From Alphaproteobacteria bacterium (lineage in GTDB: Bacteria; Pseudomonadota; Alphaproteobacteria; SMXQ01), in contig JAURLI010000025.1 of the NCBI GenBank assembly GCA_030831315.1, positions 1 through 51,889 of the forward strand: 51,889 nucleotides of DNA. Direction: 5' to 3'. The notes beneath the pieces were generated by a model. It did not search any database. It was not told where the DNA came from and was given only the letters and a program-made list of their open reading frames with translations. Below, piece by piece: positions 1 through 51,889 of the stretch (its first letter is position 1; each line of letters starts with the position of its first letter). The position numbers and the translations under genes are program-made.

Positions 1-1
1 C

Positions 2-961
2 CAGCTGTCCGCCGATGAGATCGCCGAAATTTTCGCCGCCGTGGACGGGATCGAGAAAGCGGGCATCCGCCTTCAGGACGTCACCCGCGAAAACTTCGTG
101 CTGCCCAATTTCGCCCGCGTCATGGACGAGGTGGTGAAGGGCGAGGTCATGGAAGGCCGCGGCTTCATCTTCCTGCGCGGCCTGCCGGTCGAGGGGCGCA
201 GCATTCTGCAGGACGCCATCGCCGAATGGGGCCTTGCCACCTATATCGGCAAGATGCTGCCGCAGAACGCCAAGGGCCACTTGCTGGAGCATGTCAAGAA
301 CGCGGGCGGCGACATCAATTCGCCGACCGGGCGCGGCTATAATTCGCCCAACGCGCTGGGCTTTCATTCGGACAGCGCCGATGCCTTTTCGCTGATGTGC
401 CTGCGTGGCGGCAAGTCGGGCGGCGAACACCGTATCGTCAGCTCGATCACCGTCTATAACGAGATGCTGACGCGCCGTCCCGATTACGCGAAGGAGCTGG
501 AGTTTCACTTCTACCGCACCCGGCGCGGCGAAATTCCGCCGGGCGAGGTGCCTTATCACCGCCAGCCCGTATTCAGCGTCACCGACGGCTATTTCGCCGC
601 GCGCGGCGCGTCCAGCACCATCAAGCGGGCGCAGCAGATCCCCGGCGTGCCGCCCCTGACCGAGGCGCAGAAGGAAGCCATCGCCTATTACCAGGCGCTG
701 GCGGGGGAGTTGTCGCTCTATATCGACTGGAAGCCCGGCGATATTTCCTTCGTCCTCAACCATGTGGCGCTGCACGCGCGCACGGCTTACGAGGACTGGC
801 CCGACGCCGAGCGCAAGCGCCACCTGTTCCGCCTGTGGATCGATCTGGAGGGTGCGCGGCCAGTCCACCCCGAAATCGCCGAGGACATGTCCGGCATCAA
901 GCTGCCGCCCGGCACCGTGCTCAAGACGCCGCTGGATATGACCCTGGTGCAACCCGCCTAG
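2..961 (+). CDS. TauD/TfdA-family Fe(II)/2-oxoglutarate oxygenase-like protein, 5' partial
   Basis: The frame is open from base 2, so the true start lies upstream; a GTG at 41 is internal and is not preferred. The visible product is about 319 residues. It shows the facial triad of the TauD/TfdA fold: a 'FHSDSAD' motif at about 364-384 gives His and Asp, and 'NHVALHARTAYED' at about 760-800 gives the distal His, followed by the Arg-containing 'RHLFRLWID' near the C-terminus. The family hydroxylates small organic acids or amines using Fe(II) and 2-oxoglutarate. The substrate cannot be read from the sequence, and the next gene (DAHP synthase) gives no clue. The C-terminus is complete. Confidence 0.85.
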   Translation, partial: QLSADEIAEIFAAVDGIEKAGIRLQDVTRENFVLPNFARVMDEVVKGEVMEGRGFIFLRGLPVEGRSILQDAIAEWGLATYIGKMLPQNAKGHLLEHVKNAGGDINSPTGRGYNSPNALGFHSDSADAFSLMCLRGGKSGGEHRIVSSITVYNEMLTRRPDYAKELEFHFYRTRRGEIPPGEVPYHRQPVFSVTDGYFAARGASSTIKRAQQIPGVPPLTEAQKEAIAYYQALAGELSLYIDWKPGDISFVLNHVALHARTAYEDWPDAERKRHLFRLWIDLEGARPVHPEIAEDMSGIKLPPGTVLKTPLDMTLVQPA

Positions 962-1131
962 GGCTGCATCTAACTAAAAAACAACACAAATCTTTCACCA
1001 TCTCTGGCCGCCGGGGGAATCCGCCCTGTGGATAAACCGGGCCGTTTGACTGGAATTCCGTCACGAAGCGGCGTATAAACCGCCCTTCGGGCCGTTGAGC
1101 CCTGAATTATTACGATTTTTTGGAAGCGACC

Positions 1132-2517
1132 ATGGCCGCCAAATGGACACCATCGAGCTGGCGCTCGAAGCCGATCCTCCAGCAGCCCGACTGGCCCGAC
1201 AAGGCCAAGCTGGAGGCTGTCGAGAAGAAGCTGGCCGGCTACCCGCCGCTGGTTTTCGCCGGCGAGGCGCGGCGCCTGAAGGATCATCTCGCGCGCGTCG
1301 CGGCGGGCAAGGCATTCTTGCTGCAAGGCGGCGATTGCGCCGAGAGCTTCGCCGAATTCCACCCCGACAATATCCGCGACACCTTCCGCGTGATGTTGCA
1401 GATGGCGGTTGTGCTTACCTATGGCGCGGCCTGTCCGATCATCAAGGTCGGCCGCATGGCGGGCCAGTTCGCCAAGCCGCGTTCCGACGATTTCGAGACA
1501 CGCGACGGCGTCAGCCTGCCGAGCTATCGCGGCGACATGATCAACGGCATGGATTTCACGCCCGAAGCCCGCATTCCCGATCCCGAACGCATGGTCCAGG
1601 CTTACAGCCAGTCGGCGGCGACGCTAAACCTGCTGCGTGCCTTTGCCCAGGGCGGCTATGCCGACCTGCATCGCGTGCATCGCTGGAACCTCGGCTTCGT
1701 CGAGAAGAGCCCGGAAGGCCAGCGCTATCAGGAGTTGGCGGACCGTCTGGCCGATACGCTCGGCTTCATGGAGGCCTGCGGGCTGACCAGCGAGACGACG
1801 CCGCAGATCCGCGAAACCGATTTCTTCACGTCGCATGAGGCGTTGCTGCTCGGCTACGAGCAGGCGCTGACCCGCGTCGATAGCCTGACCGGCGAATGGT
1901 ACGACTGCTCCGCCCACATGCTGTGGATCGGCGACCGCACGCGGCAGGCCGACAACGCCCAGGTCGAATTCCTGCGCGGCATCCGGAATCCCATCGGCAT
2001 GAAGTGCGGCCCCACCATGAAGGCCGACGACCTGCTGCGCATCATCGACCTCCTCAACCCGGAAAACGAGCCGGGCCGCATGACCCTGATCGTGCGCATG
2101 GGTGCGGACGAAGTGGGGGCCAAGCTGCCCGCCCTGATCCGCGCCATTCAGCGCGAGGGCAAGGTCGTGGTGTGGTCCTGCGATCCCATGCATGCCAATA
2201 CGGTCAAGTCGTCGTCGGGCTACAAGACGCGCCATGTCGATCGCGTGCTGAAGGAAGTCCGCGGCTTCTTCGACGTGCACCAGGCCGAAGGCACCTACGC
2301 GGGTGGCGTTCATTTCGAGATGACCGGCCAGAACGTCACCGAATGCGTCGGTGGCGCCCAGGCCATCGCCGAAAACGAACTTGGCGACCGCTATCACACT
2401 CATTGCGATCCCAGGCTGAATGCCAGCCAGGCGCTCGAGCTTGCCTTCGTCATCGCCGACATGCTGAAGAAAGAGCGTCAGCAGAACGGCGCATCGCGAA
2501 TTAAGGCCGCTTCCTGA
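1132..2517 (+). CDS. aroG: Class II 3-deoxy-7-phosphoheptulonate (DAHP) synthase
   Basis: Condenses phosphoenolpyruvate and erythrose 4-phosphate to DAHP, the first step of the shikimate pathway. The 461-residue product matches the plant-type class II family in length. It has the N-terminal '[15 protein letters not shown]' segment and '[11 protein letters not shown]', which holds the metal-binding Cys. Further on are '[13 protein letters not shown]', 'WIGDRTRQ' and the C-terminal '[17 protein letters not shown]'. I chose the ATG at 1132, five bases after a GGAAG Shine-Dalgarno; an in-frame TTG at 1120 would add four residues but has poorer spacing. It stands alone, with about 170 bp before it and a promoter of its neighbour after it. 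Confidence 0.95.
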
Positions 2518-2569
2518 CACGGACGTTTTCCGCCGGTTCGGGCTGCGGGGGACGTCCCCGCCGCCGGTT

Positions 2570-2598
2570 TTGACATACCTGGGTTTTGTGCTTTTAAC
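2570..2598 (+). promoter_or_regulatory. Sigma-70-type promoter for nadE, placed for a leaderless transcript
   Basis: TTGACA (2570-2575), 17 bp spacer, TTTAAC (2593-2598). Transcription would begin near 2605, almost on the GTG (2607) of nadE, and no Shine-Dalgarno is visible. The -35 is perfect and the -10 matches four of six positions. Confidence 0.55.
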
Positions 2599-2606
2599 TT
2601 CTGCGC

Positions 2607-4283
2607 GTGACGATGAAAGACGTAACGACCATAGGGCTGGCACAGCTCGATCCGAAGGTGGGGGACCTTGCGGGGAACCTGCGCCTGATCGCGGAGGCGC
2701 ACGCACGCGGCAAGGCGGCGGGCTGCGATCTCGTGATCGCGACCGAGCTCGCGGTGTCGGGCTATCCGCCCGAAGACCTCGTGATGAAGCCGATCTTTCT
2801 CGATGCCGTTGCCGATGCGGTCGCCGAGCTGGCGCGCGAAACCGCGGCGGGTCCCGCACTTCTGGTGGGCGCGCCCTGGCGCGTTGAGGGACGGGCCGTG
2901 AACGCCGCCCTGCTGCTCGATGGCGGCAAAGTCGCGGCGGTCTCGCCCAAGCATGACCTGCCCAATTACGGCGTCTTCGATGAAAAGCGCGTGTTCGCGG
3001 CGGGACCCCTGCCACGGCCGGTCGAATGCCGGGGCCTGCGCCTCGGCGTGCTGGTTTGCGAGGACATGTGGACGGCAGCACCTGCGGCAAGCCTGCGCGA
3101 TCAGGGCGCGGAAGCGATCGTCGTCATCAATGGTTCGCCGTTCGAGACCGATAAGCAGGGCGAAAGGCTGAAGCTGGCCCGTGCGCGGGTGCGCGAGACC
3201 GGCTGCCCGCTCGTCTACGTCAATCAGGTCGGCGGCCAGGACGAACTGGTCTTTGACGGGGCGAGCTTCGTCCTCGACGCCCATGGCCGGGAAGTCGCCC
3301 GCATGGATGGTTTCGTGCCGGGCTTCACCACGCTCAAGCTTGTTCGCAAGGACGGCACGCTCGTGCCCGAAGGCGGCACGGTGGCAGCCGCCCTCGACCC
3401 GCTTGCCGCCATCTATCAGGCGATGATGCTGGGCCTGCGCGATTACGTGAACAAGAACGGCTTTCCGGGCGTCCTCCTCGGGCTTTCGGGCGGCATCGAT
3501 TCGGCCATTTCGGCGGTGGTTGCGGCCGATGCGCTCGGCCCCGACCGGGTGCGCTGCGTGATGATGCCTTCGCCCTATACGTCTCGCGAAAGCCTCGATG
3601 ATGCGGCGGAGCTTGCCCGCAACATGGGGCTTCGCCTCGATACCATTTCGATCAAGCCGGCAATGGATGCCTTCGGGGCCATGCTTGCCGAGGTTTTCGC
3701 CGGCACCAATGCCGACACGACCGAGGAAAACATCCAGGCCCGTGCGCGCGGCATCTCCCTGATGGCGATGTCGAACAAGTTCGGTCACATGGTCCTGTCG
3801 ACCGGCAACAAGTCTGAAATGTCGGTGGGCTACGCGACGCTCTATGGCGACATGTGCGGCGGCTATTCGGTCCTCAAGGACGTCTACAAGACGACCGTCT
3901 ATGCGCTGTCCAACTGGCGCAATGCGAACGTGTCCGTCGGCGGGCTGGGCGCGGCGGGGCCGGTGATACCGTCCAACATCATCACGCGCGCGCCCTCGGC
4001 CGAACTCAAGCCCGACCAGACAGACCAGGACAGCCTGCCGCCTTACGACGTGCTCGACGATATCCTCGCCGCGCTGATCGAGGGCGAAATGGCCATTTCC
4101 GACATCGTCGCGCGCGGCCACGACCGCGCCACGGTGATGCGCGTCTGGCGCATGGTCAACATCGCCGAATACAAGCGTCGCCAGGCCCCGCCCGGCGTCA
4201 AGATCACGCGGCGTTCCTTCGGGCGCGACCGCCGCTACCCGATCACCAACGGCTTTTCCGGCGCACGGCCGGGCGAAGGGTGA
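2607..4283 (+). CDS. nadE: Glutamine-dependent NAD+ synthetase
   Basis: Amidates nicotinic acid adenine dinucleotide to NAD+, drawing ammonia from glutamine. The 558-residue product has two domains. The N-terminal nitrilase-type glutaminase (about 1-260) shows a Glu in 'ATELAVSG', Lys in 'SPKHDLPNYGVFDE' and the catalytic Cys in 'LVCEDMW'. The C-terminal synthetase has the PP-loop 'LGLSGGIDSAI' near residue 292 and 'STGNKSEMSVGYATLYGDM'. The start is either GTG 2607 or ATG 2613; neither has a ribosome binding site, and the promoter lies only eight bases before the GTG, so a leaderless message is likely. The length is normal for the two-domain bacterial enzyme. Confidence 0.96.
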   Translation: MTMKDVTTIGLAQLDPKVGDLAGNLRLIAEAHARGKAAGCDLVIATELAVSGYPPEDLVMKPIFLDAVADAVAELARETAAGPALLVGAPWRVEGRAVNAALLLDGGKVAAVSPKHDLPNYGVFDEKRVFAAGPLPRPVECRGLRLGVLVCEDMWTAAPAASLRDQGAEAIVVINGSPFETDKQGERLKLARARVRETGCPLVYVNQVGGQDELVFDGASFVLDAHGREVARMDGFVPGFTTLKLVRKDGTLVPEGGTVAAALDPLAAIYQAMMLGLRDYVNKNGFPGVLLGLSGGIDSAISAVVAADALGPDRVRCVMMPSPYTSRESLDDAAELARNMGLRLDTISIKPAMDAFGAMLAEVFAGTNADTTEENIQARARGISLMAMSNKFGHMVLSTGNKSEMSVGYATLYGDMCGGYSVLKDVYKTTVYALSNWRNANVSVGGLGAAGPVIPSNIITRAPSAELKPDQTDQDSLPPYDVLDDILAALIEGEMAISDIVARGHDRATVMRVWRMVNIAEYKRRQAPPGVKITRRSFGRDRRYPITNGFSGARPGEG

Positions 4284-4345
4284 GGTGGACCCGATGCCCC
4301 GTCTCTGCTACGCCATGACCTCGTGATTTCAAGGACCTGCGACCC

Positions 4346-5734
4346 GTGACCCTGCGCCTTTACAATACGCTCAGCCGCAAGAAGGAGGACTTCGTCCCCC
4401 TCGATCCGGATCACGTGCGCATGTATGTCTGCGGGCCGACGGTTTACGACCTCGCGCATATCGGCAATGCGCGCCCGGTGGTGATCTTCGACGTCCTCTA
4501 CCGCCTGCTGAAGTCGGAATTCGCGCGCGTCACCTACGTGCGCAACATCACCGACGTCGACGACAAGATCATCGTGGCCGCGCGCGACAAGGGCATCGCC
4601 ATCGACACCCTGACCGCCGACACGGCCAAGGCGTTTCATGCCGACATGTCGGCACTGGGAGCACTTTCCCCGGATGTGGAGCCGCGCGCCACCCAGCATA
4701 TCGCCCAGATGATCGCCATGATCGAAAAGCTGATCGCGGGTGGCCATGCCTATGCCGAACAGGGCCATGTCCTTTTCGACGTGCCGTCGATGCCGGACTA
4801 CGGGCATCTCGCCAACCGCGACCGGCGCGAGATGATCGCCGGTGCCCGCGTCGAAGTGGCGCCCTACAAGAAGGACCCGTCGGATTTCGTGCTGTGGAAG
4901 CCGTCTACGCCTGAGCAGCCCGGCTGGGACAGCCCGTGGGGCCGCGGCCGGCCCGGCTGGCATATCGAGTGTTCGGCGATGAGCGAGACGCATCTCGGCG
5001 AGAGCTTCGACATTCATGGCGGCGGGCTCGACCTGATTTTTCCGCACCACGAGAACGAAATCGCCCAGTCTACCTGCGCCCACGGCGGCAAGCCCTTCGT
5101 GCGCTACTGGATGCACAACGGCTACCTGACCGTGAACGGCGAGAAGATGTCGAAATCGCTCGGCAACTTCTTCACCGTGCGCGATCTCTTGGCCAAGGCG
5201 CCGGGCGAGGCGATCCGCTTCTATATGCTCGGCACCCATTACCGCCAGCCGCTCGACTGGACGCTCGACGGCCTGACCGAAGCCAAGCGCGGCCTCGACC
5301 GCCTGTATGGGGCGCTGCGCGGGGCCTGCGACATCAAGGCAGCGGAATCGGACGCGCCCGCAGGCGTGCGTGCGGCACTGGAAGACGATCTCAATACGCC
5401 GCTCGCCATCGCCCAGCTGCACGAAACGGCGACGGCGCTCAACAAGGCGGTCCCGAACGAAGAACGGGCCGCGTTGAAGGGCGCGCTCGTTGCCGGCGGC
5501 GCGCTGATCGGCGTTCTGCAGCAAGACGTCGAGGACTGGTTCAAGTGGGCGCCGGAAGGTGCCGCCGCGGGCGGGCTGGACGAGACGCGCATCAATGACC
5601 TGATTGCCGCGCGGGCGCAGGCGCGCAAGGATCGCAATTTCGCCGAAGCCGATCGCATCCGCGACGAACTGGCCTCGGCGGGCGTAGTATTGGAAGACAA
5701 GGCCGACGGAACCATCTGGCGGCGGACAGGCTGA
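4346..5734 (+). CDS. cysS: Cysteinyl-tRNA synthetase
   Basis: Charges tRNA-Cys. It is a class I synthetase of 462 residues with the HIGH-type motif in '[12 protein letters not shown]' and KMSKS in '[10 protein letters not shown]'. Zinc ligands include Cys in '[10 protein letters not shown]', Cys in 'WHIECSAMS' and the 'HHENEIAQS' segment. The GTG at 4346 follows an AAGGA at about 4331. The C-terminal helical DALR-like domain with '[15 protein letters not shown]' is complete. The stop (5732-5734) is one base before the cimA start, so the two genes are almost certainly cotranscribed and may be translationally coupled. Confidence 0.97.
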
Positions 5735-5735
5735 C

Positions 5736-7337
5736 ATGGCGAAGACCAACGACAAACGCGTGTATCTCTACGATTCGACGTTGCGCGACGGGGCCCAGAC
5801 CCAGGGCGTCGATTTCAACGTCAACGACAAGATCGCCATCGCCCGCGCGCTGGACGAGCTCGGCATCGACTATGTCGAGGGCGGCTGGCCGGGCGCCAAC
5901 CCGACCGACGACGCCTTTTTCGCCGACCTGCCGGACCTGAAGAACGGCCGGATGACTGCCTTCGGCATGACCCGGCGGGCGGGCCGCTCGGCCGAAAACG
6001 ATCCGGGCCTGACGGCGCTGTTCGCCACCAAGGCCCGCGTCGTCTGCATGGTCGGCAAGACCTGGGATTTCCAGGTCAAGGTCGCGCTCGGCATCGACAT
6101 GGACGAAAACGTCCGCATGATCGACGACAGCGTACGGCCCGCCACCAAGAAGATGGATGAGGTCCTGTTTGACGCCGAGCACTTCTTCGATGGCTACAAG
6201 TCTGATCCGGCCTATGCGCTGAATTGCGTCAAGACGGCCTTTGAGGCGGGTGCGCGCTGGGTGGTGCTGTGCGATACCAACGGCGGCACGCTGCCCGACG
6301 AGGTTGAGCGCATCGTGACCGAAGTCGCCAAGCACGTTCCCGGCACCAGCATCGGCATCCACTGCCACAACGACACCGAAAACGCGGTGGCCAATTCGCT
6401 GGCTGCCGTGCGCGCCGGCGCGCGCCAGATCCAGGGCACCGTCAACGGCCTCGGCGAGCGCTGCGGCAATGCCAACCTGATCTCGATCCTGCCGAGCCTG
6501 ATGCTGAAGATGGGCTTCGAGACGGGGGTGAGCATGGACGAGTTGTCGCGCCTGACCCATACCTCGCGCCTGCTTGATGAACGGCTCAACCGCGCGCCCA
6601 ACCGGCACGCGGCCTATGTCGGCGAGGCGGCCTTCGCTCACAAGGGCGGCCTGCATGTTTCGGCGGTGGAAAAGGACCCGCGCTGCTACGAGCACGTGCC
6701 CCCCGAATCGGTCGGCAATGCGCGCCATATCGTAGTGTCCGACCAGGCCGGCCGCTCCAACGTGATCTCGCGCCTGCGCGACGTCGGCATCGAAGTTGCG
6801 TCCAACGATCCACGCATCGGCAAGCTGGTCGAGGACGTCAAGGCCCGCGAATTCGACGGCTATGCCTATGACGGCGCGGAGGCGAGTTTCGAGCTTCTCG
6901 CCCGCCATGCGCTCGAAACCGTCCCGGAGTATTTCCGTCTGTCGTCCTTCCGCGTGCTGGACGAACGGCGCTGGAATGCCCGAGGCAATCTGGTCACCCT
7001 GTCGGAAGCGACCATCAAGGTCGAGGTCAAGGGCGAGAACACCATGGCCGTGGCCGAGGGTAACGGCCCGGTCAACGCGCTGGACAATGCGCTGCGCAAG
7101 GCCCTGATCCCGGCCTATCCGACGCTCGAGGACATGCGCCTGATCGATTACAAGGTGCGCATCCTGACGCCTGGCGAAGGCACCAAGGCGGTTACCCGCG
7201 TCGTCATTGAAAGCGCCGACGCGAAGGGCAACCGCTGGTCCACCGTTGGTGTTTCGACCAACGTGATCGACGCGTCCTTCAACGCGCTCTACGACGCGAT
7301 CACCTACAAGCTGTTCGCGGCGAATGCCCACGCCTGA
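5736..7337 (+). CDS. cimA: (R)-citramalate synthase
   Basis: Condenses pyruvate with acetyl-CoA to give citramalate, the threonine-independent entry to isoleucine synthesis. The 533-residue product belongs to the LeuA/CimA family. It has the N-terminal 'YDSTLRDGAQTQGVDF' motif, the metal-binding 'GIHCHNDTENAVANS', and 'GTVNGLGERCGNANL'. The last 120 residues form the LeuA-type regulatory dimerisation domain, which binds isoleucine in characterised homologues. The spacing 'GAQTQGV' fits the CimA/homocitrate-like subgroup rather than 2-isopropylmalate synthase; substrate assignment is by family resemblance. It overlaps the next gene by 14 bp. Confidence 0.92.
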   Translation: MAKTNDKRVYLYDSTLRDGAQTQGVDFNVNDKIAIARALDELGIDYVEGGWPGANPTDDAFFADLPDLKNGRMTAFGMTRRAGRSAENDPGLTALFATKARVVCMVGKTWDFQVKVALGIDMDENVRMIDDSVRPATKKMDEVLFDAEHFFDGYKSDPAYALNCVKTAFEAGARWVVLCDTNGGTLPDEVERIVTEVAKHVPGTSIGIHCHNDTENAVANSLAAVRAGARQIQGTVNGLGERCGNANLISILPSLMLKMGFETGVSMDELSRLTHTSRLLDERLNRAPNRHAAYVGEAAFAHKGGLHVSAVEKDPRCYEHVPPESVGNARHIVVSDQAGRSNVISRLRDVGIEVASNDPRIGKLVEDVKAREFDGYAYDGAEASFELLARHALETVPEYFRLSSFRVLDERRWNARGNLVTLSEATIKVEVKGENTMAVAEGNGPVNALDNALRKALIPAYPTLEDMRLIDYKVRILTPGEGTKAVTRVVIESADAKGNRWSTVGVSTNVIDASFNALYDAITYKLFAANAHA

Positions 7338-8247
7338 GGGCAAGCGCGCGCGGCCGACCGCGGCCCCGGCGGCGAGCAAGCGCCCGCCGCGCTCGCGCCG
7401 TGCGGGCAAGGCCGGCGTCGCGGCGCTTCGCGAAGGGGCGGCCGATCAGCCCGTGGTCATCCTCGATCATCCGCAGCTTGGCGAGAACATCGGTTTTGCC
7501 GCCCGTGCCATGCTCAATTGCGGCCTCGTGCACATGCGCATCGTTGCCCCGCGCGGTGGCTGGCCGAACGACCGCGCCATCGCATCGGCGGCGGGTGCCA
7601 CCTCGGTGCTGGAGGCGGCAAAAATTTTCGACACGCTGGACGAGGCCATTGCCGATCTCAACCGGCTCTATGCGACCACAGCGCGCCCGCGCGGCATGCG
7701 CAAGCCGGTGCTGACTGCAAGGGCGGGTGGCGAGGAAATCGTCGCCGCCATCGATGGCGGCGCGCGGGTCGGACTTTTGTTCGGCCGCGAACGTACCGGT
7801 CTTGAAAATGACGACGTTGCCCGGGCGGATGCCATCATCGAGGTGCCGCTCAATCCGGAGTTTCCCTCCCTCAATCTCGGCCAGGCGGTGCTGCTTGCCT
7901 CCTATGAATGGCGCATGGCGCGCCTTGGGGGCGCTGCGGCGGCGGCCAAGGTCGGCGGAGAGACGGCGGAACCTGCCGCCCATGGTGAATTCGACGGGTT
8001 TTTCCGGCATCTGGAAGGCGAGCTTGATGCCGTCGGCTTCTTCTGGCCGCCGGAAAAGGCCCCCCGGATGCGGCGGAACCTGCGCACGGCCTTCCTGCGC
8101 GCCGCCCTGACCGACCAGGAGGTGCGCACCCTCAGGGGTGTCGTCAAGGCCCTGACGGAGGGCCGAAAAGGCAAGGGAAGTCTTGGAAAATCAAAGGCTT
8201 CCGGTGGGGCGCCCAAGGCCCGCAAGCCGACCCGCCCGGTTGATTGA
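7324..8247 (+). CDS. trmJ: TrmJ-type SPOUT RNA methyltransferase
   Basis: Probable S-adenosylmethionine-dependent 2'-O-methyltransferase of tRNA (TrmJ/TrmH group 1). The 307-residue product has a basic, disordered N-terminus (about 1-40). The SPOUT domain follows: 'ENIGFAARAMLNCGL' is motif 1, 'LLFGRERTGLENDDV' is motif 2 and 'FPSLNLGQAVLLASYEW' is motif 3, which form the knot. The C-terminal helical part and basic tail are family-typical. The ATG at 7324 sits inside the end of cimA, suggesting translational coupling. The exact nucleotide modified cannot be read from the sequence. Confidence 0.85.
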   Translation: MPTPEGKRARPTAAPAASKRPPRSRRAGKAGVAALREGAADQPVVILDHPQLGENIGFAARAMLNCGLVHMRIVAPRGGWPNDRAIASAAGATSVLEAAKIFDTLDEAIADLNRLYATTARPRGMRKPVLTARAGGEEIVAAIDGGARVGLLFGRERTGLENDDVARADAIIEVPLNPEFPSLNLGQAVLLASYEWRMARLGGAAAAAKVGGETAEPAAHGEFDGFFRHLEGELDAVGFFWPPEKAPRMRRNLRTAFLRAALTDQEVRTLRGVVKALTEGRKGKGSLGKSKASGGAPKARKPTRPVD

Positions 8248-8271
8248 CTTTCCCCCGGCTGCCTGTATATT
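8244..8271 (+). promoter_or_regulatory. Promoter for rpsD
   Basis: TTGACT (8244-8249), 16 bp spacer, TATATT (8266-8271). It overlaps the stop of the methyltransferase gene. It would give a leader of about 100 nt before the rpsD ATG, long enough for S4 autogenous control, though I cannot show a pseudoknot. Confidence 0.6.
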
Positions 8272-8379
8272 TCGGCGCTTTCCCGGCCGGGGTCCCCGTT
8301 AGGGGCCCATGCCACCGCCAAAAGGCGGGGCAGGCGGGACAACAATAACACCAGACCAACTCGGGCATAGGATAGACAC

Positions 8380-8994
8380 ATGAGCAAGCGTCAAGAGTCC
8401 AAGCATAAAATCGATCGCCGCCTCGGGGTAAACCTCTGGGGCCGTGCCAAGTCCCCCTTCAACAAGCGCGAGACGGTGCCCGGCCAGCATGGCCAGCGGC
8501 GCTTCAAGGTCTCCAACTTCGGCCAGCAGCTGATGGCGAAGCAGAAGCTGAAGGGCTACTACGGCAACATCGGCGAACGCCAGTTCCACCGCTATTACGT
8601 CGAAGCCGCGCGCCGTCGCGGCGACACCGGCGAGCGCCTCGTCGGCCTGCTGGAAAGCCGTCTGGATACGGTCGTCTATCGTCTCAAGTTCGTGCCGACC
8701 GTTTTCGCCGCGCGCCAGTTCGTCAGCCACGGTCACGTGCTCGTCAACGGCAAGCGCGTTACGGTTGCATCCTACCTGGTGAAGCCGGGTGACGAAGTCG
8801 AGCTGCGCCAGAAGTCGCGCGAATTGCCGGTCGTCCTTGAGGCCATCGGCTCCGGCGAGCGCGATGTCCCCGATTATCTCGAAGTCGACCACAAGGCGAT
8901 GAAGGGCAAGTATGTCCGCATTCCCCAGTTCGCGGAAATTCCCTATCCGGTCCAGATGGAACCGAACCTCGTCGTCGAATTCTACTCGCGTTAA
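8380..8994 (+). CDS. rpsD: 30S ribosomal protein S4
   Basis: Primary 16S rRNA-binding protein of the small subunit. The 204-residue product has the normal alphaproteobacterial form, beginning '[16 protein letters not shown]'. The S4 RNA-binding domain at about 93-155 contains '[18 protein letters not shown]'. It lacks the N-terminal zinc-binding cysteines, as expected of this type. It is monocistronic, with its own promoter before it and a strong terminator directly after it. Confidence 0.98.
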
Positions 8995-9030
8995 GAGCTT
9001 ACAAGGCTGCTACAGCCACCAAGGCGGGAA

Positions 9031-9057
9031 GGGCCGGTCCGATGGACCGGCCCTTTT
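9031..9057 (+). terminator. Intrinsic terminator of rpsD
   Basis: Perfect 10-bp GGGCCGGTCC / GGACCGGCCC stem with a 3-nt loop (9031-9053), followed by TTTT (9054-9057). Confidence 0.9.
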
Positions 9058-9067
9058 CATATCTGCC

Positions 9068-9943
9068 TCAGCCCCTCGTCCAGTGCACGCTTTCGGCGCC
9101 GGGGTCGTAAGCGCGCAGGTTGATCGCCGGGTTGCGGTTGACCAGCGGGCGCCCGTACATGGGATGGCGCAGGCTGCGCACTTCGTGATCCAGAACGTAG
9201 ACGACCTTGCCCGTCTTGGGGTCCGTGATGTCCCGGAAGCGGTACTGGTGCGGCCCCGATTCCTGCGAGACCAGGCCCATGTCGAACAGCCGGCGGTAGG
9301 GGCCTGAGAAATTCGCGATATAGATCTGGATGTGATTGTTGTCGTAGGGCACCCGCGGCTTCTTCGTCTCGCGGAAATAGAGATACTGCTCCTCTCCAGA
9401 CGACACCCGCGCGCAGACGGCACCCTTCCATTCGATCATGTCGACGGTGGCGAGCATCACTTCCGCGTAGAACCGGCCGATGGCCTCCGCCGCGCCCTTC
9501 GGTACGTCGAACTCGACGAAGGCGTAACCCAGAGAGGTGCGCCCGAAGCGCTTGGGGTCGGGCTCATAACAGTCGATTCGGTTGCCCCAGGGGCAGGTCG
9601 TTTCCACCGCGTCGTTGGTGGCGCGGTACTTGAACTTGGTGCCCTTCAGTTCCCCTTTGACCGAGGCGAGGCGCTCAAGCAGCTTTTCGCGGCCGGGAAT
9701 GACCAGCCCGATGACGCCCTGCACCACCTGCGGATCGCGGGTCGGCAGGTGAAACTGCCCGGTGCCGACATTGGCCCAGATGTTGTTGGTGCCGGCCATC
9801 ATGTAGGGATCGCGCGTTAGGCCGAGGCCCATCATGTAATAGGCCGTCGCCAGGCGCTGGTCGGGCACCTGCACGTTGACGTGGCCGAACTGGATGATGT
9901 TGCCGATGTCTTCGCCTGAACGGTCGAGCGGCTTTGCCTTCAT
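9068..9943 (-). CDS. VOC (glyoxalase/bleomycin-resistance fold) protein
   Basis: The 291-residue product looks like two VOC modules. The first begins 'GHVNVQVPDQRLATAYYM' and continues with 'GLGLTRDPYM'. The second (about 140-260) includes 'AIGRFYAEVM' and 'PYDNNHIQIYIANF'. Such proteins are metal-dependent lyases, isomerases or extradiol dioxygenases, or non-catalytic. Two His/Glu positions in 'HVNV' and 'HIQIYI' are where metal ligands fall, but no substrate can be assigned. A strong GGGGAGGAAA ribosome binding site precedes the ATG at 9943. It lies 63 bp after grxD on the same strand and may be cotranscribed. Confidence 0.75.
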   Translation of the reverse strand: MKAKPLDRSGEDIGNIIQFGHVNVQVPDQRLATAYYMMGLGLTRDPYMMAGTNNIWANVGTGQFHLPTRDPQVVQGVIGLVIPGREKLLERLASVKGELKGTKFKYRATNDAVETTCPWGNRIDCYEPDPKRFGRTSLGYAFVEFDVPKGAAEAIGRFYAEVMLATVDMIEWKGAVCARVSSGEEQYLYFRETKKPRVPYDNNHIQIYIANFSGPYRRLFDMGLVSQESGPHQYRFRDITDPKTGKVVYVLDHEVRSLRHPMYGRPLVNRNPAINLRAYDPGAESVHWTRG

Positions 9944-10006
9944 GTTGTTTCCTCCCCTTCGGCGCGGTCCTCTGCGGGACCTTGCGCCGCATGCAGTTGA
10001 TGCAGG

Positions 10007-10354
10007 CTATTCCGCCTGCGGCGCCGAAACGGCGATGCCTTTCTGGGCGAAAAAGTCATGCAGTTCGCCGGACTGGTACATCTCGCGCACGATGTCGCAG
10101 CCGCCGACGAACTCGCCCTTCACGTAGAGCTGGGGGATCGTCGGCCAGTTGGAAAAGCTCTTCACGCCTTCGCGGATGTCCCCGTCCGACAGCACGTCGA
10201 TGCCCTTGAACTTGACGCCCAGGATTGACAGCACCTGCACCACAGTCGATGAAAAGCCGCACTGGGGAAACACCGGCGTGCCCTTCATGAACAGGACGAC
10301 GTCGTTGCCGTCGATTTCGCTCTGGATGCGCTGGAAAACCGGATTGTCGCTCAT
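10007..10354 (-). CDS. grxD: Monothiol glutaredoxin, Grx4/GrxD type
   Basis: A 115-residue glutaredoxin with the monothiol CGFS active site in '[14 protein letters not shown]' and the glutathione-binding '[19 protein letters not shown]'. Proteins of this class bind a [2Fe-2S] cluster bridged by glutathione and pass it on, often in a complex with a BolA protein. The gene directly upstream in the same operon encodes a BolA protein, which supports that role here. Confidence 0.95.
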
Positions 10355-10389
10355 GTCATGTCCTCTTGTGGCCCACTGGGCCGGTTGAA

Positions 10390-10620
10390 TTATTTCGCCG
10401 TGGTGGTCAGGGCCAGCGCATGCAACTCGCCGCCCATGCGTCCCTTGAGGGCGTCGTAGACGAGCTGGTGCTGGCGCACGCGGGTGAGTCCCTTGAAGGC
10501 AACCGACGCCACATGAGCGGCGTAATGGTCGCCGTCGCCCGCGAGGTCGTCGATACGCACGTCTGCGTCGGGCAGGGCGTCCTTGATCAGGCGTTCGATT
10601 TCGCCGGCATCCATCGCCAT
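10390..10620 (-). CDS. BolA-family protein
   Basis: A 76-residue single-domain BolA protein with '[18 protein letters not shown]' at the N-terminus and the central '[29 protein letters not shown]', here quoted as two parts: '[10 protein letters not shown]' and '[12 protein letters not shown]'. It is probably the partner of the adjacent CGFS glutaredoxin in iron-sulfur trafficking or iron sensing. It lies 30 bp after purL and 35 bp before grxD, so the three are likely on one transcript. Confidence 0.92.
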
Positions 10621-10650
10621 GGCAGGTCTCCTTGGCGGGGAGGGGACGCC

Positions 10651-12846
10651 CTAAGGGGCGCCGTCACCCATATAGGCGGGCAGCCATGCTTCGAAGGCGG
10701 CCCGCAGCTTGGCCACAGATATGGCCCCGGCACCCTCAAGTGTCAATTCCGCACCCCCGGTCCGGCCCAGCAGGACCGCCGGGACGCCGGCTTTTTCGGC
10801 CCGCGCCACAAGGGCTTGGCCGTCACGGGCGGTAACGACATAACGGCCCTGGTCTTCGCCGAAGGCGAAGGCATGAAGCGTCAGGCTGCCCTCGGGCGCC
10901 GCGATCCCGGCGCCGATGCCCGCCGCCATCGCCATTTCGGCCACGGCGACCAGCAGGCCGCCATCGGAGACGTCGTGGCAGGCGGTCGCGGTGCCTGCAA
11001 CGATCTCGCCCCTGACAAAGTCGCCGTTGCGGCGCTCAGCCGCGAGGTCGACCGGGGGCGGGGCGCCGTCGCGCCGTCCGTGAATTTCACGCAGGTAAGC
11101 CGAGCAGCCGAGGTGGCCAATTGTCGCGCCGATGACGACGATATCCTCGCCCGCCGCCCTGAAAGGCACCGAGGCCCGCTTGCCGAGGTCGTCGACAAGG
11201 CCGACGCCGCCGATGGCGGGGGTCGGCAGGATGCCGCGGCCGTTGGTTTCGTTGTAGAGCGACACGTTGCCCGAGACGACCGGGAAGTCGAGAGCGAGGC
11301 AGGCCTCGCGGATGCCTTCGATGCAGTCGGCGAACTGGCCCATGATTTCGGGGCGTTCGGGATTGCCGAAATTCATGTTGTCGGTGATGGCGAGCGGCCG
11401 TGCGCCGACGGCGGTCAGGTTCCGCCAGCATTCGGCGACGGCCTGGGCGCCGCCGGTCTTGGGATGCGCAGCGCAGTAGCGCGGGTTGCAGTCGGTGGTA
11501 ACGGCAAGGCCACGGTCGGTGCCGTGCACGCGCACCACGGCGGCATCTCCGCCCGGGCGCTCGACGGTATCGGCCATGACCATGTGATCGTACTGTTCCC
11601 AGATCCAGCGCTTGGAGCAGAGATCGGGCGAACCCACTAGGGTTTCGAGCGCGCCCATGATGCTGGCGGGCGCCGGAACATCGGTCGGTGACAGCGTCGG
11701 GGGCAGGGCGGTCGGGCGCGTCGGACGGTCGTAGATGGGGGCCGCTTCGGACAGTGGATCGATGGGCAGGTCGGCGGCGACCTTGCCGCCCATCGTCAGG
11801 ACCATGCGGCCGGTATCGGTCAGCTTGCCGATGACGGCGAAATCCAGTTCCCATTTTTCGAAGATGGCGCGGGCGATGCCCTCGCGGCCGGGCTTGAGCA
11901 CCATGAGCATGCGCTCCTGGCTTTCCGACAGCATGATTTCGTAAGGCGTCATCCCGGTTTCGCGCACCGGAACCTTGTCGAGGTCGATCTCGACGCCGAC
12001 GCCGCCCTTGCCCGCCATTTCGAAGGATGATGACGTCAGCCCCGCCGCCCCCATGTCCTGGATGCCGATGATGGCGTCTTCGGCCATCAGTTCGAGGCAG
12101 GCTTCGATCAGAAGCTTTTCGGTGAACGGGTCGCCGACCTGCACGGTGGGGCGCTTGGCTTCGGCGGTATCGTCGAATTCGGCGGACGCCATGGTGGCGC
12201 CGTGAATGCCGTCGCGCCCGGTCTTGGAGCCGACATAGACCACCGGGTTGCCGATGCCCGAAGCCTTTGCGTAAAAGATGCGATCCGCGCGCGCAATACC
12301 CACGGTCATCGCATTGACCAGGATATTGCCGTTGTAGCTCGCATCAAAGTCGCAAGCCCCCGCCACCGTCGGCACGCCGACGCAATTGCCGTAGCCGCCG
12401 ATGCCCGCCACGACGCCCGCCACCAGGTGGCGCGTCTTGGGATGATCCGGCGCGCCGAAGCGCAGCGCGTTCAGGTTTGCGACGGGCCGCGCCCCCATGG
12501 TGAAGACGTCGCGCAGGATGCCGCCCACGCCGGTCGCCGCACCCTGATAGGGCTCGATGAAGGACGGGTGGTTGTGGGATTCCATCTTGAACACGGCGGC
12601 GAGGCCGTCGCCGATGTCGATGACGCCCGCGTTCTCGCCGGGGCCGCAGATGACCCAGGGCGCGGTGGTCGGCAGGCGGCGCAGCCACTTGCGCGAGGAC
12701 TTGTAGGAGCAGTGCTCCGACCACATGACCGAGAAGATGCCGAGCTCGGTGATGTTCGGCTCGCGCCCCATGATCTCGAGCACGCGCTTGTATTCGTCCT
12801 CGGTCAGGCCGTGGGCCTTGACGACTTCGGGAGTGATCTCGCTCAT
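10651..12846 (-). CDS. purL: Phosphoribosylformylglycinamidine synthase, PurL subunit
   Basis: Synthetase subunit of FGAM synthase (purine step 4), converting FGAR to FGAM with ATP and ammonia delivered by PurQ. The 731-residue product is the 'small' PurL, which needs separate PurS and PurQ, both encoded just upstream. Visible motifs include '[11 protein letters not shown]' near the N-terminus, '[18 protein letters not shown]', '[16 protein letters not shown]' and '[18 protein letters not shown]'. The ATG at 12846 overlaps the purQ stop as ATGA, so I rejected a longer in-frame extension upstream. Confidence 0.97.
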
Positions 12847-13532
12847 GACAGCGCCTCCGCCAGGCCCTCGAACATGGCGCGGCCGTCGATGCCGGTCTGC
12901 AGCGGCTCCACCAGACGCTCGGGATGCGGCATCATGCCAAGCACGTTGCCGGCCTTGTTGCGGATGCCCGCGATGTTGTTGAGCGAGCCATTGGGATTGG
13001 CGGCTGCCGTGACCTCGCCGTTGGCGTCGCAATAGCGGAAGGCGACCTGGCCTTCGCCCTCGATCCGCTTCAGGATGTCTGCATCGGCGAAGAAATTACC
13101 GTCGGCATGGGCGATCGGGATGCGGATGACCTGTCCCGCCTCGTAGCGGCCGGTGAAGGGTGCCGCGGCCGCTTCCACGCGCAGGTAGACGTCGCGGCAG
13201 ATGAAGCGGAGCGAGGCATTGCGCATGAGCGCCCCGGGCAGGAGGCCGGCCTCGGTCAGAATCTGGAAGCCGTTGCAGACACCAAGGACAGGGACGCCCG
13301 CGGCGGCGCGTTTCTTCACCTCGGCCATTGCCGGGGAATGGGCGGCCATGGCGCCCGAGCGCAGGTAGTCGCCGTAGGAGAAACCGCCCGGCACGGTGAT
13401 CAGGTCGACCTTGGGAAAATCGCTGTCGCGGTGCCAGACCATGACCGGCTCCGTGCCGGTGATGCGGGCAAGCGCCACCTGCATGTCGCGATCGCAGTTA
13501 GAACCGGGGAATACGATAACGGCGGATTTCAT
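12843..13532 (-). CDS. purQ: Phosphoribosylformylglycinamidine synthase, glutaminase PurQ
   Basis: Class I glutamine amidotransferase that supplies ammonia to PurL. The 229-residue product begins '[17 protein letters not shown]'. It has the oxyanion segment '[15 protein letters not shown]', the nucleophile Cys in '[12 protein letters not shown]', and the His/Glu pair in '[10 protein letters not shown]'. The start at 13532 overlaps the purS stop by four bases (ATGA). The end overlaps the purL start in the same way. Confidence 0.97.
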
Positions 13533-13777
13533 GCCTGGCTGTCGAGATCGATCCGATAGTCTTCGATCACGGTATTGGCGAGAAGCTTTTCGCACATCTC
13601 GCCCACCTTCTCGCGGGCGCGGGCGGGATCTTTCTCGTCGATTTCAAGTTCGATGAATTTGCCCTGGCGGACCTCGCCGACGCCGCCGAAACCGAGCGAC
13701 TTCAGTGCCGTGCCGATGGCCTTGCCCTGCGGATCGAGAACGCCCTGCTTGAGGGTGACGTGAACGCGCGCGCGCAT
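13529..13777 (-). CDS. purS: Phosphoribosylformylglycinamidine synthase, PurS subunit
   Basis: An 82-residue structural subunit that joins PurQ to PurL in the FGAM synthase complex. The fold is recognisable from '[19 protein letters not shown]' and '[20 protein letters not shown]'. It is followed by purQ with a four-base overlap and preceded by purC with a three-base gap. Confidence 0.95.
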
Positions 13778-13780
13778 TGC

Positions 13781-14545
13781 CTACTGCATCGCCTTGGAGC
13801 CCGGCATGTCTCCCGGCCCGCTTTCGGGCAGGATGCCAAGGCGGCGGGCGACCTCCTGATAGGCTTCCTCGACCTTGCCGAGGTCGCGGCGGAAGCGGTC
13901 CTTGTCCATCTTTTCGTTCGTCTTCATGTCCCACAGGCGGCAGGAATCGGGGCTGATCTCGTCGGCCAGCACGACGCGCACGTCGTCGCCGTTGTACCAG
14001 CGGCCGAACTCGATCTTGAAGTCGACGAGCCGGATGCCGATGCCCTGAAACAGGCCGCACAGGAAGTCGTTGATACGCAGCGTCAGGTTGACGATCTCAT
14101 CCAGTTCCTGATGCGTCGCCCAGCCGAAGCAGGAAATGTGCTCCTCGGTGACCATCGGATCGCCGAGCGCATCGTTCTTCAGGCAGTATTCGATGATCGA
14201 GCGCGGCAGCGTCGTGCCTTCCTCGATGCCGAGGCGCTGGGACAGCGTGCCGGCGGCGATATTGCGGACGATCACCTCGAGCGGGATGATTTCCACCTCG
14301 CGCACGAGCTGTTCGCGCATGTTGAGGCGCTTGATGAAATGGGTCGGAATGCCGATCTCGCCCAACCGCGTCATCAGCAGTTCGGAAATGCGGTTGTTGA
14401 GCACGCCCTTGCCGGTGATCGTGCCCTTTTTCTTGTTATTGAACGCGGTGGCGTCGTCCTTGAAATACTGGACGATAGTCCCCGGCTCAGGCCCCTGGAA
14501 CAGTACCTTGGCCTTGCCTTCGTAGATCTGCTTGCGGCGGTTCAT
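13781..14545 (-). CDS. purC: SAICAR synthetase
   Basis: Joins aspartate to CAIR with ATP (purine step 7). The 254-residue product starts '[16 protein letters not shown]' at the ATG at 14545. It carries the ATP-binding '[20 protein letters not shown]' region, the signature '[12 protein letters not shown]' and '[11 protein letters not shown]'. An in-frame extension upstream crosses the promoter and has no purC-like sequence. This is the first gene of the purC-purS-purQ-purL-bolA-grxD run. Confidence 0.96.
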
Positions 14546-14602
14546 GGAGCGCCTTGCTTGGCTGAAACCGGCGGCGGGCGCCGGGCGGTGGAACGAAGCA
14601 GA

Positions 14603-14630
14603 TGTATAGCATAACCGGGGGGCGAGTCCA
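14603..14630 (-). promoter_or_regulatory. Candidate promoter of the purC operon
   Basis: Read on the minus strand: TGGACT (14630-14625), 16 bp spacer, TATACA (14608-14603). Each box matches four of six consensus positions. It would leave a leader of about 50 nt before purC. Confidence 0.4.
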
Positions 14631-14678
14631 TGCCGCGGCGGGCCGCAAAACCCCAATATCTTGCGGATAAATCCGGTC

Positions 14679-15425
14679 CTAGAACTCTACATCCTGATAA
14701 GGCGCGGTTCCCGGCCGGGCCGGGCAAAACCGCCAGACGGGCCGCGCCGCGCCGCCGGGTGCGGCCAGCGCGATGAGGGAGCCCGAAACCGTGCCGTAGC
14801 CGTCGATCGGGGTGATGGCCATGGCGCCACGGGGGCCTGCGTCCTTGGCCGTTTCCGTCGCCGCCATCAATGTCTCCCACTCGCTCCAGTCGCCCGCATC
14901 GGGATCGGGATCTGGCGTTGCCTTCAGGCGCGGCAGGTAGGTGCGGATGCGGGCGTGGCTCATGTCGTTGAGCTCGCGTACCGTGATCATGGAATGCCCG
15001 GCGGGTACGGTCTTGACCGAGACAGGCCCGTCCCCGGCCGAACGCAGCCAGAACGCGTCGCGGTTGTCGGCGACAATCAGGTTGAAGGGACGGAAGGCGG
15101 AGCCGTCCAGCGCCTTGAGGGCGCGCGCGGCCAGCGCCGCATCCGGATGGTCGAGGGCCTCCAGAACCACTTCGCCGCGCGAGCGCTTGTCCTCGGCCGG
15201 ACCGAGCGAGCCTTCGCGGTTCATGATCGCGGCGATGACGCCGGTATCGTTAACGCCGAGCCACGATCCGCCGGCGACTTCGTCCAGCCCCGCGACCACA
15301 TCCTGCCGGTCGGGCCAGTGCCGGGCGGGCGGCCGCCATGGCCTGGCGATCATTTCATCGCGGTTGGTGCCCAGAATCAGGGGCCAGTCATGGCCGGGGC
15401 GACGCAAAATGACGACGGTGCACAT
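14679..15425 (-). CDS. NRDE (TANGO2-type) family protein
   Basis: A 248-residue protein with the family-naming motif in '[14 protein letters not shown]' after '[14 protein letters not shown]'. An N-terminal Cys at position 2 is typical of Ntn-hydrolase-like folds; eukaryotic TANGO2 is linked to lipid and haem handling. The biochemical role is not established. The family pattern '[19 protein letters not shown]' is present. It is divergent from the DUF1476 gene, with about 94 bp between them. Confidence 0.85.
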
Positions 15426-15519
15426 AAACTTTCGGTACCATCACAAGCTGCCAATGGCTATAGAATGGCATCAGGAAAACGGCGAAAGCCAGCATTTTTC
15501 AGGGAATCGGGAGTTTGTG

Positions 15520-15840
15520 ATGAGCAGTTTCGACGATCGCGAAAAAGGGTTCGAGGCCAAGTACAAGGTCGATCAGGAGACCCAGTTCAAGGTCAATGCC
15601 CGGCGCAACAGGCTGTTGGGCGAATGGGCGGCCGGGCAGATGGGCCTTTCCGGCGATGCGGTCGCCAGCTATGCCAAGGACGTCGTTGCCGCGGATTTCG
15701 AAAAGCCGGGTGATGACGACGTCGTCGCCAAGGTCGTCGGCGATCTGGCCGCCAAGGGCGTCAAGCTCGGCGAAGCCGAGGTTCGCAAGAAGATGTCTGA
15801 ACTGCAGGCCGTCGCGCGCCAGCAGATCGCGTCCCAGTAG
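15520..15840 (+). CDS. DUF1476 protein (ATPase inhibitor zeta-type)
   Basis: A 106-residue alpha-helical protein beginning 'MSSFDDREKGFEAKYKVD', the start typical of the alphaproteobacterial DUF1476 family. In Paracoccus the family member is the zeta subunit, which inhibits F1Fo-ATPase hydrolysis by its N-terminal segment. The same role here is an inference from similarity. The ATG at 15520 is the start that gives the family N-terminus. It is convergent with purB. Confidence 0.85.
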   Translation: MSSFDDREKGFEAKYKVDQETQFKVNARRNRLLGEWAAGQMGLSGDAVASYAKDVVAADFEKPGDDDVVAKVVGDLAAKGVKLGEAEVRKKMSELQAVARQQIASQ

Positions 15841-15852
15841 GGACGATTTCCC

Positions 15853-17154
15853 TCAGGCGGTGGTGCCGAACACGCGGGCGAAGATCGTGTCAGCGTGCTT
15901 GGTGTGATAGCCGAGGTCGAAAAGCTCCGCCACTTCGGCTGCGTTCAGGTGCCCCATGACTTCCTTGTCGACCTTGAGGTTGGCCTGGAAGTCGCCACCT
16001 TTTTCCCATGCCGACATGGCATTGCGCTGGACGGCGGAATAGGCCGCCTCGCGGCTCATGCCCTTCTGGGTCAGCGCCAGCAGCACGCGCTGGGAGTGCA
16101 CCAGCCCGCCGAGGCCGTCGAGGTTCTTCTGCATGTTTTCGGGATAGACCACCAGCCGGTCCATCATCGAGGTCAGGCGCGCTAGAGCGAAATCGAGCGT
16201 CACGGTCGCATCGGGGCCGATCATGCGTTCGACGGAAGAGTGCGAAATGTCGCGCTCATGCCACAGCGCCACGTTTTCCATCGCAGGCGTCACGGCCGAG
16301 CGCACGATGCGCGCGAGGCCCGTCAGGTTTTCAGAGAGCACCGGGTTGCGCTTGTGCGGCATCGCCGACGAGCCCTTCTGGCCAGGAGAGAAATATTCCT
16401 CGGCCTCGCGTACTTCGGTGCGCTGCATATGGCGGATCTCGATGGCGAGATGTTCGATGGACGATGCGATCACGCCCAGAACAGCAAAGAACATCGCATG
16501 GCGGTCGCGCGGGATGACCTGGGTCGAGACCGGCTCGATGGCGAGGCCCATTTTCTTCGCGACATGGGCTTCCACGCGCGGGTCGATATTGGCGAAGGTG
16601 CCGACGGCGCCGGAAATGGCGCAGGTCGCGATTTCCCGGCGGGCTTCCGCCATGCGGTCGCGGTTGCGGGCGAACTCGGCGTAAAAGCCGGCAAGCTTGA
16701 TGCCGAAGGTGGTGGGCTCGGCATGGATGCCGTGACTGCGCCCGATGCAGGGCGTCATCTTGTGTTCGAGCGCGCGGCGCTTGAGCACGGCGAGCAGTTC
16801 GTCGAGATCGGCCAGCAGAATGTCGGACGCCTGGACGAGTTGCACCGCGAGGCAGGTATCGAGAACATCCGACGACGTCATGCCCTGATGGACGAAACGG
16901 GCCTCGGGCCCCACGTGCTCGGCCAGGCTGGTCAGGAAGGCGATGACGTCGTGCTTGGTTTCTTTTTCGATTTCGTCGATGCGCGGAATGTCGAAGCCGC
17001 CGCGGTCCCACACTGCCTTGGCCGCTTCCTTCGGGATGACGCCCAGTTCCGCCTGTGCGTCGCAGGCATGGGCCTCGATCTCGAACCAGATCTTGAACTT
17101 GTTCTCGGGCTCCCAGATGGCGGCCATCTTGGGGCGGCTGTAGCGGGGAATCAT
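15853..17154 (-). CDS. purB: Adenylosuccinate lyase
   Basis: Cleaves SAICAR and adenylosuccinate, releasing fumarate (purine steps 8 and AMP formation). The 433-residue product has the fumarase/aspartase superfamily signature 'GSSAMPHKRNPVLSENL', the upstream 'TSSDVLDTCLAVQL' and the catalytic His region 'GRSHGIHAEPTTFGIK'. It stands apart from the purC operon but on the same strand, with DUF1476 convergent at its end. Confidence 0.97.
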   Translation of the reverse strand: MIPRYSRPKMAAIWEPENKFKIWFEIEAHACDAQAELGVIPKEAAKAVWDRGGFDIPRIDEIEKETKHDVIAFLTSLAEHVGPEARFVHQGMTSSDVLDTCLAVQLVQASDILLADLDELLAVLKRRALEHKMTPCIGRSHGIHAEPTTFGIKLAGFYAEFARNRDRMAEARREIATCAISGAVGTFANIDPRVEAHVAKKMGLAIEPVSTQVIPRDRHAMFFAVLGVIASSIEHLAIEIRHMQRTEVREAEEYFSPGQKGSSAMPHKRNPVLSENLTGLARIVRSAVTPAMENVALWHERDISHSSVERMIGPDATVTLDFALARLTSMMDRLVVYPENMQKNLDGLGGLVHSQRVLLALTQKGMSREAAYSAVQRNAMSAWEKGGDFQANLKVDKEVMGHLNAAEVAELFDLGYHTKHADTIFARVFGTTA

Positions 17155-17268
17155 GGCAACCTGCGTGTCGCTGTCGGGTTTTGAAGCGGCGCAGTTTACA
17201 TCAAAGTGCCGGCTTTGGAACCCGCCTCAAATGCCCGGATTTCGCGGCCCCGCGATGGGACGGGCTGG

Positions 17269-17631
17269 TCAGCGGTGCAGGATGTCGCCGCGCAGGGAAA
17301 GGGCGATCATCATCATTTCCGCCTTTTCCTTTGCTCCCAGCTTGTGCTGGTCGAAGGCCGCTTCCATGTCGTCGAGGACGGCCATGTATTCGGCCTCGCT
17401 GATGTTCATGCCTTTGTGCGCAGCCAGCATGTCCTTGCCGGTATACGCCTGCGGGCCGCCCGTGCCGGCGCAGACGAAGGCGGTTACCGTGGCTATCACC
17501 TTGTCGCGGTCACTCTCGGCATAGCGCTTGTTGATCGCCTTGTTGGCGAGGTGGTTTTCGAAAATCGTCGTAACGACCTCGCGGATCTTTTTTTCTCCGC
17601 CAAGGCGCGAATAAAGGCTCTCCTCAGCCAT
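17269..17631 (-). CDS. Group 1 truncated haemoglobin
   Basis: A 120-residue 2-over-2 globin. The family start 'SLYSRLGGEKKIREVVTTIF' and the proximal-His helix 'DMLAAHKGMNISEAEYMAVL' are clear. Such proteins bind O2 or NO, often for NO detoxification. The ATG at 17631 follows an AGGGGGA ribosome binding site by about nine bases, so I preferred it to an ATG six codons upstream. No partner reductase is nearby. Confidence 0.9.
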   Translation of the reverse strand: MAEESLYSRLGGEKKIREVVTTIFENHLANKAINKRYAESDRDKVIATVTAFVCAGTGGPQAYTGKDMLAAHKGMNISEAEYMAVLDDMEAAFDQHKLGAKEKAEMMMIALSLRGDILHR

Positions 17632-17718
17632 TGCAAAATCCCCCTGCAATCAATGTTTGTATTTGTTTGTTTCAAGCTCCCGAAAATCCTAGCAGGCGGC
17701 GCCGATTGGGCAAGGGCC

Positions 17719-18402
17719 TTAAAGCAGGCCCAGGTTCTTGAAGCTGGCGTGGCCCTTGCGGCCGATGATGACATGGTCGTGCAGGGTGATGCCCAGGCGT
17801 TCCGCCGCATCCTGGATTTCATGGGTCATGTCGATATCGCCCTTGGACGGCGTCGGGTCGCCCGAGGGGTGGTTGTGCACGAGGATCAGGGCGGAGGCGC
17901 CAAGTTCCAGGGCGCGCTTCATCACCTCGCGCGGATAGACGGGGGTGTGGTCGATGGTGCCGCTCGCCTGGACTTCGTCGGCGATCAGGACATTCTTGCG
18001 GTCCAGAAAAAGAACGCGCAGATGCTCGCGCGGCTCGCGCGCCATCGCTGCATGACAGTAGTCGAGCAGTTGCTTCCATGACCCTATGGCCGGGCGCCCG
18101 ATCAGGTCCGTCTGGGCCATGCGCAGCGCCGCCGCCTGCACCAGCTTGAGCGCGGCGACGGAGGCATCCTTGGCGCCGGCAACTTTGCGGATCTCGTCGG
18201 GTTCGGCGGCAATGACGTTAGCGAAAGTACTGAAACGCTTGATCAGGGATTTGGCCAGCGGCTTTACGTCGCCGCGCGGCTGGGCAAGGAACAGCAGCAT
18301 TTCGACCAGTTCGTAATCGGAAAAGCCCTTGCCGAGGTCTTTCAGGAAGCGCGCGCGCAGGCGTTCGCGATGGCCGAGGTAATGGGGTTTCTCTTCCGCC
18401 AA
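17719..18402 (-). CDS. radC: RadC-family JAB-domain protein
   Basis: A 227-residue protein with an N-terminal helix-hairpin-helix-like part (about 10-90). A JAB/MPN domain follows, with the metal-binding signature 'HNHPSGDPTPSKGDID' and a conserved Glu in 'VYPREVMKRA'. It was named for a supposed repair role that has since been disputed; its enzymology is unknown. It lies directly downstream of map on the same strand with a 13-bp gap, a common alphaproteobacterial pairing. Confidence 0.93.
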   Translation of the reverse strand: MAEEKPHYLGHRERLRARFLKDLGKGFSDYELVEMLLFLAQPRGDVKPLAKSLIKRFSTFANVIAAEPDEIRKVAGAKDASVAALKLVQAAALRMAQTDLIGRPAIGSWKQLLDYCHAAMAREPREHLRVLFLDRKNVLIADEVQASGTIDHTPVYPREVMKRALELGASALILVHNHPSGDPTPSKGDIDMTHEIQDAAERLGITLHDHVIIGRKGHASFKNLGLL

Positions 18403-18415
18403 AATGCGCTGAGCC

Positions 18416-19273
18416 TCAAACGGGATAGGGCGGGCAGGCGTGGCCCTTGGGCGACAGGGTGAAGACCTCGCAGCCGTCCGCGGTGACGCCGATCGTGTGT
18501 TCGAACTGGGCCGAAAGCGAACGGTCCTTGGTCACCGCCGTCCAGCCGTCCGGCAGCACCTTCACGTCGAAGCGCCCCGCATTGATCATCGGCTCGATGG
18601 TGAAGATCATGCCTTCTTCGAGGTGCGGGCCGGTGCCCGCTTCGCCGTAGTGCAGAACATTGGGCGGTTCATGGAAGATCTTGCCGATGCCGTGACCGCA
18701 GAAATCGCGCACCACGGAAAAGCGGTTGGCTTCGGCATGAGACTGGATGGCGTGGCCGATGTCGCCGAGGGTGGCGCCGGGGCGGACGGCCTCGATGCCG
18801 CGCATCAGGCATTCGTAGGTCACTTCGACGAGACGGCGCGCCAGCAGCTTGGGTTCGCCCGCGTAATACATGCGCGAGGAGTCCCCATGCCAGCCATCGA
18901 CGATGGGTGTGACGTCGATGTTGACGATATCGCCATCCTTAAGGCGCTTCGAGTCATCGGGGATGCCGTGGCAGACGACATGGTTGACCGAGGTGCAGAT
19001 CGACTTCGGAAAGCCGCGGTAATTGAGCGGCGCCGAGATCGCCCCATATGCCGCGGTCCATTCGGCGCACAGGCGGTCGATCTCGCCCGTCGTGACGCCC
19101 GGTTTCACGAAGGGCGCGATGTGGTCGAGCAGTTCCGCCGCGGCGCGGCCAGCCTTGCGCATGGCCGCGAAGTCCTCGGGTCCGTGCAGGGTAAAGCGCT
19201 TCCCGCCGCGGGTTTCGGCAGTGCGTTCGGATCCGGTCTGGGAGCGGTTGGTGCGGGGGTCGGACTGGTTCAT
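18416..19273 (-). CDS. map: Type I methionine aminopeptidase
   Basis: Removes the initiator methionine from nascent proteins. The 285-residue product has the dinuclear metal site: Asp in 'NIDVTPIVDGWHGDSS', His in 'FCGHGIGKIFHEPPNV', and Glu in 'FTIEPMINAG' and 'SAQFEHTIG'. An N-terminal extension of about 35 residues, rich in Ser, Thr and Arg, precedes the catalytic core. The start ATG at 19273 is preferred to a codon 39 bp upstream, which shows no family sequence. Confidence 0.96.
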   Translation of the reverse strand: MNQSDPRTNRSQTGSERTAETRGGKRFTLHGPEDFAAMRKAGRAAAELLDHIAPFVKPGVTTGEIDRLCAEWTAAYGAISAPLNYRGFPKSICTSVNHVVCHGIPDDSKRLKDGDIVNIDVTPIVDGWHGDSSRMYYAGEPKLLARRLVEVTYECLMRGIEAVRPGATLGDIGHAIQSHAEANRFSVVRDFCGHGIGKIFHEPPNVLHYGEAGTGPHLEEGMIFTIEPMINAGRFDVKVLPDGWTAVTKDRSLSAQFEHTIGVTADGCEVFTLSPKGHACPPYPV

Positions 19274-19327
19274 GGGGGCAACATTACATCGCGCGGCTAT
19301 GCGGCGCATCAAGCAAGGAAATGGTGA

Positions 19328-20026
19328 TTAAAGGGCTATCGGCAAGGGGCCGCCCAGGGTAATGCCGTCCCTGCGCACCCGGCAGACATGGCAGAGCACC
19401 TCGACCCCGGCCTTTCTGGCTTCGGCCAGGGCGGCCGCGTAGGCCGGGTCGATATCGGCGGCGATGGAGAAGTCGTCGCAGTCGGTGCGCTGGACGACAT
19501 AGAGCATGACGGCGCGGTGGCCGGCCTTGACCATGCGCGCGAGTTCGTCCAGGTGCTTGGTGCCGCGCGCCGTGACGGAATCGGGAAACTCGGCACGCCG
19601 GCCGCGCTTGAGGTGGACGTTCTTGACCTCGACGTAGGTGTCCTTGCGGCCCGGGCCCGAGAGCAGGAAATCGACCCGCGAATTGGCGCCATAGCGCACT
19701 TCGCGACGGACATCGGCATAGCCCGAAAGCTCCGGCACCTTGCCCACGGCGAGCGCCTCCTCGGCGATCCGGTTGGCAAACCCCGCGTTGATGCCGACCA
19801 GATGGCGTCCAATGCGCGCCAACTCCCAGCTCCAGGCCAGCTTGCGTTTGGGGTTGTCGGACCGGCTCAGCCAGATTTCGAGGCCGGGATCGGCAAGTCC
19901 CGTCATGGCGCCGGGATTGGCGACATGGGCAGTCAGCGTTTCACCGGGGGTCATTTCGACATCGGCAAGGAAACGCTTGTAGCGCCGGATCAGGCGCCCT
20001 TTGACGAGGGGCGAGGCAAATTTCAT
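19328..20026 (-). CDS. sfsA: SfsA-family DNA/sugar-fermentation stimulation protein
   Basis: A 232-residue protein with the family layout: N-terminal OB-like part 'LVKGRLIRRYKRFLADVEM', then 'AHVANPGAMTGL', and a nuclease-like core 'SRVDFLLSGPG' and 'TYVEVKNVHL'. The name comes from a multicopy effect on maltose genes in E. coli. The core resembles PD-(D/E)XK nucleases, but a physiological role is not settled. It is upstream of map on the same strand, with 54 bp between. Confidence 0.93.
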   Translation of the reverse strand: MKFASPLVKGRLIRRYKRFLADVEMTPGETLTAHVANPGAMTGLADPGLEIWLSRSDNPKRKLAWSWELARIGRHLVGINAGFANRIAEEALAVGKVPELSGYADVRREVRYGANSRVDFLLSGPGRKDTYVEVKNVHLKRGRRAEFPDSVTARGTKHLDELARMVKAGHRAVMLYVVQRTDCDDFSIAADIDPAYAAALAEARKAGVEVLCHVCRVRRDGITLGGPLPIAL

Positions 20027-20084
20027 CGCCCGCGACCCTAGCCGCGACGGCGAAGACGTTCAACCTTTGCGGAGACGGCAGGCG

Positions 20085-21851
20085 TCAGCCGACCTTGACC
20101 TTGGGCAGTTTCACGAACTGCTTTTCGAATTCGGCCGCAGGCAGGGGCTTGGCCAGGTAATAGCCCTGTATTTCATCGCAGCCGATTTCGCGCAGGAAAT
20201 GGAACTGGCGTTCGGTTTCGACGCCTTCCGCGACGACCCTGAGGCGCAGCGAATGCGCCATGGCGAGGATGGCCCGCACGATGGCGGCATCTTCGGGGTT
20301 GTCGGTGATGTCGTTGACGAAGGCGCGGTCGATCTTGAGGAAGTCGAGCGGGAAACGCTTGAGGTGGCCAAGCGACGAGTAACCCGTGCCGAAGTCATCG
20401 ATCGAGATGCTGACGCCCATGTTGTGCAGCAGGCACAAGGTGACCACGGCATCGTCGGGATCGTGCATCAGCGAGCTTTCTGTGATCTCGAGCGCGAGGT
20501 GCTTGGCGTCAAGCGACGACTTGGCCAGGGTGTCGGTAACGGTCTTGAGCATGCTTTCCTGGTGGAACTGCCGGCTCGACAGGTTGACTGAAACGGTCAT
20601 CGGCTTGCTGCCGGCATCGATCCAGACCTTGTTCTGGCGGCAGGCTTCCTTCAGCACCCATTCGCCGATCTGGACGATCAGCCCGTTTTCCTCGGCAATG
20701 GGGATGAAGCGTGCGGGCGGCACGAGGCCCAGTTCCGGATGCTGCCAGCGCACCAGGGCCTCGAATCCGACGATCTCATCGGTCTTGCAGTCCATCTGGG
20801 GCTGGTAATGAAGCAGAAGTTCGTCGCGCTCCAGCGCGCGCCGCAGGTCGTTTTCAAGGGTCAGGCGTTCGACCGTCGTCGCATTCATGCCGAAGGTATA
20901 GAACTGAAAATGATTGCGGCCTTCTTCCTTGGCCCGGTACATGGCGACATCGGCGTTGGTGATCAGCGCGTTCTTGTCGAGCCCGTCGTTGGGGAAAAGG
21001 CTGATGCCGATAGACGCCGTGACGAAAACCTCATGGCCTTCGATGACGATCGGCGCGCTCATTTCACGAATGATCTTGTTGGCGACCTTGGCAGCGTCCT
21101 GGGCGCCCTTGATATTGGTCAGCACGGCGACGAATTCGTCGCCACCGAGACGCGCCAGCGTGTCGCTTTCGCGAATGCAGGTCTGCGTCCGCGCCGCGAC
21201 TTCGCACAGAAGCTTGTCGCCGAAAGCATGGCCGAGGGTATCGTTGACCAGCTTGAAGCGGTCGAGGTCGAGCAGCAGCAGGGCCACCATCGACTGTTGG
21301 CGTGTGGCGACTGCGATCGCCTGGGTCAGGCGGTCGAGCAGCAGTTCGCGATTGGGCAGTTGGGTCAGGCTGTCGTAGCTGAGCAGGGCCTGAAGGCGCT
21401 GTTCGGTGCGCTTGCGCTCGATAGCGTAGCGCACTGCACGGACCAATGCCGTACCTGTCAGGTTCGAGCGATGCAGGAAGTCCTGTGCGCCCGCGCCCAG
21501 CGCGTCCATCGCCATCTGATAGTCGTCATGTGACGACAAAATCAGAATGGGAATTTCATCGAGAAGTTCGTTGATGGTGTTGACCGACTTGGCGCTCGGA
21601 CCCTTGTAGGTATCGACATTGAGCAATACTGCGTCGTAGGCATTTTCCTTGGCCGCGCGCACGGCGTCAGCAAGCTGGGAAACACAATCGACCGCGCCGC
21701 CGCCGGCGCCGCCATCGGCGAGCAGATTCTCGACCACATGCCGGTCGTCGGGACCGCCGCCGACCAAAAGCAGGGTCAGGCAAGCGTCATGGCCCGCCGT
21801 GGAGGTCACGGGTTCGGGGGAAAGGTGCAGGTTCTTGACGTTCGTCACCAT
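20085..21851 (-). CDS. Pseudo-receiver/GGDEF/EAL protein
   Basis: A 588-residue predicted cyclic-di-GMP enzyme. Residues about 24-145 are receiver-like. However, the acidic pair is replaced by 'LLVGGGPDD', the phosphoacceptor Asp by Asn78 ('AVLLNVD'), and the Lys by 'DFLHRS', so phosphorylation is not expected. The GGDEF domain (about 155-320) has an intact GGDEF at 236-240. The EAL domain (about 335-585) has 'GFEALVRWQHP' and 'KIDRAFV'. The start is uncertain: ATG 21851 gives a natural receiver N-terminus, while the frame stays open to 22037. With no flagellum expected, its output may concern attachment or the envelope. Confidence 0.85.
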   Translation of the reverse strand: MVTNVKNLHLSPEPVTSTAGHDACLTLLLVGGGPDDRHVVENLLADGGAGGGAVDCVSQLADAVRAAKENAYDAVLLNVDTYKGPSAKSVNTINELLDEIPILILSSHDDYQMAMDALGAGAQDFLHRSNLTGTALVRAVRYAIERKRTEQRLQALLSYDSLTQLPNRELLLDRLTQAIAVATRQQSMVALLLLDLDRFKLVNDTLGHAFGDKLLCEVAARTQTCIRESDTLARLGGDEFVAVLTNIKGAQDAAKVANKIIREMSAPIVIEGHEVFVTASIGISLFPNDGLDKNALITNADVAMYRAKEEGRNHFQFYTFGMNATTVERLTLENDLRRALERDELLLHYQPQMDCKTDEIVGFEALVRWQHPELGLVPPARFIPIAEENGLIVQIGEWVLKEACRQNKVWIDAGSKPMTVSVNLSSRQFHQESMLKTVTDTLAKSSLDAKHLALEITESSLMHDPDDAVVTLCLLHNMGVSISIDDFGTGYSSLGHLKRFPLDFLKIDRAFVNDITDNPEDAAIVRAILAMAHSLRLRVVAEGVETERQFHFLREIGCDEIQGYYLAKPLPAAEFEKQFVKLPKVKVG

Positions 21852-22231
21852 GCACGTCACGTAGGCTTTACTGTGCCGTAACCCGGACAGGGGGGCTTCG
21901 GCTGTTGATCGTATGGCTGGGCCGGCGCGTCGCGCGCGGCCTGTCCCGGCCGATTCAGGTTTGGGCATTGCTACCCGCCGAAGGGATAACTCGTTGTTTA
22001 GTACAGCCACCCCCAGACGACCGGAATTGGCTTCCATCGCAGTTGACGCAAATTCCAGTCGAACTGAATTAGCATTCTAAAGGTTTCGATTTACTTAAGG
22101 CTTGGGGCTGTCCTGTCCCGGGGAGACCCTGCAAAACCGGCAAAAATCCGTGTTTTTCGGGCTTCGAAGGGTTAAGACTCGGGGGCCGGGTGACAGCCGG
22201 CATTAGGCCGAAAAGCAGAGAGGGTGGGTTT
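21852..22231. other. Non-coding region between divergent genes
   Basis: I see no gene here. The GGDEF-EAL frame is open on the minus strand to 22037, but that sequence is Arg- and Pro-rich without family resemblance. On the plus strand a possible promoter, TTGACG (22044-22049), 17 bp, GAATTA, could serve the cinA-type gene; support is weak. Confidence 0.35.
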
Positions 22232-23020
22232 ATGCAGCAAGGATCGGACAGCGCCGGCGCGGCTGGCCGCATCTATACGGCGGCGCTGGTCATCATCGGC
22301 AACGAGGTCCTGTCCGGGCGCACCCAGGACGCGAATACCGCCTATCTGGCGACGCGCCTCAACGACCTTGGCATTCGCCTGATCGAGGTACGCATCGTAC
22401 GCGACGAATTCGACGCCATCGCGAAGGCGGTCAACGAACTGCGCGCGGCCTGCGATTACGTTTTCACGACCGGCGGCATCGGCCCCACCCATGACGACAT
22501 CACCGCGGAAGCGATCGCACGCGCCTTCGGCCGCAGGCTGCTTGAGCATCCCGAGGCGATCGCCCGCCTCGCGCGCCATTACGCGCACAGCGAATTTACC
22601 CCGGCGCGCCGGCGCATGGCCAACGTGCCCGACGGCGGTACGCTGATCGACAACCCGGTCAGCGCGGCCCCCGGTTTCAGGGTCGAAAATGTTTTCGTTT
22701 TCGCGGGCGTGCCCAAGATCATGCAGGGCATGTTCGAAAGCATCCGCCATGAACTGATTGGCGGCGCACCGCTTCTGGCACGCACCATTCGCACCAACCT
22801 TGCCGAAGGCCGCATCGCCGAGCCGCTCGGCGGCCTGCAGGACGATTTCCCCGATCTGGAAATCGGCAGCTATCCCCACTTCAACAAGCAGGGGTTGAGC
22901 GTGCGTCTGGTGCTGCGCGGCACGGACCCGGTTCGCCTGGGCGCGGCGGTGGACAGGCTTCGCGACATCATCGTTGCCCTTGGAGGGAGCGCCGAAGACG
23001 TGGATATCAGCGCGTCCTAG
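22232..23020 (+). CDS. CinA N-terminal/MoaB-like (molybdopterin-binding fold) protein
   Basis: A 262-residue protein of the competence/damage-inducible CinA family. It has only the MoCF-biosynthesis-type domain: 'ALVIIGNEVLSGRTQDANT' and 'TTGGIGPTHDDITAEAIAR', followed by a short C-terminal part. It lacks the C-terminal nicotinamide-nucleotide amidase domain. Alphaproteobacteria often carry this short form; the substrate is unknown. The ATG at 22232 follows AGAGAGGG. Its last four bases overlap the end of the convergent prophage repressor gene. Confidence 0.88.
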   Translation: MQQGSDSAGAAGRIYTAALVIIGNEVLSGRTQDANTAYLATRLNDLGIRLIEVRIVRDEFDAIAKAVNELRAACDYVFTTGGIGPTHDDITAEAIARAFGRRLLEHPEAIARLARHYAHSEFTPARRRMANVPDGGTLIDNPVSAAPGFRVENVFVFAGVPKIMQGMFESIRHELIGGAPLLARTIRTNLAEGRIAEPLGGLQDDFPDLEIGSYPHFNKQGLSVRLVLRGTDPVRLGAAVDRLRDIIVALGGSAEDVDISAS

Positions 23021-23670
23021 CCGCGGTAGCGGCGGTGTTCCACCATGGTGCCGACAATCCGGCCGGGATGCTCGGCATCGATCCGCAGTGACGGCCAGTC
23101 TTCGTTGAGCGGCACGAGTTCAATCACTGGACGGCCTGTGGCATCGATGCCGCGCGGCCGGTATTTCTTGAATGTGGCTTCGTCCGCATCGTCGAGCTTG
23201 GCGACGACGAAATCGCCGGGAACCGGTGTGATGTCGGGATCGACGATGATCTTGTCGCCGTCCTCGAACTCGGGCGCCATGCTTGTACCGCTGATGATGA
23301 GTCCGAATGCCGCGGATCCAAGATGCTGTTCGGTGATCAAAACATCCATGCCGCGCCCCGGCGGGTAGGGATCGGTTACGGCGCCCCAGGTGCCGGCAGC
23401 AACGGTGTCGATGACCGGAACCATGCGTCCGGGTGCGGGCGGCGGCGAAGAACCGCTTTCATTTTCACCGGTGAGCCAGCTTACCCACACGCCAAGGGCG
23501 TCGGCGGCCATCTGCAGATGCGCGAGGCTCGGCAGCGTGGTGCCGTTCTCCCATTGCGCAATGGCGGCGCGGCTGACGTGGCAGCGCCGCCCCAGAATCT
23601 CCTGGGTCATGCCCGCGCGATCTCGGGCGTCACGGATGCGGGATCCTATGCCTTCCATAATAGGGGCCAT
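23017..23670 (-). CDS. XRE-HTH/S24 peptidase phage-type repressor
   Basis: A 217-residue CI/LexA-like repressor. Residues about 6-65 form an XRE helix-turn-helix ('RIRDARDRAGMTQEILGRR' then 'VSRAAIAQWENGTTLP'). The C-terminal S24 domain has an Ala-Gly cleavage site in 'VAAGTWGA', Ser in 'SGTSMAPEFEDGD' and Lys in 'ATFKKYRP', so self-cleavage looks possible. Starts at 23688 (GTG), 23670 (ATG) and 23658 (ATG) are all possible; none has a good ribosome binding site. A palindrome just upstream is its likely operator. Its stop overlaps the stop of the cinA-type gene by four bases. Confidence 0.88.
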   Translation of the reverse strand: MAPIMEGIGSRIRDARDRAGMTQEILGRRCHVSRAAIAQWENGTTLPSLAHLQMAADALGVWVSWLTGENESGSSPPPAPGRMVPVIDTVAAGTWGAVTDPYPPGRGMDVLITEQHLGSAAFGLIISGTSMAPEFEDGDKIIVDPDITPVPGDFVVAKLDDADEATFKKYRPRGIDATGRPVIELVPLNEDWPSLRIDAEHPGRIVGTMVEHRRYRG

Positions 23671-23693
23671 GGCGTAAGTGTATACCACAATAT

Positions 23694-23708
23694 GTTAGAA
23701 AATCTAAC
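23694..23708. promoter_or_regulatory. Palindromic operator candidate
   Basis: Perfect GTTAGA-AAA-TCTAAC palindrome (15 bp) 24 bases upstream of the repressor ATG. A matching half-site, CGTTAG (23736-23741), lies inside the spacer of the rightward promoter. The arrangement fits a repressor controlling both its own gene and the early rightward gene. Confidence 0.65.
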
Positions 23709-23725
23709 GCTTGTCACGAAAAAAC

Positions 23726-23754
23726 TTGACCAAAACGTTAGTATTTATTACCAT
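23726..23754 (+). promoter_or_regulatory. Rightward early prophage promoter
   Basis: TTGACC (23726-23731), 17 bp spacer, TACCAT (23749-23754). The spacer contains the CGTTAG half-operator, so bound repressor would block it. It leads to the gene at 23792. Confidence 0.55.
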
Positions 23755-23791
23755 AGGGGCTTCCCTGATCATTCCGCGAGGCAGGTGAACA

Positions 23792-24292
23792 ATGTCAATC
23801 ATTGCAATTCAAGATTGTAATCTGGTTAATGGCTCGCCCGATGCGCCCGGCCATTTGTGGGCCGTGGACGAAGTAAAGGCGCGGCTGGCCGAGGCCGCCG
23901 CGGTTCTGCGTTTGCTCTCCCTGAGTGCCCGTGACAGACCGCTCCGACTGGTATCGCGTTGGCCCGATGTCGTGCGCCAGGGATTCGATGCCTACGGCTA
24001 TTCGGCGCCGCGCGTGGGGCCGCCGGCGCCTTCGCCCGCGGCGGTCAGCCGTGCCGATCAGGCCGTATTATGGCTTTTGTGGCTCGATGGCGAACAACGC
24101 CGGATCGTTTGGGCGCGGGCCGCGGGAGTAGCCTGGCGCCGCCTCGAAGACATGGATGGGCGTTCCCATACCACCTTGCGCCGGGTCGAGCGTGAGGCAA
24201 TTGATCTGGTCTGCCGCAAGCTCAATATGCAACTATCAAAAGAACAGGCGATTGCGGCAGCCTTCCGCCATGGCCAGGAAAATGATAAGTGA
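23792..24292 (+). CDS. DUF6362-like prophage protein, possible late-gene regulator
   Basis: A 166-residue protein. Residues about 25-100 resemble the DUF6362 pattern, with 'VKARLAEAAAVLRLL', 'SRWPDVVRQGFDAYGY' and 'PSPAAVSRADQAVLWLLWL'. The next part, 'RRIVWARAAGVAWRRLEDM', then 'GRSHTTLRRVEREAIDLV', reads like a helix-turn-helix of the sigma-region-4 kind. No function is established. It is expressed from a promoter with a repressor half-site. It ends four bases before a near-consensus promoter followed by a terminator, the position of antiterminator Q in lambda-like phages; that role is my inference. A GAGGCAGG ribosome binding site precedes the ATG. Confidence 0.65.
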   Translation: MSIIAIQDCNLVNGSPDAPGHLWAVDEVKARLAEAAAVLRLLSLSARDRPLRLVSRWPDVVRQGFDAYGYSAPRVGPPAPSPAAVSRADQAVLWLLWLDGEQRRIVWARAAGVAWRRLEDMDGRSHTTLRRVEREAIDLVCRKLNMQLSKEQAIAAAFRHGQENDK

Positions 24293-24295
24293 TAT

Positions 24296-24324
24296 TTGAC
24301 AAACTTTAAAAAAAGATGTAAAAT
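24296..24324 (+). promoter_or_regulatory. Near-consensus prophage promoter
   Basis: TTGACA (24296-24301), 17 bp spacer, TAAAAT (24319-24324), the best sigma-70-type match seen in the window. No gene starts between it and the terminator at 24378. Confidence 0.75.
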
Positions 24325-24330
24325 TTACTT

Positions 24331-24408
24331 AACAATGGGGAACGTCGCGTTTTGCAGTTTCCCTGCGAATTTTCCCCGAAAGGCCCGCCCGCGCGGGCCT
24401 TTCTTTTT
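24331..24408 (+). ncRNA. Candidate small RNA or lambda 6S-like late leader, about 78 nt
   Basis: The expected start is six or seven bases after the TAAAAT box and the end is the T-run of the terminator at 24408. No open frame with a ribosome binding site lies within. It could be a free small RNA or a terminated leader opened by antitermination to transcribe the terminase and lysis genes. Both ends are predicted only. Confidence 0.5.
24378..24408 (+). terminator. Strong intrinsic terminator before the terminase genes
   Basis: 11-bp stem GAAAGGCCCGC / GCGGGCCTTTC (24378-24388 with 24393-24403), four-base loop CCGC, then TTTTT. Confidence 0.88.
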
Positions 24409-24431
24409 GTCCAGTCACCGAGGAGGGCACC

Positions 24432-24725
24432 GTGGCCGCAAAGCCCGCGCGCAAGCGCGCCCGCAAAGACACTCCGCCCTCAGCCGATATCGATTCGGGC
24501 GCCGAACCGATTGCCTGCCGTCGCGCGCCGCTCGGCTGCGATCCCCTCGCGGTGATGGCATCCATCGCCAATGACGAAAGTGCCGATGCGCGCCTGCGTC
24601 TCGCGGCGGCAAAGGAACTCGCCGCTTACCTGGTATCGAAGCCGCGGGGCGCCGATGCGCCAGCAACTACCGTTGATGTCGGCGCGATCATCGCAGGGGG
24701 TGGTGACGGCGGAGATGCGACGTGA
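24432..24725 (+). CDS. Small-terminase-like prophage protein
   Basis: A 97-residue protein that starts at GTG 24432 after a GAGGAGGG ribosome binding site. It has a basic N-terminus, then 'CDPLAVMASIANDESADARL' followed by a helical 'AAAKELAAYL'. This 'DPL..M..I..D....RL.AAKE...Y' pattern occurs in small proteins placed directly before phage large terminases. It overlaps the terminase start by four bases (GTGA), supporting a joint role in DNA packaging. The assignment rests on position and weak resemblance. Confidence 0.55.
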   Translation: MAAKPARKRARKDTPPSADIDSGAEPIACRRAPLGCDPLAVMASIANDESADARLRLAAAKELAAYLVSKPRGADAPATTVDVGAIIAGGGDGGDAT

Positions 24726-24958
24726 ATATGCCCGAGGCCGAGCTTGCCCGCACCATTGCCGCCTGCCGCAACGACCCGCTCGCTTTCGTCGAACGGGTCT
24801 TTCCCTGGGGGCAGGGGCCGCTCGCGGCCGAGGCGGGGCCGGACCGCTGGCAGCGTGACCTGCTGGCCGGGCTGCGCGACGACATCGCCGCCGGCCGCGC
24901 GCCGTTGCGCTTGGCCGTCGCTTCCGGCCACGGCGTCGGCAAGACCGCGCTTTCGGCA
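24722..24958 (+). pseudogene. Large terminase, N-terminal fragment
   Basis: The first 79 or so residues of a phage large terminase. They show 'NDPLAFVERVFPWGQGPL', 'PDRWQRDLLAGLRDDIAAG' and the Walker A motif 'VASGHGVGKTALSA'. After this point (about 24958) the terminase sequence stops and an unrelated frame begins, so more than 80 percent of the gene is gone. The frame itself continues meaninglessly to 25222. The start is GTG 24722 or ATG 24728. A fragment ending just after Walker A cannot be an active packaging motor. Confidence 0.85.
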
Positions 24959-25044
24959 TATCCGTCAGTCCCGGCCAGATCGAGGCGGTTATCGCCGCGG
25001 GCATGGCCGCGGCGGGGCTGCTGGCCGCATTTACGAGGGACTGA
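24959..25044 (+). pseudogene. Holin-like gene, C-terminal fragment
   Basis: In the frame ending at the TGA 25042-25044 the residues include 'QIEAVIAAGMAAAGLLAAF', then 'TRD'. This is a hydrophobic end like those of small phage holins. It abuts the terminase fragment directly and overlaps the Rz-like start by a shared A (TGATG). It has no start of its own. Identity as holin is inferred from hydrophobicity and position before the spanins. Confidence 0.5.
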
Positions 25045-25253
25045 TGGCCGGGCTCTGGCTTGCCGCTTTGGCCTGTGTGCTCGCGGCGGCAGCCGTTTGG
25101 GCTGCCCAGCGGCTTGGCCGCGCCCGGGCGGAAAGGGATTTCCATGCGAAAACGAGCGATACCGCAAGACGATCGGTCGCCATCGAGGACGAGGTGGAGA
25201 GCCTGCCTGCTGGCGAGCTTGATCGCAGGCTGCACACCTTCCGGCGCAAGTGA
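25044..25253 (+). CDS. Rz-like inner-membrane spanin
   Basis: A 69-residue protein with one N-terminal membrane segment ('LWLAALACVLAAAAVWAAQ'), then a charged, probably helical periplasmic part with 'GRARAERDF' and 'EDEVESLPAGELDRRLHTF'. This is the build of a phage i-spanin, though short. Spanins join the inner and outer membranes during lysis. The start is coupled to the preceding stop (TGATG). The out-of-frame lipoprotein gene nested in its second half is the strongest support. Confidence 0.65.
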   Translation: MAGLWLAALACVLAAAAVWAAQRLGRARAERDFHAKTSDTARRSVAIEDEVESLPAGELDRRLHTFRRK

Positions 25254-25368
25254 CTGCGTCTGGGCGCGATCCATCATCCTAGACCCCGGCGACAGGCTGG
25301 CGGAGGCCTCAAAACGCCAGATTCTGGCCCACAACCTGAAGGTCCGCGAATTCTGCCGCCGGGAGTGA
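25144..25368 (+). CDS. Rz1-like outer-membrane lipoprotein spanin
   Basis: A 74-residue product in the +1 frame relative to the Rz-like gene, overlapping it by 110 bp. After a basic start (ATG 25144) it has a lipobox-type 'LLASLIAGC', so the Cys would be lipidated. The mature part has 'WARSIILDPGDRLAEASK' and 'QILAHNLKVREFC', a pattern common in small lysis lipoproteins of alphaproteobacterial phages. The stop (25366-25368) lies in the loop of the terminator hairpin. The nested Rz/Rz1 layout is classical for phage lysis cassettes. Confidence 0.7.
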   Translation: MRKRAIPQDDRSPSRTRWRACLLASLIAGCTPSGASDCVWARSIILDPGDRLAEASKRQILAHNLKVREFCRRE

Positions 25369-25385
25369 TCCCGGCGGCTTTTTTT
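25355..25385 (+). terminator. Intrinsic terminator of the prophage lysis genes
   Basis: 10-bp perfect stem GCCGCCGGGA / TCCCGGCGGC (25355-25378), loop GTGA, then seven T (25379-25385). The loop contains the last bases of the Rz1-like coding sequence. Confidence 0.9.
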
Positions 25386-25461
25386 CGTTGGTGCGGCGGG
25401 ATTGCATCAGGGAGCCAAACTTCCCATTATTCTGGCCGGAATACAGGCAGGGGGAACCGCG

Positions 25462-25851
25462 GTGGTGGACGGACCGAAGATTGCGCGCAACAAATGGCCT
25501 GAAAACCCAGGCTACGAGCTGACGGTGACGCCGTTCGAGGGGCGCGTACGCGTGCGATTTGCCGGCGCGACGGTTGCAGACAGCCGTTCCGCGCTGCTTC
25601 TTCTCGAGCAGGGACACAGCCCGGTCTATTACCTGCCGCGGCAGGACTTGCGCATGGAACTGCTGCGCCCGAGCGAGCACAGGAGCCATTGTCCCTACAA
25701 GGGACATTGCTCCTACTATTCGATCGTCGTCGGCGACAAGGTTTCTGAAAACGCCATCTGGAGCTACGAAGATCCGTATCCGGAAATTCGCGAAATCACC
25801 GGTCTGGTGGCTTTTTATCCGAACCGCGTCGACGCCATCGACGTAGAATGA
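25462..25851 (+). CDS. DUF427 domain protein
   Basis: A 129-residue single-domain protein of the DUF427 family. It shows 'YELTVTPFEGRVRVRFAG', 'YYLPRQDLRMELLRPSEH', the conserved 'CPYKGHCSYYSI' and 'WSYEDPYPEIREITGLVAFY'. The family is widespread and has no established reaction. I chose the GTG at 25462 (or 25465), after AGGGGGA; an in-frame TTG 60 bp upstream adds a tail foreign to the family. It is the first non-phage gene after the prophage remnant. Confidence 0.85.
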   Translation: MVDGPKIARNKWPENPGYELTVTPFEGRVRVRFAGATVADSRSALLLLEQGHSPVYYLPRQDLRMELLRPSEHRSHCPYKGHCSYYSIVVGDKVSENAIWSYEDPYPEIREITGLVAFYPNRVDAIDVE

Positions 25852-25902
25852 ACTGAATTTATCAACCGATCCGGGAAAACCGGTTTTTTTCAGGGGGAAG
25901 TC

Positions 25903-26721
25903 ATGAGTGCGCCAAGCGGCAAGGACATCGTTACCGAAAACATCACCTGTGCGGGTGGAATGCCCGCCTTCGTTGCCCGTCCGAAAGCCGGGGGAAGCCA
26001 TCCCTGCATCGTGCTGATGCATGAACGCTACGGCCTCGTGCAGCATACGAAGGATCTCGCAGCCCGTTTCGCGGGCGATGGCTATGTCTGCATCGCTCCC
26101 GATGTATTCTTCCGTCATCCGGACCAGGACGGCCTGCATCGGGGCGACGACCGTTGCGACATTACCGACGACGACGCCATTCGTGACCTGTCGGCGGCGA
26201 TCGATGCGTTGGGCGGTATTTCCGGGGCCGATGCAAAACGCGTTGCGGTCAAGGGTGTCTGCCAGACCGGCCGCCATCCTTTGGTGCTGGCGGCGGTGCG
26301 GCCGATCTCGGCGGCGCTTGTCTGGTATGGCGCAGCGTCCAAGCGCGAATGGGACACCAACAAATTGCAGCCGCGTCCGCTGACCGATGTTATCCGCGAC
26401 GTGCCGTGCCCGGTGTTCGGTTCCTTCGGCGAAGCGGATCACATCATTTCCCTCGACGATGTGCGGCGGTTCCGCAACTGCCTCGAAGACCACAAGAAGT
26501 CGTACGAAATTCACGTTTTCAAGGACGCTCCGCACGGCTGGCTGAACGACACGATGCCGGGCCGTTACCGGCGCGAGCAGGCCGAGGCAGGCTGGGCGGC
26601 GCAGCTCAAGTTCCTGTCCTGGGTCTTCGATCCCAATCGTGACAAGAACGCCATAACCTGGAAGTACGAATGCGCATCGCGGCCCGATTACGACTTCTCC
26701 AAGAACGTGCGACTGGAATAG
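25903..26721 (+). CDS. Dienelactone hydrolase family protein
   Basis: A 272-residue alpha/beta-hydrolase. The presumed triad is Cys in 'VAVKGVCQTGRHPLVLA' (the family usually has G-x-C-x-G-G), Asp in 'GSFGEADHII' and His in 'FKDAPHGWLND'. The family hydrolyses dienelactones or related esters. The nucleophile-elbow change (GRH in place of GG) makes the true substrate doubtful. The start ATG follows an AGGGGGAAG ribosome binding site. A weak hairpin with a T-run at about 25864-25890 lies between it and DUF427. Confidence 0.8.
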   Translation: MSAPSGKDIVTENITCAGGMPAFVARPKAGGSHPCIVLMHERYGLVQHTKDLAARFAGDGYVCIAPDVFFRHPDQDGLHRGDDRCDITDDDAIRDLSAAIDALGGISGADAKRVAVKGVCQTGRHPLVLAAVRPISAALVWYGAASKREWDTNKLQPRPLTDVIRDVPCPVFGSFGEADHIISLDDVRRFRNCLEDHKKSYEIHVFKDAPHGWLNDTMPGRYRREQAEAGWAAQLKFLSWVFDPNRDKNAITWKYECASRPDYDFSKNVRLE

Positions 26722-26728
26722 CCCGTCC

Positions 26729-27415
26729 ATGTGTGGCCGCTATGCGCTGACGTCTCCACCCGAGGCGCTGGCGAAGCTGTTCGCGGCCATTGGTGCGCTT
26801 CCCAATTTTCCGCGCCGCTACAACGCGGCGCCGTCGCAGGCTTTGCCTATTGTCAGGCGGACGCCGCGCCCGGGGCGGGAATTGGCCCTTGCCCGCTGGG
26901 GCCTGATTCCGTCCTGGTCGAAGGGTCCCGACAGCCGCTTTTCCATGATCAATGCGCGGGCCGAAACCGTGGCCGAGAAGCCCGCATACCGGGGCGCCTT
27001 CCGCCATCGGCCCTGCCTCGTGCCCGCCAACGGATTTTTCGAATGGCAGGCGGCGAAGGGCGGCAAGCAGCCTTATTACTTTTCCCTGAAGTCGGGGGAG
27101 CCCTTCGCTTTCGCCGGCCTCTGGGAACATTGGATCGGGGCCGGCGGCGATGAAATCGAATCCTTCACGATCATCGTGACCGATGCCAACGATTGCGTGG
27201 CGCCCGTTCATCAGCGCATGCCCGTTATTCTGCATATGCAAGATCATGCTCGCTGGCTGGGCGAAGATGATGCCCCCACGCGCGAGCGGCTGGCCCTGCT
27301 TCGCCCCTTGCCTGCCGACGAAATGCAGTGCTGGCCGGTATCGAAGAAAGTGAATTCCCCCGCCAACGATTCGCCCGACCTTCTGGAGGCCGAGGCCGAT
27401 CTCCTGGGGCCCTGA
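26729..27415 (+). CDS. SRAP (HMCES/YedK) domain protein
   Basis: A 228-residue protein that shields abasic sites in single-stranded DNA by a covalent link through its N-terminal Cys. Cys2 is present ('MCGRYALTSPPEALA'), as are 'RYNAAPSQALPIVR', the catalytic Glu in 'PANGFFEWQ' and His in 'PVHQRMPVIL'. The start is seven bases after the hydrolase stop. Length and motifs are all normal. Confidence 0.93.
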   Translation: MCGRYALTSPPEALAKLFAAIGALPNFPRRYNAAPSQALPIVRRTPRPGRELALARWGLIPSWSKGPDSRFSMINARAETVAEKPAYRGAFRHRPCLVPANGFFEWQAAKGGKQPYYFSLKSGEPFAFAGLWEHWIGAGGDEIESFTIIVTDANDCVAPVHQRMPVILHMQDHARWLGEDDAPTRERLALLRPLPADEMQCWPVSKKVNSPANDSPDLLEAEADLLGP

Positions 27416-27520
27416 TCATCTCCTCACGAACTCGTGTGGCGGCGTGATTCGCCTTTACGGCGGGGCTGCGTATGCTCCCTTCATGTTTTCCCCCGACAGG
27501 TGAAGCGAGGAGCATATCCG

Positions 27521-28000
27521 ATGAAGAAAATCCATTTTCCCCTGCGTGCGGCCGGAACGGCTGCCGCTCTCGCGTTGGCGCTCGTGGCGAATTCGCCGGT
27601 GCAAGCGGCGGAGGACGCCAAGGTGATTACCCTGACCCAGACGGGCTGCCAGTTCGTTGAATCCGAAGGCGGCATCGACCACGGATTCAAGACCAGCTCG
27701 GCGAAGGATTGCGAGGCAATCAACGCCAAGTCGGGCAAGGACCGTCTGGCCAAGGCGAAGCCTCTGGTGCTGACGCCGGGAAAATACGTATTCCGGGTGA
27801 CCAACAAGAACGTGCCTTACGGGCTCGGTTTCTGGCTGCGGGGCACGGGCCTCGGCCGCGTGACCTTGCCGGGCGTGTCCGGCGGCGGTTTGAATACCGG
27901 CGTCACACAGGATTACGTCGTGGACCTGAAGCCCGGCGAATACGTTTATTCCTGCCCCCTCAATCCGACGCCCGATTACCCGCTCGTCGTCAAGGGCTGA
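27521..28000 (+). CDS. Secreted cupredoxin-like protein
   Basis: A 159-residue protein with a cleavable signal peptide ('AAALALALVANSPVQA' then 'AED') and a probable beta-sandwich. 'LVLTPGKYVFRVTNKNVPYG' and 'DLKPGEYVYSCPLNPTPDYP' resemble cupredoxin strands. The usual His/Met ligands around the C-terminal Cys are missing, so copper binding is uncertain. A GAGGAG ribosome binding site stands before the ATG. I do not recognise a named family. Confidence 0.6.
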   Translation: MKKIHFPLRAAGTAAALALALVANSPVQAAEDAKVITLTQTGCQFVESEGGIDHGFKTSSAKDCEAINAKSGKDRLAKAKPLVLTPGKYVFRVTNKNVPYGLGFWLRGTGLGRVTLPGVSGGGLNTGVTQDYVVDLKPGEYVYSCPLNPTPDYPLVVKG

Positions 28001-28007
28001 GGAAGTC

Positions 28008-29147
28008 TCAGGCAGCGATCATGCGGCGCAGGAACGCGCTGCATGATCGTAACTGGTCCAGAGTAACGAATTCGTCGGGCCGATGCGCCTGACGGATATC
28101 GCCCGGCCCACAGACGATCGTTGGAACACCGGCCCGTTGGTACAGGCCGGCTTCCGTTGCGAAGCTGACGACATTGCAATGATTGGCGCCGGTGACGGCC
28201 AGTGCACGGGCCGTGTCCTCGTCTTCGCCTTCCGGGGCGAGGGCAGGGATGCAGGACTGTGCATCGAGGCGGATATCTGTGTCGGCGGCAATATTGCGCA
28301 TTTCGCCGACAAGAAGGGTTTGCGCAAAGGCTTCGATTTCGCGCTGCAGCGCCGCCGGATCCTGCCCGGGCAGGTTGCGGATTTCAACTTCGAAGCGGCA
28401 GTCGCGCGGAACGATATTGCGCGCAATTCCCCCCGATATCTGTCCCGTGTGAATGGTCGTGAAGGGGGGATCGAAGCGGGCATCGAGCGGGCCACCCGTA
28501 AGGCGTTTCTGCATGGCGCGTAGCCGCACGATGATTTCGGAAGCTATTTCGACCGCATTGACGCCGCGGTCGTTGTGGGCGGAGTGGCCACCCGTGCCGC
28601 GAACCGAGCAATCGAGGGACAGCTTGCCCTTGTGTCCGTTGACGACCGCCATCGACGTCGGTTCGCCGACGATGCAGAAACGCGGGCGGTATGGAAGCCC
28701 GGCGATCATGCCGGCAAGTTGAGCCGCGCCGAAACAGCCCACTTCCTCGTCATAGGTGAGAGCCAGATGCACGGGGTGATCACGTTTTAAGGCTGCCAGT
28801 TCCGGAATGAGCGACAGGGCGACGGCGATAAAGCCCTTCATGTCGGAGGTGCCGCGTCCATAGATGGCATCATTCTTCGCGGTGGCGCGGAAGGGGTCGG
28901 AGGTCCAGTCCTGGCCTTCGGTCGGGACGACGTCTGTATGCCCGGCGAGGAGAAATCCGCCCGACCGTTCGGGGCCGACGGTCGCGAACAGGTTCGATTT
29001 TGTTCCCTCGGGGTTGTGGGTGAGGGTGCAGCGCGCCCCTAAGCCATCAAGATAGTCGGCAACAAAGTCGATCAAGGCGCGATTCGACTTCCGGCTGACC
29101 GTGTCGAATCCGATGAGGCGGGAGAGGAGTTCGACGACGTCGGGCAT
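28008..29147 (-). CDS. argE: Acetylornithine deacetylase (M20 peptidase family)
   Basis: Releases ornithine from N-acetylornithine in arginine synthesis. The 379-residue product shows the M20 metal-binding residues: His/Asp in 'LLAGHTDVVP', Asp in 'YGRGTSDMKGFIAVAL', Glu pair in 'LTYDEEVGCFGA' and Glu in 'CIVGEPTSM'. The dimerisation domain ('GTGGHSAH') is present. ArgE and related M20 deacylases are close, so succinyl-diaminopimelate desuccinylase is a less likely alternative. It starts four bases after nadK, suggesting one transcript. Confidence 0.87.
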   Translation of the reverse strand: MPDVVELLSRLIGFDTVSRKSNRALIDFVADYLDGLGARCTLTHNPEGTKSNLFATVGPERSGGFLLAGHTDVVPTEGQDWTSDPFRATAKNDAIYGRGTSDMKGFIAVALSLIPELAALKRDHPVHLALTYDEEVGCFGAAQLAGMIAGLPYRPRFCIVGEPTSMAVVNGHKGKLSLDCSVRGTGGHSAHNDRGVNAVEIASEIIVRLRAMQKRLTGGPLDARFDPPFTTIHTGQISGGIARNIVPRDCRFEVEIRNLPGQDPAALQREIEAFAQTLLVGEMRNIAADTDIRLDAQSCIPALAPEGEDEDTARALAVTGANHCNVVSFATEAGLYQRAGVPTIVCGPGDIRQAHRPDEFVTLDQLRSCSAFLRRMIAA

Positions 29148-29151
29148 GTGA

Positions 29152-29919
29152 CTAGGGCAGGAACTGCTCGCGAACGATGCGTTCTTCGAGGTTGTGCTCC
29201 GCGTCGAACAGGAGCGTCAGGCTGTGGGCCGTGTCCTCGGTGATTTCGACGGATTTCACGTCACGGACCTCGGTATAGTCGGCGACAGCGCTGACAGGAC
29301 GCTTTTCGGCCTCGAGAATTTCGAAGGTCACGTGCGCGCTGGATGGCAGCAGGGCTCCACGCCAGCGGCGTGGCCGGAAGGCGCTGATCGGGGTCAGCGC
29401 GACGAGATTTGATCCGATCGGGATGATCGGCCCATGGGCAGAAAGATTGTAGGCGGTGCTGCCCGCGGGCGTTGCCACGAGGACGCCGTCGCAGATCAAC
29501 TCTTCAAGCCGGGTGACGCCGTCGACCTTGATGCGGATCTTCGCCGCCTGACGGGTCTGGCGCAGAAGCGACACCTCGTTGATGGCCAGCGCCCGGCTCA
29601 CTTTCCCGTCGACGGTTTCGACAGCCATGTTCAGGGGGCGAAGATGGACCTTTTGCGCTTCGGCGAGGCGCTTGGGCAGGGCGTCCTGTTCGTAGTTATT
29701 CATCAGGAACCCGACCGAGCCACGGTGCATCCCGTAGACAGGCACTTTTCTGTCCATGAAGCGGTGAAGGGTTTCGAGCATGAAGCCATCGCCACCAAGC
29801 GCGACAATGACGTCGGCATCGTCGGCGTTGGCGTTGCCGTAAAGCGCAACAAGCCGTGCCGCAGCATCCCGTGCCGCGGGCACATCGGCCGAGAGGAACG
29901 CTATTCTCCCGTAGGCCAT
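29152..29919 (-). CDS. nadK: NAD kinase
   Basis: Phosphorylates NAD+ to NADP+. The 255-residue product has the diagnostic '[19 protein letters not shown]' and '[12 protein letters not shown]' motifs. The conserved '[20 protein letters not shown]' region lies in the C-terminal beta domain. The length is as usual for the short alphaproteobacterial form. It is the promoter-proximal gene of the nadK-argE pair. Confidence 0.95.
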
Positions 29920-29997
29920 GACTTGGGATCCTTCGCACGTCGTTGGGATGCGGCGCGATTATAGTCAAGTAGGGGCATATCGCCAGCCGGAAGGCCT

Positions 29998-31872
29998 CTA
30001 GCCGCCCGAGGCCGCCCGGGTGAGGAGGTCGCGGATTTCCGCATTGCCGATCTTGGCGGCGTAATCTCGGGCGGTCAGGCCCTTGGCGTCGCGAATTTTA
30101 TGGTCAGCCTTGTTGGCAAGAAGGGCCCGAACGGCCTTGCCATGGCCGTTCCAGGCCGCGCGCATCAAAGCGGTCAGCCCCTCGTTATCCTGCTCGTTAA
30201 CCGGGGCGCCGGCCTTGACCAGATTTTCAATGACGCCCGAATGGCCGTTGATGGCGGCCCACATGACGGCGGTTTTCTTCGTATTGTCGGTCGCCGAAAG
30301 GTTGGCGCCGTTGTCGATCAGCGATTTGACGATGCGGGGATAGCCGCGCCAAGCGGCTTCGATGACCGCGGTGCGGCCGTCGAGGTCGGGGCTGTCGGCA
30401 TCCGCGCCCTGCGCCAGAAGTACATGCACGGACTCCACGTCGCCGAGGGCCGCGGCGATGCGCAGTCGCTCGCTGAGCTCTGTCTTCGATGCTTTTTTCA
30501 GATCGCCACCGTGAACCATCACCAGGACCTGGTGCAGTTGGTAGCTGCGCTTGCGTGCTTCTATCGTATCGCGTGGCGCCATCAGCTTTTCCAGCTTCGG
30601 CACGGCTTCCGTTGCGGCTCGGTTGCCCTGATCCGCGGCCACGGACAACCATGTCTGTGCTTCGGCGAGATTGCGTTCCATGCCGCGTCCCTCTGCCGCC
30701 ATCATGCCCAGCGTAAGCTGGGCGGGCAGGAACCCGCTGATCGCGGCGCGGTTCAGCAGGGTGACGGCCTTCTTTTCGTCCCGCGGCACGCCTTCCCCCG
30801 TCAGGTACATTTCGGCAAGGGTAAATTGCGCGTGCGCGTAACCCTCTTCCGCGCGCTCTTCCATTCGTTTTGCTGATTGCTCAAGCGCCGGACTGCTCTT
30901 CGGCGCCCCATTCTGTTGCGTCAGGGATTCGCGCAGGGACTTGAGACGCGGGATTTTTTCCGCCATTTCGGAAATGACGGCCGAAATTTGCTCGGGTACG
31001 CTTCCGGCGGCCGGGCGCGAGGCGGAGATCGATGGCACGGTTGCCATTTGGGCCGACCTTGATGCCGCCCCCGGGTTTGCGGGCGTTGGCGGAAGGGAAG
31101 TGGCGGGTGCAGAGTCTTGAGGCGGCGGCCCGGGCGGCATCCCCGGACGCGGCACCTCGCCAGCCGCGGGGGCCTGGAATGCTTGTTGTTGCGAGGGCGG
31201 GTTCTGGGGGATGTTCGTCGTCGGCAGTTTTGCCGCTTGCCCACTTTCCTTGGCCTTCAGTTGCGTCGACTTTGCTGATTTGCCGACCCCATTTTGCTCG
31301 ATCTCCCGACCACGATCGATGGCAGCGGCGTCATCCTCGCCAGGGTCGCGCGTGGTTGTTTTTCCGTCCGTTCCTTCCGCATGGGGACTGACGTCAGTAA
31401 CGACGTTAATTCTCCCCTTTTTTTTCGGCTCGGGAGGCTTCGGCTTTTCCTGAAGCTTCTTGGGCGAAGGTTTTTCGTCCTCTTGTTTGTTGATGGCAGC
31501 AGGTTTTTCGGCAAGACCGTTTGCGGGACTCTCCGTTACCTGAGCAATCACCGTACTTCTGTCCGAAGGATCTTTATCCTGGGCGTCTTTCTCCGGGCTG
31601 ATCTGGCTCCGGTCGGTTTTTTTCTGATCCGATGTGACGTCTTCAGATTGATCGTCGGTCGCGGCGGCTTTTTTCGCATCGGACGATTCTTGAGGTTTTG
31701 CCTGCTTTTTTGAAATTTCGTCCGCTTCTTTATCGCTCATGACGACGACGCGAACCGGAACCTCTTCCTTGTCCCATATGGGCAGCAGAAAGGTGAGGCT
31801 GGGCAGGCCGAACAAAATCAGCAGCGCAATTCCCACATGCATGACCGCCGAGTAGGTGCTGCCGCGTATCAT
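29998..31872 (-). CDS. TolA-like membrane protein with Sel1 and ankyrin repeats
   Basis: A 624-residue protein of unusual build. Residues about 1-30 form one membrane segment ('VGIALLILFGLPSLTFLLP') like the anchor of TolA/TonB proteins. About 45-300 are low-complexity, rich in Lys, Glu, Pro and Ser. About 340-425 hold two Sel1-type repeats ('AQFTLAEMYLTGEGVPRDEK', 'AQLTLGMMAAEGRGMERN'). About 455-615 hold four or so ankyrin repeats ('DGRTAVIEAAWRGYPRIV', 'KKTAVMWAAINGHSGVIENL', 'GLTALMRAAWNGHGKAVR'). The repeats should lie in the periplasm. I know no named family; a scaffold role is a guess from the build. Confidence 0.75.
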   Translation of the reverse strand: MIRGSTYSAVMHVGIALLILFGLPSLTFLLPIWDKEEVPVRVVVMSDKEADEISKKQAKPQESSDAKKAAATDDQSEDVTSDQKKTDRSQISPEKDAQDKDPSDRSTVIAQVTESPANGLAEKPAAINKQEDEKPSPKKLQEKPKPPEPKKKGRINVVTDVSPHAEGTDGKTTTRDPGEDDAAAIDRGREIEQNGVGKSAKSTQLKAKESGQAAKLPTTNIPQNPPSQQQAFQAPAAGEVPRPGMPPGPPPQDSAPATSLPPTPANPGAASRSAQMATVPSISASRPAAGSVPEQISAVISEMAEKIPRLKSLRESLTQQNGAPKSSPALEQSAKRMEERAEEGYAHAQFTLAEMYLTGEGVPRDEKKAVTLLNRAAISGFLPAQLTLGMMAAEGRGMERNLAEAQTWLSVAADQGNRAATEAVPKLEKLMAPRDTIEARKRSYQLHQVLVMVHGGDLKKASKTELSERLRIAAALGDVESVHVLLAQGADADSPDLDGRTAVIEAAWRGYPRIVKSLIDNGANLSATDNTKKTAVMWAAINGHSGVIENLVKAGAPVNEQDNEGLTALMRAAWNGHGKAVRALLANKADHKIRDAKGLTARDYAAKIGNAEIRDLLTRAASGG

Positions 31873-31902
31873 GCCGTGGTCGTCCGTCGATTTCTGCCGT
31901 GG

Positions 31903-32976
31903 TTATCGGGGCGGTATGACCGCCACGCATTTGTTCGAATTCATCAGGTAGCTTTCCATCAGCTCGCAATATTCGGGCTTCTGGCCAAGCTCATGCATGG
32001 CGCCGATCATCGGCAGCCAGTTGACCAGTTCATGCTGGCCCGCATCTTCCAGCGTAGGGATGGAAAGCCCGCGCCACTTTTCGTAGTCGCCTGCGGCAAG
32101 TTCGCCATGGCGTAACCGATCGGAATCCATGTCCGGATAGAGGAAGAAATTTTTTTCAGTCAGGAAGCCATGGGAAAAGCTTGCTGTCGCGACAAGGGCG
32201 AGGCGCCATGGCGATTCCGAAAGAATTTTTCCGATCGTCCGGCCGAGGTCGAAGCAGCGCCGCGGCGAAGGTGCCGGCGGGTCCGGGTTGCGCTGCATGG
32301 CGCCCTGGGTGGCCTTGTTGACGAGGCCACCCTTGGCGCGAATGAGCGCAGAGCCGTAGGCGTTGATCGCGAACGGGATAACCGGATAGGGCCAGCCCGA
32401 CCGCCGATGGTCGAGAAACATCAGCGTGTTCGTAAACGCGTGACCCAGGTAATCCTGATGGGGCAGCTTGTAGCTGTAGGACGGCTCGAAATCGTTTTCT
32501 AGAAGCGCATTGAGCAGGAAACGGGCGATGTCCCCGGCGCCCGGTGTCTTCAGGATCATGTCAAAGGGGTCGTTCCAAACGTTGGGTGTGTCTCCGCCCA
32601 GGCCGCGCGCGCGCAAATACGGCTTCGAGAGAAACTCGTCGGCAACGAAGACGCAGTAAGGCGGAACAAGATCCTCGCGGAAACATTCGTACTGGTCATC
32701 GCCGAAAACGATCACCGCGTCGGGACGGAAATCGTCGAGTGCCTTGCGAACGCGATCAAGGCCATTGAAATATTGCTCCCTGTGGCGGCTGGCGAAACTG
32801 GCACCTTCGTCGTTGCCCCATTCTTCCCGCATGCCTTCGGGCCACTTGGAAGGATGATCGAGGCTGGGGGGAAGCGAGCCGTCCTCCAGGCGCGCCTTCG
32901 CACGGCCCGACATTTCCTCGTCGGAAAACATGAACCCGCCGAAGTGGCTCAGGCCCAGTCCCAGAATTTCAGCCAA
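31903..32976 (-). CDS. LigB-type class III extradiol dioxygenase family protein
   Basis: A 357-residue protein resembling the catalytic beta subunit of protocatechuate 4,5-dioxygenase-like enzymes. N-terminal 'LGLGLSHFGGFMFSDEEMS' offers an iron-ligand His. 'PDAVIVFGDDQYECF', 'PHQDYLGHAF' and 'LALVATASFSHGF' follow the family order. No LigA-like small subunit or other aromatic catabolic gene is near, so the substrate is open. It lies 20 bp after moaA on the same strand. Confidence 0.75.
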   Translation of the reverse strand: MAEILGLGLSHFGGFMFSDEEMSGRAKARLEDGSLPPSLDHPSKWPEGMREEWGNDEGASFASRHREQYFNGLDRVRKALDDFRPDAVIVFGDDQYECFREDLVPPYCVFVADEFLSKPYLRARGLGGDTPNVWNDPFDMILKTPGAGDIARFLLNALLENDFEPSYSYKLPHQDYLGHAFTNTLMFLDHRRSGWPYPVIPFAINAYGSALIRAKGGLVNKATQGAMQRNPDPPAPSPRRCFDLGRTIGKILSESPWRLALVATASFSHGFLTEKNFFLYPDMDSDRLRHGELAAGDYEKWRGLSIPTLEDAGQHELVNWLPMIGAMHELGQKPEYCELMESYLMNSNKCVAVIPPR

Positions 32977-32996
32977 CGCAGATTACTCCCGGTTAA

Positions 32997-33986
32997 TCAG
33001 CCGCCGGTCACGCTCATGTGCCGTGCAAGAGCGGGGCGCTTGTTGCGCCGATCGATAATGAAATCATGCCCCTTGGGCTTGCGGGCGATGGCTTCGCGAA
33101 TGGCATCGAGAAGCGCCGTATCGTCGGCGCCAGCGCGCAGCGGTATTCTGAGGTCAGCCGCGTCTTCCTGACCGAGGCACATGAACAGGGTGCCGGTGCA
33201 GGTCAGGCGCACGCGATTGCAGCTTTCGCAGAAATTGTGGGTAAGCGGGGTGATGAAACCGAGATAGCGGCCTGTTTCAGCGACCCGGACATATCGGGCG
33301 GGGCCGCCTGTGCGATGCTCGCTGTCTTCCAGCGTCCACCGGCGCTCAAGATTGGCGCGGACGAGCGAAAGCGGAAGATACTGGTCAGTGCGATCGCCAG
33401 TGATATCGCCAAGCGGCATGGTTTCGATCAGCGTCATGTCGAAACCGCGTTCGCCGCACCACCGGATCATGGCGTCGTATTCGTCCTCGTTGACGCCTTT
33501 GAGTGCGACGACGTTGACTTTGACCGACAGGCCGGCCTCGCGGGCAGCTTCGACGCCGGCCAACACTTTGTCGAGATCGCCCCAGCGGGTAATCGCGCGG
33601 AACTTTTCGCGATCAAGGGTATCGAGGGATACGTTGATGCGCCGGACACCAATACGCGCCAGGTCGGCCGCATAACGCGACAGTTGGGAACCGTTGGTCG
33701 TGATCGTCAATTCCTCGAGGTCACCCGTTTTCAGGTGCCGCGACAGGTTCTCCAGCAGCTGCATGATGTTTTTGCGCACCAAGGGCTCGCCGCCGGTGAT
33801 CCTGAGCTTGCGCACCCCAAGGGTGACGAACGCGCTGCAAAGGCAGTTGAGTTCCTCAAGGGTCAGAACTTCTGCCTTGGGGAGAAAGTCCATGTCCTCC
33901 GCCATGCAATAGACGCAGCGGAAGTCGCAGCGGTCGGTAACCGACACGCGCAAATAAGAAATATGGCGTCCAAACGGGTCAATCAT
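32997..33986 (-). CDS. moaA: GTP 3',8-cyclase MoaA
   Basis: Radical SAM enzyme of the first step of molybdenum cofactor synthesis. The 329-residue product has the N-terminal cluster motif C-x3-C-x2-C in '[14 protein letters not shown]', '[12 protein letters not shown]', and the second cluster motif starting '[13 protein letters not shown]' with a further Cys 13 residues on. It ends in the Gly-Gly pair needed for activity. The start is ATG 33986. Upstream, the same frame runs without stop into a damaged histidine kinase; I treat that as a frameshift artefact of the kinase, not as a fusion. Confidence 0.95.
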
Positions 33987-34035
33987 TGGTGATCCATACG
34001 CGATCTTGTGACGGTGGGTCCCTGTTAGGGCCTTT

Positions 34036-34064
34036 ATTATAAGGCCTAGCCCCCTCGACCACAA
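34036..34064 (-). promoter_or_regulatory. Promoter candidate for moaA
   Basis: On the minus strand: TTGTGG (34064-34059), 17 bp spacer, perfect TATAAT (34041-34036). It predicts a leader of about 43 nt. Its presence supports moaA as an independent transcription unit. Confidence 0.5.
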
Positions 34065-34117
34065 AGTCCCTTTGGAACCCCGTGGTGGCCAGAGGGCCCG
34101 AAAAAAAACGATATTTT

Positions 34118-35759
34118 TCAGGCAGTTCTTTCGGTGGATTCCCCAGGAAGGGTAAGGGTAAAAACGGGAACCCTTGCCCTGAATGCTGGTGACGGCCAGA
34201 TCACCCCCCATCAGCCGGGCGAGATGCCGGGAAATGCTGAGCCCGAGGCCCGTTCCGGCACCGCCACGGCTGGGGACATTTTGCTCGACCTGGTAGAACT
34301 TTTCGAAGATGCGGGGAAGCTTGTCCGAGGGAATGCCGATGCCGATGTCCCACACCGTAATTGCCACCATATTTTCCGGGCGGGTCTCGACATCGATGCC
34401 GATCTTGCCTTTGGCGGGGGTGAATTTCATCGCATTGCCGATGAGGTTGATCAGGATTTGACGTGCTCGCAGGTGGTCGCAATAGACCATGTGGTCCGTT
34501 TTCGGGAGCAGCCCGGAGAGGTCAAGCTCATTGGCATGAGCGCCCGGATCGGCAAGCTGGACCGCTTCTTCGATCAGGTGTTCTACCGCTTCCTTGTTGG
34601 GATGAATTGTCGGGCTTGGCTGATCAAGGCTCGCCATGTCCAGCAGACTGGTGATGATGCCCATCAGATGGCGACTGGCGGTATGAATATTCTCAAAATA
34701 GCTGGCATAGGGACCGACTATCGGTCCATGTACCTGATGAATCGCTGCATCGGAAAAACCGATGATGCTGTTGAGCGGCGTCTTCAACTCGTGGCTCATC
34801 ATCGCGAGGAACTCGAGCTTTGTGCTCTCTGAAACCTTCGCGTGGTCGAGCGAAATTCTCAGTTCTTCATTGCGCCGGCGCAATTCGGCATAGGTGTCCT
34901 CGAGACGTGCTTTCGAGGCCTCGATAATTTTCTGGCTTTGAACCCGCAACGTGATGTCCGTGCCAGTCCCCCTGTAGCCTCGAAAAATACCGCTGTCGTC
35001 ATCGAATACCAGTACTGCGCTCAGATGGACGTGGCGCTCCTCGCCGTTTCTCAATTTCAGAACGAAATGTCACCCCCGAAATGGTGCGCGCAGTTCCATA
35101 TCCTTTCAGGTTTTGGATGCGAGCGGATCCTCGCTCGTGAAGCCGCCCATCGCAAACAGGTGGCGGCCTGAAAGGGTGTGAGGCGGCTCACCCAGATTTT
35201 CGGAAATCCGGGGCGACACGAAATTGAGATTGTAATTATGGTCGATTGCCCAAACCCAGTCCGATGAAGATCGGAAGATATCCTGAAACCAGATTTCGAT
35301 ATGCGCCGCGTTCTGTGCGGTTTCCACCTGGCGCGTGGTTTCTTCGTATACGCCGCCGAAGCCAAGTAGCGTCCCCTGGTCGCTGTAGATCGGAAAATGG
35401 GCCGATGAAAAATGACGTTGGCTACCCTGGTCGTCGAAGCACTCCGATCGCTTGATTTCTCCACTAGCTGTCCTAGTACTTTCGATCAGTTCGACCAGTG
35501 AGCCTGAGTTATCCAGGAATTTTTTGGAAAGTTGGGTAAAGCTCTCGCTGCAACACAGCAAGGCGCCTGTTTCATCGGTCACGTAAAAGGGCTGGGTCTT
35601 CCGGAAAGGCTGGTGCAGCAGCCCCCGAATTTCCGGGGCTGGATTTTCGGGGATCTGGGAAGTTTCGGCGAGGCGGGCGGATTCCGAACCTGTCGGGCGG
35701 TCAGGTTTTTCCGCCGTTCCGAAACGCAGATCGCGGAGCGACACTTCCTCGGCACTCAT
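34118..35759 (-). pseudogene. PAS-domain sensor histidine kinase, broken by two stops and a frameshift
   Basis: Reading from ATG 35759 the frame encodes an N-terminal region, a PAS domain ('IFRSSSDWVWAIDHNYNLNF'), then HisKA ('[20 protein letters not shown]') and HATPase ('[12 protein letters not shown]', '[18 protein letters not shown]', '[15 protein letters not shown]'). Two in-frame TGA codons (35106-35108 and 35070-35072) interrupt the PAS domain where Trp would fit. Near the end a run of five A on the plus strand (34160-34164) shifts the frame. With four, the protein would end normally at 34118 after '..[13 protein letters not shown]'. The kinase resembles the PleC/DivJ kind only in general form. 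Confidence 0.85.
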
Positions 35760-35964
35760 TGTCTTGACGATCTCCCCGAAGGGCCCGATCTCTTGGTGGG
35801 CGCCAGACGGACGCGGACGCGCGTGGTGACTATTTTTAGTTAGGAAAGATTTGAGTAAAATATCCTATTCGGGGTTAAACTGGTCCAGCCCCCGGAGGCC
35901 ATAAAATCTCGCAGTTTTGTTAACCTTTACGCCGGCCATGGGGTGGCGTTTCCTATGGAATTTC

Positions 35965-36585
35965 ATGCTGGAAAAGACACAAATCGTCGGTGTGCTGCTT
36001 GCCGGGGGCCGATCCCGCCGGTTCGGGAGTGACAAGGCGTTTGCGCAGTTGGGGGGCGAGCCGCTTGTTAACCACGTTTTGGCGCGTGCTGTGCGTCAGA
36101 CCGGGATGCTTGCGGTCAACGCAACGCGTGGTTTCGCTCCGGCCGAAGAGTGGGGTGTGCCATTGATCGAGGACATTATCGGCCCCGATCGGGGCCCCCT
36201 GGCAGGTATTCACGCCGCGATCTCATGGACGCTACAAAATGTGCCTTCGGCGAGATGTGTCGCGTCGTTTGCGGTTGATTGTCCCTTGATGCCGGAAGAT
36301 CTGGTGGCCCGCCTGAGCGTCGTATCGGAGGAGGGGACCCGCGTTGTGATTGCGGAAAGCGGGGGCCGCACTCACCCTGTTTTCGGGCTTTGGCCGCTGG
36401 CAATTCTCCCTCTCTTGCAGGACTTCCTCGTGGAACAAGGACAAAGCGGCGTCGGAAAATTCGCGGCTAGCGTGAACGCGGTATCAGTTGAATTTGAGGA
36501 TCGTGAATACGACCCGTTCATCAACGTAAACAGGCAGGACGATTTGACGTTGGTCAAAGAAATGATCGGCGGGTCAATCCGGTGA
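35965..36585 (+). CDS. mobA: Molybdenum cofactor guanylyltransferase
   Basis: Transfers GMP to molybdopterin to form the guanine dinucleotide cofactor. The 206-residue product begins 'MLEKTQIVGVLLAGGRSRRF', whose LAGG-x-S-x-R-x-G-x-DK motif binds GTP. Further on are 'IGPDRGPLAGIHAAI' and 'FAVDCPLMPEDLV'. The ATG at 35965 places the motif at the usual distance from the N-terminus; a start 48 bp upstream is less likely. It ends inside the convergent DUF3553 gene (12-bp overlap). Its neighbour moaA belongs to the same pathway. Confidence 0.93.
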   Translation: MLEKTQIVGVLLAGGRSRRFGSDKAFAQLGGEPLVNHVLARAVRQTGMLAVNATRGFAPAEEWGVPLIEDIIGPDRGPLAGIHAAISWTLQNVPSARCVASFAVDCPLMPEDLVARLSVVSEEGTRVVIAESGGRTHPVFGLWPLAILPLLQDFLVEQGQSGVGKFAASVNAVSVEFEDREYDPFINVNRQDDLTLVKEMIGGSIR

Positions 36586-36765
36586 CGTGGGTGCAAGTGT
36601 AATTACTGCCCCATTGATGAGTTGCTTGCCCGCATTCTCGAAGTTCACCGTTATCCTTACGCCGTCGACCGATTGCACCTGGCCGATGCCCCAGTCGGGA
36701 GAGTCCGGATGGCGGACGAAAGTGCCGGGGCGGGGCAAAAAACCCGCTGGCGAGTGTTCGCTCAC
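36574..36765 (-). CDS. DUF3553 protein
   Basis: A 63-residue protein with a single small beta domain: 'GTFVRHPDSPDWGIGQVQSV' followed by 'GVRITVNFENAGKQLING'. The pattern 'V.HP..PDWG.GQVQS..G....V.FE..GK' is typical of DUF3553, which resembles CarD/Tudor-like small barrels. The function is unknown. It is intact and divergent from the chpT remnant. Confidence 0.85.
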   Translation of the reverse strand: MSEHSPAGFLPRPGTFVRHPDSPDWGIGQVQSVDGVRITVNFENAGKQLINGAVITLAPTSPD

Positions 36766-36868
36766 TGAACGGCCTCCTTTAGCAAAGTTGGTTTGCGTTA
36801 TCTATGCTAGCCGGGTTGGCGGGCAACCCAAAGCAGGTTGATTACAGTTGGCGGAAGGACAAAATGTT

Positions 36869-37117
36869 ATGATCTCACTATTGGATATTAGGCTTCTCGA
36901 ACTCATCAGCGCGAAATGTGTCATGATCTCATCAGTCCGGTTTTGGCCATAGGCAATGACGTCGAACTGGTTACCGGTTTTGACTACGGCATGCAAGGCA
37001 AGGCTTTGAGACTTATCGGCGAGAGCGATGCCGCCGCGTCCCGTCTTCTACAGTGCTACCGGGCTGCCTTTGGGGCCGCCCGCTCCTCCGATGGATCGCC
37101 TTTCGGCCTTGCCGAAG
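36869..37117 (+). pseudogene. chpT: chpT remnant (histidine phosphotransferase), fused to cheR
   Basis: After a GGAAGGA ribosome binding site, ATG 36869 opens 'MISLLDIRLLELISAK'. The phosphotransfer helix then continues one frame over: 'MCHDLISPVLAIGNDVELV' and 'GKALRLIGESDAAASRLLQ', then 'YRAAFGAA'. This matches the N-terminal DHp-like half of ChpT with its phospho-accepting His in 'CHDLISP'. Loss of one A at about 36913-36916 explains the frameshift. The C-terminal ATPase-like half is missing; after 'FGLAEAR' the sequence becomes cheR. ChpT passes phosphate from CckA to CtrA, so this relay step is lost from this locus. Confidence 0.8.
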
Positions 37118-37471
37118 CGCGGCCTGCCGATCCAACTGCTGGTCAAGTAATTCAAGCGGACTGATCTCGGTTGGCAAATAGAATAGGTGATACGCCCTTC
37201 CTTGCGGTTCCGTTTTTTCAACCTGCTCGATTCGATGCCAATTCTCAGTACCTTTGATGTGGTTTTCTGCCGGAAAGTGCTGATTTACTTCGATCAGGCG
37301 ACAAAATCTGCTGTGTTGGTACGGATCAACACGCAGATGGCATCCGATGGCTATCTTTACCTGAGGAGAGCGGAGACTGTACTTGGGGTCAGCCACCGCT
37401 TGAAGCCGGGTCCCGGCCAGTGAGGACTTTACGAGGTTGTCCCCGAGGTCGGTCAAAAGGCTGCCGGCTGA
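37117..37471 (+). pseudogene. cheR: cheR remnant (chemotaxis methyltransferase C-terminus)
   Basis: In one frame: 'KRGLPIQLLVK', stop, 'FKRTDLGWQIE', stop, 'VIRPSLRFRFFNLLDSMPIL', 'STFDVVFCRKVLIYFDQATK', 'DGYLYLRRAETVLGVSHRL', 'GPGQ', stop, 'GLYEVVPEVGQKAAG'. This is the C-terminal half of CheR, which methylates chemoreceptors. The stops are TAA 37148-37150 (normally Tyr), TAG 37184-37186 and TGA 37421-37423 (normally Arg). The N-terminal half was removed by the deletion that joined it to chpT. Confidence 0.85.
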
Positions 37472-37505
37472 GATCACCGTTCGACGCCGTCTTGTCGGAA
37501 CAGAG

Positions 37506-37536
37506 AAAAAACCGAGGCACGTTTTTCCCGCCCCGG
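37506..37536 (-). terminator. Terminator of ctrA
   Basis: On the minus strand, a 7-bp stem CCGGGGC / GCCTCGG with one G-U pair (37536-37512) is followed by six U. It lies 30 bases after the ctrA stop. Confidence 0.6.
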
Positions 37537-37566
37537 CTTTTTTGGTTCAAAGGGGGGTTCTGCTTA

Positions 37567-38301
<735 letters not shown>

Positions 38302-38403
38302 TTTGGTTCTCTACGTTCTCACCGGATAACCGGCTGGATACTGCTATCTGTTCATCCCGACCTATACAAGGTTAAGTTTGATTAAATATATGGTCCATTA
38401 TGG

Positions 38404-38418
38404 TTACCAGCAAGTTAA
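38404..38418. promoter_or_regulatory. CtrA-box-like site upstream of ctrA
   Basis: TTAC-N7-TTAA (followed by C), one base from the TTAA-N7-TTAA consensus. It is about 103 bp upstream of the ctrA start, a position suited to autoregulation. Confidence 0.4.
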
Positions 38419-38497
38419 CAAAATCTTAGGTTCATCCAATTTGTATCGCCCGGCAGCGTCGTCAGAAGAGGGGGGCTGCGCTAGGCGGCGCAACGAT

Positions 38498-38512
38498 TTA
38501 ACCGGTTCTTAC
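38498..38512. promoter_or_regulatory. CtrA-box-like site upstream of the fliX remnant
   Basis: TTAA-N7-TTAC, one base from consensus, 73 bp before the fliX remnant ATG. It is likely a relic of flagellar control. Confidence 0.35.
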
Positions 38513-38584
38513 TTGTGATTAACGACGAAAAAAAGCATACCGGATACCGGTCATGCATCGCGTTCCGCAGAGGGTCGAGAAGAT

Positions 38585-39039
38585 ATGAAGATCGCCCCCA
38601 CGGGCGACTGCGGGTAAGTCTTCCGCTCGCCGGACCAATCGTTCCGGTACGGACGCCTTCGCTTCTCACCTTTCCGACAGTTCCGGATCCGGGGAAGCGG
38701 CCTCGGTCGGCGGCAGCCCCCCTCGGCGGCCGGTATTGATGCCCTGCTGGCCGCGCAGGAAATGGGTTACGTGCTTGAGTTCTGCGCCCGTGCCCGCCAG
38801 CGCGCGGACGACCTCATAGATCATCTCGAAGAACTTCGCCACGGCCTGTTGATGGGATCCCTGACCTGTAACCAAATCGAAAACCTCGTCCGGCTTGTCT
38901 GCCTCAGCGCGAACAAGTCACCGACCCCCGCCTTGCTGAAGTGCTTGACCAGATCGAATTACGCGCCGAGGTCGAACTAGCCAAGTATGCGACCTTCGAC
39001 TATTCGCCTGAAATCAGTCAACCATCTGAATTTAAATAA
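38585..39039 (+). pseudogene. fliX: fliX remnant
   Basis: FliX links flagellar assembly to class II-III flagellar gene control. ATG 38585 gives 'MKIAPTGDCG' and then TAA (38615-38617). Later the same frame resumes as 'GIDALLAAQEMGYVLEFCAR', 'RQRADDLIDHLEELRHGLLM' and 'IENLVRLV'. After a frameshift near 38915 the protein ends in 'REQVTDPRLAEVLDQIELRA' and 'EVELAKYATFDYSPE'. The order matches FliX from start to end. One nonsense codon and at least one frameshift make it inactive. Confidence 0.85.
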
Positions 39040-39061
39040 CAAAAATCGATTTTTCCCTGGG

Positions 39062-39090
39062 TTGCCACGAACCCGGGCCGCCCATATACT
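39062..39090 (+). promoter_or_regulatory. Promoter for dksA
   Basis: TTGCCA (39062-39067), 17 bp spacer, TATACT (39085-39090), about 38 bp before the dksA ATG. Confidence 0.6.
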
Positions 39091-39128
39091 TGCGCGCCTT
39101 TTAACCCCACTTTTCAAGGGTTCTGCAT

Positions 39129-39545
39129 ATGGCGGTAAAGCTTCCTCGTAACTATCGGCCTACCGAAAAAGAGCCGTTCATGAATGAGAAGCAAAAGGAG
39201 TATTTCCGTCGCAAGTTGCTTGCGTGGCGTGAGGGACTCCTGAGCGAAACTTCCGAAACCCTCCAGCACCTGCAGGAGGGTGGATTGCGTGAACCCGATA
39301 TCGCCGATCGCGCGTCGCTGGAAACGGATCGCTCGCTTGAGCTTCGCACCCGTGATCGTGCGCGCAAGCTTATCGGCAAGATCGATGAAGCGCTCAAGCG
39401 GATCGAAGAGGGGACCTACGGCTATTGCGAGGAAACCGACGAGCCGATTGGGATCAAGCGGCTTGAAGCCCGGCCGATCGCGACGTTATCGATCGAGGCG
39501 CAGGAACGTCACGAACGGTTGGAACGTACCCGGCGCGACGACTGA
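39129..39545 (+). CDS. dksA: RNA polymerase-binding factor DksA, single-cysteine type
   Basis: Binds the RNA polymerase secondary channel and acts with ppGpp in the stringent response. The 138-residue product has the coiled coil with the acidic tip 'EPDIADRAS' (D57, D60, A62). Its globular domain has 'GTYGYCEETDEPIGIKRLEA'. Of the four zinc-finger cysteines only Cys100 remains; the others are Thr103, Ser121 and Ala124. This C/T/S/A form is known from other alphaproteobacteria such as Rhodobacter and is functional there. It is intact although flanked on both sides by flagellar pseudogenes, and it has its own promoter and terminator. Confidence 0.94.
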   Translation: MAVKLPRNYRPTEKEPFMNEKQKEYFRRKLLAWREGLLSETSETLQHLQEGGLREPDIADRASLETDRSLELRTRDRARKLIGKIDEALKRIEEGTYGYCEETDEPIGIKRLEARPIATLSIEAQERHERLERTRRDD

Positions 39546-39568
39546 TGGCCCCCCAGACCAGAGGAGAT

Positions 39569-39603
39569 AAAAAAGGCCGGTGCTACCTGCACCGGCCTTT
39601 TTT
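39569..39603. terminator. Bidirectional terminator after dksA
   Basis: A 15-bp perfect stem AAAAAAGGCCGGTGC / GCACCGGCCTTTTTT with the five-base loop TACCT. It serves dksA on the plus strand and would also end transcripts of the facing flgH remnant. Confidence 0.9.
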
Positions 39604-39621
39604 CATGTCTCAAGAGTTCGA

Positions 39622-40122
39622 TCAGAAAGGGTAGATGATGTCCAGGATCTGGGTGCTGTAGCGCGGCTGCTGGACGTCGGTGATGTGGCCGCGTCCGCCG
39701 TAGGCGATAGGGGCCTCGGCAATCTTCTCTTAGGAGATGGTATTGGACGATCCGATGTCTTCGCGCCGGACAATGCTGGTCAACCGAAGCTCGCGCACCT
39801 CGAAGTTGACGCACACTTCCTGGCTACTTATCAGGACCAGGTTGCCTTTGGGCAGTGCCTAGGTCACGACGACGGCGACTTTGACTTCGATCTGCTCGTC
39901 AAAGTCGATGCTGCCGGAACCCTTGTTCTGGGCGGCGCCGGTGATATCGATCGGCGTCGCCTTGCTGAAGCCCTTAGGCATGATCTTGCGGATATTCTCT
40001 TCGAAACCCTGCAGCTTGGGCAGGGTCTCCTTTTCAGAGGTCGTCCGTGTCTCATCGGAAGTATTCGACAGCTTGGTCTTAGTGTCGATATTGATCACGA
40101 CGGTCGGAATGTCGTGCGGCAA
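39622..40122 (-). pseudogene. flgH: flgH remnant (flagellar L-ring protein)
   Basis: The frame reads 'LPHDIPTVVINIDTKTKLSN', 'KGFSKATPIDITGAAQNKGS', 'IDFDEQIEVKVAVVVT', stop, 'ALPKGNLVLISSQEVCVNFE', 'VRELRLTSIVRREDIGSSN', stop, 'EKIAEAPIAYGGRGHITDVQ' and 'QPRYSTQILDIIYPF'. It matches FlgH except that the N-terminal third, with signal peptide and lipobox, is missing. The stops are TAG 39859-39861 (normally Gln) and TAA 39730-39732 (normally Tyr). Confidence 0.87.
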
Positions 40123-40235
40123 GCCTGCTGCACCCCGATCGGGCCCGCCCGCCGACGCCCCGCCCGCAGGGCGTTTTTATGTCCGGTTGCAGTCCGCCCG
40201 AACATGTCCTAGAGACACCGGAAAAGGGAGATGTC

Positions 40236-40742
40236 ATGTCGGGTTCCATTGAACCGGGCGCGCCGGGCAAGACGCGCAAGGTTTCGTTCTGGCGCTGGCT
40301 CAATAGTACCTCGCGCCGTTCGTTCATCGTCATTCCGCCGCTGGTGATCGGCGCGGAATACCTGCTGGGCGGCGGTAACATTCCGTTCCAGCCGTGGGGC
40401 ATGCCGTTGCTCGTCTGGGGGTATTCGCAATACCGGCTGGGCGGGGGGTTCCGCACGCGGCACGGCGGCGGCGGGCCGGGTATCGACGTTCCGCCCGATC
40501 GCATCGTCGATACGGGCATTTACGGCTATATCCGCAACCCGATGTATCTCGGCCACATGATCTTTCACCTTGCCCTGGCGATAACGTTCAAGTCGTGGAT
40601 CGCGCTCGCCATTTTGGCTGCGCATATCGTGTGGTTCGAGCGCCGCGTGCGCGAGGACGAGGACCGGCTGGAAGGCATGTTCGGCGAAGCATATCGCGCC
40701 TACAAGGCTCGCACCAAGCGCTGGATACCGTTCGTCTATTGA
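40236..40742 (+). CDS. Isoprenylcysteine carboxyl methyltransferase-like membrane protein
   Basis: A 168-residue membrane protein with about three hydrophobic segments. The cofactor-binding signature of the ICMT/PEMT family is present: 'GIYGYIRNPMYLGHMIFHLA', then 'RVREDEDRLEGMFGEAYRAY'. Bacterial members methylate unknown lipids or small molecules at the membrane. The ATG at 40236 follows AAGGGAG. It is intact and sits between flgH and fliP remnants, to whose function it has no visible link; its stop is only four bases from the end of the fliP remnant. Confidence 0.82.
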   Translation: MSGSIEPGAPGKTRKVSFWRWLNSTSRRSFIVIPPLVIGAEYLLGGGNIPFQPWGMPLLVWGYSQYRLGGGFRTRHGGGGPGIDVPPDRIVDTGIYGYIRNPMYLGHMIFHLALAITFKSWIALAILAAHIVWFERRVREDEDRLEGMFGEAYRAYKARTKRWIPFVY

Positions 40743-40746
40743 CCGG

Positions 40747-41458
40747 TCAGTTGCCGAAGCTCTGGACTAGCGAGCCAGCGACCATGTACCAGCCGTCGAC
40801 TAGAACGAAAAAGATGATCTTGAAGGGCAGGGCGATCCTCACCGACGGAGGATCATCATGCTCATAGACACCAGCACCGACGCTACCACCATGTCGATGA
40901 CGAGGAAGGGCAGGACGATCGGAAAGCCGATCTCAAAGGCGCGCTCAAGTTCCGAAATCATGAAAGCGGGCACCGGCACCTTTAGGGGGGTTGCCGCGGG
41001 CGCCGTCTTGGCAAGATCGTAGAACGGCCGCAGGTCCTACTTACGCACCTGGCACTGAATGAATTCGGCCACGGGCGCGCACTGCGGTTGAAGGCTTCAT
41101 TACCCTCGAAGCGTTCTTCCATCAGCGGCGCAATACTGTCGTGATAGGACTTCTTCATGACGGGGGCCATGATGAAGGCTGTCAGGAACAGGCAGAACCT
41201 GACCATCATCATGTTGGGCTGGGTCTGCTGGGTGCCGAGCGCCGAGCGCAGGAACGAAAGTACCACGACGATGCGCGTGAACGAGGTGACCATGATTAGG
41301 ATCGCGGGGGCGACCGACAGGACTGTGATCAGCGCGACGATCTGAAGAATGCGGCCCGTAGCCGATCCGCCACCGTCGAGATCGAGGCCAAGGCTCTGGG
41401 CCGTGGCCAGCGTTAGGGCTATGGCCGGGGTGCGATCCGGTGGGCGTTCATCGCGCAC
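40747..41458 (-). pseudogene. fliP: fliP remnant (flagellar export gate)
   Basis: The N-terminal part is clear: 'ATGRILQIVALITVLSVAPA', 'ILIMVTSFTRIVVVLSFLRS' and 'ALGTQQTQPNMMMVR'. A frameshift follows near 41085, then 'APVAEFIQCQVRK', TAG (41037-41039), '[13 protein letters not shown]' and '[20 protein letters not shown]'. A second frameshift near 40855 precedes the end 'IALPFKIIFFVLVDGWYMVA', then 'GSLVQSFGN'. Two frameshifts and a nonsense codon exclude a working export gate. FliP is a core component, so no flagellum can be built from this copy. Confidence 0.9.
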
Positions 41459-41747
41459 CTTCCTGCCGAGCGCCCGCAGGCGGGACGATCCCCGTCTCAG
41501 CTACCTTTTCCGAATTCGGTCCGAGCAGGAGGAGTTATTCGACGCCGTCGCACTGCGCCAGCACGAGGCCTCGGCGTGCGCCTATGCCGCGCACCTCGGC
41601 CACGCGAAGCCGATTGGTCGCGAGGCCCAGCCGCGCCGCAACCGACTGCCACATGAAGAAGCGGCGGTAGCCCCACGCGGCAAGCGCGATCAGGCCGAGG
41701 ACGAAGACTAGGGACAGGACAAAATTCAGGTAATTGTCCAAGGACAT
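41448..41747 (-). pseudogene. fliO: fliO remnant
   Basis: FliO helps the FliP ring assemble. The product begins 'MSLDNYLNFVLSLVFVLGLI', a membrane segment, and continues 'RGLVLAQCDGVE'. A TAA at 41535-41537 then stands where FliO usually has His. After it the frame goes on with 'LLLLGPNSEKVAETGIVPPA' to a TGA at 41448-41450. It overlaps the fliP start, as in normal flagellar operons. Confidence 0.82.
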
Positions 41748-41780
41748 GGAAGATGAGAACCTGGTAAACGGTGAAAGGTT

Positions 41781-42110
41781 TCACTTCTTACGGGATGCTG
41801 CGCTGGCTACGTAGGCGGTGGTGGCCTTGCTGCGGGTGGAAAAGGCGCGTACTTCGTCTTCGAAGTCCGACTGCCGTGCGCGCATTTCCTCGGCCAGCCG
41901 ATCGAGATCGTCGATCAGGGCGAGCAGGATTGTCCTCACTCTCTCAGCGTCGATCGCGTTCAGGCCGCTGAAATCGCTTCAGATGCGGCCGATCATGTTC
42001 TCCAGCGGCTGATTATTGATCAACTGTCCGTCGGCCGCGAGATCGGAGGCGGCAACGATGATGTCGCACACGCGGGTGAGTTCGCTGGAAATCGTCTGGG
42101 TGCTCGTCAT
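41781..42110 (-). pseudogene. Unidentified flagellar-region gene with a nonsense codon
   Basis: From ATG 42110, overlapping the upstream gene as ATGA, the frame gives 'MTSTQTISSELTRVCDIIVA', 'DGQLINNQPLENMIGRI', TGA (41979-41981, codon 44), then 'SDFSGLNAIDAERVRTILLA', 'LIDDLDRLAEEMRARQS' and 'FEDEVRAFSTRSKATTA'. It would encode about 109 mostly helical residues. I do not recognise the family. Coupling to its neighbours suggests a small flagellar protein, perhaps a chaperone-like one. Confidence 0.6.
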
Positions 42111-42451
42111 GGTGCGGCTCCCGTATCAGTTTCGGCGGGGGGGGGCGGGACGGCAGCCCCGCTCTGGTTGTGGTATACGCAGCTCAGGATTTCGGCGACG
42201 GCGGCAAATGCAGCGAGGGGAATTTCGCAGTCGAACTCGACCGCAGCCAGTACCTCGGCGAGGTTCGCGTCCTTGCGGACCTTGATGCCGCGATCAAGGG
42301 GGATTTCCAGGGTCTGGCGGGCGATGGCCGCCTGGCCAGAAGCGATCACGCGCGGCAGATCTCCGCCCCCCTGATTGTGGGAGAGCGCCAACGCGATGTC
42401 ACGGTCCTTGTGGGGACGTCCGCTGTTGGGTGTGGGTGAGGTCACGCGCAT
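42107..42451 (-). CDS. FlhB C-terminal-domain-like (FhlB) protein
   Basis: A product of up to 114 residues with the fold of the FlhB cytoplasmic domain: 'IALALSHNQGGGDLPRVIAS', 'IARQTLEIPLDRGIKVRKDA' and 'LAEVLAAVEFDCEIPLAAFA'. It lacks the NPTH autocleavage motif, as do other stand-alone members of this family in alphaproteobacteria. The frame is uninterrupted, unlike that of its neighbours, but with fliP and fliO broken it probably has no partner. The start is uncertain: the ATG at 42451 gives about ten extra residues. Confidence 0.75.
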   Translation of the reverse strand: MRVTSPTPNSGRPHKDRDIALALSHNQGGGDLPRVIASGQAAIARQTLEIPLDRGIKVRKDANLAEVLAAVEFDCEIPLAAFAAVAEILSCVYHNQSGAAVPPPPAETDTGAAP

Positions 42452-42565
42452 TTCCAGCCGGGGCGCGCTGCATGCAAGCGAATAGCCCGCGCTGCCTGCG
42501 CACGAACCTTCCGCGATTAAAGCCGATCATGCTTAAGAAAGACTTAAATCTGGCGCCGGGCGTTG

Positions 42566-42799
42566 TTACTCGGCCTTTGGCGGAGGGGCCGGAGGCAGTT
42601 CGTCGAGCGAAGCACCGCCAACGGCAGCAGCACGATTTTCTTCCTGGATGCGGTCAAAGATTTCGCGCCGCAGGACCCTGACTTCCGGGGGAAAGGTAAA
42701 GCCTAGCTTGATAGATTTTCCGCTCACTTCGACTACGGTGATTTCGACATTGTCGTTAACCATTACCGATTCGCCCAGTTTTCTAGTCAGATAGAGCAT
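42566..42799 (-). CDS. csrA: Carbon storage regulator CsrA
   Basis: RNA-binding regulator that blocks translation at GGA motifs. The 77-residue product begins 'MLYLTRKLGESVMVNDNVEI' and has the second RNA-binding strand 'PPEVRVLRREIFDRI'. A Pro-rich tail of about 15 residues is unusual but harmless in relatives. In many bacteria CsrA controls flagellin synthesis; here it survives intact inside a wrecked flagellar cluster, so it may have other targets. Confidence 0.93.
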   Translation of the reverse strand: MLYLTRKLGESVMVNDNVEITVVEVSGKSIKLGFTFPPEVRVLRREIFDRIQEENRAAAVGGASLDELPPAPPPKAE

Positions 42800-42892
42800 C
42801 TTGCATCCTTACTTGGATCGCCGTACCTCGGGCGGGGCCTCGATTGTTACGGCCATATAGAGCGCCCAATCCCCGGTAATTTCAATAATATC

Positions 42893-42935
42893 GGGAAATT
42901 TACGGAACGTTGATAGCACCGGTGGGAAATTTACG
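42893..42935. repeat. 12-bp direct repeat with 31-bp period
   Basis: GGGAAATTTACG occurs at 42893-42904 and 42924-42935, in the gap between the divergent csrA gene and the flgB remnant. The spacing is about three helical turns, so both copies would face the same side of the DNA. Confidence 0.7.
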
Positions 42936-43009
42936 CATCAGGCGTAGGCCAAGAAGACCCGGTCTTTTTCCACCAGGCCAGGCCGATAAACCTGAGCCTC
43001 GCAACCGCG

Positions 43010-43113
43010 ATGGATCTCGGCAAGCTAACGCTTTTTCGATGATCAGCCAGCGCATCGCCTGGCTGGGCAAGCGTCAGCAGGTGCTGGCGCAGAAAGTCGC
43101 CAAGGCCGAACGC
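43010..43113 (+). pseudogene. flgB: flgB remnant (flagellar rod protein N-terminus)
   Basis: ATG 43010 gives 'MDLGKLTLFR'. After a one-base loss the next frame (ATG 43039) goes on with 'MISQRIAWLGKRQQVLAQKV' and 'AKAE'. Together these match the FlgB N-terminus, including the 'AWL..RQ.VLA.NVAN' rod signature, here with Asn to Lys changes. The sequence then passes into cckA. The exact join cannot be fixed; I place it near 43113. Confidence 0.78.
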
Positions 43114-43512
43114 GGCGCCGAACCGGGAGCCAGGACCCGGCGCGCGGCGCAGAATCTTTCGGGCGTCGGCACCGTGCTCGTGGTCGAGGACCCGGTGCAC
43201 ATGTTCGGATCGCGCGCGCTGCGCAACAAGGGCTACAAGGTTCTGGAAGCGAAGAACGGCGATGCCGCTCTCGAGGTGATGCGCGACCCCTCCGATCCCA
43301 TCGACCTGATCACTTCCGGCGTCGTCATGCCCCAGCGCGGCGGTCCGACCCTGATCCGCGAGGTGCGTGAGAAATTCCACAAGATGAAGGTGATCTTCAC
43401 CTCGGGCTATGCAGAGGACGACTGCCGCGAATCCCTCCCCCGCCAGTCCGGCATCCAGTTCCTCGCAAAGCCCTTCTCCCTCGACACAGTCAAGGACGTG
43501 CTGGCCGAATAG
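43114..43512 (+). pseudogene. cckA: cckA remnant (receiver domain only)
   Basis: The frame continues 'QNLSGVGTVLVVEDPVHMFG', 'SRALRNKGYKVLEAKNGDAA', 'PIDLITSGVVMPQRGGPTLI' and '[12 protein letters not shown]', ending '[17 protein letters not shown]'. This is the C-terminal receiver of the hybrid kinase CckA. The PAS and kinase domains are absent, an acidic residue pair is deleted ('VEDPV' for 'VEDEDPV'), and the phosphoacceptor Asp is Gly ('TSGVVMPQ' for 'SDVVMPQ'). It can neither make nor receive phosphate. Confidence 0.85.
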
Positions 43513-43547
43513 GCCGCCCGCCCGCATTTCCCCGTCCGGAATGAGGA

Positions 43548-43562
43548 GAACAAAAAAAGAAC
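43548..43562 (+). promoter_or_regulatory. LexA (SOS) box of recA
   Basis: Perfect direct repeat GAAC-N7-GAAC, the alphaproteobacterial LexA site, with seven A as spacer. It is 111 bp before the recA ATG. Confidence 0.85.
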
Positions 43563-43572
43563 TTGCGAGGAA

Positions 43573-43587
43573 GAACAAAACGTGTAC
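43573..43587 (+). promoter_or_regulatory. Second, imperfect SOS box of recA
   Basis: GAAC-N7-GTAC, one base off the consensus, 25 bp after the first site. Confidence 0.5.
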
Positions 43588-43672
43588 TTTGGCTAACCAG
43601 AAACATTTTCCCAAGTGGGCAGGCCGCCGGTTGCAACGCCGAACCCCTTGTGAAATAAGGAAGGAGGCCGCG

Positions 43673-44773
<1,101 letters not shown>

Positions 44774-44813
44774 TCTTCATGCTGTCGCCCGCCTTCGCAG
44801 AGGCGGCACCCAT

Positions 44814-44842
44814 AAAACCCCCGCCCTCCGGCGGGGGTTTTT
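44814..44842 (+). terminator. Intrinsic terminator of recA
   Basis: A 12-bp stem AAAACCCCCGCC / GGCGGGGGTTTT with loop CTCC, followed by a further T. Confidence 0.9.
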
Positions 44843-44979
44843 GCTTGACGGCCAGCTTATGGACAGGGGCCTGATCCCACTGTAAAAGCATGGGTCTTGG
44901 CCGTTTTCGGGCCCCACAGGCCTGTCCCGGCAGGCTCGGCAGTTTCACGATCACCAGCGGATAGCAGGCAGGCGCGACG

Positions 44980-47637
<2,658 letters not shown>

Positions 47638-47656
47638 CGCCTCTCGATCATCCAAG

Positions 47657-47686
47657 AAAAAGGCCCGCGCCATGGCGCGGGCCTTT
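47657..47686. terminator. Bidirectional terminator between alaS and icd
   Basis: A 14-bp stem AAAAGGCCCGCGCC / GGCGCGGGCCTTTT with a two-base AT loop. It is flanked by A and T runs, so it works for both convergent genes. Confidence 0.9.
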
Positions 47687-47709
47687 TCGCATGTCGCGGC
47701 GGTGCCGCG

Positions 47710-48921
47710 TTACTTCATCGACGCCTTCAGGTTGCTGTCGATCTTGTCGAGGAACTCCTGGGTGTTCATCCACTTCTGGCTGGGTCCGATCAGAAGCGCC
47801 AGGTCCTTGGTCATGTGACTGGCTTCGACCGTCTCGATGCAGACCTTTTCCAGGTTTTCGGCGAACTGCTCGACATCCGGCGTGTTGTCCATCTTGCCGC
47901 GGAAGCTGAGGCCACGGGTCCAGGCGAAGATCGAGGCGATCGGGTTGGTGGACGTCGCCCGGCCCTGCTGGTGTTCGCGGTAATGGCGCGTGACGGTGCC
48001 ATGTGCAGCTTCCGCCTCCACCGTCTTGCCGTCGGCGGTCATCAGCACGCTGGTCATCAGGCCGAGAGAGCCGAAGCCCTGGGCGGCGGTGTCGGACTGG
48101 ACGTCGCCGTCATAGTTCTTGCACGCCCAGACATAGCCGCCAGACCACTTGAGCGATGCGGCCACCATGTCGTCGATCAGGCGGTGCTCGTAGCCGATCT
48201 TCTTCTTTTCGAAGGCGGCCTTGAATTCCTCGTCGAAGACCTTCTGGAACAGGTCCTTGAAGCGGCCGTCATAGACCTTGAGGATCGTGTTCTTGGTCGA
48301 GAGATACACCGGCCAGCCGCGGGTCAGCCCGTAATTGAAGCACGAGCGGGCGAAGTCGATGATCGAATCGTCGAGGTTGTACATCGACATGGCGACGCCA
48401 GAGCCGGGGAACCTGAACACCTCGCGCTCGATGACCTTGCCGTCCTCGCCTTCGAACTTCAGCGTCAGCTTGCCCTTGCCGGGGATCAGGAAGTCGGTGG
48501 CGCGGTACTGGTCGCCGTAGGCGTGGCGGCCGATCACGAAGGGCGTGGTCCAGCCGGGCACCAGGCGCGGCACGTTCTTGATCACGATCGGTTCGCGGAA
48601 GATGGTGCCGCCTAGGATATTGCGGATCGTGCCGTTGGGCGAACGGTACATGTCCTTGAGATTGAATTCCTTCACCCGCGCTTCGTCGGGGGTGATGGTC
48701 GCACACTTGACGCCGACGCCGTACTGCTTGATCGCGTTGGCTGCATCGACCGTGACCTGGTCGCGGGTCTCGTCGCGGTATTCCATGCCGAGGTCGTAGT
48801 ACTTCAGGTCGACGTCGAGGTAGGGAAGGATCAGCTTGTCCTTGATGAACTTCCAGATGATCCGGGTCATCTCGTCGCCGTCGAGTTCGACGATCGGGGT
48901 CTTGACCTTGATTTTGGCCAT
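47710..48921 (-). CDS. icd: NADP-dependent isocitrate dehydrogenase
   Basis: Oxidative decarboxylation of isocitrate to 2-oxoglutarate in the citric acid cycle. The 403-residue product is the homodimeric eukaryote-like type: '[20 protein letters not shown]', '[20 protein letters not shown]', '[20 protein letters not shown]' and '[17 protein letters not shown]'. The last segment carries the NADP-specificity residues of this type. It is convergent with alaS across a shared terminator. Confidence 0.97.
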
Positions 48922-49080
48922 TCGGTCCTCTCTTGTGCGCGCTTATGTGGTCGAAAACGGGCTGAAACCGGGCGCCCGGGCCGGCCGGAGCCGGGGAAAA
49001 AAACACGGCGCGCACCATATCAGACCTGCCGCCAAGCGCAAGGCAGGCCGGTCCGGTCGGCGCGCAGCCCCGGGCCGCCG

Positions 49081-49665
49081 TCAGGTCCGCTCGGGCCGGG
49101 GCCTGACCACGCTTTCAGGCATGGCGGTAATGGTGGGCAGGACGTCATCGACGGTGTCGACCACGGCGAAAAGGTCGCGGATGGAGGGGCCGGTGAACCC
49201 GGCCTCGATCGTGTGCTCGATCAGCGCCAGCAGGGGCTTCCAATAGCCGCCGTCGTCGACGATGACGATCGGCTTGCCGTGCAGACCAAGCTGGCGCCAG
49301 GTGATGATCTCGAAGGTTTCGTCGAGGGTGCCCACGCCGCCCGCCAGCACGACGATGGCATCGGCGCGTTCGAACATCCTGCGCTTGCGGTCATGCATCG
49401 ATTCGACCACCACCAGTTCGTCGAGGTTCTGGTGCGCGACTTCCACGCGCTTGAGGTCGGTGGGGATGATTCCCGTCACCTTGGCCCCGGCGTCGAGCGC
49501 GGCATCGGCCAGGATGCCCATCAGCCCGACATTGCCGCCGCCGTAGACCAGTTCGACGCAGGCATCGCCCAGCATGCGGCCGAAGCGGGCCGCTTCGCGG
49601 GCATGGCGGGGATCATTGCCGGGGGAGGAGCCGCAGTAAACGCAGAGGGAACCGATATCTGGCAT
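49081..49665 (-). CDS. LOG-family protein (Rossmann-fold nucleotide hydrolase type)
   Basis: A 194-residue protein with the LOG signature 'VLAGGVGTLDETFEIITW' and the upstream 'GGGNVGLMGILADAAL'. Family members split cytokinin riboside 5'-monophosphate or other nucleoside monophosphates into base and ribose 5-phosphate. The start 'MPDIGSLCVYCGSSPGNDP' is typical. The catalytic Arg and Glu are in 'HDRKRRMFE' and 'GTLDE'. Which nucleotide it hydrolyses is unknown. Confidence 0.9.
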   Translation of the reverse strand: MPDIGSLCVYCGSSPGNDPRHAREAARFGRMLGDACVELVYGGGNVGLMGILADAALDAGAKVTGIIPTDLKRVEVAHQNLDELVVVESMHDRKRRMFERADAIVVLAGGVGTLDETFEIITWRQLGLHGKPIVIVDDGGYWKPLLALIEHTIEAGFTGPSIRDLFAVVDTVDDVLPTITAMPESVVRPRPERT

Positions 49666-49811
49666 GGAAAAACTCTATAAGTTAACGGACAGGCTGCTCA
49701 CGACTTCGTGAACAGTTTGCCACTATCGCGCCTCAATATTGTGATCTTCAAGGGGTTAAGGCAAAGTCGGCGCAAAGCCGGGGACCCGGTCAAACGAATT
49801 CGGAGGCTGGT

Positions 49812-50273
49812 ATGAATTTTAAGTCTGTATTTGGTGCGGCCGTCGCCGCCGCGGTGTTTTCGCTGGCGACGCCCGCCTTCGCGCAGGATGCCGCTGCCGT
49901 CGTCAAGGAGCGGCTGGGCATCATGAAGATGATCAGCGATTCGGTGAAGGCGCTGAAGGCGTCCGCCGATGCGGGCAAGGTCGGCGCGGGTGATGCCGCC
50001 AAGGCTGGCGCAGCGCTCGCGGGTGCCAAGAAGGCACTGACCCTGTTTCCGGCGGGCACGGGTGCGGACAAGGTCAAGACCCGCGCCAAGCCGGAAATCT
50101 GGAAGGACAAGGCGAAGTTTGATGCCGGGATGGGCAAGCTTTTTGCCGGCCTCACCGCTGTCGAAAAAGCGGCCAAGGCAGGCGATGCATCCGCAATGGC
50201 TTCGGCCGTGAAAGCGACGCAGGCGAGCTGCGGCGGCTGCCACAAGCCCTTCCGCGGCGCCAAGCCGGAGTAA
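49812..50273 (+). CDS. Class II cytochrome c (c'/c-556 type)
   Basis: A 153-residue secreted four-helix cytochrome. A signal peptide ('AAVAAAVFSLATPAFAQ') comes first. The helical body follows, and the single haem site 'CGGCHKPFRG' lies near the C-terminus, as in this class. An N-terminal Met in 'LGIMKMISDSVKAL' may be the sixth ligand, as in c-556. Likely role: periplasmic electron transfer. It has its own terminator, and the diheme cytochrome gene follows. Confidence 0.9.
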   Translation: MNFKSVFGAAVAAAVFSLATPAFAQDAAAVVKERLGIMKMISDSVKALKASADAGKVGAGDAAKAGAALAGAKKALTLFPAGTGADKVKTRAKPEIWKDKAKFDAGMGKLFAGLTAVEKAAKAGDASAMASAVKATQASCGGCHKPFRGAKPE

Positions 50274-50280
50274 GTATCCA

Positions 50281-50309
50281 GGGCCGCCGGTGATCCGGCG
50301 GCCCTTTTT
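50281..50309 (+). terminator. Intrinsic terminator of the class II cytochrome gene
   Basis: 10-bp perfect stem GGGCCGCCGG / CCGGCGGCCC with loop TGAT, then five T. Confidence 0.9.
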
Positions 50310-50324
50310 GTTTTCTGGGGGATC

Positions 50325-51227
50325 ATGGCGTTTCCCGTTTTCCGTTCTGCCGTTGCGGCGTTTTCCGCTGTCGTTGTTCTCGCTTTTGCTGAACCTGCCA
50401 TCGCGCAGGGTAGTAGCGATGCGGTTGCGCGTGGGGCCGTGCTGTTTGACGCGGGCGGGTGTGCGAACTGCCATACCGATCGCAAGGCCAAGGGGCCGCT
50501 GCTTGGCGGCGGGGCTGCGCTCAAGACGCCGTTCGGCATCTTTTACGGCCCCAATATTTCCTCTCACCCCGAATTCGGCATCGGCAAATGGACCGATGCG
50601 CAGTTCCTGCGCGCGGTGCGCGATGGTGTGGCGCCCGACGGCAGCCATTACTATCCGGCCTTCCCCTACGCGTCCTTCACGCGGTTGACCGATACCGACA
50701 TTAAGGCGATCCGCGCCTACATCATGTCGCTGCCGCCGGTTGCGGTGAAGAGCAGGGCCCACGACCTGAAATTCCCCTTCAATATCCGCGCGGGCCTGAT
50801 CGCCTGGAAGTGGCTCTATCTGGACAAAGGCCCCCGCGCCGACGACCCGGCGCAAACGGCCGAATGGAATCGCGGCCGCTACCTTGCCGATGGATTGGCG
50901 CATTGCGGGGAATGCCATACGCCGCGCACCATGCTGGGCGGGCTGGACCTGGCCCGCTACATGGCCGGGAACGTCAAGGGCCAGGGCCCGGAAGGCGAGG
51001 CCGTGCCCAATATCACGCCGCACATGCAATCGGGCATAGGCAAGTGGACGGTTGAACAGATCGCCGAATCCCTCAAGAGCGGTACGCTGCCCGACGGCGA
51101 TTCCTACGGGTCCCTGATGGCCGATGTCGTCGCGAACGGTACCGCCAGCCTGAGCGATGCCGACCGGCGCGCCATCGCTGTTTATATCAAGTCCCTGAAG
51201 CCTCTGGCTGGTCGCGGCCGCAACTAG
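50325..51227 (+). CDS. Secreted diheme cytochrome c
   Basis: A 300-residue protein with an N-terminal signal ('VAAFSAVVVLAFAEPAIAQ') and two class I cytochrome c domains. The first haem site is 'CANCHTDRKAKGPL' at about residue 47 and the second 'CGECHTPRTMLGG' at about 197. Probable Met ligands lie in 'RAYIMSLPP' and in the C-terminal domain. Both domains resemble those of the membrane-bound cytochrome subunits of alcohol or aldehyde dehydrogenases, but no dehydrogenase gene is visible in the window. Confidence 0.9.
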   Translation: MAFPVFRSAVAAFSAVVVLAFAEPAIAQGSSDAVARGAVLFDAGGCANCHTDRKAKGPLLGGGAALKTPFGIFYGPNISSHPEFGIGKWTDAQFLRAVRDGVAPDGSHYYPAFPYASFTRLTDTDIKAIRAYIMSLPPVAVKSRAHDLKFPFNIRAGLIAWKWLYLDKGPRADDPAQTAEWNRGRYLADGLAHCGECHTPRTMLGGLDLARYMAGNVKGQGPEGEAVPNITPHMQSGIGKWTVEQIAESLKSGTLPDGDSYGSLMADVVANGTASLSDADRRAIAVYIKSLKPLAGRGRN

Positions 51228-51308
51228 AAGTCCGCGCGGGCGTTGCGTCCGGGCGGGTGAGAGTCTAGGCTGTGCCCGCTGTCCACCAATTTCCAAGGAG
51301 AGACGCCG

Positions 51309-51889
51309 GTGAACCGGGCTCTCGTCATTGCCGTCGTTGGCGCCATTGTTCTGGCCGCGGCGTTGCTTCTGAATTTTTATCTCGGTCGGGACGAACGGAC
51401 CGTGGCGACGGCGCCGACACCGCCCGCGCCCGCGACGGGCGTCACCACGCCCGGTGCCGCGTCCAAGGCGCCTGGGGCGCCTGCGATTGCGCCGCGGTCC
51501 AACGAGCCGAGCTTCGACATCGTACGGGTCAATCCCGACGGCAATGCCGTCATCGCCGGTCGCGCGCCCGCCGGCGCGGAAGTGACCGTGATGGATGGCG
51601 ATCAGGTTATCGGAAAGGTCGTCGCCGACCAGCGCGGCGAATGGGTGTTGGTGCCGACCAAGCCGTTGTCCCCGGGCTCGCGCAATCTCAGCCTTTCGGT
51701 GAAATTGCCTGACGGCAGTAAGGCAACTTCAAAGAGCGACGTCGTGCTCGTCGTGCCCGAGCGTGGCGACGCGGGTGCACTCGCGCTTCGGGTGGAGCGC
51801 AGTGAGGGGCTGTCGCCTTCGACCGTTCTGCAATCCCCCGGCAGCACGAAGGCAGCCGGAACGCTCGGCATCGACGTCATCGATTACGA
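51309..51889 (+). CDS. Membrane-anchored envelope protein, 3' partial
   Basis: GTG 51309 follows an AAGGAGA ribosome binding site. The product has an N-terminal membrane segment ('ALVIAVVGAIVLAAALLLNF'), then a Pro/Ala/Thr-rich linker. An Ig-like domain comes next, with 'FDIVRVNPDGNAVIAGRAPA' and 'QRGEWVLVPTKPLSPGSRNL'. This build is typical of alphaproteobacterial LysM peptidoglycan-binding proteins, whose LysM domain would lie beyond the window. The frame is open to the last base, so the gene is cut by the window end. Confidence 0.75.
   Translation, partial: MNRALVIAVVGAIVLAAALLLNFYLGRDERTVATAPTPPAPATGVTTPGAASKAPGAPAIAPRSNEPSFDIVRVNPDGNAVIAGRAPAGAEVTVMDGDQVIGKVVADQRGEWVLVPTKPLSPGSRNLSLSVKLPDGSKATSKSDVVLVVPERGDAGALALRVERSEGLSPSTVLQSPGSTKAAGTLGIDVIDY

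Follow-up and report, generated by a model that had tools for sequence, protein, structure and literature searches.

DUF6362 as a proposed family of Q-type late-gene antiterminators in alphaproteobacterial phages and prophage-derived clusters

What does a gene of the DUF6362 family control when it stands directly before a strong promoter, a terminator and phage packaging and lysis genes? This arrangement occurs in the stretch of alphaproteobacterial DNA analysed here (the window, 51,889 nucleotides), and the first-pass annotation likened it to the order of Q, pR', tR' and late genes in lambda, proposing that DUF6362 proteins may act as late-gene antiterminators or activators. No mention of DUF6362 was found in the literature searched.

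The genes belong to a prophage remnant of ∼2.4 kb (23017-25385), located between a cinA-like host gene that ends at 23020 and a DUF427 gene that starts at about 25402. The machinery is carried by an eroded prophage in which nearly all structural genes are gone, and its parts are, in order:

23017..23688, minus strand: S24-type phage repressor (CI/LexA-like, HTH plus S24 peptidase; HTH_3 and Peptidase_S24 matches), divergent from DUF6362
23689..23791, unstranded: control region separating the divergent repressor and DUF6362 genes, with a TTGACC-17-TACCAT promoter and inverted CTAACG/CGTTAG motifs as putative operators
23792..24292, plus strand: DUF6362 protein, 166 aa (PF19889, E=1e-25; phrog_6836, E=2e-30), proposed Q-type late-gene antiterminator
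24296..24301, plus strand: -35 element TTGACA
24302..24318, plus strand: 17-nt spacer AACTTTAAAAAAAGATG (clade-conserved form nnnTTTATAAAATCGGC), conserved by information content; candidate binding element and QBE counterpart
24319..24324, plus strand: -10 element TAAAAT
24331..24339, plus strand: -10-like AACAAT at predicted +1..+6, then GGG; predicted sigma-dependent pause element
24346..24347, plus strand: predicted pause position, C at +16 and G at +17 (letters identical in lambda pR')
24378..24408, plus strand: intrinsic terminator, counterpart of lambda tR' (11-bp stem, T5)
24432..24725, plus strand: terminase small subunit-like ORF (TerS), 97 aa (phrog_641, E=2e-5)
24722..24958, plus strand: TerL N-terminal fragment, first 79 codons, ending just behind the Walker A motif (GHGVGKTALSA)
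24959..25044, plus strand: deletion junction with a C-terminal piece of a further, putative phage gene (ending in SVSPGQIEAVIAAGMAAAGLLAAFTRD and a stop), read from sequence
25044..25253, plus strand: Rz-like spanin (phrog_1026, E=1e-3)
25144..25368, plus strand: Rz1-like spanin, overlapping Rz (phrog_1275, E=1e-9; start codon chosen by eye)
25355..25385, plus strand: terminator at the end of the remnant late operon

The window protein scores 90 bits against PF19889 (DUF6362), exceeding the curated cut-off of 31 bits. All coordinates in the first-pass annotation hold, with DUF6362 ending at 24292 and TTGACA beginning at 24296, and so does its ranking of the promoter (TTGACA-17 nt-TAAAAT) as the best in the window: this is the sole 11/12 site on both strands, followed by sites at 10/12, and a promoter matrix built without the window scored 23.5 at 24296 and 6.2 at the window's next place. 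A strong terminator had also been placed close behind the promoter, and its stem (24378-24403; 11 pairs, 8 of them GC, dG -20.9, plus T5) starts 54 nt past the -10, in a region that folds at z=-3.15, above chance. The claim that terminase and lysis genes follow stands for TerS and Rz/Rz1, but they form a remnant only; TerL is cut, its fragment aligning by eye with the start of a 484-aa TerL of the same genus, and no endolysin was recognised among the remnant late genes of the window. At the deletion junction, TerL codon 79 is fused to the tail end of the other gene, just before Rz. Two parts had gone unremarked, namely the divergent S24 repressor, whose position is kept in other genomes of the window's family, and the -10-like AACAAT-GGG, the hallmark cis element of lambda Q-type promoters.

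Across the family, PF19889 matches were found in 66 of the 385 alphaproteobacterial genomes sampled compared with 0 of 14 control genomes, and DUF6362 is also present in hundreds of viral contigs (IMG/VR). Additional loci came from two orders, IMG/VR and cultured Rhodobacter phages (the G107 order search duplicated the G380 order search). There are two main clades, distinguished by their HTH, which reads WRRLEDMDGRSHvTLRK in clade A, to which the window protein belongs, and WKxICWxxGxxRxxAxxxW in clade B. When cultured phages were searched by tblastn, the window protein found no match, and the only matches to two other DUF6362 members were in Rhodobacter RcC phages and in a single record that lacks annotation. 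A distant DUF6362-like gene is the last gene in these cultured RcC phages and adjoins the genome end, with the terminase at the opposite end; genomes of RcBaka's cluster (Rhodobacter RcC phages) end with an 11-base overhang (PMC8601537). Several DUF6362 genes have no phage genes behind them (L070 and L072, in G266 and G042; L076, L078 and L080, in G260, G162 and G033), and in one group of such solo genes the next gene is response regulator-like. These solo members perhaps have a role other than phage late control.

Because plain -35/-10 scoring missed several sites, clade A promoters were sought with an unsupervised, gapless motif search of 38 dereplicated regions 3' of the gene. One motif emerged with a log-likelihood of 616, compared with 133-167 in five shuffled sets; it was missing in 15 of the 38 clade A-like regions, several of which have no phage genes behind. 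Alignment from the -35 of 23 sites (22 from the motif search, plus L079 found by eye) gave the consensus TTtACA-nnnTTTATAAAATcGGc-TAAAan-nnnnnn-nAnnnT-yGG. The 17-nt spacer length is conserved across these 23 dereplicated loci, and the spacer is conserved to about the same degree as the hexamers, which is unusual for an ordinary sigma-70 promoter. Positions -6 to -1 are free to vary, while A+2 and T+6 are fixed in 22 of 23 sites and GG is found at +8,+9 in 18. The resulting NANNNT at +1..+6 is present in 22/23 clade A sites and in 32/33 clade B sites, whereas the same A/T pair occurs only 0-5 times, mostly 0-3, at other offsets 3' of the -10, and NANNNT was found in 13 (6.7%) of 195 further promoter-like sites from these loci, one of them with GG. 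From this pattern we predict that NANNNT serves each clade as a sigma-dependent pause element. G-10/Y-1 G+1, the pause consensus, occurs most often at +17 in clade A (10/23) and at +18 in clade B (20/33).

The promoter is tied closely to its gene. When the pattern TTTACANNNTTTATAAAATNGGNTA was searched in 36 genomes of one order, 10 of 10 matches with one mismatch or fewer lay directly after DUF6362, as did 5 of 7 with two mismatches. Genomes lacking a clade A DUF6362 gave weaker matches only, mostly where the reversed control pattern matches too. In the window's order, a pattern search covering 11 genomes found a single copy of the promoter in each of 3, always behind DUF6362 (3/3). Elsewhere, behind a second copy of a DUF6362-type promoter (L341:3330-3450; G399:C8:3336), come a terminator and an unclassified ORF (MAFANKSGDKFAHYRDIK...); DUF6362 is not on the 4.3-kb contig that carries this copy, and the copy may be a second site on which the regulator acts.

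In clade B, the 33 dereplicated loci, taken from genomes as well as viral contigs, share the pattern nGGACA-17-TAGGTT-n6-TATCCT-CGGGAGAGG. The -35 is weak (CGGACA), and in most loci GACA repeats spaced 15 bp apart lie at and upstream of it, the last one overlapping the -35; a TGTCCG-CGGACA palindrome adjoins the -35 in 22 of the 33. The two clades thus have the pause element in common but diverge, together with their HTHs, in the remainder of the promoter, which fits the idea that DUF6362 reads this remainder. A conserved GGTCCTTCC..TATGC element on the 3' side in clade B was considered as part of the promoter and dropped; it matches the joined genome ends of RcBaka, and by this match it is a cos site, located behind the promoter in many loci. 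The element, GGTCCTTCCTGG...TATGC/GGGCGGGC...GCGCGG, is found 3' of clade B DUF6362 in, for example, L055, L046 and L244 (RcBaka is L217 and L218).

Terminators were evaluated by folding and T-tract, which superseded a crude stem counter, requiring a hairpin with a dG of -10 or better and a T-tract directly behind it within +1..+185. Clade A loci carried such a terminator in 14 of 22 cases (shuffle mean 1.9, max 5), and in clade B there was no clear enrichment, with 7 of 33 loci (shuffle mean 2.6, max 7). The counts therefore establish the promoter-terminator pair for clade A only, and the survey proposed in the first-pass annotation, of DUF6362 genes in general for such a pair, bears out its expectation in clade A (23 promoter loci, 14/22 terminators) but not clearly in clade B. 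The genes downstream in clade A encode TerS (phrog_4044, phrog_641) and TerL.

How closely does this promoter resemble the one that lambda Q acts on? A 46-nt matrix built from the 23 clade A sites was used to scan the lambda genome on both strands; pR' ranked first with a score of 8.9, and the second place scored 0.5. No gaps are needed to set pR' beside a clade A site (L114), or the lambda spacer beside that of the window:

lambda pR': TTGACT-TATTGAATAAAATTGGG-TAAATT-TGACTC-AACGAT-GGG
L114: TTTACA-AACTTTATAAAATCGGC-TAAATA-CTATCC-TACAGT-CGG
lambda spacer: ATAAAATTGGG
window spacer: ATAAAATCGGC

With a 44-nt motif that includes the upstream A-tract, pR' dropped to fourth place on the lambda plus strand, which limits the likeness to -35..+9. 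Lambda pauses at +16/+17, and it has a -35-like sequence for the loading of Q. The shared layout comprises a regulator gene, a strong promoter just behind it, a -10-like element at +1..+6 followed by GGG, a terminator and late genes; the two differ in that lysis genes come first in lambda whereas TerS/TerL come first here, and in that lambda Q belongs to PF03589, while none of 32 DUF6362 members has an Antiterm domain match. Q-type systems require both an element in the spacer from -35 to -10 and a -10-like sequence at which sigma-dependent pausing occurs (PMC6606751).

Two other systems are also comparable. In AlpR-AlpA of Pseudomonas aeruginosa, a self-cleaving repressor is paired with a small antiterminator with a C-terminal HTH, and a promoter with a binding element and a -10-like CACGAT is followed by a terminator and lysis genes, the same order as in the window remnant (PMC9371919). 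Changing the A or T of this -10-like sequence hurts antitermination (PMC9371919); the comparison is one of layout, and the AlpA element differs in lying at -1..+5. GafZ of the Caulobacter gene transfer agent is an antiterminator with a sigma-like HTH, and it resembles DUF6362 in being alphaproteobacterial and in having its binding element between -10 and -35, before a phage-derived cluster (PMC11150451). Compared by description, it differs in working with GafY and IHF, on a GCGCCCG-CTGGCGC palindrome.

The structural comparison points to a second Q family, that of phage 21. The AlphaFold (AF2) model of the window protein, built from eight sequences (pLDDT 76, pTM 0.65), has six helices, with low-confidence stretches near helix 2, and comprises a helix at 25-45, a flexible middle, a sigma-region-4-like HTH at 100-122 and a long C-terminal helix. 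21Q likewise has six helices and a sigma-region-4-like HTH, and its detachable helix 2 forms a ring at the RNA exit (PMC6606751). In a VIA-align comparison with 777 solved chains, the top four rows were all Q21 (Z 8.9-9.3, 108-116 residues, 8-9% identity; best Z 9.3 over 116 residues), with alignments that span the window protein from residue 23, and sigma region 4 structures ranked next, covering about 56-82 residues; a Z of 9 is not decisive for helical proteins. Foldseek alone gave no E below 0.001 for the window model, and in a clade B model Q21 (Z 7.6, 99 residues) tied with sigma region 4. The likeness to Q21/PF06530 in predicted fold thus consists of an N-terminal helix on a sigma-region-4-like HTH, six helices and a flexible middle, while identity is 8-10%, and the TGAGCA direct repeats that Q21 binds at about -21 and -13 have no counterpart found at DUF6362 promoters.

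Sequence profiles place DUF6362 less clearly. None of 32 DUF6362 members matched the Antiterm domain of lambda Q (PF03589) or the Phage_antitermQ domain of Q21 (PF06530) at E<=1, and a sequence search of the PDB gave nothing beyond a weak archaeal HTH (E 0.9). Weak matches to HTH and sigma-70 region 4 families were seen (Sigma70_r4_2, E 5e-5). Comparison of DUF6362 with PF06530 by hhalign gave a probability of 59 or of 4, depending on the alignment used, leaving sequence homology to Q21 unproven. Near-identity made the lambda Q relatives in IMG/VR unusable for a profile, and promoters after PF06530 genes, intended as a positive control, were of another type and gave no clear answer. The claim that DUF6362 is a member of a known Q family is weaker than the claim that it works like Q, as the sequence profiles of those families do not match it.

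Taken together, the gene order, the lambda-like spacer, the pause element, the clade A terminator, the near-exclusive link between promoter and gene, and the Q21-like predicted fold, all read from sequence along with the conserved promoter and its downstream genes, make antitermination the best explanation. We consider it likely (probability about 0.8, counting in a mixture of activation and antitermination) that the DUF6362 proteins of alphaproteobacterial phages and prophage-derived clusters form a family of Q-type late-gene antiterminators that load at a sigma-dependent pause. The original proposal of a lambda Q-like layout with DUF6362 as antiterminator thereby gains support from the promoter, the pause element, the pR' ranking and the structural match to Q21. 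We infer the following sequence of events. The phage repressor would keep the DUF6362 gene off until induction, upon which DUF6362 would be made. RNA polymerase would start at the promoter just behind the gene and pause after about 16-18 nt, when sigma rebinds the -10-like NANNNT-nGG at +1..+6; in the window's clade, the terminator behind the promoter would then halt it if DUF6362 were absent. The protein would bind conserved DNA in or beside the promoter, which may be the ATAAAATCGG spacer in the window's clade and is probably the GACA repeats around the -35 in clade B, and load on the paused polymerase at the RNA exit, allowing read-through into terminase, head, tail and lysis genes.

The main rival is activation, in which DUF6362, as a sigma-region-4-like protein, would bind beside the -35 and recruit RNA polymerase, and the terminator and the -10-like element would be incidental. 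ArpU/RinA-type regulators are thought to be late-promoter activators. The weak Sigma70_r4_2 matches and the predicted HTH are consistent with such a role, as is the precedent of GafA/GafY of gene transfer agents, which are activators (PMC11150451), and activation is likeliest in clade B, given its poor -35 with GACA repeats and a palindrome beside it and its lack of clearly enriched terminators. However, the window-clade promoter is near consensus, so that an activator should be unnecessary, sigma-like HTHs are present in the antiterminators 21Q and GafZ too, and activation leaves unexplained both NANNNT-nGG at +1..+6 in the two clades and a terminator before the first late gene. We therefore regard activation by itself as unlikely. 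A variant that falls within antitermination combines both roles: DUF6362 would activate initiation from a site at the -35 and then travel as an antiterminator; activation would weigh more in clade B, antitermination in clade A. GafYZ combines the two on the Caulobacter gene transfer agent (PMC11150451), and the sharing of one pause element by clades with different promoter motifs and HTH sequences would fit, but clade A shows no direct sign of activation, and the combination seems to us possible rather than probable. Finally, it might be by chance or descent that the gene is followed, in a handful of related prophages, by a housekeeping-type promoter and a read-through terminator, and many clade A loci are indeed related by descent. 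This is very improbable, since the clade A motif lies far above shuffles, positions -6 to -1 vary whereas +2, +6 and +8 are fixed, the pause element recurs in the distant clade B, and pR' is the top match in lambda.

Besides the antiterminator reading, the loci raise the possibility that the regulator has outlived its phages. The repressor and DUF6362 stand divergently at one chromosomal site in several genera of the window's family, while the phage remainder varies:

22190-25903 of the window
G390:C14:32190-43518, TerS and TerL intact
G386:C151:6123-9368, these two genes only
G113:C6

For both genes dN is well below dS, with dS near saturation, and the pair is possibly domesticated, like AlpR-AlpA. 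DUF6362 also heads two compact clusters of ∼20 kb:

G406:C1:1924242-1944250 (L379-L381), with an S24 repressor too
G380:C1:about 1892800-1910900 (L382-L384)

These clusters encode TerS, TerL, a DUF4055/phrog_145 portal, a P22-like coat, tail tube and tape measure (annotated in G406) and are flanked by housekeeping genes; neither an integrase nor a replication gene was recognised among their ORFs. Judged by gene content, the clusters, which come from an order with Thalassobaculum-like members, resemble gene transfer agents. From the site kept in several genera as the prophage erodes, and from the position of DUF6362 at the head of these clusters, we raise as a tentative idea that DUF6362 and the S24 repressor make up a long-lived domesticated control module, and that such clusters would be run in Q fashion at a pR'-matching promoter by a protein not recognisably related to Q by sequence.

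These results offer a testable function for a family so far listed as a domain of unknown function. If the antiterminator reading is true, the lambda late switch, studied for decades in phages of E. coli, runs in alphaproteobacteria as well, and it does so with a protein that sequence profiles do not recognise as Q, at a promoter that is nevertheless close to lambda pR' in spacer, -10 and pause element. This bears on whether the constraint on such promoters stems from RNA polymerase and sigma and not from the antiterminator, and it would provide a handle on how phage-derived clusters are switched on in alphaproteobacteria.
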